DNA from: Cyathus striatus
Taxonomy: Eukaryota > Basidiomycota > Agaricomycetes > Agaricales > Nidulariaceae
Direction: 5' to 3'
Assembly (NCBI GenBank): GCA_025738555.1
Contig: JAOVFP010000010.1
Location: 744,001-808,000, forward strand
Length of the DNA: 64,000 bases
Shown here: positions 1 to 64,000 of the stretch, piece after piece
Position numbering within the stretch: the first letter of the stretch is position 1
How the letters are laid out: each line of letters opens with the position of its first letter
The notes under the pieces: generated by a model
What the model saw: the letters and a program-made list of their open reading frames with translations, nothing else
Told to the model about the DNA's origin: nothing
Database searches by the model: none
Program-made: the position numbers and the translations under genes

Positions 1-560
1 CATAAAAGGGTTAGCATAGTGGCATAAAATAAAATGGAGAACATACTTGAAACATATAGTGGTGCGAGCGGGGATCATTGAGACATTTGAATATGGATGT
101 CTCTTGTATTCCAACATAGAATTGACCCAGGTATACCTGCATTTTTTAAAAGAACCTGTTCACTTTACCCATCGTACACACCAACCATCTGCATGCTGCA
201 AAAGCCTTGAACAGGCTGACCTACTTCCAACCTACTTTGAATATCCACAGTGATTCTCAATGGATAACCAGTAAATTGAAGTAAATTAAAACACAATGTC
301 TCTCAAAAAGGAAAGGCAAAACAGAGACAAGCAGCTAATATCCTAATGCCCTTCCAGCACACATAAATATAAATGGTGACACATTTCGACATACCCCATC
401 TAAATGCGCACAAAACAATTAATCAGGATGGTAGTGGGCTTTGCCGCTTGCTGGCCCTATTCCTTTATTAAATACATAGTCATACCATATATGTTACATC
501 TTCTTCGAGTCCTTAAACATGCACACGTCAAAATTGTCCTCCTTTCACACTGGACCTCAG
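1..560. other. 3' flank of membrane gene X; no gene recognised
   Basis: No convincing gene is seen here; the short open frames lack splice signals or recognisable motifs. From about 470 to 560 the sequence matches the 3' flank of the intact copy of gene X near 32590-32696, so this part is duplicated flank. The first 430 bases have no second copy in the window. Confidence 0.5.
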
Positions 561-564
561 ATAA

Positions 565-2549
565 TTAATTCTCTTCAACAGTAATCCCAGCAGTAACAAC
601 TGACATTGGCAATAACATTTCACCAATAACTTCCGCAGCAATAAGCAACGTGAATCCCAAAATAAAACAGCTCAATGATATAATGATAGGGAAGATAATA
701 GAAGTGGACATGGTGAATATTTTGTAGGGGACTATTAGCTATAAGATAATTCCCAGGAGTACAGTTGGCGACAGTCAAACTCAGCAAATTTTGTACAGCT
801 TCAATGAAATTTTTTTGCAGAAAAATAACTTCATATTCAAAATCAGAGACCTTTAAAACATACAAATAACTACTTTAGAACTTTTTTTATGGCTATGAAA
901 AGTGGCCAAATTTTTTGGACAAAATAATAAATTGTTTGTACCCTTATCGCACTGTGGGAGCATCAACATTAGTCCAGTGAAATAAAGGAATAATTTCTCA
1001 TTCTCCTGGAGCAAGAACTGGTTCTATGTGCACCAACTCGGGTCCATCATAATGAACCATGCATGCTTTGAATTTCTTCATCAAAGGTAAAAAAATATTC
1101 TCTTGATAATAAACCACATCAGCTCGCTCATGACCATCCATATAAACTCCCTTTTTAACTGTAGGACCTTTTACATATTCTTTAGGGTGCTCTGTATATT
1201 ATTTAAATGACAATTGTTTGTTAGATATAATGCCCTCATACCCTTTTTAGGAATATCCTTCTTTCTTAATTCAGGAGGCACCCATTTGTCGTCACCATTG
1301 TCCAGCTCATGTGCCATATCCACCAGATTACCCACAAGATCAATGTCCTCCCACAAGTCCTCTTCCAACATCAGACTCTACAAGATTCTCCTCCCTCTCC
1401 CAGTCTACCCTAGTGCTATCCAACTGAATTGGGATGTTGATGAGTGGAATGTCTGCATCATTGGAAATATCTGATGGTACCAGTGATGCCTGAGATGAAT
1501 TTCGCAAGCCAGTTAAGTTGGTTTTCTGTTTTTTGGGTGGGTGACCTCGTTGTTTACTCATAGCAATAGACTATTGTTTAGTAGAAGGTGGTGTACTGTA
1601 TTGCAACAGCGATAGCCTTACCTAAATAACATATCCACTTCTCAGAGCTCTTGATAGCATATTTAACTCCGGAGCGATAACAGTTTTATCCTCTGATTGC
1701 TCGCACACGATATCATGTGACAACAGTAAATCAGTACCAACTTCACGCTTATGCAAATTTCATCGAATATTTGCTCAACAACCACTCACATTGGAGATAC
1801 AAAACTTTTAGAACAGGATCTATACGATTAAATAATGCTAATGACACTTTATTTGAGATTTAAATGAATTTATTACAGGGTGGCCAAATTTTTGGGTAAG
1901 AAAAAAATCTATTTCTATTTTTACGAGGAACGGCTCGTATGATTCACTTGAAATTGGTACTGATCGAAAGCTATTTAAAGCCTCTTTCAATCCCGAAGAA
2001 GTCCGAGGCAAAAAAAAATCATTGATTTTTTTGCTGAGTTTGACTGTCGCCAACTGTATGTTGATCAACATATAGAAGTAAGGTCCGATAATTCTTACTT
2101 GCATCTACAATCATTATTACAGGATGTAAAAATGAATATAATAAGTAAACACCTTAAAATTTTCTTCGGTTACTCCATTGTATGCCATTGAAATGCGACC
2201 TGTGAAGAGGATAACTCCAAGATAAAGGGTGGCAGAATTGCTTCTGTGCTGGTTTACGTTAATGCTACTGAACGTTACCTCAGTGCACTTTGGTTGATAT
2301 TCGAAATACCACACGTGAATAACATGCATAACTACAGCAATGTGAAGCCAGGTAAGAGTATGCGACAACGACACTTACGATCATCAGGCACATAGCGCGC
2401 TGTGCACTAAAATTCTTAACAAGTACTTTAACCAGGGACAAGTCTTCCGTAGCTTTCTTAACATCGTTGAACGGTGTTATAAAAATAATAATGAAACGCA
2501 GAATTGAGAGAATATTGATCATAATAGGGAATGCCATTTGAGAAGGCAT
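565..2549 (-). pseudogene. Membrane gene X, copy A, interrupted by a transposon
   Basis: A three-exon gene for a small multi-spanning membrane protein of unknown function, read on the minus strand. Exon 1 (up to 2549) encodes a hydrophobic segment and the stretch DVKKATEDLSLVKVLVKNFS. Exon 2 (about 2160-2280) contains LYLGVILFTGRISMAY. Exon 3 begins MQVRIIGPYFYMLIN. Exon 3 is cut by a 1.3-kb TA-flanked inverted-repeat element (762-2056); its second half resumes at 565-759. The intact copy at 32697-33384 shows the undisturbed exon. The insertion removes the reading frame and probably kills the copy. The family is clear from six partial or complete paralogues in this window, but I do not recognise it by name. 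Confidence 0.75.
762..2056. mobile_element. Tc1/mariner-superfamily-like non-autonomous element (TA target duplication)
   Basis: Terminal inverted repeats of about 28 bp begin CAGTTGGCGACAGTCAAAC and end with the complement. TA flanks both sides (760-761 and 2057-2058), and the uninterrupted X copy at about 32900 has a single TA there. CAGT termini with a TA duplication are typical of Tc1/mariner/pogo elements. Subterminal palindromic GGCCAAATTTTT blocks occur near both ends. Two short minus-strand open frames (1340-1561 with a basic N-terminus, and 1171-1371) may be transposase remnants, but no DDE motif is seen. It is related to the element at 18670-20158, whose ends differ only slightly. 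Confidence 0.85.
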
Positions 2550-2689
2550 TCCGCTATGGTACTCACTTTAAAGACACCTATATTGATGGCATCGTATTGT
2601 AACATTATACTGCCACGACGACGCATCCTTGTAGAATTACACGTCTCACGTCTCCTCTGACTTTCGGGATCGCAGTGAGCACTGAGTGA

Positions 2690-5150
2690 GTGTTGTGAAT
2701 CTTAACCATGCCCTGAATAATAGGGAGGACGATGAGACAAGCGACTCAAAAGTAGAGCAGCAGTGAAGAACAAGCCAACGATGTTAATACTACCGTCACA
2801 GATCATCAGTATTCGCTCATATATGGAACAAAGATAGATAAAAATGAGAGCAACAATATGGAAGAATAAACCAAAGGGGTCTATAAATCGTGTTAATGGG
2901 ATACTCTGCCTAACGTATTCACCATCCGATGCTGCCCCAAGCCATAATCATGTAGAGAAGCCACTGGATCGTGCTCATACAACCATCCTCTAGTCGCATA
3001 ACGCGTCACAGGGAACAATTTACACGCAATTGCACGATCATCGAACCTTGCTGGACATGATAGTCAACGGAAGTCAACGGTTGAATGACCCCCTACGAAA
3101 CCAGTGTAGTGACATGCACTCACGCAGAGCGTGTCTTAGTGTAAGGGCATCCAACATAAGTCCAACATCGGCCGATATCGACAAACCAACCATATTCTAT
3201 GTGGTCGCTCATACGCGCATCACTCCCAACCCCAGCACATATTCCAATACGGTTATCCACCTCCACACCTGCTGGGTATATCTACGAATGTCAATCATTA
3301 AGTCACTAGCCCCACCCATCCACTCGCGGCGCACCAGACACAGGAATGAAACAGATTAAAAAGAACGTACTTGGTAGCCAACCCAATAGACTCCTTCGCA
3401 GCCACTGGCAAGGTCCACCACTGGGTTGAGAACGAACTGTAGCATGAGAAATGGAGAGAAGAGGTCGATATATGCCCATCCTCTTCCTCAGAACCACGAA
3501 ACCCAAACAAGATAAAAGGAAGGGAGGGAACTCACCAATAAACACTATAAGAGCACTCGAATGACAAGCCCATGTACTCGTATCCAACTCGATCGCCGTC
3601 AACCAACTGAGCGGGACCATACCAACCCCAAACGCAGAGAACAAGCCCGCATGGCAGTATACGGCACAGGATCAAATGTACATCTTCCCGCTCTTGGATC
3701 CGATGTGCCAATCGTACCTTACCAACAGTCCAGCTAAGGCGGCACGTAAGCATCTTCCCAAGAGGGGAGCAGCTAGCGCTGAGATAGTGTAGAGCCGTAA
3801 TTCCCGAAATGGACCCAGTCCCATAGGACTAATGTCACCAATAGCACATGCATGAATATTGAGATGATGTAGTCTCGGTTATCCATCCGTTTACGGTTGA
3901 AAATCCAAAAAAGGGTTTCCCACCGTAACCGTCTGGGAAATGACCAACGACGTTGGGAGGGGTTTGCACTCCGCAGTTATCGGAAACTCGGAAGGCCTGC
4001 TCAAGGCATACTTTGAATGACTAAGCATGAATTCTATGCTTTGTCAGCACTGTGAAAGCATGGTAAGTGTATCGCGTCCTTCGCCCTCCACCATATATCT
4101 ATCTAATTCTTGTCTCATTCATCGAACTTTTCAGCTTCTGTTATTTATTTATAATCTTGTGTCATAATATATCACCCGTTAATGAGCTTCATTATATATA
4201 TTTCCCTGTATGTCTCCCTAATCACACAACAAACAAGGTTATCAACTTTGAAATTCTGAGATATGGTATATCTACTGCCCCTTCTAACAATATCAACTTC
4301 TAAGTTCTCACTAATGAACCAAAAAACGGGAATATATAGAACATTCAATACATTGTATCTCGAAGACCATTGCTAACCACATAAAATCTTTCAATTATGA
4401 GAGAAATGGCTGTGAATAGTCCCCTAAGATTTTGTTTTAGAAGCTATACTTTCAATTCTTACACAACTTATGAAACCCCTTATATATACATATCCATCTC
4501 ATTAATCTCTGCACAGAATCCCTCATTTGCTATGGAATGAACAGGCACTTCACCAAAAGCAATTATGTTTCTTTTAGATCCCTATGGCAATTACCTATCC
4601 ACTTATCGCTTATGCAATGTTGTAAGTTGTTACTTTCACTTGATATAATAATTGTCTGCCAATCTCTATTGTTTTTTAGTGACATTTAAGAGGTACTTGT
4701 GTGCGCTTGAGGCTTGTATCCTTAGTTGTAGTTCTCGTTCTCGAGAATTATCATAGTCATGTGACATTGATACGATGCTTAGTCAAGCCAAAAAGGCCTT
4801 GGACAGGCCTTCCGAATTTCCGATAACCGCGGAATGCAAACCCCTCCCAACGTCGTTGGTCATTTCCCAGACGGTTACGGTGGGAGACCCTTTTTTGGAT
4901 TTTCAACCGTAAACGGATGGATAACCGAGACTAGAGATGATGTGTGTGTCGTGGGAATTCTTTTGGCGGGATGAGGTTAGTTGGGTGGGAAGGGATGGGA
5001 GTGTCACAACACGTACGAGGATCGTTTGGAGCGGTGGGTGTCGCACTGTTCGCAGGTTCTCAGCGACGCTAAGCTCGGGACTTGCCGGAACATTTTGCCG
5101 CCATGCGCACGAGAATCCTTAGCTTGCCTACTTCAACCTTGTACCCTTCA
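2690..5150 (-). pseudogene. Unidentified gene Z, copy A, split by a Mutator-like insertion
   Basis: First of three copies of a multi-exon minus-strand gene that I do not recognise (the others are at 13470-17000 and 34140-35430). Conserved exons read, in gene order: a short exon near 3735 that in copy C contains KMLVGLAGLFK, a hydrophobic exon with GVGMVPLSWL (3540-3640), an exon near 3400-3440 whose copy-C version reads PVLNPIVDLVSGCE, and downstream exons at 2900-3300. Hydrophobic stretches suggest a membrane protein. Frames shift between exons and stops occur in the downstream exons, so this copy is probably dead. The upstream part is separated by the element at 3870-4933. Confidence 0.5.
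3870..4933. mobile_element. Non-autonomous Mutator-like element with 9-bp target duplication
   Basis: Long inverted repeats (about 160 bp, slightly diverged inward) begin TAGTCTCGGTTATCC and end GGATAACCGAGACTA. They are bracketed by the direct repeat GAGATGATG at 3861-3869 and 4934-4942. A 9-bp duplication plus long TIRs is the hallmark of Mutator-like elements. Copy C of gene Z (around 35340) shows the same flank without the insert. No transposase is visible in the 1064 bp. Confidence 0.92.
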
Positions 5151-5625
5151 TAGTGACTAAAAGACTCGAAATCTTGCCGAGCATCCTCAACCATCCTTGT
5201 CGCCCATGTACTTATAATCAAATACCATCGTTAACAGCTAATAACAAAGTAATGAATCAGCATACCATCCGCGTCCAGTACTAAGATAAACTATGCGTCA
5301 TATAATGATTAGACGCTTAATCTTAATCTCCTAAGCCATAGTAATACTGGAATTATATCGGTTATTTAGGAATCACCACATGATCTTGCAGACGATGACA
5401 ATTATTATTAGATCACAGGCAGCGCTAAGTCTCGCTAAATCCTCTTTATATGCACTACCCGGTATTTTAATAGTGTGTTTATAGCGCTACACAGCTTTGG
5501 TCTATGTGAGAGAACTACGCACTCCAACAGTGCGAATAATTATATAAGAAAAAGATCATAATAGGCAAATCCAAAAAGAGAAAGAAAAGTGAAGTAATAA
5601 CGAGAGCAGAAAATGCCATCGACAG
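5151..5625. other. Duplicated intergenic segment between Z and Y
   Basis: No gene is seen. The segment aligns with 17000-17465 in unit B (shared blocks around CATATAATGATTA and the 3' flank of gene Y), with small indels. It is ordinary duplicated intergenic DNA. Confidence 0.6.
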
Positions 5626-5629
5626 GTAT

Positions 5630-6414
5630 TTAATTCTCTCCAACCGTCATCCCAGCAGCAACAACAGGTACGGGCATTAACTCTTCACCCATAAGCCCGG
5701 CAGCAACAAGCGACGCCAATCCCAAAACGAAACAGCTGAACGAAATTATGACAGAGAGTACAATAGAGCTGGACATGGCGAAGATCTCATATATGAGCAT
5801 CAGTTGCAAGATAATTCCCGGAAGTGCGTTGATCAATGTGTAGATATGGGGTCCGATAATTTTTACTTGCACCTGCAATCATCATTAAATCATATACCGA
5901 GGTAAAGGAGTAGTAGTACATACCTTAAATTGGTCATCGTTTACTTCGTCATATGACATTGATATGCGACCGGTGAAGAGGATGGCTCCAAGGTAGACGG
6001 CGGCAGAATTGGTTCTGTTCTGGTGGACATTAACTCTGCAGAATATTGCCTCAGTACTTTTGATTTTCTATTGAAAATATCGTACGTGAATAATGAGCAG
6101 AACTAGTATAACATTGTTAGTCAGATCAGGATTGTTAAGCATTATGCAACGATAGCACTTACAATCATCAGGCACATGGCACGCTGTGCACTGAACTTTT
6201 TAACGAGAGCTTTAACTTGGGACAAGTCTTCGGTGGCTCTCCTAACGTCGTTGAACGGCGTCATAATGATGAAGATGAATCTCAGAATGTATTGAAGGTT
6301 GTACATGGGGGTGGGGGTGGGCGGTGTAGAGCCATTCAGCCATGGCACAAACTTATGAAGTGCCCTAATGCTGCTTCTAATGATAAACATGGGCGTGATG
6401 CCGGTCACAAACAT
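5630..6414 (-). CDS. Membrane gene Y, copy A (apparently intact, three exons)
   Basis: Small multi-spanning membrane protein of about 200 residues, function unknown, same family as X. Exon 1 ends CLMI before a GTAAGT donor near 6165. Exon 2 (about 5937-6055) opens after CTGAG and encodes YLGAILFTGRISMSYDEVN. Exon 3 (5630-5876) opens VQVKIIGPHIYTLIN and ends GMTVGEN. All junctions keep phase 0 and no stop interrupts the model. Exon 1 carries a hydrophobic segment (YILRFIFIIMTPF) followed by a charged DVRRATEDLSQVKALVKKF helix; exon 3 has two hydrophobic stretches. The start is uncertain: ATG at 6414, 6387 or 6309 are possible. The N-terminal region forms the left arm of a near-perfect palindrome. 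The paralogue in unit B is frameshifted. Confidence 0.7.
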
Positions 6415-6800
6415 GGGGTCACGAAACCGGTCACGAACGATCTGATCTCACCATTTATGATTTCTATCATTGATCATAAATGGTGAGATCAGATCGTTCG
6501 TGACCGGTTTTGGGCGTGATGCCGGTCACAAACATGGGGTCACGAAACCGGTCTTGATCATAAATGGTGAGATCAGATCGTTCGTGACCGGTTTCGTGAC
6601 CCCATGTTTGTGACCGGCATCACGCCCATGTTTATCATTAAAAGCAGCATTAGGGCACTTCATAAGTTTGTGCCATGGCTGAATGGCTCTACACCGCCCA
6701 CCCCCACCCCCATGTACAACCTTCAATACATTCTGAGATTCATCCTCATCATTATGACGCCGTTCAACGACGTTAGGAGAGCCACCGAAGACTTGTCCCA
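6217..6800. repeat. Near-perfect inverted duplication of the 5' end of gene Y
   Basis: The sequence from 6217 inward is repeated in reverse complement ending near 6800, with arms of about 290 bp differing at only two or three positions. The centre (6440-6600) contains smaller nested palindromes and a third copy of the block around GGGCGTGATGCCGGTCAC. Both arms encode the exon-1 peptide of gene Y, divergently. On the right the frame runs into non-homologous sequence (KKFSAQNVDRYQTF), so no second gene results. Confidence 0.9.
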
Positions 6801-7460
6801 AGCCAAAGCACTCGGCATTAAAAAGTTTAGTGCACAAAACGTGGATAGGTATCAGACCTTTATGGGCGCTTTCAATGGTTCTCCCAGAGCTAGTTGGCGC
6901 TGTAGAAACTAAAACAGGGCGCGCAGTGCATATAAAGAGGATTTAGCGCTGCTGATCTTATAATAATACTTGTCGTCATCTGATTCTTCACCCCATGATT
7001 CAGATGACGATAAGTAGTGTTGCCGCGGACCGAGCTGGATTGGACTGAACTACATTTTTGTCTTGAGTTCGTTGGAGCGGACTGGACGACTGGATACGAG
7101 TGGACTGCATTGACGTCGGTCTCAACAGTAATACGTAGCTGTAGCTAATAAGAGAGTGTGTACATAGGAACACGGAAGTACCCATGTAGCGAAAACACTG
7201 CTAATTGAATACATGCTGTTAATGAATCCAGTGCAAGTTGCTTAAAAAACTCCGACCACATAGTCTCGTGCTGCACAGACTCCGTAGTGCTGAGTGGCGT
7301 AACACGCAAATTCGCAATTACACCGACGAAAATGTATTCTGCTTTCCAAGTATAACCAAGAATATACAATACTCCATAAAGTAACACATAAGTACATACA
7401 TTTATCAAAATGCGTACTCGTCCATTCCCTTCTCCCTTCCCTCTTCTCCGCCCTTTCTCC
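6801..7460. other. Duplicated non-coding spacer between Y and DnaJ
   Basis: No gene is recognised. The block recurs at 22080-22500 (unit B) and 59200-59628 (unit D), and downstream at 61605-61790. It is the shared spacer of the tandem unit. It contains the hairpin annotated separately. Confidence 0.6.
6971..7012. other. Conserved hairpin in the unit spacer
   Basis: CGTCATCTGA and TCAGATGACG form a 10-bp stem with a loop of about 18 nt. The same hairpin is intact in unit D (about 59386-59427) and partly decayed in unit B (about 22250-22300). It could be a footprint, a transcript end or chance; no function is visible. Confidence 0.4.
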
Positions 7461-7464
7461 GCCA

Positions 7465-10064
7465 CTAAAACCCACCAAAATTAAACTGGAACCCGCCCTG
7501 CCCAGGCCCATGCCCTCTCCCCTGCCTAAAGAACTGCTGCTGGCCGCCATGGCCACCACTCTGATGAAACTGGAACCCACCATGACTTCCCCCCTGCTGG
7601 AAGAACTGTGCGAAGGGGTGTCCACCGGCGCCTCCTGGGAATGGACCGCCAGCTTGAGCTGCGGGATCCATTGGGTCGTCGCCTGCGTCGAAGCGGGCGC
7701 GGAGTTCTGTTGGTAGTAGGTTAGTACGAGAGGTGAAATCGTATTGCGAAGATGCGAGAAGGGAAGAGAGCAAAAGAGGGGGAGGGAGGGAGGAAAGATA
7801 AAGGTATTGGTGAAATAAAGCGTGAAGTAAAGTAGAGAAGATGGACGAGGTGAGATGAGGAGGAACGGAGGAGGAAGGATAAAAAATGAGCGAAAGTAGC
7901 TTGGAAATAAAGATGTACAGCGAGCTGGGGACGAGAGAGAAGGACGAAATAAAAACATACCAGGATTTGTCAAAACCTCATAAGCCTCATTAACAGCAGC
8001 CATCTTAGCCTCCGAACCACCCTTGTCGGGATGAGCCAACTTGGCTTGCTTACGGCTAAACAAAACAAACAAGTATCAGCACCACACTCAACGTTAAAAA
8101 TTGTGGAGGAAAATAAAAAGAAAATATAATATGAACGCGCAGCAAGAATAAAGACCGAATTCAACATCCCCCTCGTCTCATCTTCCTCGAACGTTAATCA
8201 TCACCAACTTCCAAAAAAACCGCAAACGCCAATCCCTCAGAAAATCACGGACCGAAACACCCGTTCCGAGACGCAATAAATAAGAACACCGAACCGCGGA
8301 GCCTAAAATAAAGTAACCGTAGCGTGCCGTGATCATCTCCAGATCCAAATCGAATCTCGGAGATAGAGGGGTTAATAAAAGTCACGTCATTGTGTCACAT
8401 TGTGATGGTGATGCCAGCAAATACTCCGGAGCGACGGGTGAAAAGAAAATGAAGAAAAAAGCCAGAAAAGTCGAAAAACCGAAAGAAAAAAAAAAAGAAA
8501 AGAAAGCAAGAGACGACGCACAAAGCCTTCTTAATATCCCTCGCATCCGCATCCCTACTCACACCCAAAACCTTATAATAATCCTTCTGCCGACTCTGCT
8601 TAAGCAACTTTTGCGCCTTCTGCAGTCTCGCATGAATCTACCCAATCTATCAGCCCCTCCCTTCCCTTTCATTAACAAAAGAGACACACCTGACGATCAC
8701 TCCTTCCAGAACCTTCAAAAGCCTTCTCAAGCACCCTCACAGCATCCTCCCACTCCTCCTTCCTCAACAACATCTCCGCTCTCCCAATCAACCCATCGAC
8801 GTCTCCGTCGTTACCGGCCATACCAAGCAACGCCTCGCACCATTCGCTCATGGCACTGACATACTCGCTTCCTTTACTCGTATCCGCTAGCCTCGTGTAT
8901 GATTTACATAGTGTCCTCAACAGATCTTGTCGGAGGGGTGAAGTGAGGAGAGGGTTTGGTACTGGCAGATTCTTTGACTTTGCGGATGTCGGTATGGTGG
9001 GAATGAGCGGGAGAAGAGCGTCAGGGGAAATGTAGTCCCTCAGCGCCGTATCGAATTTAGCCATAATGTCGCCTTTCTTCCCTCCGGGGGATGCGCTGAG
9101 CAGCTTAATTATGCCCCTCCAGTCTTCTTTCTCCTCTAGCTCATGCACTTGCACGAAAGCGCGATCAAAGGATTTGTAGAGACGATGTAAGACGAGACAG
9201 GGTTTCGAGTCGGGGTCGTAGTGCAGGCATTGTTTGAGTGCGCTGAGCGAGGATGGGGAGGCTGGGAGGAGGAAGTATGATAGTGAGAAGAGGTGTGTTA
9301 GGAGTTTAGTTGATGGTGGTAGGAGATGTGTTAGTCGTCTATCATTTTATGTCAATACCATATCAAAGAAGAGGAAGAAGGGGACGCACGTCAAATCACC
9401 AACACTCCCCTCCAAATCACCACTTGCGAAACTACATTCGACTCTCCAAGCCCTAATCTCAACCGAAAAGCTCGCAACGCCAAGAGCACGAGTAGAACTC
9501 TCAACACAAGCACTCCATAGCTCGGCCCTCCTCTCCCTCTCCGCTTGCTCCCGAGCCTTTTCACCTACGTCCAAATTCTTCTCTAGCTCTACAGCATCTG
9601 TGTCCCGCCCCTTAGCCTTGATGTATCGAGCGAGGGACGTCCTGGAGGCGGGGAAATCACCCTCTTTGAAGTGGATGCGCGCTTTCGAGAGGTGTGCGGA
9701 ATCGAAAGTCTGGGAGGTCAAAGACAGGACTTTGTCGTAGTCCTCCAATGCAGCAGCGTGTCGCTGTTACGAATGTAGTGCGGTAGCGCGTTTATAGTAT
9801 AGTAGGTAATCTGTGGGTGATTGATCTACATGCCACCCCCAGTCAGTGAGAGGTGTGGGGGGGGGGACGAACCGATAGCCCCGGAGTACAATTTTGCAGC
9901 TTCGTTGAATTGGTCTGTTGAGAGAAGGATGTTGACTCTGTTGATGAGGGGAGGAGGCCCGGTGGGTAGAGGCCTCCTGCAGCTGCGCTGGGGTCTGCGA
10001 GGGTCGCTGCTGGGAGCAGGAGTAGGGCTGGGAGCAGGAGTAGGGCTGGGAGCGCGAAGCGCAT
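7465..10064 (-). pseudogene. DNAJC3/Dnj1-type TPR-J-domain co-chaperone, copy A (disabled)
   Basis: Multi-exon gene for an ER-lumenal Hsp40 co-chaperone (family function known: it binds misfolded clients and stimulates the Hsp70 BiP). The order on the minus strand is a signal peptide (MRFALPALLLLPA), TPR repeats (including YKRATALHS, ALEDYDKVLSL, WSACVESSTRALGVA, LKQCLHYDPDSKPC), then a J domain split over two exons (DYYKVLGVSRDADARDIKKA, then KQAKLAHPDKGGSEAKM with the HPD motif), and a Gly/Phe/Gln-rich C-terminus ending FNFGGF. Copy A has one base fewer in a C-run after the signal peptide than copy B (GAGGGGAGG against GAGGGGGAGG on the plus strand), which shifts the frame. It also has a TAA where copy B encodes Leu in LHSLQHH, and an 18-bp tandem duplication in the signal-peptide codons. 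The 3' half is still open. Confidence 0.85.
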
Positions 10065-10212
10065 TGTTCATTGAATTTGCATTTTGTTGTCGTAGGTGTT
10101 GTGAGGTGGTGTAAAGATGGAGTGAGCTGGGCGTTGCCTTATCGGCTTGTTGAACACATAGTTATTTTCCCACGGTCCAGGTGATTACAAACTGAAGTAC
10201 ATAGTACTCACG

Positions 10213-10305
10213 TGGCGTGAAGCAGAGCACACCATTTTTCATATCAGATAATTTATCATAAAATGGTGTGCTCCGAGTTCACGCGGATGCTTAATTGGAA
10301 GTTGA
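10213..10305. repeat. Short hairpin element
   Basis: GCGTGAAGCAGAGCACACC and GGTGTGCTCCGAGTTCACGC form an imperfect inverted repeat around an AT-rich loop (about 93 bp overall). It probably is a small MITE or its footprint. No other copy was seen. Confidence 0.5.
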
Positions 10306-10356
10306 TGCCGCGTATTTAAATATTAAATATTTATTTTTAATATTTATGTTTGGCAA

Positions 10357-10634
10357 CTAGCCGCTTGCACTTTCATCTCTCTGCATTATAAGAGACCCAA
10401 CCCAAGGGGGTGCGCCGATCATAATTTCCCACGGGGGGTAGGGTAGGTAGGCGTCCAGGTCCAAGCCCACTACGGCTATCTCGGTTTCCTCAATATACTC
10501 TGTCTCCGTCATCTCAACAAGCTTTACACCGCTACTGGTCTTTTCGGCACTTTCCTCAACTTCTGCTATACTGGTTGCTTTGATGCTGTAATTGCCAGCC
10601 CTGGCTTCGACGCTGAGGATTTCTGCCCTAGCAC
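10357..10634 (-). CDS. Orphan exon-like open frame, Glu/Ala-rich (hypothetical)
   Basis: An open minus-strand frame of about 92 codons runs from a good acceptor (CACTTATAG, ending near 10635) to a TAG at 10357. It has no ATG at its beginning, so it would be a terminal exon. Residues include ARAEILSVEARAGNYSIKA, EESAEKTSSGVKLVEMTETE and then PYPPWEIMIGAPPWV. The last part is encoded by the left terminal repeat of the element at 10404-10961. A possible upstream exon ends ITSS before GTATTC. I recognise no family; it could be captured host coding sequence or chance. Confidence 0.3.
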
Positions 10635-10961
10635 TATAAGTGGTTCACGTTAGTTAATGAAGAAATGGCATATACTGGTAAAATTTGAATACCTCGAGGT
10701 GATCTGCGCATGGTGAGCTGTTATTTATTGATGCACCAATCTGTAATTGGGTGCTCTCTATTGGTTATCTCAGCACATGAAGTGAAAAGAAGTATTATAG
10801 ACAGCTATAAATGGTAATATACAACATTAATTCTGTTCCATAACCTCTTGTACAGCCTCTTTGAGACTTGGTACAAAGGGTTCCTTTTTTTTTCGTCAGG
10901 CCTTCGGCCTGACCCTACCTACCCTACCCCCCGTGGGAAATTATGATCGGCGCACCCCCTT
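10404..10961. mobile_element. Element with about 46-bp perfect terminal inverted repeats
   Basis: The left end AAGGGGGTGCGCCGATCATA.. is repeated exactly in reverse complement at 10914-10961, including a GGGTAGGGTAGGTAGG tract. The interior is about 460 bp and carries an exon-like frame. No clear target-site duplication is seen (flanks CCCAACCC and GTATATTA). It sits directly beside the truncated membrane-gene fragment at 10975, whose 5' exon is missing, so the element or an associated deletion removed it. Confidence 0.75.
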
Positions 10962-10974
10962 GTATATTACTATA

Positions 10975-11342
10975 GGACAAATGCTCACCAAGGAAAATCC
11001 AACTGGACCGCATTAATCCTTGGTGCTATTCTGTTCATCGGGCGCATCTCGCTAGCTTATGATGCATTAAACAAGGAACAATTCAAGGTATGTGCTCTCT
11101 ATTACTATGATCCATCCTGTACTAACTAATGGCTCTAGATGCAAATAAGGATTATCAGACCTGAGATTTACACCATCATCAATATGCTTCCTGCAATCAT
11201 TTTGCAGTCGATGCTGCTATACGAAATATTCACGATGTCAAGCTCTATCGCCTTGGCTACCGTAATAGCCTTCAGTTGCTTCACTTTAGGCTTCGCATCG
11301 TTCGTAGCTGTTGGCGTAATGGGCAACATGGAGTCGGAGTAG
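10975..11342 (+). pseudogene. X/Y-family membrane gene, 3' two exons on plus strand
   Basis: Two exons of the X/Y membrane-protein family, here on the plus strand, opposite to all other copies. The first encodes HQGKSNWTALILGAILFIGR and ends NKEQFK before GTATGTG. The second (11139-11342) opens after CTCTAG with MQIRIIRPEIYTIIN and runs to a stop with no internal break. Splice signals and hydrophobic pattern match the intact relatives, with distinctly different residues, so this is an old paralogue and not a recent copy. Exon 1 is absent; the upstream flank is the terminal repeat of the element at 10404-10961. It is probably a truncated gene. Confidence 0.65.
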
Positions 11343-11511
11343 ATGCCACTTACAACCGTTACCACTAACATGGCTCGGCATGCAGCTGTATAGAATTGTA
11401 CCCTTACGTACAATAGCTGCTCCATTTTGTATACTTACTATGGCCCACCATCACGATATTAATACAAAATTATTATTCTTTAGTGAGAGGATGTGTAAAT
11501 GACACTAGATA

Positions 11512-12967
11512 CTGTGATCTTTATTATAATCTACTGTAATTACAGTAGGAATGTTATGTATACCTGACTGTAGTTACAGTGTATGTACTTACATAATTAA
11601 CAGTAAACTAGACATTACATCAACGCGTGTACCCAATAGATCTGGACGTGCCGCACAAATTGCTGCAATGAGCACCTGTACATACACCTACACACAGTAG
11701 AGCGCGCCCTCGAGGCTCGAGGCTTGTGTTCGAACTTCCCAACAGTTCTAAATAAGATCTGCGTAATTAGCTTCCACCCACATTATGAACCTTGGAGCGT
11801 TATTTGTACATTTAATATGTTTTCAATTTGTAGATATGGTTTCCAAAAATGTGAAATTTCTTTATTTTAGATATAACTTTGTTAATTGATTGCATTATGT
11901 CTGACAAGTAATAAATACAATACTAAATTTGTTTAATATTTTATTCCTATCTATAAAGGCGTATGCAATGTAGAAATATGGAGGGGCGGGGATGTAGCGG
12001 GAATAGGGCGGGGTTGTTGGACGGCAGGGCGGAATCCTCTCATCGGGGTCCGGGGATATCCAAGACAAGATTACCTTCGAAGTTCGAAGATATCAGTGAT
12101 AGAAGTCATCACGTGATATGTATCATCCATCGCTCTGGATGCCGTATCATACGGAGATTTGAGAAAAATGAAAACAATCAATTTACAGCCATTCTTTGAA
12201 TAAAATGTCCGATAAAATCAACAAATTGTATGATATTTGAGTTATAGAAAGGTAATAATGCGACCTGTAGGTGCTATAGGACTACTTTGAGTTTCGGTCT
12301 GACGAAACCTGAAAGTCTTATGAACAGATTGCTTTAATGCATGTGGAACTTCTGTAAAACAGATGCTGAGTACTTATCTAGGTAGCTCTCAAGTTAGTTT
12401 GATGCTCATAATAGTATATCTACTCATATTGTTTATTAATTGTAACCGCCGTAGTGTAGAATGTATCAATATACGTTGATACTATTGGTTTCATTTGTTC
12501 TTGACAGCAAAAAAATAAACATTCTTTTTGTTTAGAGACGCCGAAGCATTGATTCAGGATTATATTAGTACCAATTTAAATATAGTAGTACACTGTGCAT
12601 TTACACAGAGATGTGCTGATCTACAGAATATAGCGTTATCCGTTATTTCTAATTCTACCATATGTTTTTATTTCAGTTAAAGGAGAAAACCACACGAAGG
12701 TTTAAAGAAGCACTTAAAAATGTAATCAACCCCGACCCAGCAAATGAAACATATTTATTTGGGAAATATCACGCATTGGGCGGGAGAAGGCGCGATTAAT
12801 AATCTGTTGCTAATGATGTATATGCATCACCTTCTAGGAACACGTGTATCAGCATGCTTAGAAACGGTCTCATTATGCTTAATATAACAGGCTGCCACTG
12901 TAACTACAGTGATGTATACATAACCATTCCACTGTAATTGCAGTGAGATTATGCATAAAAATCACCG
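11512..12967. mobile_element. TA-flanked inverted-repeat element with internal palindromes in the TIRs
   Basis: Diverged TIRs of about 80 bp contain two palindromes each: CTACTGTAATTACAGTAG and CTGACTGTAGTTACAGTG on the left, and matching CACTGTAACTACAGTG and CACTGTAATTGCAGTG on the right. The element starts CTGTGATC and ends GATTTTTAT-complement/ATCACCG, flanked by TA on each side. The interior is about 1.3 kb, has a GC-rich patch at 11980-12060, and encodes no recognisable transposase. Confidence 0.65.
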
Positions 12968-13189
12968 TATGGCCTGTAAATGATAGTAATGAGGGAATGT
13001 GAATATTCTATTGTCCAACCTGACAGCAATTAGACTACACTCACACGGCGGGCTTTTGGCTATCCAGTTCTGGCTGTCCTTTAGCCTGTCGTTATAGCTG
13101 TCGTGTTCAGAGATCAGTCACGGCCGACTCACGGGTGTTACCATACGATTGAACTAGTTTGACTTATGAAATGCGGAGAAAACGCGGAA

Positions 13190-13430
13190 AAACCAATATT
13201 AATCAACCGAACTGCACGAAGGGGCGGTCTTCGCTGATGTGGAATGTACGACCGGCTTGAGCTGCATTCGGAATCCATTGGGTCATCACCTGAGTCGAAG
13301 CGGGAGACAACAAGGACAGGGAAGAGGGTAAAACATAAAGAGTAGAGGGAAAAGGAAGAGCGAAATAACATAGAAGAGGTATTGAAATTGGAGATTGAAG
13401 AGAAGAGCACAGTGTGAGACGTAAAACATT
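13190..13430 (-). pseudogene. DnaJ 3'-end fragment, unit B
   Basis: A remnant of the last exon of the DnaJ-TPR gene: the minus strand encodes VVSRFDSGDDPMDSE, matching ELRARFDAGDDPMDPA of the complete copies, followed by a degenerate Gly-rich tail. It is the same truncated fragment as at 33780-34130, and in the same position just 5' of gene Z, so the truncation predates the unit duplication. Confidence 0.7.
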
Positions 13431-13722
13431 AACAAATAATTGGAAAGGTAAGTAAACGTGCGTACCTCAGATCATTGTACCGCTCGTACGTGAATCTTAA
13501 TTATGCCTTGAAGATGAGAATAGTAGAGACGATGAGACAAGCGACTTGAAAGTAGAACAGCACTGAAGAACAAGCCGATCATTTTAACACTACCATCACA
13601 AATCATCAGTATTCACCTATATATGAAACAAAGATAGATAAAAATGAAAATGACAAGACGGTGGAATAAACCACAGGGGTTTATAAAGTGTTAACGTCCT
13701 ATTGTGGATACTGCACTGAGAC

Positions 13723-14886
13723 CAGGGGGCTGTCTTCCGAGCAAAACGCGAAAGTGACCCATCCTGGGATGTCGTGGGAAGTGGCTGTGGTGCCTATATC
13801 ATGTGACTCAACGCGACTGGACGCACGCGCATTGTCCAGTTATTGCAGTTAGCAACACTTTCCAGTTGCTTTCCCGATATTACTTATACACTCAATATAG
13901 CTGCACAAAATCTTATTCATACTAAGTTTCATACTATATAATATATCTATTTTTTTCTTCTGCTTATTTCTTCTAATAGGACTTTAATATGCTTGCAAAT
14001 ATTTCGTTCTTCAATTAAGTGCCAGTCTCCAAATAATTTTTATGAAAACAGTGTCTAATGAAGGCTGAAGCACTGTTCCTTAGTCCATTTTAATCTTTTT
14101 GTAAAGGTAGCTTTATCCTAAATGCCTATCTGTTTCTCTATCTCTTTTTAGTACTATACTAGTACACATGTAAAAGGTATGGAGTCTACAAGACTTCGGA
14201 ATTTTAAAAGTAATCCATTAACTCAGCGAGTTACACGCATACAATGTATATGGCCAGTTGCTCATACCTGACCTTTAAACTTAGTTAAACAGCGCATAAA
14301 GCAAACAGGCCAGATGGAACCGTAGTTGTGACACAGGTGTCGCAAGCATAACAATAATTCGAGTGCTAACTGGTAGCCCCTTGTAACAAAAGAGCCTTTG
14401 ACAAAAATTGATCGTCTCTCCCGCTATTTCAACCCTGACCAAACAAACTTGCATCAAATAGTTTTACTAGTTCACAGTAACCTATGATTTCACCTTTTTG
14501 TAACTGTAAAGCATTTTATAACTGTATAAGCTGTACAAATAATAAAACCTGTAGGGAAATGACATCTATTTCACTAGATATATGGTTCTCTACTTCGGAA
14601 CACATTCTAAATTGTTACATTTAAATTCTGATATGAACAGCAAAAATAAATCGTCTAAAAAAGAGGAGTCTTGAATTTTCTTACCTTCAAAACTTAACAG
14701 ATTGCAATACTGCATCCTTTATGAAATTACGAGGCTCGATGCGGCGACTGGCATTGATGTGTGCAGAGCCATGTCAAGTCGCTTCCGGCTACCGGTTACA
14801 ATAAGCTTCCAAGCGGAACCACAGCCACTTCCCACGACAACCCAGGATGGGTCACTTTCGCGATTTGCTCGGAAGACAGCCCCCTG
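13723..14886. mobile_element. Non-autonomous hAT-like element with 8-bp target duplication
   Basis: TIRs of about 65 bp begin CAGGGGGCTGTCTTCCGAGC and end with the complement. They are bracketed by the direct repeat ACTGAGAC at 13715-13722 and 14887-14894. CAGGG termini and an 8-bp duplication fit the hAT superfamily. Copy C of gene Z (about 34380) shows the unoccupied site. No transposase is visible in the 1164 bp. Confidence 0.92.
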
Positions 14887-15241
14887 ACTGAGACCTAACA
14901 CGCCACATATTGGCCATCGGTTGCGCCTAGGATACTGTCCCAAGCCATAACCATGCACAGGAGCAAGATCATGCACATACAACCATTCACTAGTCGCATA
15001 ACGTATCCCAGGGAGTAGTTTCCAGATAATTGTATGACCATAGAACTTCGCTGGACATCATAGAGAACAGAAGTCAACGACCCTTTACGAAACCATTGCA
15101 GTGACGTGCACCCACCCGGAGCGTGTCTTGGTGTACCATCATCAAACGATACCAACCAACGAACCATATCCTAAGTGGTCGCACATACACCCATCATTCT
15201 CAACCCCAGCACATATTCCAATACAATTATCCACCTTTGTA

Positions 15242-16366
15242 TGTCACAAAAACCTAGTTTACCACCCAACACATTACAGTACATTTTAATGCCTCAAGGC
15301 ATTTCCTGCCCCCCAAGAGAACGAAATCTTAAATGGCATTGAGGTACTTGTGGTGAGCCCCATAATGCACTTTAACAAATTTGATAACTTGTAAAGCCCA
15401 GTGCTGAGTCTTACAATGAAGTCGATGTCATTCAATGACCTTTAAGCTTGTATAAGAACGTTCCAAAAAGGTAAAAGTAAATGTTCAAACAACTTTCCAT
15501 CATATGCGAAATTTTTCAGTGAGTATTAAATAGACAATCACATTTTATTCATCCTATATACATACAGTACAACTAATACTACCGTCTACTTAGGGAGATA
15601 AGTGATACATATTAATTAGTACACACATCGCACTAAGAATAGTACTTACCGGATCATATCGTGCTTACCTTTAAACTATGTAACTTACCTACAGGCTATA
15701 CTAGTTCTTCAGTCAAGTCACGAAGACTTAACGTGCAAATGCCCTTGATAGAGTTGCTCTTTTATACGTCTTAGGTAGGTGCTTTAGTCAGCACTCAACC
15801 GGATCTTGCATAATCTCGGCTCTACGTTCCGGGCTGTGTCCTGTTAGGCTTAGTCAAGGCTTAGTTGCTCTAGGCTTGTCCATAATTCTATCTAATTTTA
15901 CTCGCCGCCGCTTCACAATTTTAATCTGTGTCACAAACCTTATAAAATGTAACCATCACAGTGAGTAATAGGATCATATTTCGGCATTCATAGAAAATTA
16001 TTTTCATTCTGGCCAATGGTAATGTAGACAAGCAAACCGACATGGCAACACCACCAACACACCAAAGGCAACCCCACAGCCAACAAACACACCATTGCAA
16101 CACATATACACTAGGCATGTTGCGATGGAATGTAGGGGTGGGATAATATTTCTTTTACCTTGGAATTGTGCCTGAATCGTAGAGATACCTTAAGATCTCT
16201 TGTATAGTACCAGTGGCACTATAATACACTATAGGACAGCCCATACCTTACAATGAATTGCGGTATCATTGTAATGTTTTCAGTACTATCTTACAATTAT
16301 CTTACAGTGCACTATTGCGAGAGTAAAGGCTTAATGCCTTCCAAGATAGATTGGACTTTCGTGACA
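15242..16366. mobile_element. Probable TA-flanked short-TIR element
   Basis: Comparison with copy C of gene Z defines an insert here. Its ends share only TGTCAC(A/G)AAA as inverted repeat, and TA is found on both sides (15240-15241 and 16367-16368). The interior has no recognised coding sequence. Superfamily is tentative. Confidence 0.5.
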
Positions 16367-17465
16367 TAACCTGCTGGGTGTCAATCGGCAAGTCACCAGC
16401 CCCTCTCATCCACTCGTAGACACCAGACTCAGCACAGGCCTAATGACAAGGATTAAAAAGAATGGAAGAACGTACCTGTTAACCGACCCGGTAGAAACTG
16501 TGAGTCCTTTCGCATCCACTGACGAGGTTCACCATTGGATCGAGAACGAAATGTAGTTAGAGAAATGGAGTGTAGAAGCCGATATCTACCTATCCTCCTC
16601 CTTGGAACCACGAAACCCAAAAAAGATAGATGAGCTCACCAAGAAAAACCACGAGTTTAGTGAAATTACATGCCCATGTACTCATACCAACTCAAGCACT
16701 GTGAACAAACTGAGTGGGACCATATCAACCCCGGGCACGGACAATCGGAGGTACGCCTTCCGGCTCTTGAACCCGTTGTGCCACTCGTACCTTACCTTGA
16801 ATAGTCGGATCTCGAGGTAGACCTCGAGGATGTGCTTAGAGAAAGTCACATTGTTCGCAGAACAGTTCTCAGCGATGCTAAGCTCGGGACTTGCCGGGAC
16901 ATTGCTGCCACGCGCACGGGTGTCGATTCCGAGCCGAGATATCCTCAGCTTACTTTAATACTTATCTTCAGCCATCCTCGTCGTCTCACGTCAGTCTTGT
17001 ACCCTTCCTAGTAGTGACCATGCCCAAATGGTTAGAAAAACCTTATATCTAAACATGTTTCGAACTCTTTCTGAGCCTCAACCATCCTTGCCATCGCCTA
17101 CGTACTTATAACTACTGTGTATTGTACTCTTGCTAGCTATGATAATACTATAGTGTATCAAAAAACCGTCATTATAGCTAATAACAAGCTAATAACTCAG
17201 CATACAGTCTGCATCCAGTACTAAAGTAAACTTTATATCATATAATGATTAAGCGCTAAATCTTAAGCACCTAAGCTAAAGTAATACTTGAATTATATGG
17301 GTTATTCACGATATTATTAGATCACAGGCCTGAGTGCTAAAATCCTCTTTACATGCACTGCGGGGGCGGAGAACTATGTAAGAAAGAGATTCAAAAATAG
17401 GCAAATCCAATAATAGACAGAAAGGTGAAGTAATAATGAGAACAGAAAATTCCATAGACACTTAT

Positions 17466-18222
17466 TTAATTCTCTCCAACCGTCATCCCAGCAGCAACAA
17501 TAGGTACTGGCATTAACTCTTCACCCATGACTAGTGACTCCTGCAGCAACAAGCGACGCCAATCCCAAAACGATACAACTGAATGAAATAATGACAGAGA
17601 CTACAATAGAGCTGGACATGGTGAAAATCTCATATATGAGCATCAGTTGCAAGATAACTCCCGGCAGTACATTGATCAGCGTGTAGATATGGGGTCCGAT
17701 AATTTTTACTTGCACCTGCGATGATTATTAAATCATATAATGAGGTAACGAAGTAGTAGTACATACCTTAAATTTTTCATCATTTATTTTGTCATATGAC
17801 ATTGATATGCGACCGGTGAAGAGGATGGCTCCAAGGTAGACAGTGGCAGAATTGGTTCTGTTCTGGTGGACATTAACTCTGCAGAATATTGCCTTAGTAC
17901 TTTTATTTGCTATTGGAAATGTCATACGTGAATAATGCGCAGAACTAAAACAATGTGAGGGAGGTCAGGTCAGAATTGTTAAGAGTTGTGCAACGACGAC
18001 GCCTACAATCATCAGGCACATGGCGCGCTGAGCACTAAACTTTTTAACGAGTGCTTTGACTTGGGACAAGTCTTCGGTAGCTCTCCTAACGTCGTTTAAC
18101 GGCGTTATAAAGGTGAGGACGAATCTCAGAATGTATAGACAGTTGTACATGGGGGGTTGGGGTGTGGGCGGAAAGGCATTCCGCCATGGTACAAACATTT
18201 GAAGTGCCCTAATGCTGCCCAA
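17466..18222 (-). pseudogene. Membrane gene Y, copy B (frameshifted 3' end)
   Basis: Same three-exon structure as Y-A. Exon 1 starts at an ATG at 18222 (MGSIRALQMFVPWRNAF). Exon 2 encodes AIFCRVNVHQNRTNSATVYL and YDKINDEKFK. Exon 3 opens VQVKIIGPHIYTLINVLPG. Near 17525-17545 several inserted bases relative to Y-A change the frame, so the protein would end GVTSHG about 20 residues early. The original stop at 17466-17468 is preserved out of frame. The hydrophobic core is otherwise intact, so a truncated product is conceivable. Confidence 0.65.
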
Positions 18223-18669
18223 ATTTACCCAAGTGTGCTATTGAATCTGATGGGACCAGTGACCGTTGTCGATACGTGTTGTCCCTGGTATTAATCAAGG
18301 TTTAGTTCACCAGGCCTGATTCGGTGCTTCTTTAGAAAATTTCCGGGAAGAGAAATTCGCCCAGGCGGAATCTCACCTAGTCTCGCTTGCCACCCTCTCC
18401 CACTTAGGCCATGTCCTAAAAAGGACTTCCTATCGTGAGAGCCTGGGTTCCTTCCAACGAAGAAAAGGGGGGGTTGAACTTCAGTCGACTCGGTCATCTT
18501 TTCTCGCTTATGTAAAGGTGCCTATTAATGTCGATGTAAGTAGTACATGCATATGACTTGTTACATGTTACACTGGCAACTAATATCATGTAACCTGCCC
18601 TCCTTCATGTGCCAACAATAATCAGTTTTCTTAATTCGTTGCAAATAAAACACTGCTATTGTACTACTA

Positions 18670-20158
18670 CAGTTTGCGACAGGCAAACCCCGCCAATTTT
18701 ATTATGATAGGAAAATGAATTTTTTAGGGAAAACTAATTACAGATTCAGATTCAGAAAGTCAAAATACATACAAAAACGATGTTTTTGAGAAATTCCCAC
18801 GAGAAAATGGGTGTGCCAATTTTTTTGACAAAAAAATCAACATGTTACTAGGGTAATGCACGGGTCAGGCCAACTCTGAAGGCCTTATAGGTCCCACGGG
18901 ACCCGAAACCAGTGTATATTGGGTGCATAACAGTATACCTTTTCCTAATTTTAAGTGCAAAATTTTATTGCATGCACATTATGTAGTTATACAAGAACAG
19001 AAAGTGATACAAGAGTGATATATTACACATATGTTTTACATTGTAGAGCAGGTGTTTTGCCTGCACTACAAAAATCGATATATTATGATTCCAATTATGT
19101 AATCAAGTGATGCGCGCATCGACACGTTCGTTTGAGCTGTTTACGCTTTCTCTCACTTTCTCCCTTCAACGCCGACACTCCTGTATCGCCCTCAATGCTG
19201 CAATTACTCAACAGGACTCAAGATCGTCAGTATCCTGCTTTACCCAGTCCCAATAAATACTGCAATTAGCATTACCAAAGGCCGTGTCATTGCTCAAGTC
19301 TCCCTCCCCTAGTCTTTTTCTTCATAATTTTCTTTCAATTCATCGATATGCTCTATGTTTCAAACCTTTCCTTTTTCTTCCAATAAATATACTATGTATC
19401 TACTTCCTCTCAATCAAGTGAAATTGGTCTCCCTTTCTCGACACCTTAGAACACCCAAGGTTGAACAGATGTTCACCGACTTGCTAATTAATTTCTTTGT
19501 TTAGGCCTCAACACATTCTTTACCTCTACAACATAATATTTGAAACAGTTCTGCATTGTTCAGAAGTTCTCTACATATCTTTCTTTGTATCAGTCATCTC
19601 TACTGGATTCAATTCACAATGATATTTTGGCAGAAGCTTAAAAAGATGTTCTTCATTGGTGATTAATACTTAATTAGTTATAGCTTGTGGTTTAGATACC
19701 CTAGTGATCACATTTTTAGTATTTGTACTGGGCTCTAAGCAGTAGTGGGGATAGTTCTGATTGCTGAAAATCAGTTTTTGGCGAATTATTGCAAAGTCAG
19801 CTGGTATTTCAGCTCTTTTCTTGGGTAAATCCTTGGTCATAGTGTTCAGAAAGACGATTTTTGGCACCAAATTAGGCGGTTCAGGGACTGATATTTTTAC
19901 GGGATCATATCGCTATTGATGTAAGGATGCCAAAAACACATTTTTCATGAATTTTACTATTTTTTATGGCAGAGTGCCAAATTTTTGGGTCAAAAAATGA
20001 AAAAATCGGAAATTGAAAAATCGGCTCGTGGAATCTTAATTAATACATCGTAACTACGCTATTCCGACGGTTTTCGGAGTCTAAAACTTATTTGTCGCTG
20101 CTGAAAAAATCGCTCAAGTTCACTCAAAAAATTAGCGGGGTTTGCCTGTCGCAAACTG
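18670..20158. mobile_element. Tc1/mariner-like element, nested host of a solo LTR
   Basis: TIRs of about 30 bp start CAGTTTGCGACAGGCAAACC, flanked by TA (18668-18669 and 20159-20160). The ends are close relatives of those at 762-2056, and the same subterminal CCAAATTTTTT blocks are present, so both belong to one family. A 489-bp solo LTR sits inside, leaving about 1.0 kb of element. No intact transposase; the short minus-strand frame at 19670-19870 has no recognisable motif. Confidence 0.85.
19042..19530 (+). mobile_element. Solo LTR, family L1 (TGTAGAGCAGG)
   Basis: Begins TGTAGAGCAGG with a hairpin (GCAGGTGTTTTGCCTGC) and ends CTCTACA, with the 4-bp duplication ACAT at 19038-19041 and 19531-19534. 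TG..CA ends with a 4-bp duplication indicate an LTR left by recombination. Other members are at 20773, 44326, 47670 and 59629 (minus). Confidence 0.8.
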
Positions 20159-20772
20159 TACCTTATACTAGTGGGTCTATCAATGTACTAATCAAGTCTA
20201 CAATAGTGTCGTGAGGTAATGTTTGTACATAGATTTGCATGGTCATAATGAGCTGGAGCGGACATATGATACTCAATTGTCTGGTTACCTCACCCAAGAC
20301 GATACAATGAAACGGAAGACAACGATAATACAATTGTAGATGATGTATTAATTTGGTCAGTGCTAATTCAGCGTTATCATCAACTACTATATAAGCGTTA
20401 CTTATAAGTTCAGCACCAAGATTTCGAACATGAAATATCAGACTTTTTACAGATTTTTATTGACCGAATTTGCACTATTTATTCTTTTAAACTAGTTATA
20501 CTTTTAACAAGATCTAATAGTACTTGATTAGCTGCAAGAATAGTGCTTTTTAATGTTAAGCAATTTCTGAGACATTTTTTGAAGGTGCTGTGAGGGTATT
20601 ATATCATGTATTACTAATCTGGTGCATGGAAATTGAGGTGCATTGATTTTATCTCGAGGCGCCTCGATGTCAATTAGCCGAGACCTTGGATAATATCAAA
20701 ATCACCTCACAGCAACACTAATCTCACCGAATCAGGCCTGGCGAACTAAGCCTTGATTAATTCCAGGGACAA

Positions 20773-21903
20773 TGTAGAGCAGGCAAAATGCCTGTGATGC
20801 GATTCAGGAATTATCCGACATACTGTACTATTACGACCGATTGTTCAGTGACGCATAACGGTACCTGTGTGAACTGAACAATTTTTTGATTTGTGACGCA
20901 TCACAAGCTAGTTTGAACAAAGGTTCAGCTGAAATAAAATAAGCCTATTTTTTCAAAATTTCTCGAACAGTTCAAGGTGACAGTACATGTAAATTATGTG
21001 AAATAAGTACTCTAATGCTCTTCCCACGATTTAGACAAATACATTGTATTTTTATATTTTTTTCTCTCACCATGCCTCAAAGTCGGAGTTGCATCTGTTA
21101 GTGTGTCTTAAGCTACTTTATTGAATGCTATGGTATTTAAATGTTAATTCCATTGCTTGGACCACCATCAAGGCTTTCTAAATAAGTTATTATGAGACAA
21201 TACATCGTTGTTCTTCTCCTTGGGCTACTTATGTATAATGCATTGTCCCATTGTCCCAGTACTTCAGTGTGCCCTTATATCTTTGAACAAATTTGGCTAA
21301 TGTCATGCACCAAATCTAAGTATGAACTGAACAATGAACTAAACTTCAGTGTCACGCTAAAAAATCACGAACATTCGGTCGTAATGGTACAGTATCAAGA
21401 CGTTCCAAATACGATTACGTAATCACGCATCACACATCATTGATGTGTTCGTACGCATTCCGCTCGCACTTTCTGTTCAATCACCATTCCCGCTCGCTCG
21501 TTTCAATCTTTCCTCAAAATATACTTCTTTGTACACCGTCCTGACCATACATATCCCCTGTGACACTCTGAGTTCTCATAATAGCTTTGACATCGGCACT
21601 GACACCAGACCCTGATGTTTGGAAAACTTGTCTCCTCGCAAACTTCAACTCATTGGACTTTTTTACTGAGTTTTCTATTCATTTCTAATGTTTCACACTT
21701 TTCCTTTTACATCTTTCATCCAATATAATTAGTCTTACTTATTTTAGATTATTAGTTTTCTAGTATTTAAACACCTGTAGTTATTCTACAAAAATCTAAT
21801 CAATTTTCCTTCACCTTAGAACACCCCAGATTGGATGGACATCTCGATCGACTCGTTTATTATTCTTTGTTTAGGTACACCCAACCGACTTACCACTTCT
21901 TCA
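20773..21903 (+). mobile_element. Solo LTR, family L1, with a nested MITE
   Basis: Starts TGTAGAGCAGGC and ends CTTCTTCA, flanked by ACAA (20769-20772 and 21904-21907). The mirror arm at 18260-18300 shows the uninterrupted site. A 570-bp TA-flanked element is nested within it. Confidence 0.8.
20823..21392. mobile_element. TA-flanked MITE (CTGTAC ends) nested in a solo LTR
   Basis: TIRs CTGTACTATTACGACCGA and complement (one mismatch), with TA at 20821-20822 and 21393-21394. The CTGTACTA ends are shared with the 387-bp element at 22499, suggesting one mobilising transposase. The open frame near the right end is not convincing. Confidence 0.75.
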
Positions 21904-21960
21904 ACAACAAGTATTGACAACAGTCACTGGTCCCATCAGACTCAATAGCAAACCTGGGTA

Positions 21961-22497
21961 AACTCGAGGGATGCATTTTCGCCCCCACCACCCCCCATGT
22001 ACAACCATCTATACATTCTGAGATTCGTTCTCAGCTCTACAATGCTGTTCAATGATGTTAGGAGAGTTATCAAAGACTTGTCCCAAGTCAAAGCACTCGT
22101 TAAAAAGTTTAGTGTACAAAATCTGCGGATAGGTATCAAACCTATATGGGCACTTTTAGGGGTCCTTTCATAGCTCAGTTGCACTGTAAATAACAAAACC
22201 GGGCACACAGTGCATACAAAGAGCATTTAGCATTACTAATCCAATAATAATACTTATCGTTATCTGATTCTTCATGACATGATTCAGGTGACAAGAACTT
22301 GTAGTGTTGTCGCCAACCAAGTTGGACTAGACCGAACTACATTTTTGTCTTGAGTTCATTGGAGCGGACTGGACATGAGCCAACTGCATTGATGTCGGTC
22401 TCAATGGTGGTATGTGGTTGTGCCTAATAAGAGAGAGAGTACATAGGAAATTGAAGGACCCATGTAGTGACAACACTGTGCTGCTTGAATATGCACT
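21961..22497 (+). other. Remnant of Y exon 1 plus unit spacer, unit B
   Basis: Plus-strand homology to exon 1 of gene Y (MYNHLYILRF-like codons near 22000-22040) passes into the spacer also found at 6801-7200 and 59200-59628. The coding part is cut off before the end of the exon-1 helix, so it is a duplication relic. Confidence 0.6.
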
Positions 22498-22498
22498 A

Positions 22499-22885
22499 CT
22501 GTACTAATCAAAATACTTCGGCAGTCACACGTCACACAGCTACCTGACGTGCCGAAATTTGGTACTTGTCACGCGTCATAACTGCAACTGACGGAAGGTC
22601 TGAGAGGTCATGAATAAAAATTTCGCTGAAGAAGGCTCGAACTAATGATTTTTTCAATTTTTCTTCGCAAATTTGGCCCTTTACAGTGTTTAAATACAAC
22701 TTACCATTAGACCACAACATCCTATCAATTAATTACACTTAAAAGCTATATATTTTGGGCTCTTCTACTCATGAAGATGCCGAATTTCTTAAATTGTCAC
22801 GCAATATTTTCATCCTGACGAAGTGGTTCCGCGGTTGGACCTATCACGCACATATAAGGGTGCCGAAGTATTTTGATTAGTACAG
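22499..22885. mobile_element. 387-bp TA-flanked MITE
   Basis: Perfect TIRs of about 26 bp begin CTGTACTAATCAAAATACTT, flanked by TA (22497-22498 and 22886-22887). Units A and D show the empty site in the spacer (TTAATGAA context). Tc1/mariner-type non-autonomous element. Confidence 0.88.
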
Positions 22886-23083
22886 TATTAATGAAACTAG
22901 TGCAAATTGCTTACAAAACTCAGACCATATCGTTTGAGAGAACTGTGCAAAAGGGTGGTCTCCAGCGCCACCTGGGAATGGACCGCCAGTTTGGGCGGAG
23001 GGGTCCATTGGGTCGTTGCCTGTGTTGAAGTGGGCACAGAGTTCTGTTGAAGAGGGTTAGTTAGTATGTGATGGGTGGTATTG

Positions 23084-25084
23084 GGGATCACCAATCCCTA
23101 TATGGTGGGAAGCGTGACGTCACACTGTGTGACGTCACGCGCCCAAAATCTTGACCCAAGTAGAAACTGCCTCAGAAAGCTTGAATCTTGATCGTTTTTC
23201 TTCATTCTTTTTGCAGTAAAATACTATATTGCATATCTAAAATGTAGTACACCACTTATTTAAGCTAAATTAACTAAATTATGTAAGAAATATGTGTGCT
23301 CATCCTCCCAATCACTAATAAATAATCCATCAAACTCCCCTTCTTCATTTGAGCTGTTATTGATCTCTTCTACTGGTATTATCTATTTCCCTGAGGTGTA
23401 TTTACTAATATCTACTTCAAGAACTTCTATAAGCCTGGGCATTGCAAGACTTAAATTAATCTTGTTAGCATATTCACCATTTAAAGCTTTGTACTTTCTC
23501 ACTGTTAGCAACAGACAAGCTAAACACTTGAAGTCGAACTTAAACACTCAAATATGGAAAGACGATTGACTTTTATTGCTCATCTGGAATAAACTAGCAC
23601 AAGAATAACGAACTACTGACTAGAAAGACTGTATTTATAGAAATGTACCATGAGGGAATCACATGTAATACTACCTACACTACAACACATGTAACTGTAC
23701 TTCTACATTAAGAACTCATGTAAAACATATGGCCAAACTGTGTAACTGTGCCCACAGTCTTGATGAGTAATGTATGTTGATACGCATGGTGTCCGCATGG
23801 TGTGTCATGTGACTAATCACATGACATAGATAAGATATTGATTAGATAAGAAGTGAAGCCCTAACACTCACTTAATCTCTTAATTCACCTCTTTTCAGGT
23901 TATATAGTTCACTTCTATTTATTATAATTTTAATAGAAGCAATTCTTTAAGCTTCATTAGCTTCATTTATCTGTTTTCTCAGTTCTCCTTTCTTCATGTT
24001 GTACAATTCTTTCTTCAGTATGCTGAATGATAGCTTGTAACTTTTTTCTTCACCAGAATGGTTCTGTGCCTTTCTTCTAATATGTTTAATCTTCAACTCT
24101 ATAACTCAAATGTCTTGCATTATAATTGATATTCTTGTATTCAGTTGAGACAGATGATATTGTAAATCCTATATCAAAGTAATTACGCTATTCCACTGTC
24201 CAAATTAGAGTCAAGCTCTTGCAGTGCATGGGCTATTTTGCCAGATTTAATTCTATGTAGCCTTGCCTGTGATTTATTTGATACTTTGGGCATTTGATAA
24301 TGTTCTGTAGCTTGTAGTGATATGAAATAAGTGATAAATTCAGTGAAATACAGTGAATACTTGCATATTTCCAGGGATTTTGGTGATTATGTGAAAAAAC
24401 ACTCTGGTTGGTAGATTTGTGCCTTTAAAATCGATTTTAGAGATGATAAATGAGTGGTAAGGTGGTTTAATCAATGAAATGTCATTAAATACACACTCGA
24501 AGGCCATGTGTGCACCACATCCAACTCATGCCACAAGGTTAAATACATTTTCCCACACTCTATTGGCAGAGCGAACTTGTAACTGTATCTGTTTCTCATA
24601 ATCACATTTTCTCACTTTGCTACAGTGACAAAAAAATACTCAGTTGGCATGTGGGAACAAAATGTTTAAGCCAGAATTTTTGATTTCACACTTTTAAGGT
24701 GAGATATGGCACTTTTCACTGCAAGATTACATACTTCTAATTTTTTTTTCGAAATTCTGAGTCAATATATTTGTTACAATTGCTTTTTGAACATATGTTA
24801 CCAATGATGTGGTACGGGATGGTTTAAATCTGAATTAAAGATGCAAAAATACTGTTTTGATGCCTATTTTGGCAGGGAGTTGGTACTATATGCCAATTTA
24901 TGGAAAACACAGTAGAGTAAAAAATAATTCAATTACATATAATAAAAGAACATATATAAGTGTCCAATATGCAATTAATTTGAAAGAAGTAGATAGTGTG
25001 TATCAAAAGTTATTCTACTGGGTCAATGCTGGAGGGCATGTGACTGCGTGACAGGATTGTGACAGGCCTGACTGGTGATCCCCA
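23084..25084. mobile_element. 2-kb TIR element with 9-bp target duplication (Mutator-like?)
   Basis: Inverted ends GGGATCACCA / TGGTGATCCC lie within the repeated GTGGTATTG (23075-23083 and 25085-25093). The boundary is ambiguous by two bases, so the duplication could be 7-9 bp. A second palindrome GCGTGACGTCAC/GTGACGTCACGC lies just inside the left end. The interior is AT-rich without a recognised transposase; the plus-strand frames at 23294-23569 and 24857-25051 are not convincing. It interrupts DnaJ copy B. Confidence 0.75.
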
Positions 25085-25143
25085 GTGGTATTGAGGTATA
25101 ATGTGAAGATAAGTGAAGAAAGTGATATGCTAATAAAATAAAA

Positions 25144-26211
25144 TGACGTACTTTAAATTCATTTTTTGCGTTCCGAATTTACAGAACTTCCACCTGAGCG
25201 CGTGAGTAGGACACAGCGGGGAGGGGCTGAGTTCCCGCGCTGCCTCCCATAACTCATCAAGGGATTAAAAACAAATAAAACTATATAAAAAACATAAAAA
25301 CTCCGCATCAGTATGGTTTAAAACAAATTAAACAAATACATACCTCTTTTATTCATAAAACCAATGTCATTTTGCAGTTGCTAGTATAACAGAAATCCCA
25401 CTCTTCATTAAGACAAGCCCCCAGAGTCATAGACCAACCAAGAATGCGCGCAGAGTTGAAGACAGCCAGACCCTAGAACCAGCCCAGAACACAAGAATAT
25501 GAGCAAAGCTATGCAGACAATGCATTAGCTAAGCACGGAATGACGCCGATAGACCATGCGCAACCCATGTGCAGATCACAAAGAAGAGAAAGATAGCGGG
25601 GCAAGTATGCAACACAGCAATGGCATTTTGTTGCGATACTGACGCGCCACACACATTTGATGATATAAGCAATGCCCAAAATGGTAATAGATCGACATGC
25701 CGCCCATACGGGTGCCTGTCATGACATGGACACATGTGCGTGCATGCATGCAATTGGCTGCAGTAACAACTGGGCTAGAACAATGGAGAAATCTAGGAAT
25801 AAATTAGTAATTAGTATAGACCAAAGTAGTAACTAGATATGTCCGTAAAATGTATATAGATGAGCAAGGGGGGAATGAAACGGCAGGAACTGCCAGGCAT
25901 TCTTCCCCCCACAGATAGGGTGGTATACAGACGAGAATCAGAATTATTTACAAGACGTTTTGACACTGAATTACATACCGAGTTTGCTGAAATTGAAATC
26001 TGAATACCTTGAAGTTTGAATACCTTGATGCATTCTAAGAATAAAACCAAAGTTAAACTGATCTAAAAATAACTTGTTCTATATTTGAAATTGAAATCAT
26101 TGCACCCCTCGAACTTACTGATATCGCACCTCAGGATTAAAGTTGATTTATTATATTTGGAAGCTACATTCTAAGTAAATAAAGTAACTACTCTTGTTGC
26201 GTAACTCAACA
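25144..26211 (-). mobile_element. Solo LTR, family L2, in DnaJ copy B
   Basis: Reverse-complement copy of the LTR at 60418-61589. Matching blocks are the GCCTCCCATAA and GGGAGGGGCTGAG region at one end and the CTACTCT..CTCAACA terminus at the other. The target duplication is imperfect (AAAA / AAAG). No internal retrotransposon genes remain. Copy D carries the same LTR family in a different position, so these are independent insertions. Confidence 0.75.
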
Positions 26212-26563
26212 AAAGGGAAGGATGAGAGAAGATAGTCTGGATAGAATGTGAATATGAGAGGGAAATGATATAGCTGAAGATTAGCCTCTGAACCACCAAC
26301 CACCCTTATCAGGATGAGCCAACTTGGCTTGTTTATGGCTAAGTAAAACAAACAAATATCAGTACCACACTTGACATTACACATTAGAGAAGAAAGGATG
26401 AAAAATAAATTGCAGACTGATCTGAAAAAAAATAAAACCAAAACTGTCAACCAACATGAGTCCATCCTTGAGTGCTAATCCCAATCTAAAAATACACCCT
26501 CCCAAAAAAACCCAAATGTAAATCTCCAACCATCGGACCGAACACCTGTTCCAAGCCACAATA

Positions 26564-27589
26564 CTATCGGCTATCAGGAAGCTGGCCACACCTGGAATCT
26601 GGTCACGGCTCATCCTCCAGCTTCGACATTGACTACTTGTACAAATTATTGATACAGTTGGGTATATTACTATAGTACCTATATAATATATGATCATTTA
26701 GACCATTGCTCTCCTGTACATAGAGAAATTCAAGAATTAGTTGACCCCTATAACCAAAATAGGCTAAATCTAAGATGCAGAATCTCACACTTTGGAAAGT
26801 AGATAATGCTGCGACATTATGTAGTACATTCAAAGCATAAAATCAGGATATATATATAATTTAAAGCCTTCTGAATTCATTGGAATCAGTTTAGAAATCT
26901 CATTCTTGCTCATGTCTATTCTATCTCATCAATCTACATGAAAGAGTGCTAGAAAGATACAGTTTCAAGGTATATATTGAACTGTCTGTATCTTTCCTAC
27001 ATGATAAATATATGCTATAAAATTTATAATGCAGAATATATACAATCAATACACTGCTATCCAGGTTTTACCCTAATTTTAGCAATTTTCCTTCTCTTAA
27101 AAATTGCAGATATGTCTTAAACCTCTGCTTCTCATTGTTTTATCTTAATACATCACATATTGGATGTTACAGACCAAATAGAGCACTGTATGAAATCAGT
27201 ATAAGTAGAAGAAATACATATTAATATTTTAAAAGTATTAGTTGGGTATAATATGCAGAGCTATTGCTTCAAATATCCAAATCATAGTCAATCTCAGAAG
27301 AAAGATGATATTTTGGCTATAAAATCCGAATAAGTAGTTTGGCTGCCAAACAAGCTGTTGTATTATTAATAAGGGGTGGCCAGTTTCCCAGTTTTCCCAG
27401 TTTCCAAGGACTTGTGACAAAAATATTCATAACATTTCTCACAGTGTCTCAAAAAATACAGTTTAAGTTTTATATAATTCTATACATAGTCTACTATCTA
27501 GCACATATGTTTTATTCTAAGTGCACAGTTTTTAGAATGAACAAATTTGGGTTTTCCGCTAATGTGGCCAGGTTCCTGTGCTAGTGCAG
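26564..27589. mobile_element. TA-flanked element in the DnaJ-B J-domain intron
   Basis: Alignment with copies A and D places an insert here. Ends CTATCGGCTATCAGGAAGC and the complement of CTGTGCTAGTGCAG share an imperfect inverted repeat ending in CTGGCCAC, with TA on each side (26562-26563, 27590-27591). The 1.0-kb interior shows no transposase. Confidence 0.6.
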
Positions 27590-29439
27590 TAAACAAGAAC
27601 ACTGGTGCCGGAGCTGTGGAACCAGAAAATGGTGCGTGCCTCAGATCCAGCGTCGAGAGAGATGAGTTTCGATCTCAGAGATTGCAGGGTTTATAAAAGT
27701 GACACGTCATGGCACATGATGTGATACCAGCAAATACCCCGGGATGGATGAAATGAAAATGAAGAAAAAAGACAGAAAAGCCAAAAAAAAAAAAGAAAAA
27801 AGAACAGAAAAGAAAGCAAGAGTCGACACACAAAGCCTTCTTAATATTCCTCGCATCTGCATCCTTATTCACACCCAAAACCTTATAATAATCCTTCTGC
27901 CAACTTTGCTTAAGCAACTCTTGCACCTTTTGCAATCATGCATGAATCTATCCCACCATCAGCCCCCTCCCTCATAACATTCAAAAAAGAGACACACTTG
28001 ATGATCACTCTGTCCAGAACCTTCAAAAGCCTTCTCAAGCACCCTAACAGCTTCCTCACACTCCTCCTTCCTCAACAGCATCTCCACTCTCCCAATCAAC
28101 CCATCCATGTCTCCATTGTTACCAGTCATATCAAGTAACGCCTCGTGCCATTCACCTATGGCACTGACATCCTTGCTTCCTTTACACGTATCCACCAATC
28201 TAGTGTAGGATTTACACAACACCCTCAATAGGTCTTGTCAGAGGGATAATGTGAGGAGAGGGTTAGGCACTGGTAGATTCTTTGACTTTGCGGAAGTGGA
28301 TAAAGTGGGAATGAGTGGGAGCAGAGCATCAGAGTTGATATACTCCCCCAACACTGTATCAAATTTCGCCATAATGTCGCCTTTCTTTCCTCCAGGGGAT
28401 GCTGAGAAGTTTAATTATACCTCGCCAGTCTTCTGTCTCTTCGAGCTCGTGGACTTGCATGAAGGTGCCAGATAGGGTTTTGAGTCCGGGTCATAGTGCA
28501 GACATTGTTTGAGTGTGCTGAGCAAGGATAGTGACTCATGAGGCTGGGAGGAGGAATTATGATAATGAGAAGAGGTGTGTTAGGATGGTTTTTGATGGTG
28601 GTAGGAGGTGTGTTAGTCATCTATTATTTTACGTCAGTACCTCCCTAACCCATAAAAGAAAAGAAAGAAGAGGGACACATGTCAAATCACCAACACTCCC
28701 CTCCATATCCCCACTCACGAAACTACATTCAACTCTCCACCCTCTAATCTCAACTGAAGAGCTCGCAACGCCAAGAGCCTGCATGGAACTCTCAACACAA
28801 GCACTCCAAAGCTCCACTCTCTTCTCTCTCTCTGCCTGCTCCCTCACCTTCTCACCTACCTCTAAATCATTCTCTAGCTCTATCGCATTGACATCCTGGC
28901 CTTTGGCCTTGATGTATCGAGCAAGCGAGATCTGAGAGGCGGGGAAATCACCCTCTTTGAGGTGGATGCATGCATTGGGGAGGTGGGCCAAATCGAATGT
29001 CTGGGAAGTCAAAGACAGGACTTTGTTGTAGTCCTCCAGCGCGGCAGAATGGTGCTGTAACGAGTGTAGCACTGTAGTGCATTTGTATTACAGTAGGGAG
29101 TCTGTGGGTGATTGGTCTACATGCCACCTAGTGTGAGTGCAGCAGTATGAGGGGAGGGAAGAGAAAGGAAGAGACGAACCGATAGTTTCAGAGTATAACT
29201 TTGATGCTTCATTGAATTGGCTTGTTGAGAGAATGCTTGCTCTGTTGATGAGGGGGAGGAGGCCTCCTGCACCTGTTCCTACTGCACTTGAGTCTGTAGC
29301 ATGTAGCATGTCTGCAGCTGGGAGCATGAGTAGGGCTGGAAGCGCAAAGTGCATTGTTATTTGGGTTCGGTTTGCTGTAGTGGGTATTAGGAGGATAGCA
29401 GAACACCATAAGAAACGTGAAGAAAATTACCATTGAGTC

Positions 29440-29714
29440 CACATACCCTTATCCTCTTCTTAATAAGTGATGGCAACATAAGCTTCACTTCTCTCTACTG
29501 CTCCTGCTGCTGATACACTGCAGACTGGCAGCACTCTCCTCTCTCTCCATGTGGTGGGTATGAAAGGGGGGCATGTATGTCTTCGAATTCGCTATCAAAA
29601 AACTCTGCCTGTCTTGATGTCCAGGGTGACAAAGGTCGTCATGGCTGTGGAGAGATAGCAAGTGCTTAAATGGGACCAATGGACCAACAGAGACACATTG
29701 TTGTGTCACACAAT
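29440..29714. other. 5' flank of DnaJ copy B; no gene recognised
   Basis: The sequence upstream of the signal-peptide ATG (minus strand). No convincing coding sequence; the minus-strand open frame at 29485-29709 has no motif or splice context. It ends at the Tc1 element. Confidence 0.5.
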
Positions 29715-29716
29715 TA

Positions 29717-31314
29717 CAGTGGTATCCAAAAGTATCACATGCAAATCATGTGATTCATTAACACATGACATGTTTCACTGCAATGCGATATCCTTGCTTC
29801 AAACCATGTACATTGTGTAGTGTAGGATGTTGGTAATTCATTCCTGTTGCGTAGTAGTGTAATTAATGTCTCCTTAATACATTATTCATGTTTTACTTCA
29901 AAATTTACTGTGCATTACTTTTGAGCAGAGGGATCTTCTGAAATAAAAGGACATTTATTCCATGAGTACTGTAACATTCACTCACAAACTTTTTACCTCG
30001 TCTTCTACTAGCTATGGTCTACACATCTCCCAGCAAAGTCACTTGAGTTGTCCAATTAAAGGATTTGGGACAGCATGATCAAGATGTTGCTAGTCAGCTT
30101 GGGGTACACAGGACAACAGTGCTTCGTATAATAAAGTGGTACAATGCTTCTGGTGATGTTTACTATCGTGGACCTAAGCCTGGTCACTCCCGAAAGCTTG
30201 GAGAGAGAGATGTTCGATTGGCAGGCTGGAAACTTGCTGAAACAAAGGCATCTAATGGTACAGAACTGGTAAAATGTGACTTTCCTGATGTGTCTTGCCA
30301 AACCATGGCACGCGCTCTCCAGGACCTCAGACTTGTATGCCATGTTTGTAAGTCTAGACCCTACATTTCTGCAACCAATCAGAGGAAGCAGCACCTCTGG
30401 GCCAAGGAGCATGCAGCATGGACTCAGGAGGACTGGGATCGCGTGGGATTTTCAGATGAGTCCAAATTCATGCTGTTTAAGTCCAATGGCCAGCAGTATG
30501 CATAGTTTAGGCCTGGACAGGCTCTAGACCCATGATTTACTAAAAAAAACATCAAACATGGGGGTGGGAACATCATGGTATGGGGAGTGGTGACTTCTAA
30601 GGGCATGGGAGAACTTCATCATATTGACAGCATCATGGAAGGTGCCAAATATGTCAGGATCTTGAATACATCACTTACCAAGACCACCAAGAATCTAAAA
30701 ATATCGTTTACAAAAACTGGCGGCTATATTTTCCAGCAAGATAATGATCCAAAGCACCATTCCCATGTGGCAGAAGAGTGGTTTACCAAGAAATACATTC
30801 AACACCTCCCTTGGCCACCTTCTAGCCCTGATATGAACATCATGGAACATGTATGGGACCAGATAGATCGTCTTATTCATGCTCATGACCCTCTCTCTCG
30901 CAACCAAGAGGAGTTCTGGGAGGCTATTCAGGAAGAATGGTATAATTTCCCCATGGAGTGATTGCGAGATTTGTATGACAGTATGCCTTGTTGTATTGAG
31001 GCATTATTGAAGGCCCAAGGTGGTAATACAAAGTACTAGCAGGCTGTAAGTTTTTATTCAATCTGTATGGAAATACATGCTAATCTGTCTACTGTATAGG
31101 GGGTGTCCATAAGTATTGCACAGTGGTTTTCTCAATGCATTTGATATTTAGCTTCCATTTATTTTCCTATGAACTAATACATATATGCTACACATAATAT
31201 ATATATCTAGCTACAATATGGTCTTTATTTCATGTACATACATTGTGTTTTGCTGTTTTACGAAGCCGTTATCTATTGTTTGCACTTGTTGTGCAATACA
31301 TTTGGATGCCACTG
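29717..31314 (+). mobile_element. Tc1 element, nearly full length (1.6 kb)
   Basis: TIRs starting CAGTGG(T/C)ATCCAAA are flanked by TA at 29715-29716 and 31315-31316, and enclose one DD34E transposase gene. Size, ends and target duplication are those of an autonomous Tc1 element. The transposase carries two nonsense codons, so it is recently disabled. Confidence 0.93.
30065..31039 (+). pseudogene. Tc1 transposase, DD34E, two in-frame stops
   Basis: About 325-codon frame inside the Tc1 element. The N-terminus has a helix-turn-helix (ASQLGVHRTTVLRIIKWYN) for TIR binding, followed by a GRPR-like segment (GPKPGHSRKL). The DDE core shows the first Asp in GFSDESKFMLF, the second in IFQQDNDPKHHS and the Glu 34 residues later in SPDMNIMEHVW. 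Family reaction: cut-and-paste transposition into TA. The frame stays the same throughout but is stopped by TAG at 30503-30505 (after QQYA, where related proteins have Trp) and TGA at 30959-30961 (consistent with CGA). The true start may lie slightly upstream of 30065, since the track begins without a clear ATG context. It is not functional as read, unless stops are read through. Confidence 0.92.
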
Positions 31315-31384
31315 TACGTAAGAGTTGTAAAGGTTAGGGTTAGCACAGCGCAAGTTCATGAAGTTACAAGCACTTTCTACTTAC

Positions 31385-32251
31385 ATTTAGATCGCTTCCT
31401 CCCCAGCATTTAGTCCTTTCATAAGTGCAGCAATAACCAAAATGGGAGTAAAGATATAGCACATCAACACTACTACAGATAACACAGTGGAGACAGGTAA
31501 AGTGATAATCTCATACAGAAGCATTGCTTACAAAGTGAATCCAGGTAGCATAATAATGCAAGTGTAGATATGCGGGCCAATGGCCTTTACATGATGCTGG
31601 AACAATATGGGGTCAGATCACTATAAATGTCCAACACTGATGAGAGGGCAGACATACCATAAACAGTCCTGGAGGTATACCATCAAAAGACAAAGAAAGG
31701 CGGCCTGTGAAAAGGATAGTGCTAATGGAGAGAGCAGTGGCAGTAGCCCTTCCTAGATGGGTGTAATACCTGTTACAAGTTCTATGAGTATTTTTATCGT
31801 CATTGCGCAATTGCATACCCAAAGAGTCCTAGAAACTAAAAATAGTGTGTATTCAGAGATGAGGACGGTCTGTGACAAAAGTTTCAGCAACGACATATGA
31901 TTGTAAGACAAATTGCACAGTTCCTGCTGAGCTGCTTAGCAGAGGAGGGGTCACTCAAAGCATCCTTGATCACTTGGTACAGTGTGAGGGAAAGGATAGA
32001 GTCGCATAGGATGTTCAGATAGGAAGGCATGTGGGGCGGGAATTGGGTAGGCATTGCAGGCTGTGTGCACCTTTTAAAGCAAAGCAAAAGAAAGCAAAGT
32101 AAAAACCTATACTCCAACAAATGGCATGAACTTGTCCTAATTTGTACTTGGCGTAATCGTGAGAGTATGGTAGAACTACATAAGTAAGTAGTATAAGAAT
32201 AGCCAAGATAAGTATCCAGCACTCTCCTGTTTCAGGTCTCACTATGTTCAA
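31385..32251 (-). pseudogene. Divergent X/Y-family membrane gene (one nonsense codon)
   Basis: A distant paralogue of the X/Y membrane proteins on the minus strand. The first exon(s) (up to 32251) start MNIVRPETGECWILILAILI and include a segment ILCDSILSLTLYQVIKDALS. The exon at about 31660-31760 contains ALSISTILFTGRLSLSFDG, equivalent to LYLGAILFTGRISMSY. The last exon (31385-31600) contains IGPHIYTCIIMLPGFTL. There a TAA replaces the Gln codon seen in X and Y (ILQLxLLYEI), consistent with CAA to TAA. It is hydrophobic throughout and of unknown function. The diverged sequence indicates an older family member, not part of the recent unit duplication. Confidence 0.6.
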
Positions 32252-32690
32252 AGTATGTGATATTTACCTATATGTTCACGAATGCCAGTGTGAATTTGTA
32301 TTAGCTTGAAATACATAGTTGAATATATGTATAGTAATTCCAAGCTCCTGTACAACAGCACTACTTATTCTAAAAATATCTCTACCCCTTAACCATGAAA
32401 TTCTTACATAGAGCAGCATACATGTCATAAACATAGCGCTTTCATTTCTTTTTCATCATGGTCAAGTTAGCTGGTAGATATATCTGCAAGGAATACAGAA
32501 CTTTAATGTAATGATAGTACTGCCCAGTTGGCACTGTTCCCTATTTAATGTAAGTTTTACCTTTGTAACATTTGTAAGTTAAATTGTCTGATTAAATACA
32601 AAGTCATATTGTATATGTTACATACTCTCTGAGTCCTTAAACATGCATACGTCAAAATTGTCCTCCTATACTCCTATCACACTGGATCTC
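32252..32690. other. Intergenic; 3' flank of gene X copy C
   Basis: No gene is seen. The last 110 bases match 470-560 (3' flank of X copy A). Confidence 0.5.
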
Positions 32691-32696
32691 AGGTAT

Positions 32697-33384
32697 TTAA
32701 TTCTCTCTGACTGTAATCCCTGCAGTAACAACTGGTGCTGGCAATAACATTTCACCCATAACCCCTGCAGCAACAAGTGAAGTGAATCCCAAAATAAAAC
32801 AGCTCAAGGATACAATGATAGAAAAGATAAAAGAAGTGGACATGGTGACAATCTCATAGAGGAGTATTAGTTGTAAGATAATTCCCAGTAGTATGTTGAT
32901 CAACGTGTAGAAATAGGGTCCGATAATTCTTACTTGCATCTGGAATCATAATTACAGGATCTAATTATGAATATGAATAAGCAAATACCTTAAAATTTTC
33001 TTTGGTTACTCCATTATATGTCATTGAAACACAACCTGTGAAGAGGATAGCTCCGAGATAAAGGGTGGCAGAATTACTTCTGTGCTGGTTGATGTTAACG
33101 CTACTGAATGTTACCTCAGTGACTTTGTTTCATATTTGAAATATCATATGTGAATAACATGCAAAACTACAGCAATGTGAAGCCAGGTAAGAGTATGCGA
33201 CAACAACACTTACAATCATCAGGCACATAGTGCGCTGTGTGCTAAACTTCTTAACAAGTGCTTTAACCAGGGACAGGTCTTCCATAGCTTTCTTAACATC
33301 GTTGACTGGTGTTATAAAAATAAGAATGAAACGCAGAATGGAGAGAATATTGATCATAATAGGGAATGCCATTTGAGAAGCCAT
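32697..33384 (-). CDS. Membrane gene X, copy C (apparently intact, three exons)
   Basis: Best copy of gene X. Exon 1 starts at ATG 33384 (MASQMAFPIMINILSILRF) and ends CLMI before GTAAGT near 33208. Exon 2 (about 33000-33115) opens VTFSSVNINQHRSNSATLYL and ends TKENFK. Exon 3 (32697-32939) opens MQVRIIGPYFYTLINILLG and ends AGITVREN at TAA 32697. All introns have GT..AG borders and no stop interrupts. The protein has about 185 residues with three to four hydrophobic segments, so it is a small integral membrane protein. Function is unknown. Copy A of the same gene is broken by a transposon. Confidence 0.7.
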
Positions 33385-33779
33385 TCCACTATGGTACTGA
33401 CTTTAAGGACACCTATATTGATGGCATCGTATTGTAACATTATACTGCATGACACATCCTTGCAGAATTACACATCTCCTTTCACTTTTGGGACTGCAGT
33501 GAGCACTGATGACATGAAAGCCAGTATAAGTGAGTGCTTGCTGCACAGATTCCAAAGTGCATGTCGAGGTGTCAACTCAACATAAATATGGGTACACATA
33601 ATAAGTACACCATAAAGCAATACATATCTGGTAGCCATCGACTACCAGGGGTTGTGACCAATATTAATCAACCTCAGGCATATATTCACAGCAGTCCTAG
33701 TTACCTTCAGCGTCCAACCACCTATACAGAGAAGAATGAATGTCTGTGCAGCCAATCAGTCAATCCATTGGGTACAACG

Positions 33780-34130
33780 GGGTTTAAACCCACCAGGGTT
33801 AAACTGGAACCTGCCAGAACTATTTCCACCATGACCACCACTCTGCTTAAACTGGAACCGACTATGACTCTCACCCTGCTGGAAGAACTGTATGAAGGGG
33901 CGATCTTCACTGATGTGAAATGTACATCTGGCTTGAGCTGTGTTTGGAATCTATTGGGTCATTGCCTGAGTTGAAGCAGGAGACAACAAGAACAAGGAAG
34001 AGGGTAAAACATAGAGAGTAGAGGGAAAAGGAAGAGTGAAATAACATCAAAGAGGCATTGAAATATGGGGATTGAAGAGAAGAGCATAGTGTAAGCTGTA
34101 AAATGTTAACAAATAATTGGAAAGGTAAGT
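33780..34130 (-). pseudogene. DnaJ 3'-end fragment, unit C
   Basis: Degenerate last exon of the DnaJ gene: the minus strand encodes FNSGNDPIDSK, the counterpart of FDAGDDPMDPA, and the Gly/Gln/Phe-rich tail is recognisable up to 33790. It is the same truncated piece as at 13190-13430, upstream of gene Z in both units. No upstream J-domain exon is attached, so it cannot encode a co-chaperone. Confidence 0.7.
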
Positions 34131-34139
34131 AAATGTGCA

Positions 34140-35430
34140 TACCTCAGATCATTGCACTGCTCGTACATGAATCTTAATTATGCCTTGAAGATAGTAGAAG
34201 GACAATGAGACAAATGATTTGAAAGTAGACGAGCAGTGAAGAACAAGCCAACAATTTTTTAACACTACCATCGCAAATCATCAGTATCCCATATATGGAA
34301 CAAAAATATATAAAAATGAAAACAAATAAGCCACAGGGGTTTCTAAATCATGTTAATGGCTCGTCATGAGATATTGTACTGTGACCTAACACACCAAGAA
34401 TTGACCATCTGCTGCATATAGGATGCTGCCCCAAGCCATAACCATGCACAGAAGCATGACCATGCATATTCATTTTTCCACTAGTTGCACTATGGTCCCA
34501 AGGGAGCAGTTAATAGGCAATTGTATGACCATCAAACCTAGTTGGACGTCATGATAGCGAGCGAAAGCCAATGACCACCTACAAAACCAGTGTACTGCCA
34601 TACACCAATCCGGAGCATGTCTTAGTGTACCATCATCAAACGATATGCTACAAACCACCCAACGATATCCTAAGTGGTAGTGCATATGCCTATCACTCCC
34701 AGCCCTAGCACATATTCCAATACAATTATCTACCTTCATATCTGCTGGGTATATCTATAAGTGTCAGTTGCCGAGTCATCAGCCCCACTCAACCATGCAT
34801 GACACACCAGACACAATAATAAAACAGATTATAAAGAATAGAAGAACGTACCTGATAACCAACCCAATAGAAACTGTGAGTCCTTTCACAGCCACTGACA
34901 AGGTCCACAATTGGGTTGAGAACGGGCTGTAGTAAGAGGAATGGAGGGTAGAAGTCAATATCTACCCATCTTCCTCCTCAGAACCACAAAACCCAAACAA
35001 GATAGATGAGCTCACCAAGAAACACCATGAGATTAGTCAAATTACATGTCCATGTGCTCATACCCAACCCAAGCGCTATCAACCAACTAAGCGGGACCAT
35101 ACCAACTCCAGATGCAGACAAAACCTGCATTGCAGTATACGACACAGGATCAAAGATACATCTTCCTGCTCTTTTGAACTCGTCATTTCACTTGTACCTT
35201 ACTTTGAACAGTCCAGCTAAGCCCACAAGCATCTTCCTGGGAGAAGTATGGCTGGCGCTGAGCGAAGAGGGAGTGGAGAGCAGCAGTTTCTGAGATGGAC
35301 CTTGTTCCATAGGACTGACGTCGACAATAGCATGTGCAAGAATGGTGTGATGTATGTGTTGTGGGAGAATGCCACGACATGCACAAGTGTTGTTGGGACA
35401 GCGGGTGTTGGTATGGCAGTGGATCTCGAG
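34140..35430 (-). pseudogene. Unidentified gene Z, copy C (least interrupted)
   Basis: The most continuous copy of gene Z. On the minus strand the exons read KMLVGLAGLFK | VLSASGVGMVPLSWLIALGL and NLTNLMVFLG | PVLNPIVDLVSGCER, FYWVGYQ | IYPADMKVDNCIGICARAGS | MVIQLPINCSLGTIVQLVEK. Each junction has GT..AG borders (donors GTAAGG, GTGAGC, GTACGT, GTGGTT). After VEK a TGA interrupts sequence that remains open in copy B. Two hydrophobic exons suggest a membrane protein. I cannot name the family. The 5' end is undefined because the unit is cut off by the foldback block at 35.6 kb. Confidence 0.5.
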
Positions 35431-35606
35431 GTAGACTTCGAGGACATGGTTACATAGAGTTAGAGAAAGTCACATTGGTAAGCTCGGGACTTGCCGGAAC
35501 ATTTTGCCGTCATGCGCACAGGGGTGTTGGTTTCAGGCCAAGAATCCTCAGCTTGACTTCTATGCCGCTCCGAATGGGTATACCACTCCAAATGGGAAAA
35601 TATTCA

Positions 35607-37012
35607 CCGTGCCATAGTTCAGTTGCCATAGTATAGGGGGCGCCGTAGTCTATGGTTTTTCTTCAATTCTCTGCATTCTCACCATACATTTTTGTTCTAC
35701 TGTATAAATATATGTCTCTAAATGATATAATAATGACAACATAGTCCTAAATCGACCTAGGAGCTATGTTTTTTCACAAAATGTTATGTTCAACGGTATT
35801 TCCCACGAGTTTCCCACGCTTTGCTGAAGTGCTTTACAACACCTTTAATCCACCTTTAGAATTTCTGCAGCCTTGCTATTTCGTGCTTGTCTTCATATAT
35901 ATAATATTGATACATATAGAATCTAGTTATGTCTAGACACCCAAATGTCATACTAGCTTCCACATGTACATTTAGTTGCTCTACCAAATATGTTATTTCA
36001 GCTTAAACAGCTATGAAGAGAAAAGTGAACGGTATTAATTAGTTTAAAATTTATATTCGACATCAAATTCAAGCCATACATTTGTAATAATTAGTTCATA
36101 TATGCAACATATGCATCATCATACATGTGTATAAGAGCTCAAAGAAATGATGGAAAGAAAGATAAAATTTAAAGACTAAACTAACTTAATTCATATAAGA
36201 GTTACACCAATTACCTGAGGTATTTTAAATACGTTGAAATTGAAGCTTAGGCAGCTGAACGATTGACAAGGTAACGATGTAAGGCATTTCAATTAATCGT
36301 GGGAAATACTGTTTAGCAAAACATTTCGTGAAATAACATAACTTTTGTGTCGATTTAAGACTGTTATTGTTGTGATAAAATACAGAGACATTTATAATGA
36401 TATTGCATATGCATAGCATAGCGGCATAATATGTATGTCTCTCAACTTCTCCATATGTAATAATGTAACTCACCTCAATGCTCATTTGTGAGATATTTAG
36501 AACAACAATTAAGGTAATCAGATATGCATTTGTGAAACATATGTATACAGCATACCTCCACTACTCAGATTATCCTCTTCATTCGTTATTCAATTTTAAT
36601 TTCATAGTTCTTCGAGCCGAAACAACACACCTAATAAAACAACTTAATGTACATATAAATGCTAGTAAGACATTTGGGTGTTTGGACATAACTAAATTCT
36701 ATATTTATCAATATTATATATATGAAGAAGAGCACGAGAGAGCAAGGCTGACGAAATTCTAAAGGTGGATTAAAGGCATTGTAAAGCACCCCAGCAAAGT
36801 GTGGGAAACTCGTGGGAAATACCATTGAACATAACATTTCGTGAAAAAACATAGCTCCTAGGTTGATTTAGGACTATGTTGTCATTATTATATCATTTAG
36901 AGACATATATTTATACAGTAGAACAAAAATGTATGGTGAGAATGCAGAGAATTGAAGAAAAACAGTAGACTACGGCGCCCCCTATGCTACGGCAACCAAA
37001 CTATGGCACGGC
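35607..37012. mobile_element. Foldback element FB1 (about 360-bp arms)
   Basis: 35607-35965 is repeated in reverse complement at 36655-37012. The outer ends are CCGTGCCATAGTTCAGTTGCC-like and followed by GGCGCCGTAGTCTATGG. The 690-bp centre is non-palindromic and is related to 39840-40080 and 43820-44030. No coding sequence is convincing. Confidence 0.85.
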
Positions 37013-37024
37013 AAATACTTTCTA

Positions 37025-38107
37025 TATGACACTCCAACTATAAATAAATTCACCATACTAAAAACCTGTGCCATACTTCGGTTGCCATAAATAAGTGTCG
37101 CCATAATCGCAGAATTGGCTTATTTCTCACTATTTTTAAGGTAAAACTATTCTACTTTTTATGCTATATACTCACATATTATAAATCTGCACATATGTTA
37201 GAGAAAAGGATGTATTCAATGACTTTTTGCAGCTTCGGAAATCTCCGACTTAATTCTCACGCTCTCCAGACCGTACAGCATTGCATACATTTAACCTCAT
37301 TCAGCCGCACTTACTTTAAGCATTACAATTTAGAGTCTCGATTCGTAGTTTTACATTATATTAGTAAATAATTGACACTACGTAAGGGCTTTTAAATGGT
37401 AGTTAAATGTTATAGCTTATCTTTGGTATAATAACATACTGTAGTATACTCACTCGAGTGTGTCCATGTGCAGAGTGACAGTGCACCGCTGATGGCAAAA
37501 AAAAAACATAATTTGATCTGATTATCCTGAGGTACCGATTGCCTTGTCATATTTGTATCATATATTTTTACTTGCTATGCACATAGCTCTTGTTTTATTC
37601 GGCATGACAACATCATTTTTATATAGATAATCAGATCAAATTATGTTTTTTTATGTCATTAGCGGTGCACTGTCTCCCCGAACATGGACACACTTGAATG
37701 AGTGTACCGAAAATAAATTATAACATTTTAACAATCATTTAAAAGCCCTTATGTAGTGTATTATCTACTAATATAATGTAAAACTACGAATCGAGACTCT
37801 AAATTGTAATGCTTAAAGTAAGTGTGGCTTAATGAGATTAAATGTACGCGACGCTGTATGGTCTGGAGAGCATGAGAATTAAGTCGGAGATTTCCGAGGC
37901 TGCAAAAAGTCATTGAATACATCCTTTTCTCTAACATATGTGCAGATTTATAATATGTGAGTATATAGCATAAAAAGTAGAATAGTTTTATCTTAAAAAT
38001 AGTGAGAAATAAGCCAATTCTGCAATTACGGCGACACTTATTTATGGCAACCGAAGTATGGCACAGGTTTTTAGTACGGTGAATTTATTTATAGTTGGAG
38101 CATCATA
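37025..38107. mobile_element. Foldback element FB2 (about 500-bp arms)
   Basis: An almost complete palindrome centred near 37566, with arms 37025-37533 and 37626-38107 at high identity. It starts TATGACACTCC and ends GGAGCATCATA. TTTCTA on both flanks may be a 6-bp target duplication. No open frame is convincing. Confidence 0.85.
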
Positions 38108-38128
38108 TTTCTATGTATACTTATGTAT

Positions 38129-39053
38129 GAAGTTCCAAGTGTTGAAAAAGTCGCCGCCGCCGCAATTCAGTTGTGCTGTGGCTGTATCCACACTGCATAG
38201 TTAGAATTGCGGTTTTTTCTTGCTTATGTTGTATATAGATGAATAAAATGTGTACTATATTATATTCTATACATTTTGGTGCCTTTATGCGAGATGTATT
38301 CTGTGTTTTTGCTATGTTTTATCATTTGAAGAATTTTTCCCACGCTTCCCCACGCACTATTCAGCTTTCCGAAAACATACCAAATCTACCGAATAAATGT
38401 TGATTCAAATATATTGCATCTCTTCGTTATAAGATGCACTCTATCTTGAAATACATAATAATACAAAGTACACTGGGCACGTAAGAGATCATATTTACTA
38501 TGTCGAAAATTAAATAAGCTCATATACCATTCAACTCGTTACGTTGAATTGTGATATAACTTTATCTCTCACTTAATTGCAGCTTTACTTGTACACTATT
38601 AATTCTGTCTTATAACCCAAAATCTTCATGAGAATACGTAGCATGCAAGATTATCTAGATAATGCATAATGAAGAAATTGTGTTGAGCTCGATGGTGAGT
38701 AGCGATGAGTGGAGGAGCTGGACATTACAAAGGAGACCTAACATAAACTACTCTAACTATAGCTCAAAAACATTTGAATCAACATTTATTCGGTAGATTT
38801 GGTATGTTTTCGGAAAGCTGAATAGTGCGTGGGGAAGCGTGGGAAAAATTCTTCAAATGATAAAACATAGCAAAAACACAGAATACATCTCGCATAAAGG
38901 CACCAAAATGTATAGAATATAATATAATACACATTTTATTCATCTATATACAACATAAGCAAGAAAAAACAGCAATTCTAACTATGCAGTGTGGATACGG
39001 CCACGGCACAACTGAATTACGGCGGTGGCGACTTTTTCAACACTTGGAACTTC
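38129..39053. mobile_element. Foldback element FB3 (about 290-bp arms)
   Basis: Inverted arms run from GAAGTTCCAAGTGTTGAAAA at 38129 to the complement ending at 39053. The inner arm ends near 38420 and 38765. The centre is non-palindromic and non-coding. Confidence 0.85.
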
Positions 39054-39057
39054 AGGG

Positions 39058-40723
39058 GGTGCCGTAGCATTGGACATTTCGTGTTTTTTCTATCCAATTC
39101 TTATGTTTTCAGTATTAATATACGTTCTATGATATACTTCCACTATTATGACGAAAATATACGCCTGAAAAGTCTTTTTTTAAGGTTGTTTCATGTGTGA
39201 AGGTTTTTTTCCCATGCTTATTGACTGTGCGGAGACTCTTCAGTAAGACCCACAGAAGTGATAGAAATGCAAGCTGATTGTATATTGCATTAGGAGTATA
39301 AAAAATCTCACATTATAGTTACTAAATAATAGTACTTAACTCGTTTTTTATAACATGTTCGGTTGCCGTAGCATTGATCTTTTCTTTTCTTTTTCAACTA
39401 TTTCCTGTATTTTCAACATTGTTACATAGTGTATGTTATAGATACTATATTATATTGAAACTTGACACCTTAAATTGTCCTGAAAGTGTCGTTTTCTCAT
39501 GTTATGTCTCATACGAAGGCTGGTTTCCCACGCTTGTTCAATGCACAGAAACATCAACAATATTTACCAGACCCCAAATACAAGTAATTTGTACATCATG
39601 AACGTTATAAAAAACGAGTTAAGTACTATTATTTAGTAGCTATGGTGTGGGATTTTTTGTGCTCCTGGGGCAATGTGCGGTCGCTTGGCATTCTGGTTGC
39701 TTCTGTGGGTCAGTAGACTTGATGAATGTGCCAGGGTGTGTTGGTGGGCTGACTTGTGTGGGTCTTTATCTGTATAGTGTCGATTCTTCGACTCGGGGAG
39801 CTATGGGGAGAGAATTGAATTGCGCAAATTAAGTTAAAACATATATTTCAGATCGATTTCAGGCCATATAGTTGCAATAATTAGTTCCTATACACAACAT
39901 AGATGGTACGTCGTTACACATATGAATAAGAGTTTAAAAAATTGGAGAGAAAGATAAAGTTTAGAGACTAAACTAACTCATCCCACATGAGAGTTACACC
40001 AAGTGCTTGGGGTATTGTAAATTCATTGAACTTAAAGCTTGGGCGGCTAGCCGCTGGATGATTGATAAGGTAGTGTGGGAAATATTGTTGAACAAAATAT
40101 TTTGTAAAATAACATAGCTTCTGGGTCTATGTAAGATTACCTCATTGTTATTATAAAATTCAGAGATGTTTATATTGATATTTACCCCTCAAATACCCCT
40201 CAAAGTCTCCGAGTTTCATGTTGTTTCGCATACGAAGGTTATTTTCCCACACTTGCTTAATGTGCCAGGACTTCAATATTGGTTAAGCCGGTATATAAGT
40301 AAAATATACCTCATGGATATTATAAAAAGCGAATTATGACCTATGTTGTAACGATTATAAAATCGGATATCTTATACTAGTAATGCTAATGATGAGCCAA
40401 ACAATATACTGTCGTTTTAGCCACATCTCTGGGTCGATTGCTTAATGAAGGCGGAATATGTTGAAAATTCGACTTTTGTAAGTCTTTATGTACGACATAG
40501 AAGTAGATTAATTCAATTTTATAACATCCTTGCATTTATAATATTGGTCAATAAGCGTGGGAAAAAAACCTTCACACATGAAACAACCTTAAAAAAAGAC
40601 TTTTCAGGCGTATATTTTCATCATAATAGTGGAAGTATATCATAGAACATATATTAATACTGAAAACATAAGAATTGGATAGAAAAAACACGAAATGTCC
40701 AATGCTATGGCAGCTGAACTACG
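39058..40723. mobile_element. Foldback element FB4 containing nested FB5
   Basis: Arms 39058-39228 and 40548-40723 (GTGCCGTAGCATTGGACATT and its complement) flank a smaller inverted repeat at 39312-39360 / 39600-39648. The intervening 39840-40080 matches the FB1 and FB6 interiors. No genes are seen. Confidence 0.75.
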
Positions 40724-40761
40724 GCACGGTTATTTTTTGATCAAACGGAGCGTCATACTAT

Positions 40762-42469
40762 AGGACCCCGGATTATTACGGTAAAGGTCGTTCCGAAAAA
40801 TACCCCATTTTTCGAATTTCTGTCCGTCCAAGTTTTGCGAAATTTTGTCCGTTTTCGGAACGACATAGCAATTTTTCTTCGAAGTTTGTCTGGAAAATGC
40901 GGAACGACCTTCCAGAGGTCAATTTTTGTCCGAAATTTCGGAACAACCTCTAGAAGTGGTATTTTTTTCCAGACAGTCCAGTTTTCGATGGTTTTGAGCT
41001 TTCTGGGCTTTGAGGAGCTTTTAAAATTAAATTATGGCGCTCTCAAGTGCTTTAAATACTAATTGCTTATCCCACAACTCAAACAATTTTCAACTTGTAA
41101 ACACTTCATTTCCAATTTTAATTACATTAAACCTGAAGTCCAGCTGTTCATAAAGCTCAGAACTTGACATTGAGTCCTTGTTGCCTTGCAGTACTCTAAA
41201 ACCAATTTTTGAAATAGATTTGGGAAGCTGTAATAGCACAAAGTTATCACTTCGTGTAAACTGAAGAATAATGAGACATGGGCTAGCAGCAGTTTAGTAG
41301 GCATTGATGTGAATTGTAAATTGTCATTCATGATGTTACTTGTAATTATTGCTAGTTACTACATAATACAGGTGGCTTCATCCTTGGACCATGTGCGTTC
41401 TAGTGACATCTTTGAATGCTGTAAGTAACGACTCCTTGTGGGTGGATAAGTATGCTCTACCAATCTGAATCTTATCGTATGGCATTAACAAATAATTAAT
41501 CTCCTATGACGGCTCAACTTCAATCTATAAGTAAATATAAGTAACCACGCACATGCATCCAGTTGAACCAACAAAACTTTGAATGGTGGTCTAAAGGGTT
41601 TTTAAATTTGGCAGTGCCCACTAAAAAAATAGTCAGAGAAGAAATATGGTAGATGGGTCTGAGATTCTGTACTGTCCGATTGTCAGGGTTGAGTTTTCCT
41701 CGATGCAGTCTGTACTCTGAAAGAAATATACAATATAGTCCTCAACCAATGTTGGTTTCATGGTCATGCTAGGTATCATATAGTCATCCTCTCTAGCCAT
41801 CAGAGCGGGAACAGCAGGTACTTAGCAGTACACTTTGAAGGCTTCAATCTAGCACTGGCAGGCATAAGGCCAACATAAAATATCCATACCTTGGCTAGTG
41901 GTCCTTTTCCAATGTATAAGTAATAATACTATTAGATTTCTTTCTATCCGTAATATTTACCAGCAAGGAGTGCATCTCAACAGCCTGAGTGATAAGTTGT
42001 TCAACTGCAAAGTGAGTCTGCCTGCCCCTATCCGTTTGCTCCCAGTATATTTTCCTTGTTGGTCCTGTCCCAATAGCTATATCGTGTAGGATTTTGCTCA
42101 ATACAGTGCGACATTCTTGTATGAGCTTTTCCCGGCAAAAATCAGTCGTGTGGGTAACCGAAATTACAGTATGTTCATCACTACATTTTCCACTTAGCCA
42201 CTAGCCACTAGCCTTACTTATAAGTTACACATAGACTTGGGTCATAATTGTTTAAACTCTAACTCCCACATAAGACCCTTGGTGCTCATCGGTGTCCATC
42301 TGGCTGGAACGACCTGCACAGCATAGGGTGATCGCTGTCCGTACTTTTGGAACGTCCTTTTCGTCCCAAGGCCTCAAATTTGTCCGGTTTTGGAACGACA
42401 TAAGGGCCAAAATTCTCAAAATTTTGTCCGCTCTGCGGAACAACCTTTACCGTAATAATCCGGGGTCCT
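40762..42469. mobile_element. 1.7-kb TIR element with 8-bp duplication, inserted in FB DNA
   Basis: TIRs begin AGGACCCCGGATTATTACGG and are flanked by CATACTAT (40754-40761 and 42470-42477). Subterminal copies of TTCGGAACGACC-like blocks repeat near both ends. The 8-bp duplication suggests hAT, although the termini are not the usual CAGGG. It lies between foldback elements and is younger than they are. No transposase is recognised. Confidence 0.85.
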
Positions 42470-42478
42470 CATACTATG

Positions 42479-44280
42479 TATGCCGCTCCGAATGGGAAAT
42501 TAATCGCCGTACTCTAGTTCGGCTGCCGTAGGAAAGGGTGTACCGTAGTCTATGGTTTTTCTTCAAATTTCCACATTTTCACCGTACGCTTTTGTTTTTA
42601 TGTATAGATTAATGTCATTACATGTTATAATAGCCATAAAATAGTCGTAAGTCGACCAAGAAGCTATGTTTATTCACAAAATGTTTTGTTCAACGGTATT
42701 TCCCACGCTTAAATGAAATGCCTTACATCGCTACTTATCGATTGTTCAGGTGTCCAAGCCTCAAGCTCAACATATCTATGATATCTCGAACACTGGTTGT
42801 AACTCTTATATAAATTTATTTAATTTATTCTCTAACTGTTATCTTTTCTTGATTCTTTCTTTGAATCCGGAACATGTGTTTTAACCCCCTAGTTTGTATT
42901 GTTGTGTTGTGTTCAGAAGCTAGTTGAGATTCCTTCTGTCAGAATTGACGATATGGATGTATACCATTGCATGACGAGCCTATATATTTGAATGCATACG
43001 CGTAATGCATTTCTCTCACCTCCATGTGTAATACTGTAACACACCTCAACGCTTTCACCCTTGGACCAGATATGCATTTGTGGAGAATATATATACAGCA
43101 TGCCTCCACTACTCAGAATATCTTCTCTATTCGGTATTCAATTTTCTCTTCATAGCTCTTCGACCTGAAACAGCATATTTAATAAAACAACTTATGCTGG
43201 CTTGTCATTTAAGTTTCCAGAAAAAATTAATTTGATATGTATTGGCATTATATTTATAATGAGGATTACAAGAGCGCAAGGCTGAATAAAGTCAAAAGGT
43301 GGACTGAAGTGCTGTAAGATTGCATACTTAAAGCACGTCAATCGAGTGTGGGCAATGCATGGGAAATACCATTGAATAAAACATTTTATGAAAAAACATA
43401 GCTTCTAGGTCGATTTAAGACTATGTTACACATTAATTTTTTTCAGAGACTTAAATAACAAGCCAGCATAAGTTGTTTCATTAAATATGCTGTTTTAGCT
43501 CGGGCACTTATGAAGAGAAAATTGAATAATGAATGGAGAAGATATTCTGAGTAGCGGAGGCATGCTGTATAAATATTCTCCACAAATGCATATCTGACAG
43601 GCAAGCATTGAGTATATCTGGTCCGAGGGTGAAAACGTTGAAGTATGTTACATTATTACACCCGGAGGTGAGAGACATGCATTACGCATATGCATTCAAA
43701 TATATAAGCTCGTCATGCAACAGTATGCATCCATATCGTCGATTCTGACAGAAGGAATTTCAACTAGCTTCTGAACACAACATAGCAACACAAACTAGGG
43801 GGTAGAAACATATGATCCGGATTGATTTCGGGCTATATGGTATAATAATTCGTTCATATACAACATATACATTTCTACATATAAGAGTGAGAGCTTACAA
43901 AGAAAGAATCAAGAAAAAGATAAAGGTTAGTGAATAAATTTAATAAATTTAAATGAGAGTTATAACCAGTGCTTGAAGTATCATAGATATGTTGAACTTG
44001 AAGCTTGGACACCTGAACAATCGATAAGTAGCGATGTAAGGCATTTCATTTAAGCGTGGGAAATACCGTTGAACAAAACATTTTGTGAATAAACATAGCT
44101 TGGTCGATTTACGACTATTTTATGGCTATTATAACATGTAATGACATTAATCTATACATAAAAACAAAAGTGTACGGTGAAAATGCGGAAATTTGAAGAA
44201 AAACCATAGACTACGGCACACCCTTTCCTACGGCAGCCGAACTAGAGTACGGCAATTAATTTCCCATTCGGAGCGGCATA
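42479..44280. mobile_element. Foldback element FB6 (about 750-830-bp arms)
   Basis: The largest palindrome: arms 42479-43215 and 43448-44280 around a 230-bp centre. It begins TATGCCGCTCCGAATGGG and ends with the complement. (A/T)CTATG on both flanks may be a 6-bp target duplication. The arms are diverged by a few percent, so it is an old element, not an assembly hairpin. Confidence 0.85.
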
Positions 44281-44325
44281 TCTATGAAGTTCCGTATGAA
44301 GTTCCGAGTGTGGAATAATTCACCA

Positions 44326-44570
44326 TGTAGAGCAGGCATTCTGCCTGCATGGTAAAAATGCATTTTTCATTTCCGTTACCTCACTCCTTACATACTCCTG
44401 TTTACCTCGTGTTGCATACCTACATAACTGTCATATGTACGCCTTGAGATATCCAGTTTCGCATTTCCCCCCTTTCTCTCTCTCAATGGCAAGATTAAAT
44501 ATTCTTCATCATTAAAGCTCCACATTTAACCTTTCTTCAAAGTTCGATGTATCTTCATATTCTTTGTAGT
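44326..44570 (+). mobile_element. LTR family L1, right end undefined
   Basis: Starts TGTAGAGCAGGCATTCTGCC and follows the copy at 47670 closely for about 160 bp. No matching right end or target duplication is found before the minisatellite at 44806, so it is probably truncated. Confidence 0.6.
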
Positions 44571-44805
44571 TAAACGATTATAATCTGTCATCAGCACACA
44601 TATATTAGTTTCTTGTGGGCACGTATATTAAAAAGTGACACTGTATGCCATGTACGACAAAACCTCATTCCGAGAAAGTTCTCATGCTTACCAAGGCGAT
44701 GGAATTTCCATAGGGACTCCGATTTTTCCATCTGTATTTCAGTAATTTTTCCATATACACACGTAGGAACTTTGTAACTGTGAACAAATGGGCTGCATAC
44801 TTTTC

Positions 44806-45236
44806 GAGTTTTTGTCGAGTTTTTCGAGTTTTTGTCGAGTCTCACTTAAGTTATAGTCGAGTTCCACTATTGAGCTCACTTAAATTTTTCGAGTCAAAGT
44901 TAAGTTACCTCAAGTGGCCATTTTCTTATTTCGAGTGGACTCGAGTTCCCCAATTTTTTTTTTTGGTGAAAGTCGAGTTCCCTCGAGTGGACTTAAGTTC
45001 CTTTATTTCGAGTGGACTCGAGTTCCCTATTTATTTATTTTAGTGAAAGTCGAGTTCCCTCGAGTGGACTTAAGTTCCTTCTTTTTTTTTTTTTGGTGAA
45101 AGTCGAGTTCCCTCAAGTAAACTTAAGTTCCTCGCTTATTTTTTTTTGACTGAAAGTTGAGTTCCCTCAGATCAAGTTAAGTTAGTACCTTATGTTTTTC
45201 CAGTGAAAGTTGAGTTCTTAAGTTCCATTCGAGTTA
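44806..45236 (+). repeat. Left minisatellite array (AAGTTCC / CGAGTTCC motif)
   Basis: More than a dozen irregular repeats of GT(C/T)GAGTTCCCTCGAGTGG and ACTTAAGTTCC units, interspersed with T-runs. The same motif in the same orientation forms the array at 56215-56582. Short open frames here are translations of the repeat. Confidence 0.85.
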
Positions 45237-45473
45237 TCGGTAACTAGAAAAGTTGACGGCCCCTTTAGCTGCTGTGATACGCCGGTTAACGACTATCAGA
45301 AGATCCGAGTAGTCCCAATATGAAGGCGTTGGGTTGGCATACAGATTGTATCTAAGAGGCTATATATACTTTCCATAGACTTATGAGCACTATGGTGAAC
45401 GCCTTTTCTCACTTAGCTCAACACTCCTACTCACTGTAGTACACGCCTCCTCGCATGGAGTCGTGTAGCCAGA

Positions 45474-45764
45474 CTAACTTGAAGGATGACTGAGGCCAAG
45501 GAAACTGCGAAGCCGGCGGGTGTCGAGGCAGTTTGCCCAATCTGAGTCCGTGAATCCGATAGGAGTAATAGTGTTGTCGCTGTCTAGCGTAAGTTGTATA
45601 TTTTGCGTTCCCTTGAAGTATTGAACAACACGTATAGCTGCCCCTATACCGACGATGTGCTTAACGCCGCCAAGATCAGAGATAAGCCACTGCGTATCAT
45701 TCCCACGCACCCGCTCCACTGATCGTGGTATCCCACCCCCGCGCCCATTTTTTCTTACACACAT
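45474..45764 (-). pseudogene. Ty1/copia RNase H fragment
   Basis: The minus strand encodes a piece of the copia RT/RNase H region: AAIRVVQYFKGTQNIQL followed by PIGFTDSDWANCLDTRR. This fits the family consensus of a (V/L)RYLKGT block and a DADWAGxxDTRRSTSG block. No integrase or RT core remains upstream on this strand. The N-terminal part of this frame is unrelated. 45240-45470 and 45765-46020 have no other recognised content. Confidence 0.85.
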
Positions 45765-46020
45765 CCTACCGCAGCGTTTAACGCCCTACTATCCATCCCG
45801 TAGAGTAGTCAATCTGCTCTATCCAATTATTATCGTTATTCATTTGTTTGGAATAAAATGCATTGGTAAACAACTTCGTCGGTGCCAAAATCACGTCGGT
45901 GCACAAAGTATGCTCCAGTTCTTAACATTTATTTCCCTGCCACCATTTCTACCATTGGCGCGGTATTTTTTATTTGACCATCTTCGTTATATGCTAACTA
46001 ATATCATCTATTCTTGTAGA

Positions 46021-46380
46021 TGCCCAAGAGGATCCCACCTATTCAACATCCCAAGTACGAAGAAAAGTTAGCAACCTACCAAGTAGGTATTTAATTTTGC
46101 TCCCTTTTTTAAGCTAACGTGTACGTAGTGTGGAAACCGTGTCATGATACTAATTGATCAAAGATACCACAGAGGTCGTAGACTTGGACCAATATGGAGG
46201 TCAGGAATGGTGGACCAAATTATTGAACATAAAAAGAAAAAATGTAAAGTAAGTGATTCATTTCTATTACTAGTACTCAATACTTACACATCGAATCCTA
46301 TTAGTACCTTGAGTTTGTCGTCCAGACTGGAAAGCGTACATATCACTCAGTTGGCTGGGATCATATTCGTTACCCTGTGT
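46021..46380 (+). CDS. 5' exons of a gene with basic and aromatic residues (incomplete)
   Basis: Three exons with good borders. ATG 46021 gives MPKRIPPIQHPKYEEKLATY before GTAGGT. The next opens CGNRVMILIDQRYHRGRRLG and reaches EHKKKKCK before GTAAGTG. The third gives TGKRTYHSVGWDHIRYPVY before GTAAGT. The joined frame is open. Downstream, foldback and LTR sequences (46740-47928) interrupt it. The same short flank (CTGTATCATTAGTACT..TCTTGTACACAT) occurs at 46510 and 48020, on each side of that insert. It may be the N-terminus of the transposase gene that resumes at about 48066, but this is inference. I recognise no named domain. Confidence 0.5.
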
Positions 46381-46739
46381 AGTAAGTATTTTTGTTTTAT
46401 ATTCTTCAAGTCCTCAACTTTCTATAGGACATGAAATCATTTTCTTTTGACTTTATATGTATTTTTGTTGCATGTACTATTATTGTATTATACATTTTCG
46501 GCACTTCTTGACTGTATCATTAGTACTGTATTTAGTTCTTGTACACATTGGAAAGATTCCTTATCATACCCTCGCCTTTTATTGCCTGTAGGTAGCTATC
46601 AAATGTCTCAGATTATCTTATGTAGTTCATGACTTGCCAAGTTAAACATGCAGGTGTACATGGCCTTACTTTGATGAGCAGTGTACAGGTAATTTTATGT
46701 AGGAGATAACATCGAAATCTACCATATAATAAACATATG

Positions 46740-47560
46740 GTGTCAGTTATATATTAATAAAATGTACAACAACGATAGAAGAGCTTAAACAAAGTTCTGT
46801 AATGCCTAATGGTACAGTTGGAAATACGGCACAATGCTCAGAAGTGCGTGGGAATTATTTTCATCATAAATGCATTCTGCTATATTATAATATATGTTGC
46901 TATGTAAATCTACTGTCAATATGTCTGTAAAATTGACCATTTTGACAACTTTCTAAGGCTTCGGAAATTACCGTTTAAATTCACACGCTCTTCCAAGTGT
47001 CGCGCCGTACATCTAACTTCATTCAACTTCACCGTTAGGCATTACAGAACATCACTTAAGCTCTTCTTTCATGTTTAACATTGTATATTACATGTTAAGA
47101 TATCCAATACACTGCTTTATTGCTATCAATACATTAAGCAAGATGTATAATAAACATTTTTAGGGTCAATTATCTATTAATAAAATGTACAACAATGATA
47201 TAAGAGCTTAAACGACATCCTGTAATGCTTAATGGTACAGTTGAGTGAACTTGGAATGAATGGCACAACGCTCAGACGAGCGTGGGAATAAGGACGGAAA
47301 TTTCCGAATCTTTAGAAAGTAGTTGAAACGGTCAATTTCACAGACATTTTGCAGTGTTACAATATATGAATGCATAGTATAAAAACAGGAGAATACATTT
47401 CTGTATAAAATATTGAGAAATGAGCCAAATCTGAGCTTATGGCAACACTTATTTATGGCAACCGAAATACGGCGCAGGTTTTTAGTACGGTGAATTTATT
47501 AATAGCTGGAGCATCATACATTGGAGTGTCATAGTACTGTAGTTCGGTTGCCGTAGCATT
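46740..47560. repeat. Mosaic of foldback-family pieces
   Basis: A block around AATAAAATGTACAACAACGAT occurs at 46752 and 47172 in direct orientation, and its neighbour in reverse at 47030-47095, giving a small palindrome. The right end (47440-47517) matches the terminus of FB2, and 47540-47660 matches the left end of FB1. No gene is seen. Confidence 0.65.
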
Positions 47561-47669
47561 GGAGGCGTCGTAGTCTATGATTTGTCCTCTATTTTCCACA
47601 TTTTCATTGTACATTTTTGTTCTCAGGTATAGATAGAAGTCTCTAAATAATATATTAACACTAAGATAG

Positions 47670-47928
47670 TGTAGAGCAGGCATTCTGCCTGCATGGTAAA
47701 AATGCATTTTTCATTACCATTACCTCACTCCTTACATACTGCTGTTTACCTCGTGTCGCCTACCTACATAAATGTCATACATATGCTTCGAGAAATTCAG
47801 CTTTGCATTTCCCCCCTTTTCTCTCTCTCAATGCGAGCTCACTGGATCTGAAGGTTGGACAGATGTGCCAACCACTCGCATCATTTCTTTGTCGAGAGGA
47901 TACCGCCAAGCAAATATCCTCCTCCACA
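47670..47928 (+). mobile_element. Solo LTR, family L1 (internally deleted)
   Basis: TGTAGAGCAGGC start and CCTCCACA end, with ATAG duplicated at 47666-47669 and 47929-47932. It is shorter than the other members because sequence after CTCTCTCAATG is missing. Confidence 0.78.
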
Positions 47929-48065
47929 ATAGCCTTAAATCAATCACACATGTTGTCGTGTGACAATCTCTTCCACGCCCTATACTATATCTTGATCATG
48001 TACTGTTTCATTAAATTCCTGGCTGTATCATTAGTACTCGCTGTTTCTAATTCTTGTACACATAT

Positions 48066-48495
48066 GAAAAAGATTGCAGTGGTAGACTTATCTGTTGACA
48101 ACATCAACCCTGCCGATCCTGTACCTGATATCCAGACTTGCCACTCATGATCTCACTTAGATGCCAAATGTGATGCACCTCCCAAACCTTCACATCTTGA
48201 ACAAGCAGCCGAAGATTCCAAGCGCAGTAGTGAATGACTCCAACAGGCATGTGAAACATGTAAGTCTCTTAACGAGTTATGACAGACAGGATGAAGTAGG
48301 GAATAATCTCCCACTGATTCCTTAACTGAAAAACTAGGTGTTGCATTGGCTGACATATCTGAGTCTCTTGGCATTGAGCCATGATATTTCCAGGCAATAG
48401 TACCAGTAGAGTAGTTGAACTTGATTAACATCTATGTGATTATGCGCATTGCTACTGGATGGCCGGAGCGAGTAGTAATATGTCATTGATATGTC
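48066..48495 (+). pseudogene. Decayed coding frame upstream of the transposase
   Basis: One reading frame from ATG 48066 (MKKIAVVDLSVDNINPADPV) continues as plausible protein, for example DAKCDAPPKPSHLEQAAEDS and SLTEKLGVALADISESLGIE, through nine stop codons. Seven of these are TGA, as expected if CGA codons had mutated. It leads into the donor GTGAGT at about 48510 and from there into the transposase exons. No family is recognised; the charged helical composition would suit a linker or coiled-coil region of the same protein. Confidence 0.5.
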
Positions 48496-51400
48496 TGAGG
48501 CGCATCAGGTGAGTACATGTTACATGGGGATAATACTTTTTTTCTGCAGTTCGAAAAAGGGGGCTTTATTGAAACAGGCTCATTGCTTCGGACCTCAACA
48601 ACATTTTTATCCCAGCTTGCAGCAAGTTATAGATAGTGCTAAACAGGAATCGAGAAATGGGATTTGTATGTACTAGTAATCAGTATTCATCTATAACTTT
48701 TTGCTTACACAATAGCAGACCAAATTTGTGCAGTCGATTGCAAGTTTATTTGCTGTCGGACATAAATGCAAATGTTCCATTTCGAATCCCACATCTCCCC
48801 CTCCAAAGAAACTGAAAGCTTCCAGTGGCGAAGAGAAGACTGAAGGAGAGGGGAGTAGGAGGGAAACAACTATGCAGGATCTCCTCAATACGACCGGTTT
48901 GTTACACTATAATGATATGCCCTCTACCTTTTCTAACATCCGCCACCAGGTGTGGTTATAGCCTGCTTACAGACCTACAAAAATGAAACACAGGACGATA
49001 TTGATAAGAAGAATAAAATAATTGGTGAAGTATACGAACGGGCGGAACAAGGCATACCGAAAGGATTCGCACTCTTTGTAACACCTGAAGGTCAGTTATT
49101 GATGTATACTAAGACATTATTTGCTAGATACTATCTATCCTTTTGCATTAGGACATGTCCGTGGATATATTCCAAGGCCCATTGAAAGGGACATAACCGG
49201 ACTACTTCCTGAGCCCATGGAACCTATATGGTCAACTGCAACCCATGCACAGACACAAGTCAATGCTAAAGCTTCAAAGAATAACACTAACCGCCGGACT
49301 GCACATCGTACAGACGACAACAGCAACAGCAATGACAGTGACAATAATGGTAGTGACAGTACTGGCAGTGACAGCAATGACAGTGATAGAGAGATTGATG
49401 ACGACGAAGACAATGGGAAGGGCCTGAACACTAAGAATGGTCACAAGTTCGGAGGAATCAATGAACACGAGCTCAAAAATATCACCAAAACAGTTGAACT
49501 TTGGCCCAGTGAAGACCCTAATACATGGAACACTTTTCCAGATGGGGAGTGGCATCACAGATACTCTCTGCGGTATTATGCTGATACAGGACGAATGAAG
49601 ATCCAATGGGTGAATCAGTCATCTTGGGGGGTGAAAAAGAATGGAAGCCGAAGTGCAAAAAAATACAAAGGAGGCTACAGAAGTGAAAGAACTTGTCGAG
49701 GAGTCTTTACCTGCAATAATCCCCATTGCAAAGTTATTATTCGCACCAGAGCCACAGTGCAGGAACGAGTTGGGCAACAGGAGCACAAGTGTAAGCAATG
49801 TAGGAACCTGATCACCTACATTACATGCCGTGCAAAGGCCATTACTTATGTTTATAAGACGGGCATATATTTCCATCAGCATGGTTATCATCATCACGGC
49901 AAACTGGGTGACATAGTTAGTCCCTTACCAGTGCAGCGCGACAAGCTAAGGCAGGATGTCATCAAATATCCAAACGCTAAAGCTTCGGAGCTGAAGACAG
50001 GACCGCGAGATGTAATAGGCATACCTGGGGTGCCAGCGACTGATTATTCCTCCTGCTATAACAATACCCACAGAATCGCTGTGGAAAGAAGACAGATCAT
50101 TGAGTCTTTGGGGGGCCCCCCAATGACGCTGGAGTTCAATCTCGAAGCATACAAAACATTTTCTAAAGCATATCTGACATTTATTGTCGCTGAGGATCTT
50201 ATCGACAAGAAAGTTATCTCTTTCCAATCTACTTGGATGGCTTCCTTACTCATCAGAGCTGATTTTAATCCTTCTGGGTTAAATGGTGTTATCTCAGATG
50301 CCGCGCATGGCTGGTGGAAAGACAGGTCTTCTCTTGTTATTATTTCTACACTCTATTGCATGCAAACTTTATCATGGATGCCGGTCTTGTTCACCTACAG
50401 TGACAGCGGAACAAGCCTACACTACAAGCTTCATTTCCGGGTGTTATTCGGAAATATCTTCATTCTGTACAGAGAGAACAACGTGCAGATTACCGATCGT
50501 GCCTTCTCTGGGGTGTGTATTTTATATGCTCTCTCTCTATAGATAACACACATTAACCATCTGTTAGGTTGTTGATTTCAGTGAGGCCCAGCGAAATGGG
50601 TATGTCGACGTGTTTGTTGAGATGGCCATTGAAATGAATGATCCTCGGGACGTTGATGAACTGATGGTCACCGCTGGGGGTCTTCTGAAAGGCTGCCAAC
50701 AGCATTTCAGGAGCAGTGTGAGGCGTATAAAGCATATGAAAGGAATCGCCGACGATTCCAATGGCTATAAATTCGAAATGAACGTGCTTCGTCTTCTCGA
50801 TGTGCCGGCGAAAGAATTTGACCAGATTCTCGAGAAGATTTTTCTAACCTTCCCGAAGGTGAAGCCATGGCTCTCCTGGTATTTACAGCCCCACATGGCA
50901 TCCATGATTTTCCAGTGTAAATGAACGATGGAGGTTACTGAATGGACATCTCTACCATCCACAATGAATGCTGAGGAAGCGCAGCACTTCAAGATGTACA
51001 TGGCCCAGGGTCGAGACCACTACTTTTATGAAGGCCTTAAATCGTTGAAGGTGCTTGCAGACGCGAACGAAATGACATTCAATGCTGTCATTAGTAAGTC
51101 TTTACTCTTATCTTAAGTTGGGGAAGGTACTGATATTTATTTTCACAGCTGGTGCACGTATTCGTTATGGAAAAGCTGCACCCTGGCAGACATATGATTG
51201 AAAGTCTCGCCATCCAGAAAGGAAGCCAATAAATGACTTGACAGATGAGGAAACATGGAAGGAAAGTAAAGCGACCGAATCGCCTGAAGAGGAGTCTCCA
51301 AAGAAAACATTGGTTGAGAATGAACCGAAGAAGAAAAGAACAGAGAAGATCGTGAACGATGGTCGTCCTTACAATCCCAAAACAAAAAAATATCTAGATA

Positions 51401-54400
51401 CCCAAGTGGGTCTAAATGAAGCTGCTAAGAACGAAGAGAAGGCTAAGCTCCTTCAAGTGACAAAAGCAGCGGATAGAGCCACAAAAAATACCACAAACAA
51501 AGTTACAACACAATGGAAGACTCGACAAGGACCTAAAGGTATTACGAAGCCTCAAAAGAAGAAAACTCAGCGCGAGATACTACCTGAAGGCATTACGAAG
51601 CCTCAAAAGAAGAAAACGTATGACGATTATAGCTCCAGTATCTTTAATGAGGGCGCGAGCCCAGTCTTTTTGCTTCCTTCTCATGGGAGGATAATTCGTG
51701 CTGGTTGGATTCCTCTTTACAGCTATTATTTCAGGCTTTGTATCATCGCCCCCGCGACTTCACAACTGCGGTGAGGACTGTGCCACCAAACTGCCATCTG
51801 AAGGTAGTCGAAACATTATTTCATAAATACTCGGGCTATCAAGCCGAAGTCTTTAGCCAATCCTCTGTAAAGAAGCTGTCAGAGGAACGGAATACATTTT
51901 TAGCCTATCTCGCAAATAATAGGATAGGAAGTGTTAAAAAGGGCGAATTTAACAATCTCTGGGTGAGTTGGTACGATCTATCACGTATACTTTCTTATTG
52001 GCTTCATGGTTAGGAATGGTTTTATGACATTGTGAATGAGGCGAGCACAGAAAGTAAGTATAACGGCCACCTGTACTTTGAATGACTCGAGGTGGCCATA
52101 CACGTATGTTGTAAAGCTCTTGACGCAAACGAGATTACACACTTGTACATGGAAAAAACGCCGAAACGGAAAAGGGCCATTCATCTGAACATTAACGACT
52201 TTAACACATTCAAAGGAAATGCAAATACCTGGCTTCAACATCAAACCTGCTTTAAATATGACATCCACGATGTACTTCCCTGTTACAGAACCATTGATGG
52301 CGAGCCCAAGTGCACTGGGGTTAACTTCAATATTACGAAATGGTTATCTATCCCAGTCATACTAATCATCAATGTGGATGAGGGTTGTTTTACGCCTCAA
52401 GGCAAGGACAACTTACCTTTAGTTTGGAATTTTCTGGGGGAAATTCGACCTGACGGGGGGTCCATTACTTACGAAATGATCGGGCGTGCTTTCTATGGTG
52501 CTAACCACTTTAGAACTCGGTACATGTACAACGATGCAATTTACGACTATGATGGGATGGACAATGGTATTGCAATGGAGCTCACCGATGTGACGGCTAA
52601 GACTGCTCTGTACAGACAGCACATAAATCCTCCACCCAGCTTCTCCACAACCATGGTTGTTTATAAATTGCGAGGTGGAATAAGTTCACAAGAATCATTC
52701 TTAGAGCGACAGGTCGCAAAGGTTCTTGAGTTACATCAGATTAGCGTGGATACGGAGGGGCTACAGAAACCTCCGGTATTAAAGTACCGTGGAGCTGATC
52801 TTTCTCCAGAGGTCAATCGTCCATGGTTTGCGAAGAAGAAGCAAGTGTATACTCGGGAATATACTAAAGTTATTTCTGAACTGCCCACAACGCCACCAGA
52901 AGAATCGTCAACTCTGCACCATTGAGTTATCCCCATTACAGATGATGAGAGCAACGAACCTTCCATTCCGCCAGAGGAATCGTCAACTCAGCATCCAGAA
53001 GAGAAGCGTTCTTCGCAACTACAAGCTGAGGAAGATGACGACTCTGTCGAAAGCGACTCACCTTTCAATTGTCGATGCGGTGTAGCTGGAAACGGCCCAG
53101 AACTCGACGCGGAGGCACCAGGAGCTATTCAATGCTACAGGTGCAAAGATTGGATGCACTTGGCTTGCCAACGAGGTGGACAAGGATCTTGGCTTCCAGA
53201 AGAAACAGATTTCATCTGTGACTACTGCTCAAAGGGAGTGTCTTATAAACCGTAAGCAACCTTTTACTCACTTTATAGCAATGTTTCTTATATTTCCGCC
53301 TTTCAGGCCAAAACTTCCACCAAGGTGGCTACTAAGAAAGCAAAAAGATCGCTTACTGTTAGTTCTTCCTAGCCACATAAGAGATAACTACTAACCATTT
53401 TCGTCAACTAGAGCAGGGAGAGGCGCTTTAATCCTAGTCGGTTTGTATTGGTACCCAGGAAGGATTCTTAGGAAGGTCGAGCTAGGAGATGAGATGCAAT
53501 GGGACGTAAAGCTTTGGAGGGACTGTAGTATTCCTGAGAGCAATCAAGGAGAATTTCATATCTATAATGGAGTTAGGGAAAGCGAAATTGTTGATGAGCT
53601 GTGGACAGATATTCAAGGCCGGCAAGCGATACAGGTGATCATATTTTTATAGTATTAACATAATAGCTAACGAACATATCAGCTTGGTCATTGGAAGCTG
53701 GCGATTAATACTCCTTCCGAGGAAGACATAATCGAGAACTTCATAAAGACTCCGGTAACAAAAGAAATGGACAGAATCCTTGGTCCTCACATCACTATAC
53801 TGGATGAGCTACTCCATATCGACATCTACAAAGTCGATCTCCGAAAATATAAGAACGTACCAGTACTTCATTATGTTCGCAGAATGGAGAAATACCCCAA
53901 GGAGCGAAGCCTAAGTTATATTCGAGGGACAGTTGACCATTATGGAAACCTGATGGCTCAGCAACGAGCTGAAATCGTGCATTGGTTCTCCATTAATATT
54001 GCTTCGGCATCGTCAGACAAGAAAAAGCCTTCGAAGTGTCATCCATCAAAGTGAATGCTTACCGTATCATTTGCACATGCAGTGACATTATACATCATGT
54101 CGGTCTACAAGGATAGGCTTGAAGCCAGAAAGAAGCCTGTCGAAGCCGCATGGATATACCAGGTGAAGGAAAGGATGATGCCTTCTATAGATGTGGATCG
54201 CGAGTGCGTGACAATGTTTGAACAGAGACTGTTCGAAAGTTCGATTGAAGCAGACCGCGCTGGAAGTGGAATTTGGGGATTCGATGTTGGGCCTCTCCAG
54301 AATGAATGGTTCCCCTATAATGAAGTCCCTGCTTACTGGCGAGAATCAAAATTTGAAGATGTTCAAGAGGATCTGGAGGTACGCTTATGTATGCTCATCC

Positions 54401-54432
54401 TGGACTGTCGTATTAATTATGTCGTCGAATAG
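48490..54432 (+). pseudogene. Giant GCM-type Mutator-like transposase with PHD finger (decayed, multi-exon)
   Basis: Exons read in order. (1) 48548-49089, low-complexity N-terminus. (2) 49153-50511, Ser/Asp-rich stretch, then a WRKY-GCM1-like zinc finger (CRGVFTCNNPHC, then CKQC and FHQHGYHHHGK at about 49700-49900), then the start of the Mutator DDE core (ISDAAHGWW; VLFTYSDSGTSLHYKLHFRV). (3) 50570-51094, VVDFSEAQRNGYVDVFVEM with the second Asp, and WLSWYLQPHMASMIF. (4) 51149-51697, basic linker. (5) 51735-52013 and 52014-53233, with GEPKCTGVNF, SIPVILIINVDEG and HFRTRYMYNDAIYDYDGMD (possibly USP-like), then a PHD finger (NCRCGVAG, CYRCKDWMHLAC, CDYC). (6) 53410-54432, LYWYPGRILRKVEL and WGFDVGPLQNEWFPYNEV. 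Junctions have GT..AG. In-frame TGA stops at 50922, 51199, 52083, 52923 and 54052 inactivate it. Family role: DNA transposition. Confidence 0.8.
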
Positions 54433-54465
54433 GTTGGTCCTAACTATAAAGAAGAATAGCTAGTA

Positions 54466-54760
54466 TCAGTAAATGGTTTGTTCGGATGAATACATAGATA
54501 GCCGTACCGTACCGAATGCCATTATCCCTCCCTTCTTCATGTAAATCGGTGCTCACGGCTGAGCTGTAACAGTAAACGGTTGGTTCTGATAATATATAAA
54601 GAACATTAGTTACATCTCGAATACGTAGACAGCCGTACCTAATTCTGTTCACAGTACTGAGGGGAATACTATGTTTTTCTCCATCCCTTTCTCATGTAAA
54701 TCGGCCCTCACTGTTGAGCATTCCATCTTCTTTTCCTAGTTACCATCGGTATTCAAACAT
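54466..54760 (+). repeat. Two diverged direct repeats of about 140 bp
   Basis: Blocks around GATAGCCGTACCGTACC.. CATGTAAATCGG (54490-54570) and GACAGCCGTACC.. CATGTAAATCGG (54625-54720) match each other. This is downstream of the transposase, in non-coding DNA. Confidence 0.55.
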
Positions 54761-55022
54761 TTGTTGAAGAATATAATGTATTTTTATTATTTCTACTATT
54801 AGGTACACTCGAGATACTACTGCTACTATCTAACTATGGGAGTACGTGGTAGTAGTGGAAAGAAAGTGATGGCGCAGCCACATCATGTGACTCCAAGTTT
54901 GGTTGTTTTGGTCATATTTAGGGCAGGGTTGGCCTGCCCTAAATATGATGGGAGCAGTCAACACTGTGACCGTTACCATCAATTCTTTCATCTATTCACT
55001 CATGTTCTCACTAGTAACGTAT

Positions 55023-55104
55023 TAGAGTAGCACCAGTATAAGTAATAGTAGTAGTAGTATTAGTACAAGTAGTAGTAGTATTAGTATTAGTATTAGCAAT
55101 AGAA
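55023..55104 (+). repeat. AGT/GTA-type microsatellite
   Basis: Imperfect run of AGTAGTAGTAGTATT and TAGTATTAGTATTAG units. Simple sequence repeat. Confidence 0.85.
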
Positions 55105-55410
55105 AGTCCTCCTCCAGACAGGGTGGTGTGGACATCCAGGTCACTCTCAGATGGGTACCTTAGCCACTTTGACGTCGTTGGAAACAATGCAGCGGACAGG
55201 GAGGCTAAGCACGCAATTACCCATGGCTCGAGCTCACCGAAGGAGCCTCCGAAGCTCCTCCACAAAAACTTACCATTCTCTAGGTCTGCTTTGCGCGCAG
55301 TTCATTATGATGTGAAACGACTCAAAGCTGCTGCCTCCCACCACTGGAAATTCTCCCCCAGCCACCCACAGATCACCCACAACATCTCCTCTAAGTCGAC
55401 ACTACTCCTC
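55105..55410 (+). pseudogene. Non-LTR retrotransposon RNase H fragment
   Basis: Frames on the plus strand encode VDIQVTLRWVP and, after a shift, HFDVVGNNAADREAKHAI, then LPFSRSALRAV. This fits the RNase H block of fungal non-LTR elements (WVPGHxxxxGNExADxxAK) and its downstream region. A frameshift and a stop lie within WVP..H. There is no RT or endonuclease, so it is an isolated relic. Confidence 0.75.
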
Positions 55411-56214
55411 CATTAAGACTCACTAGCCTCATCACACAGATGGTCGCGTACGGCGTGATTTCTGCGCAAAAACCTTTTGCACGTCACGTCGTGAGCCGCA
55501 CACACCACGCTTCGCAGTTCACTCATTGCGGTTGAAGTTTTGAGGGTAACTTATAGTACATTATACATATGTCTTGTTTCTGTGTTATTTTCTTATTGAT
55601 AATATGTTGTTCAGGATTTTCGGTTGTTTCAGTATGCTAATTTTAAGTTTATGTCATTTTAGGCTATTTATGTAACAAGAATGAACATCGACATCGAAGC
55701 GCAACATATGAGTACAGTATCGGTAGGATTCAGGCCTACAATAAGTATTCTTTTCCGTATGTAGAAAGTAGAGAATATTTTTATTAATATATTAGAGGTG
55801 ATATCATGGTTTCAGCTGCATTACAATTATGAAGATACCTAAGCAAGTATATGTTTTCATGCATATCATTTTGTTATTGATTCAATTTTGTCTATAAATC
55901 CCAAGTGTCAGTATATAATGACGACGGACTACGCATACACATTTTTCTCTTCTATGATACAATTTCTATACTTACACTTACAAGTAGACACCCCTATGTC
56001 GCAACATATGGTACCCCATCACCGATATTACACCCAACTACACACGCTGAAAAGGGACATAAGTGTGATACAACAGTACTATCCATATACCTCAACGAGA
56101 ATTCTATGGGATATTGAACATGTGATGTATGCTGCTGAGACATCTTTTTTTTCTGAGTTAATGAAGACTCAATTGAGTTGAGGCCTTTCAGTTAATCAAA
56201 TGAAGGTCGACATA
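55411..56214. other. No gene recognised
   Basis: AT-rich sequence between the RNase H relic and the right array. The 97-codon plus-strand frame at 55888-56181 is rich in Tyr, His and Thr and resembles no family known to me. No TIR was found that would close the transposase element here. Confidence 0.4.
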
Positions 56215-56582
56215 CAGAGTGAAAAGTTAAGTTCTGTCGAGTGATAGTCAAGTTCAGTTAAGTTCCATCGAGTGAAAGTTAAGTTCCTTCGATTAAAAAG
56301 TTAAGTTCCGTCGAGTGGAAGTTAAGTTCCTTCGAGTCAAAAGTTAAGTTCCTTCGAGTCAAAAGTTAAGTTCTGTCGAGTGGTAGTCAAGTTCAGTTAA
56401 GTTCCTTCAATTAAAAAGTTAAGTTCCGTCAAGTGAAAGTTAAGTTCCTTCGAGTCAAAAGTGAAGTTCTGTCAAGTGGTAGTCAAGTTCAGTTAAGTTC
56501 CTTTGATTGAAAAGTTAAGTTCCATCTAGCAAAAATTCAAGTTCCTTTGAATGTATGTTAAGTGAATATTAAGTTACTTAAA
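56215..56582 (+). repeat. Right minisatellite array (GTTAAGTTCC motif)
   Basis: About twenty units of 16-18 bp such as GTTAAGTTCCTTCGAGTC and AGTTAAGTTCCGTCGAGTG. A higher-order period is visible (GTGGTAGTCAAGTTCAGTTA recurs three times). It has the same orientation and core motif as 44806-45236. Confidence 0.88.
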
Positions 56583-56960
56583 GTCCATGTGACTTCATGG
56601 ATTAGAAGTGCTCCTGTACGATGTTCTAGATTGCTCTTGTTATTAAGTTTATTAGGTGGTAGTAATATAACGTGAGCAGTCGACTTGCTTATGTTGCATC
56701 TAGTGTTTTTTTTAAAAAGTTTATGCTATGAAATCCTTAATATTATTCTTCAGTATGCATAGATCCCCGTAGTTGTACACTCGACGAAAAGTATTATATA
56801 TCTCAATTTTTTTCCAGATTGTTTCAGCATTGAAAGTTCGCACAACAAAGAGTATCATATAGTTCTTTTTAGTTCAACTAGTTGTAAGGTTAGTTTTTTT
56901 TTAAAAGTTCACGGCATAAATAGTAGTGATATGATCTGAGCAGTTGCATATAATTCACAA

Positions 56961-57041
56961 GGTCAATTAGCCTAATGGTACAGTGCGAATAAACATTGTA
57001 CTAGTCTTTGGAAGACTTTGGGTTCGAATTCCGAATGGACC
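56961..57041 (+). repeat. tRNA-like repeat 1 (Pol III box A and B motifs)
   Basis: Contains TAGCCTAATGG (fits box A, TRGYNNARNGG) and GGTTCGAATTCC (box B with one extra base), 81 nt apart end to end, plus an anticodon-arm-like hairpin AGTCTT/AAGACT. The acceptor ends GGTC..GGACC pair for only about four bases. More likely a tRNA-derived repeat than a working tRNA. Confidence 0.6.
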
Positions 57042-57085
57042 TCTAGGTCAATAACTTCCGAGTTCTTTTTCCAGATTGATCTTAA

Positions 57086-57168
57086 GGTCAATTAGCCTAA
57101 TGGTACAGTGGCAAACCAACGTTGTAATATATTGTGGAAGGCTTTCAGTTCGAATTCCAGTAAGTACC
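57086..57168 (+). repeat. tRNA-like repeat 2
   Basis: Same TAGCCTAATGGTACAGTG box A and a CAGTTCGAATTCC box B; the middle part differs from copies 1 and 3. No complete cloverleaf is evident. Confidence 0.55.
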
Positions 57169-57251
57169 TGTTCATATATTTTATAATGTCTTTTAAAAGT
57201 TTGTGCCACGAATAGTAGTGATATGATCTGAGCAGTTACATGTAATTTCTA

Positions 57252-57333
57252 AGTTCAATTAGCCTAATGGTACAGTGCGAATAAACGTTATACTAGTCTT
57301 TGGATGGCTTTGGGTTCAAATCCAAATAAGTAC
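57252..57333 (+). repeat. tRNA-like repeat 3
   Basis: TAGCCTAATGG box A and a canonical GGTTCAAATCC box B. The upstream 55 bp (TAGTGATATGATCTGAGCAG) are shared with copy 1, so the repeating unit is larger than the tRNA-like part, about 290 bp. Confidence 0.6.
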
Positions 57334-57639
57334 ATTATTATATCGAGGTTTTCCAGTAACATTTTTCTAGATCGATTTTATTATTAAGTTTAGTGGGTGC
57401 CAATATAGATTCAACTAGTTTATGGTTTTTTTTATCAATTATTTCCGTTCCTTCACCATCATAACAACTGAACACTAGTTAAAGTAGATAAGATACTGTA
57501 GGTACGCTATCCGTAAGTTTGATATGATCGTGAACATCACGTGATTATTTGAGCCTGCCCTAAAATAAACCATTTTCAATATAACGGTTGTGGGCGCCTG
57601 TTGATTCTCTGTCCATTCCTTCACCATTGCAGTATCTGA

Positions 57640-57712
57640 ACATTAATTACAGTAGATAAACTAGATACAGTAGATACAATAAGTAGATAACATAGATAAA
57701 CGTAGATACATA
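57640..57712 (+). repeat. GATA-rich short tandem repeat
   Basis: Irregular AGATA(A)C / GTAGATA units immediately upstream of the Spt5-like gene. 57334-57639 holds no recognised gene. Confidence 0.7.
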
Positions 57713-57845
57713 TCACTGAGTGATAAAACATCCAGTCATAACGAAGCTACACCGTAAAAGCAACAAAAACCACCAGGACCTGGGACCCACAACGAAGGCA
57801 CATTCTGATACAATAAAAACACCACCCGTAGCGATAAAAATAATA

Positions 57846-58734
57846 ATGGCTGAAGATAATTGTGCTTTGAATCACAACGGCACATTGAAGGATGCCAGCG
57901 AAATTCAATGGCATTACGACCCTGACGACGAGATGCCTCTACCGAAGAATAACAAGAGAGCAAGAATAGAGGTGATGTATTATGCTGAGAGTAACGAATG
58001 TATTATTGAAGTCTTTCATCTCGTACAGAGAATGTTCTTAGATATCGAAGCGAAGGTGGCTACTGACTCAGAGGATGAAGAGGACGGTGAGAATATGGAT
58101 GGTATGTATAATTCATTACCCGAATTCAAATTATCTGGCTGAAATTGACTATTGTAGGGTTTATCAATGATGAGGATCAGGATGAGGAAGATCCCAACAC
58201 CCCCATAGCACAACTGATACTTCAGCACTCGCTTTACACGCGCTTACAAAATGAAGACAAGAAACAGCAAGTTATGGATCGCTTACGCTCAGGTGGAGGG
58301 GACCTTCTTGCGAGTTTACAAGCAGGACAACACATTGATAATCACCGCGAACTTATCAACGATATTTTTACAATGTATGTTAACTCAAGTCCTAGTTCAT
58401 ACATAGGTGCTGTTTCACAAGCGAGCGGAACTAGTTCTTCGGCAGTCAGCAAGCATAGTATCCCTCGACGCGGCCGTAATTCTGGGGACTGGCCCCTTTG
58501 GGATCTAGTGGTTAAGGTCAGTCAGTACAATACGGATATGTCTGAGATCTTATTTACATTTTATAGGATGGATCTGAGGAACATGTGGTATTTTCCCTCA
58601 GCTTACACGGCGGCCCAAAGTATATCCACAGTGCATTTTCGTTATCGGTCATCCCTGGTCACGTTTATGTGGAGGCTAAATGTCTCGACGATGTCATTTG
58701 TAAAGTACTTAATACAGACCATAATGGTTATTAG
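57846..58734 (+). CDS. Spt5-like protein: acidic N-terminus and NGN domain, short form
   Basis: Three exons, 57846-58101, 58158-58516 and 58567-58734, with introns of 56 and 50 nt (donors GTATGT and GTCAGT; acceptors TTGTAG and TTATAG). The start is ATG 57846 (MAEDNCALNHNG). The middle matches the Spt5 pattern VQRMFLDIEAKVATDSEDEE followed by a further acidic run (FINDEDQDEEDP). The end is an NGN domain: WPLWDLVVK joined to DGSEEHVVFSLSL, then IHSAFSLSVIPGHVYVEAKC and DDVICKVL. Spt5 normally pairs with Spt4 and clamps RNA polymerase II; the KOW domains are missing here, and TAG ends the frame at 58734 just after the NGN region. The frame is open and correctly spliced, unlike the neighbouring transposase. 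It is therefore either a recent truncation or a real short protein. Host Spt5 would be far longer. Confidence 0.7.
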
Positions 58735-59060
58735 TGATTGTCCCTGTACCTGTTTTCCAAGCCCTTTACTCATCCGTTCATTTACAGCAACCAGAAGTAT
58801 GTGCACAAAGTAATAATTAGTATGTAAAGTATTAATGTCAGCATGCAGATATATAATGAACATTCACGCATAGAATTAGAGAATGCCAATTGTGAACTTG
58901 AACATGCACACTAAAGCGCTCAAGTATAATGTCAGTATGGGTGTACCTCTTAATCGCTTGCCTCCAAGGTCTGATGGTACAAATTTGGAGTATTTGTACC
59001 ATCAGACATAGGTACAGCCATACCTGATGGTGCAAGTACTACTCGTGGGAAATGGTACTA
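58735..59060. other. 3' flank of the Spt5-like gene with a hairpin at 58935-59022
   Basis: The sequence just after the stop (LSLYLFSKPFTHPF if read on) could be former coding DNA. At 58970-59006 GTCTGATGGTACAAAT pairs with ATTTGTACCATCAGAC, extended by GTATGGGTGTACCT / AGGTACAGCCATAC. It is a likely MITE or footprint at the right edge of the accessory block. Confidence 0.5.
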
Positions 59061-59628
59061 TTGACATTGAATTTGGGCAGCATTAGGGCACTTCATAAGT
59101 TTGTGCCATGGCTGAATGCCTCTCCACCCCCCATGTACAACCTTCTATACATTCTGAGATTCGTCCTCACCTTTGTTCAACGACGTTAGGAGAGCTACCG
59201 AAGACATGTCCCAAGTCAAAGCACTCGGCATTAAAAAGTTTAGTGTACAAACGTGGATAAGTATCAGATGTTTATGGGCGTGTTCAAGGGTCCTCCTGGA
59301 GCTAATTGGCGCTGTAAAAACTAAAACAGGGCGCGCAGTGCATATAAAGAGGATTTGGCGCTTCTGATCCTATAATAATGCTTGTCGTCATCTGATTCTT
59401 CACGCCATGATTCAGATGACGATAAGTAGTGTTGCCGCTGACCGAGCTGGATTGGACCGAAATACGTTTTTATCTTGAGTTCGTTGGAGCGGACTGGATA
59501 ACTGGACACAAGCGGATTGCATTGACGTCGGTCTCAGCAGTAATACATAGTTGTAGCTAATAAGAGAGAGTGTACATAGGAACACGGAGGTACCCATGTA
59601 GCGACAACACTCTGCTACTTGAATACGC
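59061..59628 (+). other. Remnant of Y exon 1 plus unit spacer, unit D
   Basis: The plus strand encodes GSIRALHKFVPWLNAS and MYNLLYILRF of gene Y, then a deletion (TCACCTTTGTTCAACGACG) and the spacer shared with 6801-7200. Only this right arm of the Y palindrome is present. The left arm and the rest of gene Y are missing at the junction with the accessory block. Confidence 0.65.
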
Positions 59629-60396
59629 TGAAGAGGAGGAAGTGCGCTTGAAGGTTCCTCAATGAAGAAATGCGAGCGGTTGGCACATCCGTCCAACCTT
59701 AAGGTTCTAAGGTAAGGTGAAAGAGTGTGTTAGCGACGTAATTGAGAGAAATGACGACGCAACAAGGAGCAGAACTTCGAGACAAAGTTCTGGAGTGAAT
59801 TCGGAAAAATGGGACTTGGTGAGAACGATTCAGAACGAACGAGACGACTCAGAGACAGAACGAGAGAGAGTGAGAGGTAGAAATGAGGGGGTGAATTTCA
59901 CTAAAGTACCCTAGACCTAGATACACGGTTTAAATAAGAAAAAGGGAAGGAAATATACCTAAAAGGAGTGAATAAAAATTTATTAAGTCCAAGGAGGTGA
60001 TAGGAACTTGACTACGGTTTCAAGGAGTGTGATATTATGAGAATGAAAAATAGTTGTAGAGAAGTCTTGAAGCGATGGGGAGGGGGGAACAGATGTAGAG
60101 TTGTTGGCTCAAGCAATGTGGTGTGACCGATGCCCGGATGAAATTTGTTGTCCTGTGCATGTGTATCGAGGTCCGTTGCTTCGCAACTCTTATTAGAGTA
60201 CCTTGGGTGTGCTTCCGTGTGTGTCCGAGGTTTGAGATTTGAGTGGATTCGGTCCGATGCTGAGAGCGTTTGAGATGCGTTCAGGAGGACAGTTCAACAG
60301 CAGACGCGTTGACGCGCTTGATGGGAAGGTCACGTGATGACGCCGGAACGCGTCAGAACGTCGATTCTACCGTGCAGGCAGAAGGCCTGCTCTACA
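59629..60396 (-). mobile_element. Solo LTR, family L1, minus orientation
   Basis: Plus-strand ends TGAAGAGGAGG and GCCTGCTCTACA, flanked by ACGC (59625-59628 and 60397-60400). Units A and B show the empty site in the spacer (GAATACATGCTGTTAATG). GC-richer and better preserved than the L1 copies at 19042 and 47670, so probably younger. Confidence 0.85.
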
Positions 60397-60417
60397 ACGC
60401 GCTGTTAATGAAACTAC

Positions 60418-61589
60418 TGTTGAGTCACGCGACGAGAGTAGTTAGTTTATTAAATACTTAGAATGTAAATCCCAAATATAATAATCAACTTTAAATCCCG
60501 AGGTGCGAAGTCAGTAAGTTCGAGGGGCGCAATTGTGTTCAAGTCCAAATTTAGATCAAGTTAAAAATAGACAAGTTAAACTTAGGCTATTTTCGTTCTC
60601 GCGTCAAAGTATTCAAAGTCAAGTTCAGATTTTAATTCGGTATCGCGGTACGTATTTCTCGGTATCAAAACGTCTCGTAACTATATCTGATTCTCGTCTT
60701 TACACACCCTGTCTATGGGAGGGAAGAATGCCTGGCAGTTCCTGCCTTATTTCTTCCCTCTTCGTCTACTATATACATTTTCTACCTACTCTACTTACAA
60801 ATTGCGTAGTAATAAAATATGATTTATCTTCCGGTCATTTCTCCGGTCCGTGTATAAGGTAACGCGTTGTCAGCGCCCAGACGGCGGTCAACCAATCGTG
60901 CGCATAACCCAGCGCGCTCCCTTTCTGCGACGCGCGCTCGTTTGAGCGTTCTATCGGTTACCTTCCTAATCGGGTAATCAGCCGATGCGGCAGCGGCAGC
61001 TGCTCGCATCAATTTCATTTACATCGGTCTAACGGGTCGGTTTTCCGTTCCCGCGTGAACTCCTGACCGTTGGGGTACTCATTCTCGTTCCGTTCTTTCT
61101 TCCTTTCCCCACTTCTCGCGCTCTCCCTCTCTGTCTCACTGTTTCGTTGTCTCGTTGTCTCGTCGCCTCGTCGTCGTCACTCAAGCTCGCTGATCTCATG
61201 TCTTAGTGGTTCAGGGTCTGGGTCTTGGGGATTTAGTAAGTCCGTGTTCTGTCAATCTCCATACTTTGTATCGCGTGCTGACTTTGTCATTAGTCATTTT
61301 GGCTGCTCTGGGTGTCTGATACTCGTTGTACAGAATGCAACGTCGTTCTTTTGAAAGGTAAAGTAATACGTTATTTTATTGGTTTAAGGATTTAAAACCA
61401 GTACTGAGGCGGAGTATGTGTTTTAATAGGTTTATTTGTTTAATCCCTTGGTGTATTATGGGAGGCGGCGCGGGAACTCAGCCCCTCCCCGCTGTTTCCT
61501 CACTCGACGCACTCGGTACTGGTGTCTCGAAATCGAGACGTAAAGAATTTAAATTTACGGTATGTTGCATTTCTTTTACATGCGTATCA
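60418..61589 (+). mobile_element. Solo LTR, family L2
   Basis: Starts TGTTGAGTCACGCGACGAG and ends GCGTATCA, with CTAC at 60414-60417 and 61590-61593. Unit B lacks it at this site (AATGAAACTAGTGC). A second copy lies at 25144-26211 in reverse. CT-rich stretches inside and good CpG retention indicate a young insertion. Confidence 0.85.
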
Positions 61590-61843
61590 CTACACTGCAG
61601 TGTAAGTTGCTTGCAAAACTCCAATCACATCGTCTCGCGCTGCGCAGACTCCGTAGTGCTCAGTGGCGTAACACGTAATTACACTGACGAAAATGTATTC
61701 TGCTTTCCAAGCACAACCAAGTATATACAATAGGCCATAAAGTAACACATACATACAATTACCAAAATGCGTACTCGCCCATCCCCTCCTCTATCTTCGT
61801 TCTCTCTTCCCCCTTCTTCTTCTTCCCCACACCAAAAAAACCA

Positions 61844-64000
61844 CTAAAACCCACCAAAATTAAACTGGAACCCACCCTGCCCAGGTCCATGACCCCTCCC
61901 CTGCCTAAAGAACTGCTGCTGGCCACCATGGCCACCACTCTGATGAAACTGGAATCCACCATGACTTCCGCCCTGCTGGAAGAACTGTGCGAAGGGGTGT
62001 CCACCGGCGCCCCCTGGGAATGGACCGCCAGCTTGAGCTGCAGGATCCATTGGGTCGTCGCCAGCATCGAAGCGGGCGCGGAGTTCTATCGGTAGTAGGT
62101 TAGTACCAGAAGGTGAAAGTGTAATGCAAAACTGAGAGAAGAAGGGGAGGGACGAGAGAAGGTAATTGGGATAGAAAGTGAATACGAGAGGGGGACGATA
62201 GAGTGGAAGAGAAAGGCACGATGCAGATATGGAGGGATGGGGAAAGAGAAAAAGACTTCGAAAAGATGTACAGCAAAATACAGACGAAAGCGAAGGTTGA
62301 AGTGGAAACACGTACCAGGATTAGTCAAAACCTCATAAGCCTCATTAACAGCAGCCATCTTAGCCTCCGAGCCGCCTTTATCAGGATGAGCCAACTTGGC
62401 TTGTTTACGGCTACAAGGCGAAAAGATCAGTAAACGCGTTCACGAGAACAACTAAGAAAAAAATAGAAAATGTGAAATAACAGTATAAAAAAGTCTACGA
62501 TCAAAAGAGAAAAAGAAACAGCGACGATGACCCGGAGGATTAATTTGATATCACCCCATCTCAACTTCCTCGAACGTTAATACCAATCTAAAAATACCTA
62601 CTCCCAAAAAAACCGCAAACGCCAATCTCTCTGAAAATCACGGACCGAACTAACCGTTCCGTGCCGCTTAAGTGGAACACCGAACCACGGAACCAAGAAT
62701 AAAAAGTAACCGTAGCATGCCTCGATCATTTCAGATCCAAATCGAATCTCGGAGATAGAGGGGCTAATAAAAGTCACGTCACTGTGTCACATTGTGATGG
62801 TGATGCCAGCAAATACTCCGGAGCGACGGGTGAAAAGAAAATGAAGAAAAAAGCCAGAAAAGTCGAAAAACCGAAAAACCGAAAGAAAAAAAAAGGAAAG
62901 AAAGGAAGAGACGACGTACAAAGCCTTCTTAATATCCCTCGCATCCGCATCCCTACTCACACCCAAGACCTTATAATAATCCTTCTGCTGACTCTGCTTA
63001 AGCAACTTTTGCGCCTTCTGCAGTCTCGCATGAATCTACCCAACCCATCAGCCTCCCCTTCCCGCAAAACCAAAAGTAAAACACACCTGACGATCAGATC
63101 TCCCAGACCCCTCAAAAGCCTTCTCAAGCACTCTCACAGCATCCTCCCACTCCTCCTTCCTCAACAACATCTCCGCTCTCCCAATCAACCCATCGACGTC
63201 TCCGTCGTTACCGGTCATACCAAGCAACGCCTCGCACCATTCGCTCATGGCACTGACATATTCGCTTCCTTTACTCGTATCCGCTAGCCTCGTGTAGGAT
63301 TTACACAGTGCCCTTAACAAGTCTTGTCGGAGGGGTGAAGTGAGGAGAGGGTTTGGTACCGGTAGATTCTTGGATTTCGCAGAGGTGGGTATGGTGGGAA
63401 TGAGAGGGAGTAAAGCGTCAGGGGAAATGTACTCCCTCAACGCCGTATCGAATTTCGCCATAATGTCGCCTTTCTTCCCTCCGGGGGATGCGCTGAGCAG
63501 CTTAATTATGCCTCGCCAGTCTTCTTTCTCCTCTAGCTCGTGGATCTGCGTAAAGGCGCGATCGAAGGATTTGTAGAGGCGGTGTAAGACGAGGCAGGGT
63601 TTCGAGTCCGGGTCGTAGTGCAGACATTGCTTGAGTGCGCTGAGCGAAGACGGCGAAGCTGGGAGGAGGAAGTATGATAGTGAGAAGAGGTGTGTCAGGA
63701 GTTTAGTTGATGGTGGTAGTAGGTGTGTTAGTCGTCTATCATTTCCATCAGTCCCATACCAAAACAAGAGGAAGAAGGGGACGCACGTCAAATCACCAAC
63801 ACTCCCTTCCAAATCCCCACTAGCAAAACTACATTCAACTCTCCAAGCCCTAATCTCAACCGAAAAACTCGCAACGCCAAGAGCCCGAGTAGAACTCTCA
63901 ACACAAGCACTCCATAACTCGGCCCTCCTCTCCCGCTCCGCTTGCTCCCGAGCCTTTTCACCTACGTCCAAATCCTTCTCTAGCTCCAGTGCATCGGCGT
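61844..64000 (-). CDS. DNAJC3/Dnj1-type TPR-J-domain ER co-chaperone, copy D (5' end beyond window)
   Basis: Best-preserved copy. On the minus strand, TPR codons enter from the right edge (REQAERERRAELWSACVESS) and continue after an intron (donor GTGCGT near 63788) with RLTHLLPPSTKLL, LKQCLHYDPDSKPCLVLHRL, ADTSKGSEYVSAMSEWCEAL and AVRVLEKAFEGSGRSDRQ. After a second intron come LLKQSQQKDYYKVLGVSRDA and DARDIKKA, and, after an intron with donor GTACGT, RKQAKLAHPDKGGSEAKM with the HPD motif needed to stimulate Hsp70. The last exon reads ELRARFDAGDDPMDPAAQ, a Gly/Phe/Gln-rich tail and FNFGGF, ending at TAG 61844. No frameshift or stop is seen within the window. It is presumably the parental or functional copy; the signal peptide and first TPRs lie outside. 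Confidence 0.85.

Follow-up and report, generated by a model that had tools for sequence, protein, structure and literature searches.

The window, by which we mean the whole 64,000-nucleotide stretch of Cyathus striatus DNA that was analysed, very probably contains a decayed, right-truncated copy of a large Mutator-like, cut-and-paste DNA transposon of mushrooms, which would work by the mechanism proposed below. The sequence supports an element of 18.5 kb with short terminal inverted repeats (TIRs) and 9-bp (twice 10-bp) target duplications, whose ends are shared by shorter elements. It further supports a transposase that runs from a GCM finger and DDE core through a USP-type fold and a PHD finger to a beta module, in an element that also has an SPT5-like gene (Table 1). 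An earlier note on this DNA had recognised the anatomy of the protein; the SPT5-like gene, the ends of the element, the repeat arrays and the decay of this copy had escaped it.

Table 1. Features of the transposon copy, in positions of the window.
Feature	Position	Strand	Remarks
Left TIR GGGCTGCATACTTTTCGAGTT	44790..44810	+	Left element end; same start in other copies, adjoining 9-bp target duplications
Array 1	44859..45226	+	11 RAGTTCC copies, all on the + strand; tandem repeats
Transposase gene	48716..54459	+	Ten exons; broken in the window copy; splice open in L010 and L021; relatives share the domain order
Transposase exons 1-5	48716-48896, 48950-49090, 49152-50512, 50568-51093, 51149-51962	+	
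Transposase exons 6-10	52014-53251, 53307-53357, 53412-53634, 53683-54378, 54433-54459	+	
GCM-type (WRKY-GCM1-like) zinc finger	49520..49912	+	Pfam GCM in relatives; near-invariant Cys/His columns
DDE core	50285..50990	+	D 50297 (SDAAHG), D 50574 (VVDFSEAQ), C 50694 (GCQQHF), E 50976 (TTNAEE)
Predicted USP-type deubiquitinase domain	51670..52785	+	Exons 5 and 6; Cys 51699, His 52506, Asp 52551
PHD finger (C4HC3)	53062..53228	+	Pfam PHD 6.5e-4, 20.1 bits, under the cut-off of 24 (window exons)
Small beta-rich WYPxR...WR module	53425..53530	+	Strands at 717-766 of the P0044 model
Array 2	56260..56545	+	11 RAGTTCC copies in the stretch separating the genes, upstream of the SPT5-like gene; tandem repeats
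SPT5-like gene	57846..58694	+	Exons 57846-58101, 58158-58516, 58567 onward; window copy truncated at 58694

Comparison of flanks shows that the element extends leftward to window position 44790, and gives AACTCGAAAAGTTGACGGCCC as its right end in other copies, which reach further right than the window copy. The similarity of the latter ends at 58694, and the 40 of 210 candidates that were scored include no close right end in its vicinity. In the C3 copy (18,491 bp, target duplication CTCACATAC) the TIRs are short and imperfect, left and right ends agreeing at 17/21 bases; the C10 copy at 0.15 Mb measures 19,240 bp and is flanked by the duplication AATTAAACT. With ten more insertions (five long, five short) these make twelve read at both ends, and target duplications are present in all 12/12: ten are perfect 9-bp duplications, one is a perfect 10-bp duplication and one is of 10 bp with a mismatch. 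Eight of the ten additional insertions score 9/9 in a test fixed at 9 bp; the C8 insertion scores 2/9 there and has a perfect 10-bp duplication in its flanks, and the C6 insertion scores 3/9 and has a 10-bp duplication with one mismatch. The five shorter elements, 1.7-4.5 kb by coordinates, have the same ends as the long one (both ends read). These duplications lie within the 8-11 bp, typically 9 bp, that mark Mutator elements, and TIRs are present as well. The reading as a mobile element with Mutator-type target duplications is supported. A 1.5-kb piece of the transposase finds 23 strong matches, 86-100% identical and including the window's own, in the 107-Mb, 24-contig genome; a match at C14:2169786 (283 bp, 66%) was excluded from this number.

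Several other structures lie in and around the window copy. The left 473 bp (44790-45262) close with the right-end-like AGAAAAGTTGACGGCCC at 45246-45262, as if the left terminus had been derived from a short end-to-end element. A nested long palindrome with several arm pairs (89-97% complementary, 194-nt centre) occupies 42479-44281 and a second long palindrome lies at 38128-39054, both of them possibly fold-back elements. The 258-bp stretch at 47671-47928, which starts with the palindromic TGTAGAGCAGGCATTCTGCCTGC, is missing from copies such as L012; it has a 90% copy at 44326 (44326-44488) and an inverted 32-nt copy at 60365-60396. Right of the element, window 60417-61589 is 79% alike to positions 2843-3964 of L031, where the sequence is a separate stretch after the element break.

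The C3 element contains 38 forward RAGTTCC motifs and a single reversed one, whereas 200 shuffles average 2.7 and 1.9 and never exceed 7 in either orientation; the C10 copy has 35 forward and one reversed (shuffle means 2.6 and 2.0). The C3 sites fall into three clusters: the left end has 11, the stretch separating the genes has 15, and a further 12 lie towards the right end. The whole window holds 33 against 14.6 expected, a number that 0/100 shuffles reach. Also between the two genes, window 56899-57323 consists of ~131-bp repeats with tRNA-like (A- and B-box-like) words; a tRNA origin was rejected, ARAGORN and Rfam giving no match.

The second gene was modelled, in part, as seven exons (719 codons), which are open in the C3 and C10 copies; the last of the three copies read has two stops. 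Its product resembles cellular SPT5 in having both NGN and KOW domains (Spt5-NGN at 22.4 bits, exactly the Pfam cut-off; KOW below cut-off), in matching PDB Spt5 at 3e-14 over residues 194-508, and in one TPAW stretch, which the C-terminal repeat of fission-yeast SPT5 resembles. However, the protein of the element has diverged strongly, and a much better NGN match exists elsewhere in the host: a genome search with PF03439 (Spt5-NGN) hit two places, one on C20 (72.5 bits), which is probably the host's own SPT5, and apart from it G000:C22:1289612-1289785 (27.3 bits). The copies of the element gave no match in this search, so that the SPT5 reading depends on the NGN match at cut-off, the PDB Spt5 match and the homologue search. 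The latter, with 7,997 candidates scored, gave ten homologues, nine from Cyathus striatus (41-94% identity) and one a Coemansia Spt5. Among the Cyathus striatus homologues, P0010 has several further Pfam domains, including PF00400, which we take to be WD40.

Within a limit of 30 kb, the SPT5-like gene lies downstream of 20 of the 23 strong transposase copies, 19 times on the same strand (20/24 with C14:2169786). This count used 24 of 32 transposase rows, eight pieces of <=90 bp being omitted, and 25 of 45 SPT5-like rows, 19 weaker rows and one 209-bp piece being omitted. The SPT5-like gene on C17 has the opposite strand, C3:3394028 has one 18.5 kb away, and 4/25 of the SPT5-like rows used have no transposase near. 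The gene could be a passenger that was captured a single time and has since hitch-hiked with the element without serving it. Plant MULEs often contain gene fragments, according to one account (PMC2528002), the homologues apart from one ordinary Spt5 were found in Cyathus striatus only, and one of the three copies read carries stops. Against this, seven exons are open in the other two, the gene follows most strong transposase copies, and array 2 stands upstream of it; we think a mere passenger rather unlikely.

The protein domains of the transposase were read largely from relatives. Two protein searches gave 43 distinct ones, all of which were aligned, from Psilocybe, Suillus, Lentinula, Mycena, Crepidotus, Gloeophyllum, Trametes, Schizophyllum, Coprinopsis and other genera; they are single database proteins with the same domain order. 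Identity between L010 and the Psilocybe protein P0001 is 28% over 97% of the 1,201 residues searched. On the window exons Pfam reports a weak PHD alone, the other domains coming from relatives and structures; the Pfam MULE and USP models had no match at E<=1 either in these exons or in the 32 of 43 relatives scanned. Among all 43, regular expressions of a stricter kind pick up fewer of the motifs than the alignment does (USP Cys box 21, PHD core 20, WYPxR-type motif 26).

The transposase chain continues, as its sequence supports, into a predicted USP-type deubiquitinase fold, and models of the relatives match the fold of USP catalytic domains. The earlier note had seen a USP-like domain, which the fold matches uphold, but not its start, since the Cys box NSCWLD lies further upstream, in exon 5; His and Asp follow in exon 6. 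Non-gap rows of the 43-relative alignment keep Cys in 36/37, His in 41/41 and Asp/Asn in 43/43, and the window has all three. Pan2 and USP39 are dead USP scaffolds, and the fold matches include the Pan2 pseudo-hydrolase and a tri-snRNP chain, so the domain might be a dead scaffold that only holds partner proteins. This is improbable: a dead enzyme would be expected to lose its triad, and its conservation among divergent relatives counts against such a scaffold.

Further along the deubiquitinase-bearing chain, a PHD profile built from four relatives hits the Bye1 PHD at 9.8e-7, and each of the eight C4HC3 ligands is kept in 35-38 of 35-39 non-gap rows. The WYPxR...WR module has no Pfam name among the relatives scanned; judging from the model, it is possibly Tudor/PWWP-like.

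At the other side of the chain, Pfam GCM matches 8/28 relatives scanned (best 1.6e-4; below the Pfam cut-off where printed, P0002) and has no match at E<=1 from the window's own exon. The GCM ligands are retained in 34-37 rows of the alignment, with five single exceptions over eight columns. The link of a WRKY-GCM1 finger with a transposase core, called established in the earlier note, is indeed described (PMC2528002). In the DDE core, non-gap rows conserve the first D in 40/40, the second D in 40/41 and E in 42/42, spaced mostly by 74 and 135-136, and the C-x2-H between the second D and E has C in 38/40 and H in 39/40. The MULE pattern comprises just such a GCxxHF motif and D-74-D-135-E-like spacing.

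KDZ elements also make 8-9-bp duplications, and the core could belong to KDZ or another such DDE class instead of being a Mutator relative. The lack of Pfam MULE matches in the window exons and scanned relatives would agree with this, as would a KDZ Pfam domain precomputed in one relative, P0052; scans of the window exons and of 28 relatives gave no match to that domain. Yet the remaining 42 have no precomputed KDZ domain, and the 9-bp duplications, GCM finger, GCxxHF motif and spacing all fit MULEs, and we give another DDE class only a slight chance. Among BFVD entries, the P0019 model is matched best by an uncharacterised bracovirus protein (E 1.6e-10, 534 columns), and Mutator 'Phantom' elements occur in insect viruses; with an rmsd of 18.4, this possible Mutator link is only a lead. 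The structure-match lists hold no DDE-core row, which is uninformative because the USP domain alone filled them. With PF10551, the genome search scored below cut-off at two sites elsewhere and did not match any copy of this element. Of the folds that the earlier note had proposed to look for, then, USP was recovered by fold and PHD by sequence, and the MULE core had no match to its Pfam model.

All motifs quoted in that note are present, and all in one gene. Among 17 aligned copies, the shared ten-exon splice is open in two, L010 (1,752 codons, 98% identical to the window copy) and L021 (1,753 codons, 88%); the remaining 15/17, window copy among them, have at least one stop each, and some are also frame-shifted. 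Between L010 and L021, dN is 0.078 and dS 0.197 (dN/dS 0.39); by segment, dN/dS is 0.33 in the N-terminus, 0.40 in the GCM finger, 0.43 in the DDE core, 0.51 in the linker, 0.37 in the USP domain, 0.43 in the acidic linker, 0.13 in the PHD finger and 0.41 in the C-terminus. Since it is open in these two copies with such a dN/dS, the ten-exon chain is not a chance run of ORFs. The anatomy first proposed, in which a single gene combines the GCM finger and DDE core with the USP fold, the PHD finger and the terminal module, is supported. It is very hard to credit that a GCM-DDE transposase gene was run together with a neighbouring gene for a USP-PHD protein, or that still more genes were: the weak PHD that Pfam sees alone and the broken window copy might suggest it, but in two copies one splice stays open from the first exon to the tenth, each relative is one database protein of the same order with a gene model spanning exons 3 to 6, and dN/dS is at most 0.51 in all eight segments tested.

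The 5' limit of this single gene differs from the span of 48490..54432 given earlier. An exon at 48490 was rejected: 48480-48716 has no frame shared between two subfamilies, and L010 lacks 47831-48363 yet stays open in the rest. No start codon was found for the gene. The window also has, at 48080-48440 and so upstream of the transposase, a decayed coding-like stretch (SLTEELGVALADISESLGIEP in L017), perhaps a 5' exon that the gene has lost, or else a further small gene.

When spliced, the window copy has 35 stops and a length that is not a multiple of three. Its core differs from L010 at 128 sites, of which 96 are C-to-T or G-to-A in the window, 83 of them at an L010 CpG; the reverse change is seen at 17 sites, 10 creating CpG. 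The bias is weaker in L012 (56/102) and L013 (66/110). Such a CpG-directed bias fits the loss of methylated CpG in silenced copies, by which the window copy may have decayed. In Agaricus bisporus, CG methylation is described as nearly confined to transposons (PMC12730594).

We propose that the GCM finger would bind the element ends or the RAGTTCC arrays and that the DDE core would cut and join DNA. The deubiquitinase would take ubiquitin off the transposase complex or nearby histones, the PHD finger and beta module would tether the complex to chromatin, and the SPT5-like protein could aid RNA polymerase II transcription of the element in repressive chromatin. More tentatively, and as a possibility that we would not call likely, the element might be a fungal counterpart of plant VANDAL anti-silencing. 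Its own products, either the transposase with its deubiquitinase or the SPT5-like factor or both, would be recruited to the same-strand RAGTTCC arrays at the ends and upstream of the second gene; there they would remove repressive ubiquitin marks and drive RNA polymerase II across methylated chromatin, by which the transposon would reopen itself. We infer this path from end binding to anti-silencing.

The element is a real Mutator-type transposon, with an ordinary insertion signature and an unusual predicted toolkit for chromatin and transcription. In many mushroom genera one chain combines a DNA transposase with a deubiquitinase fold and a PHD finger, and in one lineage this chain is paired with an SPT5-like gene. 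Among the open-licence papers listed in our searches, we found none that names a USP-fused MULE or a transposon-borne SPT5, and we know of no other mobile element with an SPT5-type elongation factor. If active, it makes testable how a transposon handles host ubiquitin signalling, chromatin and transcription.

Among known systems, FAR1/Jittery-type MULEs are described as sharing the N-terminal WRKY-GCM1-family finger and transposase core (PMC2528002), but end in a SWIM motif and not in USP-PHD. Rehavkus, compared by its description, likewise joins a PHD finger to a Mutator-like transposase and makes 9-bp duplications; however, it is an arthropod/annelid element with one ORF, its table row lists no GCM, USP or SPT5-like module, and the main text of that paper has no mention of ubiquitin, protease, peptidase, GCM or WRKY (PMC6446971). 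KDZ (Kyakuja-Dileera-Zisupton) and other fungal TET/JBP transposons are, as reported, mushroom DNA transposons with host-like genes thought to be anti-silencing, but they carry a TET/JBP dioxygenase in place of USP and SPT5, and the main text of that report does not mention MULE, Mutator, PHD, protease or Spt5 (PMC12730594). The VANDAL/KIU MULEs of Arabidopsis, likened by description, are also Mutator-type, with a ubiquitin-like cysteine protease (Ulp1 domain) and extra genes (VANC anti-silencing), and the link of Ulp1 proteases to VANC genes in plant MULEs is on record (PMC5735166, PMC13317346). VANDAL elements further share a short motif in same-orientation arrays in noncoding parts, the targets of VANC21 being dense motifs of this kind (PMC5735166). 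The mushroom element differs in that its protease is USP-type and inside the transposase chain, its second gene is SPT5-like and not VANC, and it has TIRs, KIU elements being non-TIR. If active, it would offer an independent counterpart to those plant MULEs that bear a protease and motif arrays.
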